Part shown: positions 1 to 5,601 of the stretch, piece by piece | Layout of the letters: every line of letters begins with the position of its first letter | Numbering within the stretch: the first letter of the stretch is position 1 | From: a bacterium | GTDB taxonomy: Bacteria > SM23-31 > JAUVVT01 | DNA: 5,601 bases | Direction of reading: 5' to 3' | Assembly: GCA_030616165.1 (NCBI GenBank) | Contig: JAUWXV010000238.1 | Location: 1-5,601 of the forward strand | The notes under the pieces: generated by a model | What the model saw: only the letters and a program-made list of their open reading frames with translations | What the model was told of the DNA's origin: nothing | Database searches by the model: none | Position numbers and translations under genes: made by a program

Positions 1-389
1 AAGAAATAGAAAGATTGAAAGAAAAAAGAACTGAACTTATGTATTATCTTAATGCGGAAGGAATGAAAAAAGTGATGCTTGACTCTGACATAGCGATATC
101 TGCAGGAGGGCAGACATTATGTGAACTTGCGAAGGTCGGAGTTCCTACAATAGCAGTAGCAGTTGCGGATAATCAATTAAATCATGCACAGGGTTGGGAA
201 AAATCGGGATTTATTGAATATGCCGGGTGTTGTGAGTCTAAAAAACTATTAGAAAAGATTTTAAAATCCTTAAACAAATTATTAGATTATAATGTAAGGA
301 TAGAAAAAATAAAGATTGGAAGGTTTTTAACAAAAGACGATGGTGCTAACAATATTGTAGATTTTTTAATGAGTTATGTGCTGTATTAG
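1..389 (+). CDS. SpsG/PseG-like UDP-sugar hydrolase, C-terminal part (5' end outside window)
   Basis: This is the C-terminal part of a larger gene. The frame is open from the first full codon (base 3) and ends at TAG 387-389, so the TTG at 15 is probably an internal leucine and not a start. About 129 residues are visible, against roughly 270-340 for the family. Bases 99-116 encode SAGGQT, followed by an ELAxxGVPTI segment and then ADNQ, with its NQ at 171-176. This is the nucleotide-binding signature of the C-terminal domain of GT-B fold proteins such as PseG, SpsG and MurG. PseG-type enzymes remove UDP from a 2,4-diacetamido-trideoxyhexose in the cytoplasm, giving the free sugar used by the synthase encoded next. 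That neighbour and the SpsF-like gene at 4046 favour the SpsG/PseG reading over a glycosyltransferase. The N-terminal catalytic residues are outside the window, so the exact reaction stays open. Confidence 0.75.
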   Translation, partial: EIERLKEKRTELMYYLNAEGMKKVMLDSDIAISAGGQTLCELAKVGVPTIAVAVADNQLNHAQGWEKSGFIEYAGCCESKKLLEKILKSLNKLLDYNVRIEKIKIGRFLTKDDGANNIVDFLMSYVLY

Positions 390-457
390 TCATTGATTTA
401 TAGTTAAAAATATATTGAATTAAATGAACAATTGTAGTAAATTTAGCTATATTTAAA

Positions 458-463
458 AAGGAA
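458..463 (+). promoter_or_regulatory. Ribosome-binding site of the NeuB-family gene
   Basis: AAGGAA lies 9 bases upstream of ATG 473 and is preceded by further A residues. It supports that start. The 83-bp gap it lies in (390-472) is otherwise AT-rich with no recognisable element. Confidence 0.6.
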
Positions 464-472
464 TTAATAGAA

Positions 473-1540
473 ATGTCTCAATTGAAAAAGGTAAAAATTG
501 GGGATAGATTAGTTGATGATGGAGAGAAGTGTCTGATAATTGCAGAGGCAGGAAGTAATCATGACAGAAAATTTGAACAGGCTTTGAAACTAATAGATAT
601 TGCTGTAGAAGCGAAGGCAGATGCGATAAAATTTCAGTTATTCAGAGCCGAAAAGATGTATCCAAAAATTTTCAAAAAGGTTGATTATCTTGAAAAGTTA
701 GGAATTAAAAAATCTATATATGATATTATTAAAGAGATGGAAATGCCTTATGATTGGATACCTAAAATTTCTGAATATTGCAAAAAGAAAAATATAATTT
801 TTTTATCAACTCCATTTGATAAAAAAAGTGTTGATATATTGGACGAATATGTTCCTGCTTTTAAAGTGGCTTCATATGAATTAACACATATCCCTTTAAT
901 AACAAATATTGCTAAAAAGGGCAAGCCTATGATAATATCTACAGGAGCTTCAAACCTTGAGGAAATACGTGAAACAGTTGATGCTGTTTATAAAATAGGT
1001 AATAATGAAATATGTTTAATGCAGTGCACCGCCAAATATCCTGCTCCATTGGAGTCAATTAATCTGCGTGCGATTAATACATTAAAAAGAGAGTTCGGAG
1101 TACCAGTGGGATTATCCGATCATAGTCAGGAACCTTTATTAGCACCATGTTTAGCAGTTGCAATAGGTGCAAATTTGATTGAAAAGCATTTTACTATAAA
1201 TAAATATTTACCAGGTCCTGATCATTTATTTGCTCTTGAACCGAGTGAATTGAAAGAGATGGTTTCCGGAATAAGAAAAGCTGAAAATCTCCTCGGCAGC
1301 GGTGATAAAGTTCTTCAGGAAGTCGAACAAGAATTAGTGAAATATAGAAGAGCTGTTTTTACTATTAAAAATATAAAAGAAGGTGAAGTTTTATCGGAAA
1401 ATAACATAGCTATTTTAAGAAAACCGGGAACAGGTGAAAATTTTATATTTCCAAAAGAATATAAAAATATAATTGGTAAAAAGGTAATTAAGGATTTACA
1501 TGCAAATTATTGTTTAACTTTTGAAGATATTGAGTCTTAA
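473..1540 (+). CDS. NeuB/SpsE-family nonulosonic acid synthase with C-terminal SAF domain
   Basis: A cytoplasmic enzyme that condenses phosphoenolpyruvate with an N-acyl hexosamine to form a nine-carbon nonulosonic acid. The 355-residue length is normal for the family. The TIM-barrel domain (about 20-275) shows IIAEAGSNH (22-30), AIKFQ (51-55), STPFD (112-116), FKVAS (130-134), STGAS (156-160), CTAKYP (185-190), GLSDHS (213-218), IEKHF (236-240) and GPDH (248-251). His217 and His239 match the two metal-binding histidines of Neisseria NeuB. The SAF (antifreeze-like) domain covers about 293-350 and contains RKPGTG (316-321), whose arginine corresponds to the substrate-contacting arginine of that domain. 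The sequence does not decide between sialic, legionaminic and pseudaminic acid. The AEAGSNH and KFQLFRAEK stretches look less like typical PseI (AELSANH), which slightly disfavours pseudaminic acid. The ATG at 473 has a good ribosome-binding site. Confidence 0.92.
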   Translation: MSQLKKVKIGDRLVDDGEKCLIIAEAGSNHDRKFEQALKLIDIAVEAKADAIKFQLFRAEKMYPKIFKKVDYLEKLGIKKSIYDIIKEMEMPYDWIPKISEYCKKKNIIFLSTPFDKKSVDILDEYVPAFKVASYELTHIPLITNIAKKGKPMIISTGASNLEEIRETVDAVYKIGNNEICLMQCTAKYPAPLESINLRAINTLKREFGVPVGLSDHSQEPLLAPCLAVAIGANLIEKHFTINKYLPGPDHLFALEPSELKEMVSGIRKAENLLGSGDKVLQEVEQELVKYRRAVFTIKNIKEGEVLSENNIAILRKPGTGENFIFPKEYKNIIGKKVIKDLHANYCLTFEDIES

Positions 1541-1575
1541 AAATATATTAACAAAATTTAAATTAAGATTTTATA

Positions 1576-2361
1576 GTGGTTCAAAAAAAAATTAAAAAGA
1601 TTAAGGAATTTTGGGATGAGCAGGCTGAAAAGTATGGAGAAGAATATTTGGCTACAATTCCTGATAAAATATTAAAAGATTTAGAAATAAATAACATTTC
1701 AAAATATCTTGATTCAGGTAAATTAATTCTTGATGTAGGTTGTGGAAACGGTTTTTCTACTATTAAGTTTGCAGAGACTTATAAAAGTTGTTTTTTAGGG
1801 ATTGATTATTCTAAGGGTATGATAAAAAATGCAGTTAAAAATCTCAATAAAAAGAATGAAGATATAAAAGAGAGGCTGTTTTTTGTCATTGGGGATATTC
1901 TTGAATTGCCTTTTCCTGAAGAAAAATTTGATATTGTTATTTCTGATCGATGTCTTATCAATCTTGTAAATATTAAATACCAATTGAAGGCTATTGAAAA
2001 TATATGGAAAGCTCTAAAAAAAGGCGGAATATATGTAATGTGTGAAGATACACTTGAAGGCTTGAAAAAAATAAACGAATTGAGGAAAATGGTTGACCTT
2101 TATGAAATTCCAATGCGTTGGCATAACCTTTATCTTAGTGAGGGAAAAATTTTTAGTAATATTACTGATAAATTTTCACTTGAAGTTATTGATAATTTTG
2201 GAAGCTTATACTATATAGCTTCAAGAGTTTTTAATGGCAAACTGGCTAATATTGAAGGAAAAGAACCTGATTATCTTCATCCTATTAATGTAATAGCTGG
2301 AAAATTACCAAGTATTGGAGATTATTCACCATTAAAAATTTTCGTTTTAAAAAAAATTTAA
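1576..2361 (+). CDS. Class I SAM-dependent methyltransferase
   Basis: A 261-residue protein with a Rossmann-type methyltransferase core. Motif I, DVGCGNGFS (53-61), binds S-adenosylmethionine. GID (75-77) supplies the acidic residue expected to contact the ribose. GDILELPFPEEKFDIVISD (106-124) forms the next strand and loop, and GGIYVMCED (150-158) lies in the late core. The region after about 165 is variable and may hold the acceptor-binding part. The GTG at 1576 is the only usual start codon after the in-frame stop at 1564-1566, and the next methionine is at residue 82, beyond motif I. No Shine-Dalgarno sequence is evident, so the start is reasonable but not proven. The gene sits between the synthase and the formyltransferase, which suggests O- or N-methylation of the locus sugar or an acyl substituent on it. 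The acceptor cannot be read from the sequence. Confidence 0.85.
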   Translation: MVQKKIKKIKEFWDEQAEKYGEEYLATIPDKILKDLEINNISKYLDSGKLILDVGCGNGFSTIKFAETYKSCFLGIDYSKGMIKNAVKNLNKKNEDIKERLFFVIGDILELPFPEEKFDIVISDRCLINLVNIKYQLKAIENIWKALKKGGIYVMCEDTLEGLKKINELRKMVDLYEIPMRWHNLYLSEGKIFSNITDKFSLEVIDNFGSLYYIASRVFNGKLANIEGKEPDYLHPINVIAGKLPSIGDYSPLKIFVLKKI

Positions 2362-2375
2362 TATTGCAATAAATT

Positions 2376-3329
2376 ATGAAAAAAATAGGCTTTATAGGTG
2401 GAGTTGAAGTAAGCTGGTATTGTCTTGAGGCAATTTGTGTTTATGGCATAAAACCGGTTATTGTTTTCAGTTATGATGAGAGTTTAAAACATAGGTCTGG
2501 CTATAAGAGTTTTGATGACCTCGCATTAAAATATGGATTTGAAATTGTAAAGACAAGAGATATTAACAGTGAAGAAAATATTCAAATATTAAAAGAGAAA
2601 AGTCTTGATGTGTTGTTTGTCATAGGTTGGTCTCAGCTTGTAAAAAAGGAGATTCTTGATATTACTTCCATGGGGTGTATTGGGGTTCATCCTACAAAAC
2701 TTCCGGAAGGTAGGGGGAGAGCTCCAATACCCTGGACATTGATTAAAGGTTTGGAAAAAAGCGCCGTAACTATATTTTTTCTTGATGAGGGTGCAGATTC
2801 AGGTAATATTATTTTACAAAAGGATTTATATATTAGTATCCATGATGATGCCAAAAGTCTTTATAAAAAGGTGCTGGATATTCACATTGAATTGATAAAT
2901 GAGGTTTTACTAAAAATTTTAAATGATAATGTTAAATCTCAACCTCAAGATAATACACAAGCAACATATTGGAAAAAGAGAAAACCAGAAGATGGTATTA
3001 TTGAATGGAGTAAAAAAACAATTGAACTTTATAACTGGATTAGAGCCTTAACACATCCATATCCTGGCGCTTTTACTTTTTATAATGGTAAAAGGATTTA
3101 TATTTGGAAGGCAGAGGCAGTCAATGTTTCAAGAGATAATTTAGAAAAAGAACCTGGTAAGATTATTGGTAAAGTGATTGGGACATGTGAAGATAATAGT
3201 GGCATTATAGTCGCTACAACTGATGGTTTTTTAATTTTAAGAGTGGTGCAATTTGAAAGTGAGAATGAGATAAATCCTGTTAATTTAATAGAAACAGGTA
3301 GATTGAAAGTCGGTGAAAAGTTTAAATAA
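2376..3329 (+). CDS. Sugar N-formyltransferase-like protein (Fmt/ArnA-type fold)
   Basis: A 317-residue protein with the two-domain layout of folate-dependent formyltransferases. The N-terminal catalytic domain (about 1-185) begins with KKIGFIGG and carries GVHPTKLPEGRGRAPIPW (103-120) and DEGADSGNI (137-145). His105 and Asp141 fit the catalytic His and Asp of the family. The usual Asn two residues before the His is Gly103 here. The C-terminal domain (about 205-310) has the Formyl_trans_C pattern: PEDGIIEW, then WIRALTHPYPGAFTFYNGK. Such enzymes move a formyl group from N10-formyltetrahydrofolate to an amine. A housekeeping methionyl-tRNA formyltransferase is possible in principle, but the neighbours are all sugar genes and no peptide deformylase gene lies nearby, so a sugar-amine acceptor is inferred. 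It starts 14 bp after the methyltransferase and has no visible Shine-Dalgarno, which suggests co-transcription. Confidence 0.85.
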   Translation: MKKIGFIGGVEVSWYCLEAICVYGIKPVIVFSYDESLKHRSGYKSFDDLALKYGFEIVKTRDINSEENIQILKEKSLDVLFVIGWSQLVKKEILDITSMGCIGVHPTKLPEGRGRAPIPWTLIKGLEKSAVTIFFLDEGADSGNIILQKDLYISIHDDAKSLYKKVLDIHIELINEVLLKILNDNVKSQPQDNTQATYWKKRKPEDGIIEWSKKTIELYNWIRALTHPYPGAFTFYNGKRIYIWKAEAVNVSRDNLEKEPGKIIGKVIGTCEDNSGIIVATTDGFLILRVVQFESENEINPVNLIETGRLKVGEKFK

Positions 3330-3343
3330 ATTAAATATATAAT

Positions 3344-4036
3344 ATGAAAAACAGAGTATTAGTTGTTGCATCACATCCTGATGATGAGGTTTTAGGGTGT
3401 GGAGGAACAATTGCTAAACATATAATTGACAGGGATAAAGTTTTTGTGGTAATTTTGGGAGAAGGGATAACATCAAGAGATGAAGAAAGGGATGCTGAAA
3501 AGAGAAAAAGGGAGATGGAAACTCTTAGGAAACAAATTCATAAAGCAGGAAAGATTTTGAATGTTTCTGATATTTATACATATGATTATCCGGATAACCG
3601 CTTTGATACTGTTGCACTTCTTGATATTATAAAAACTATAGAAAAAGTGAAGGAAGAGGTTAAGCCTGATATAATTTATACACATCATTATGGAGATTTG
3701 AATATAGACCACAGGATAACATTTGATGCAGTTATGACCGCCGCAAGACCTGTTCAGGGTGAATCAGTAAAAGAGATATATTCATTTGAGATTCCTTCTT
3801 CAACAGAGTGGTATTTTTCTTCCCCAAAGAATTGTTTTATGCCGAATGTATTTATAGATATATCAGAAACTATTGAAAAAAAGTTGCAGGCGTTAAAAGA
3901 ATATAAAAGTGAAGTGCGCCAATTTCCGCATCCAAGATCGCCTGAGGCTGTTGAATCTATTGCTAAAAGACGGGGGAGCAATTCTGGTCTAAAATATGCC
4001 GAGGCTTTCTGTTTAGTCCGCTCAATAAGAGTGTGA
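3344..4036 (+). CDS. PIG-L/LmbE-family N-deacetylase
   Basis: A 230-residue protein of the zinc-dependent PIG-L family, whose members remove acetyl groups from N-acetylated sugars (as in GPI-anchor, mycothiol and bacillithiol synthesis). The hallmark HPDDE is at 11-15 inside VVASHPDDEVLGCGG, giving two metal ligands and the catalytic Asp. The second motif, HHYGDLNIDH (114-123), supplies the remaining metal-binding histidine. The C-terminus HPRSPEAVESIAKRRG (196-211) followed by GLKYAEAFCLVR (215-226) is typical of the bacterial LmbE-like branch. Length and motifs are complete, so activity is expected. It has no signal peptide or membrane segment and is therefore cytoplasmic. It follows the formyltransferase gene by 14 bp, and a free amine is what that enzyme would need. 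The substrate is inferred to be an N-acetylated intermediate or product of this locus. A thiol-biosynthesis role (BshB/MshB) is less likely in this context. Confidence 0.9.
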   Translation: MKNRVLVVASHPDDEVLGCGGTIAKHIIDRDKVFVVILGEGITSRDEERDAEKRKREMETLRKQIHKAGKILNVSDIYTYDYPDNRFDTVALLDIIKTIEKVKEEVKPDIIYTHHYGDLNIDHRITFDAVMTAARPVQGESVKEIYSFEIPSSTEWYFSSPKNCFMPNVFIDISETIEKKLQALKEYKSEVRQFPHPRSPEAVESIAKRRGSNSGLKYAEAFCLVRSIRV

Positions 4037-4045
4037 GCATTATAT

Positions 4046-4789
4046 ATGAAAATTGTATCCACAGTTGAAGCAAGAATGGGTTCATCGAGACTGCCCGGAA
4101 AGACCGTGATGGAGATACTTGATAAACCTATGCTTGAACTTTTAATAGAAAGACTCAAAAGGTCAAAATTAATAGATGAAATTGTTATTGCAACAACAAT
4201 TAATCCAAAAGATAATTTGATTGCTGAATTAGCTAAAAAAATTGGTGTTAAATGTTTCAGGGGAAGTGAGGAGGATGTTCTTGGTAGAGTTCTTAATGCC
4301 GCAAAAAGTGTAAATGCGGATATCATTGTAGAAATTACAGCAGACTGCCCTCTCATCGACCCGGATGTTGTGGATATGACTATTAGGGAATACTTGAATA
4401 ACGATTATGATTATGTGTGCAATATAAATGCCCCAGAAAGAACTCCAATTTTAAATTCAAATTTTCCATCAGGATTAGAAACACAGGTATTTTCTGTAAA
4501 AGTGCTGGAAGAAGTAGCACAATTAACCAATGATCCATCTGATAGGGAGCATGTTTCTATTTATATTTATATGCATCCAGATAAATTTAAGGTCTTTTGC
4601 ATTAAAGCGCCTGAAGAATTGAATTATCCGAATCTTTGGTTAACTGTTGATTATAAAGAGGATTTCGAAGTGATAAAGAAGATATATGAGTCTTTGTATC
4701 CAAAAAACCCGGAGTTTTCTTTCCTTGATGTTATAGAATTTTTAAAGAATGACCCGGTGTTGAAATTGAGGCTTGAGGGGAGAGATTGA
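4046..4789 (+). CDS. SpsF/NeuA-like CMP-sugar cytidylyltransferase
   Basis: A 247-residue nucleotidyltransferase with the GT-A type Rossmann fold of the SpsF (COG1861) branch. It is expected to use CTP to activate the nonulosonic acid as CMP-sugar in the cytoplasm. The N-terminal nucleotide-binding loop is EARMGSSRLPGK (8-19). Then come IVIATT (46-51), FRGSEEDVLGR (71-81), EITADCPLIDP (96-106), whose acidic residues probably bind metal, SDREHV (165-170) and LWLTVDYKEDFEVI (197-210). Length and motif order are those of a complete family member. SpsF genes occur beside NeuB-like spsE and PseG-like spsG in the Bacillus subtilis sps operon, and homologues of both are in this window. The ATG is 9 bp after the deacetylase stop with only a weak GTGAG upstream, so translational coupling is plausible. 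CMP transfer is assigned from family and context. Confidence 0.88.
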   Translation: MKIVSTVEARMGSSRLPGKTVMEILDKPMLELLIERLKRSKLIDEIVIATTINPKDNLIAELAKKIGVKCFRGSEEDVLGRVLNAAKSVNADIIVEITADCPLIDPDVVDMTIREYLNNDYDYVCNINAPERTPILNSNFPSGLETQVFSVKVLEEVAQLTNDPSDREHVSIYIYMHPDKFKVFCIKAPEELNYPNLWLTVDYKEDFEVIKKIYESLYPKNPEFSFLDVIEFLKNDPVLKLRLEGRD

Positions 4790-4853
4790 TTTTTCTTTTA
4801 ATAATATAAAAATTTTTTATAAATTTTTAATTTGGTCAAATTGCTTATTAGAT

Positions 4854-4858
4854 AAGGA
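4854..4858 (+). promoter_or_regulatory. Ribosome-binding site of the acetyltransferase gene
   Basis: AAGGA ends 9 bases before ATG 4868 and supports that start. The surrounding gap (4790-4867) is almost pure A/T, with a T-rich stretch just after the cytidylyltransferase stop. Confidence 0.55.
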
Positions 4859-4867
4859 TATGTAGAA

Positions 4868-5443
4868 ATGAATACAATAAAATATGATGTTTTTATAAAA
4901 GGTAAGCTGGTCGATTTGGTTTGCCTAAATGAGGAGGTAGTGGAAAGATCAAATTGGTATAATTGGTTTAATGATGAAGAAAATATGAAATTTATGCAGA
5001 AACATTACTTTCCAAATACGAAAACACAACAATTAAACTTTTATAGAAATGAAATTGAAAATAGTAAAACTAAATTGCAATTGGGAATCGTTCATAAAAA
5101 AGATAATAAATTAATCGGGACTATCTCGTTAAATTACATTGACTTTTTAAATAGAAAATGTGAAATATCAGGATTTATTGGAGAAAAAAAATATCAAAAT
5201 ATTAAACTTTTCATGGATGCAAACAAGATTATCATAAAGCATGCTTTTGAGAATCTGAATATGCATAAAATTTATGGAGGTACTATACTAAAAGAAATAT
5301 CATCGATGTATTGCAGAGTATTAGGATTTAAGGAAGAAGGTATAAAAAGAAGAGAAATTTATAAAAACGGTAAATATAATGATGTATATTTGATTGGGCT
5401 TATTAAGGAAGAATATTATGCAAAACTTCAAAAAAATACTTGA
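4868..5443 (+). CDS. GNAT-family N-acetyltransferase, RimJ/RimL or PseH-like
   Basis: A 191-residue protein of the GNAT fold. Visible landmarks are the N-terminal NWYNWFNDEENMKFMQ (29-44), KLIGTISL (81-88) as a central strand, GEKKYQ (105-110) before the acetyl-CoA loop, HAFENLNMHKIYGG (125-138), and the C-terminal YCRVLGFKEEGIKRR (148-162) with YKNGKYNDVYLIGL (165-178). The last segments are common in acetyltransferases of sugar and flagellar-glycosylation loci, where PseH acetylates the 4-amino group of a UDP-amino sugar. The loop after GEKKYQ reads NIKLFMDANK and lacks the glycines normally expected for acetyl-CoA pyrophosphate binding (Q/RxxGxG/A). The fold assignment is good, but the activity is less certain. 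The context suggests N- or O-acylation of the nonulosonic acid precursor. Its last 26 bases overlap the next gene. Confidence 0.8.
   Translation: MNTIKYDVFIKGKLVDLVCLNEEVVERSNWYNWFNDEENMKFMQKHYFPNTKTQQLNFYRNEIENSKTKLQLGIVHKKDNKLIGTISLNYIDFLNRKCEISGFIGEKKYQNIKLFMDANKIIIKHAFENLNMHKIYGGTILKEISSMYCRVLGFKEEGIKRREIYKNGKYNDVYLIGLIKEEYYAKLQKNT
5405..5412 (+). promoter_or_regulatory. Ribosome-binding site for the right-edge gene, inside the acetyltransferase gene
   Basis: AAGGAAGA ends 5 bases before ATG 5418, inside the coding sequence of the acetyltransferase. It is a main reason for calling the overlapping gene that follows. Confidence 0.6.
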
Positions 5444-5601
5444 ATTGGTCTATAAAAAATCCCCATTTCAAAAAAAGAAAATAGAAAAACATCTCTCAAA
5501 AAGAGATAAAAAGTATTTTCAAAATGCAGAGAAATTCTCAACTGAGTATGCTGGATATTTAGAAAATCAAAATATACCGTTAGATTATGCAGTAGACGCA
5601 T
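5418..5601 (+). CDS. Unidentified protein, N-terminal part (runs off right edge)
   Basis: The frame starts at ATG 5418 and stays open to the end of the window, giving 61 residues (MQNFKKILELVYKK at the start, IPLDYAVDA at the end). It overlaps the acetyltransferase gene by 26 bases in a different frame and has a strong ribosome-binding site, so it is probably a real, coupled gene of the same operon. The visible part is lysine-rich and polar, with no signal peptide, membrane segment or catalytic motif. The segment FSTEYAGYLENQNIPLDYAVDA loosely recalls the region before the SAM-binding core in some methyltransferases of glycan loci, but this is an impression from memory and should not be used as an assignment. 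Confidence 0.65.
   Translation, partial: MQNFKKILELVYKKSPFQKKKIEKHLSKRDKKYFQNAEKFSTEYAGYLENQNIPLDYAVDA

Follow-up and report, generated by a model that had tools for sequence, protein, structure and literature searches.

The formyltransferase-like gene and the PIG-L/LmbE-type deacetylase gene that lie side by side in the DNA analysed here (5,601 nucleotides; hereafter, the window) quite probably form, within a nonulosonic acid operon, a cassette for N-acyl exchange in which the acetyl group on the GlcNAc-derived nitrogen is replaced with a formyl group. A preliminary description of this DNA had proposed such a swap, and the predicted chemistry is supported by the conserved linkage of the two genes in other genomes and by the 5-N-formyl-legionaminic acid cluster of Halorubrum sp. 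PV6 with its apparent PIG-L gene. All genes in the window are on the + strand, and the central order is NeuB, methyltransferase, formyltransferase (FT), PIG-L and SpsF:

3..389, + strand: 3' part of pseG/spsG (UDP-sugar hydrolase), truncated at the contig start and corresponding to about 219-278 of the TIGR03590 PseG model
473..1540, + strand: NeuB/PseI-family nonulosonic acid synthase, 355 aa (NeuB 294 bits, E 1.1e-87, plus SAF)
1576..2361, + strand: class I SAM methyltransferase with a GTG start (Methyltransf_31 match)
2376..3329, + strand: G-x-H formyltransferase (FT), 317 aa, the proposed N-formyltransferase of the freed amine (Formyl_trans_N and Formyl_trans_C)
2631..2633, + strand: Ser86 codon of FT, invariant in the G-x-H clade and missing from the N-x-H families compared
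2682..2690, + strand: G103-V-H105 of FT, with Gly at the catalytic Asn position of the N-x-H motif
3344..4036, + strand: PIG-L/LmbE-type N-deacetylase, 230 aa, proposed to free the amine (PIG-L E 2.3e-27)
4046..4789, + strand: SpsF-type cytidylyltransferase, 247 aa, for CMP activation (CTP_transf_3 E 2.8e-30)
4868..5443, + strand: GNAT acetyltransferase, with possible PseH-like acylation of the 4-amine (PseH 24 bits, below cut-off)

The arrangement first described holds. The open reading frames of FT (2376-3329) and PIG-L (3344-4036) are both intact and 14 bp apart, the deacetylase has complete HPDDE (residues 11-15) and HHxxDxxxDH (HHYGDLNIDH) motifs, and the pair lies between the NeuB gene (473-1540) and the SpsF-type gene (4046-4789), with the methyltransferase gene (1576-2361) also between NeuB and FT. 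The synthase has both the NeuB and SAF domains, and its scores against NeuB_NnaB (344 bits) and PseI (316 bits) are both below the equivalog cut-offs. An open frame at 5394-5600, which overlaps GNAT at its end and exits the contig, had no family match.

The window is the entire contig C104 of a host assembly of 3.74 Mb in 343 contigs. Exactly two PseG matches were found in the host genome, one at the start of C104 (about model positions 219-278) and the other at the end of contig C141 (model positions 1-112). The pseG gene is apparently divided between these two contig ends (window 1-389; G000:C141 1-400, L215), and about 106 model positions are absent in between. Since the two fragments are complementary and at contig ends, C141 and C104 probably abut within pseG. 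On C141, the PseG fragment is followed by genes for an SpsF-type cytidylyltransferase, a methylase (172 bits against the family of pseudaminic acid biosynthesis-associated methylases, cut-off 112), PseC (equivalog, 500 bits against a cut-off of 424) and PseB (equivalog, 519 bits against 408). In the window itself, no PseI, PseF or PseH equivalog exceeded its cut-off (316 <340, 36 <206 and 24 <93 bits, respectively). Read from these complementary fragments of unjoined contigs, the full operon is probably pseB-pseC-methyltransferase-spsF-pseG-neuB-methyltransferase-FT-PIG-L-spsF-GNAT. The host has a separate Fmt on contig C169, and the identification of FT as the Fmt of the host was rejected.

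The designation of FT as formyltransferase-like in the preliminary description agrees with the fold and with the profile matches (Formyl_trans_N, PF00551, 79.7 bits against a cut-off of 26.1, E 3e-22; Formyl_trans_C, E 1.3e-21), but the loss of the usual catalytic Asn had been overlooked. Canonical N10-formyl-THF transferases (ArnA, Fmt, PurN and the sugar N-formyltransferases) have an Asn-His-Asp triad. In FT, the Asn is replaced by Gly103 (IGVHPTKLP, compared with FNLHGSLLP in ArnA), whereas His105 and Asp141 are retained, so that the triad is Gly103-His105-Asp141. Judged from its residues, FT may work like a formyltransferase and is not counted here as a canonical member; its active site by itself would not secure formyl transfer. 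The formyltransferase domain of ArnA (with formyl-THF and UMP) was the best match to an AlphaFold2 model of FT (pLDDT 96), at Z 35.2 and an rmsd of 1.8 A for 298 residues. Because His105 and Asp141 are kept, the model is confident and the ArnA domain is matched, FT is likely a working enzyme of the formyltransferase fold.

We placed FT in a quick tree of 118 sequences with SH-aLRT support, in which 63 of the 64 Gly-bearing sequences formed one clade (SH-aLRT 98). The remaining one, L012, has an independent Gly in another formyltransferase branch, and thus the Gly alone is insufficient to define the clade. We compared 59 sampled clade members against a set of 53 N-x-H proteins comprising Fmt, ArnA-like, purine-type and other small sugar-type enzymes. 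Gly103 and Ser86 were invariant in the clade (59/59) and found in none of the N-x-H proteins (0/53); Phe134 and Arg115 were also enriched in the clade. Residues other than Asn outside the clade were Ala in an Fmt-like protein (L026) and Leu or Val in two formyltransferase-fold proteins of L193. The Gly was considered as the mark of a dead enzyme; this was set aside, with the residue invariant across 59 diverse members and His and Asp retained. It is our guess that Ser86 substitutes for the catalytic Asn. The FT of L047 (7998-9929, 644 aa) carries a fused NAD(P)-binding oxidoreductase-like region at its C-terminus. Haloarchaeal loci (for example L042, 11066-11788; L061, from 8999) have a second formyltransferase, of the N-x-H type and about 240 aa, alongside the G-x-H one in the same nonulosonic acid locus.

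The preliminary description had named an absence of conserved linkage in other genomes as grounds for refutation; the linkage proved to be conserved. One genome per species was scanned with a three-sequence FT profile, using the pattern GRGRAP[IM][AP]W and one for a segment preceding the catalytic Asp, so that loci were chosen without regard to the Gly or to a PIG-L neighbour. The scan gave 80 loci; the window and four plasmid loci bring the total to 85. PIG-L is in the same locus as FT in 55 of the 85 (window included), and in 37 loci the two genes are within 60 bp or overlap, often by 1-14 bp, in both gene orders. After exclusion of 22 loci of an actinobacterial (Nocardiopsis/Glycomyces) side-clade and of L125 (an ordinary N-x-H formyltransferase, probably Fmt), about 54 of the remaining 62 loci hold both genes, directly adjacent in 37. 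By contrast, PIG-L was found within about 1.5 kb in none of 33 control loci obtained via Fmt- and ArnA-type proteins, whereas 50 of 84 G-x-H loci have one by the same measure. The paired loci belong to ten bacterial phyla (Chloroflexota, Thermodesulfobacteriota, Bacillota, Nitrospirota, Pseudomonadota, Planctomycetota, Bacteroidota, Cyanobacteriota, Actinomycetota and one WOR-3 genome) and to haloarchaea. G-x-H proteins of the PIG-L-less side-clade (L069, L072, most of L075-L097 from Nocardiopsis, L102, L106 and L109) often have G, E, H, Q or F instead of the catalytic Asp. A search of 98 genomes across the domain with FT recovered mostly Fmt and ArnA rather than the G-x-H clade; in six genomes of the host phylum, only the member in the window belongs to the clade, and no relative was confirmed in viral contigs scanned with the FT protein alone.

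Three types of locus hold FT together with PIG-L. The NeuB nonulosonic acid loci include the window, L046, L047, L052, L053, L059, L061, L076, L081, L092, L103, L150 and others. In the second type (L101, L105, L110, L116, L119-L121 and L123), a Bac_transf sugar-phosphate transferase gene adjoins the pair, together with genes for a LegC/PseC-like aminotransferase, a NeuD/PglD-family acetyltransferase and an FnlA/PseB-like dehydratase. Bac_transf lies beside the pair in L063, L067, L098 and most of L100-L123, which hints that the formyl swap there may concern the sugar that initiates a glycan. The minimal loci L098 and L114 have the sugar-phosphate transferase, FT and PIG-L, and no aminotransferase, NeuD/PglD or FnlA/PseB-like gene was recognised nearby; these gene sets fit a dependence of FT on PIG-L. 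The third type comprises flagellin loci (L048, L050, L058, L060, L064, L068 and L071) that encode, besides PIG-L and FT, a transketolase in split form, a short-chain dehydrogenase, a GH57-like protein and an ATP-grasp ligase whose C-terminal domain is of the L-amino acid ligase type (LAL_C2), possibly for an undescribed flagellar sugar pathway. L066 and L084 also carry this transketolase/dehydrogenase/ATP-grasp/PIG-L/FT/GH57-like set, which is mostly flagellin-linked and mostly without NeuB. We regard it as evenly balanced whether a broader reading holds, that a widespread sugar formyltransferase clade with Asn changed to Gly (and Ser86 perhaps used instead) makes, in tandem with PIG-L, a portable acetyl-to-formyl exchange cassette that serves nonulosonic acids, bacillosamine-/FucNAc-type initiating sugars and flagellar sugars in bacteria and archaea.

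The deacetylase matches the PIG-L profile (PF02585) with 96.4 bits against a curated cut-off of 28.2, and H11, D13, D14, E15, D122 and H123 are invariant in an alignment of 35 PIG-L sequences. A survey of 386 genomes across the bacterial domain found close relatives (E <= 1e-30) in 18 genomes besides the host. NeuB is nearby in 12 of these 18 loci, and thus this type of PIG-L is characteristic of nonulosonic acid loci; a formyltransferase-fold neighbour is present in only about five, a looser association than the one seen from the FT side. The closest relative in the survey, from L191 (58% identity), is followed directly by a GNAT gene, and no formyltransferase was found in that locus. In the NeuB loci L204 and L206, the neighbours of PIG-L are HisH-like and HisF-like proteins, along with another protein that by eye resembles N-acetyl sugar amidotransferases (no Pfam match), perhaps for an acetyl-to-amidine route. 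In another NeuB locus, L193, PIG-L is flanked by the two small formyltransferase-fold proteins mentioned above (7513-8157 and 8831-9538, with Val or Leu at the catalytic Asn position). A wider rule, that PIG-L would free a nitrogen and a partner re-decorate it, fits the GNAT and amidotransferase-like partners.

In legionaminic and pseudaminic acids, N5 is the C2 nitrogen of GlcNAc and is acetylated from the start, and N7 is the C4 nitrogen, which is free after the aminotransferase step. Since N5 derives from the N-acetyl group of GlcNAc, a 5-N-formyl group requires deacetylation; since the C4 amine is already free, only the C2 acetyl group needs removal before formylation. PIG-L is the obvious candidate for this deacetylation. 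It would hydrolyse the UDP-GlcNAc-derived N-acetyl group (at C2 of the hexose or C5 of the nonulosonic acid), and FT would add a formyl group, most likely from N10-formyltetrahydrofolate, to the freed amine. For the window, the expected product would be CMP-activated, and the host probably makes a 5-N-formyl pseudaminic-acid-like sugar. What we infer in this model is both activities, which step comes first, the pathway stage (hexose precursor, free acid or CMP-sugar), the donor of the formyl group and the pseudaminic configuration.

Such a sugar has an archaeal counterpart: in Halorubrum sp. PV6, the S-layer glycoprotein is reported to bear 5-N-formyl-legionaminic acid (Zaretsky et al. 2018, PMC6137143). 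The genes reported are HrrPV6_1046 (LegC), 1047 (LegB), 1048 (LegF), 1049 (LegG), 1050 ("possibly" an N-formyltransferase), 1051 (NeuD) and 1053 (LegI); HrrPV6_1052 is absent from the text, as is the word deacetylase (PMC6137143). By searching the family of a haloarchaeal match, we found the locus L150, in which six consecutive open reading frames of 1140, 1026, 723, 1164, 954 and 630 bp are each 1 bp longer than the published PV6 amplicons (1139, 1025, 722, 1163, 953 and 629 bp, with 1053 bp for LegI; PMC6137143). These are followed by PIG-L (669 bp, L150 9839-10507) and NeuB (1059 bp), both on the opposite strand. Because the six lengths match in order, L150 would be strain PV6 or a very close one; this identity is drawn from lengths and order rather than sequence letters. 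By its position in L150, the unnamed PV6 gene slot (HrrPV6_1052, GenBank MH673034) is presumably PIG-L. This PIG-L is the only protein of its family in the L150 genome, which has three Formyl_trans_N proteins, one of the G-x-H type and two with the purine-type NVHPSLLP motif.

Alternatively, each enzyme might have a nitrogen of its own as target: FT would formylate the free 4-amine left by PseC, in a PseJ-like manner giving a 7-N-formyl sugar, and PIG-L would expose the second nitrogen to some other modification, such as one by the GNAT protein (4868-5443). The presence of this GNAT gene in the window operon and the L191 locus, with GNAT after PIG-L, agree with such a division, as does the activity on the 4-amine ascribed to PseJ, a solved formyltransferase. 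However, the formyl group in PV6 is on N5, not N7 (PMC6137143), L098 and L114 have the pair with no recognised aminotransferase nearby, and FT and PIG-L are often packed more tightly with each other, by the short overlaps given above, than either is with GNAT or PseC. We consider this alternative unlikely. Less likely still, the G-x-H protein, having lost the catalytic Asn, would carry out some other one-carbon or acyl transfer in place of formyl transfer, or hydrolyse formyl-THF, so that the pair makes a different N-substituent. The Gly in all 59 sampled members and the invariant Ser86 do indicate an altered active site under selection and not decay; on the other hand, the fold as a whole is retained together with His105 and Asp141, and the sole formyltransferase other than the purine type in the PV6 genome, which makes a 5-N-formyl sugar, is of the G-x-H type.

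The neighbourhood might also be incidental, FT and PIG-L being common genes of polysaccharide islands in separate pathways, and relatives of PIG-L do occur in NeuB loci without FT. Against this, the two genes adjoin in either order, across three types of glycan locus, in haloarchaea as well as ten bacterial phyla, with none in the 33 controls, which makes coincidence very improbable. Acetyl-to-formyl exchange by the pair is the reading we prefer.

N-formyl sugars are usually explained by formylation of the amine left free by an aminotransferase; the deacetylase-formyltransferase pair would account for formyl groups on initially acetylated nitrogens. In the searchable literature, outside which most subscription journals lie, we found no report of PIG-L together with a formyltransferase and no paper that dealt with PseJ or with which residues of sugar formyltransferases are catalytic. 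Among the matches listed, none of the nonulosonic acid papers included PIG-L and the "2-formamido" literature was unrelated chemistry only. Within that literature, the Asn-to-Gly clade, the step of deacetylation and the wide occurrence of the cassette appear to be undescribed, and the chemical outcome, 5-N-formyl, already has its archaeal precedent. The pair would also suggest what the gene left unnamed in the published 5-N-formyl-legionaminic acid locus does and serve as a genomic marker for N-formyl sugars of this kind. Furthermore, the conserved loss of the Asn puts a basic question of formyl transfer within reach of mutagenesis and crystallography.

Among known systems, the best structural matches of the PIG-L model were BshB and diacetylchitobiose deacetylase (PDB 6p2t, 8bgn), which share the PIG-L fold and motifs and GlcNAc-type N-deacetylation; the window protein differs in being about 24% identical, in scoring far below the BshB1/BshB2 cut-offs, and in its locus context. 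For FT, the nearest solved structure by both sequence and fold is the N-terminal UDP-L-Ara4N formyltransferase domain of ArnA (PDB 2bln, 5j63), with the same two-domain fold and the His and Asp of the triad, but Asn102 of ArnA corresponds to Gly103, and Ser86 and Phe134 also differ. The substrate of the ArnA domain is a free 4-amine, and no deacetylase is involved. PseJ, in pseudaminic acid biosynthesis, probably also acts on the 4-amine as it stands, with no deacetylation step, giving a 7-N-formyl sugar; it has the formyltransferase fold in common with FT (PDB 6ci2, 6ci4) and is a distant match (E 4e-8). The preliminary description could name no characterised pathway with this exact gene order. 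The PV6 cluster HrrPV6_1046-1053 (PMC6137143) is a partial precedent, as it combines a NeuB synthase, a CMP-sugar synthase, a formyltransferase of the G-x-H type and, judged by position, PIG-L in one locus, although the order differs: PV6 follows a legionaminic route with a NeuC-type LegG and has PIG-L on the opposite strand with neuD between it and the formyltransferase gene, whereas the window belongs to a route of the PseB/PseC/PseG type and has FT next to PIG-L.
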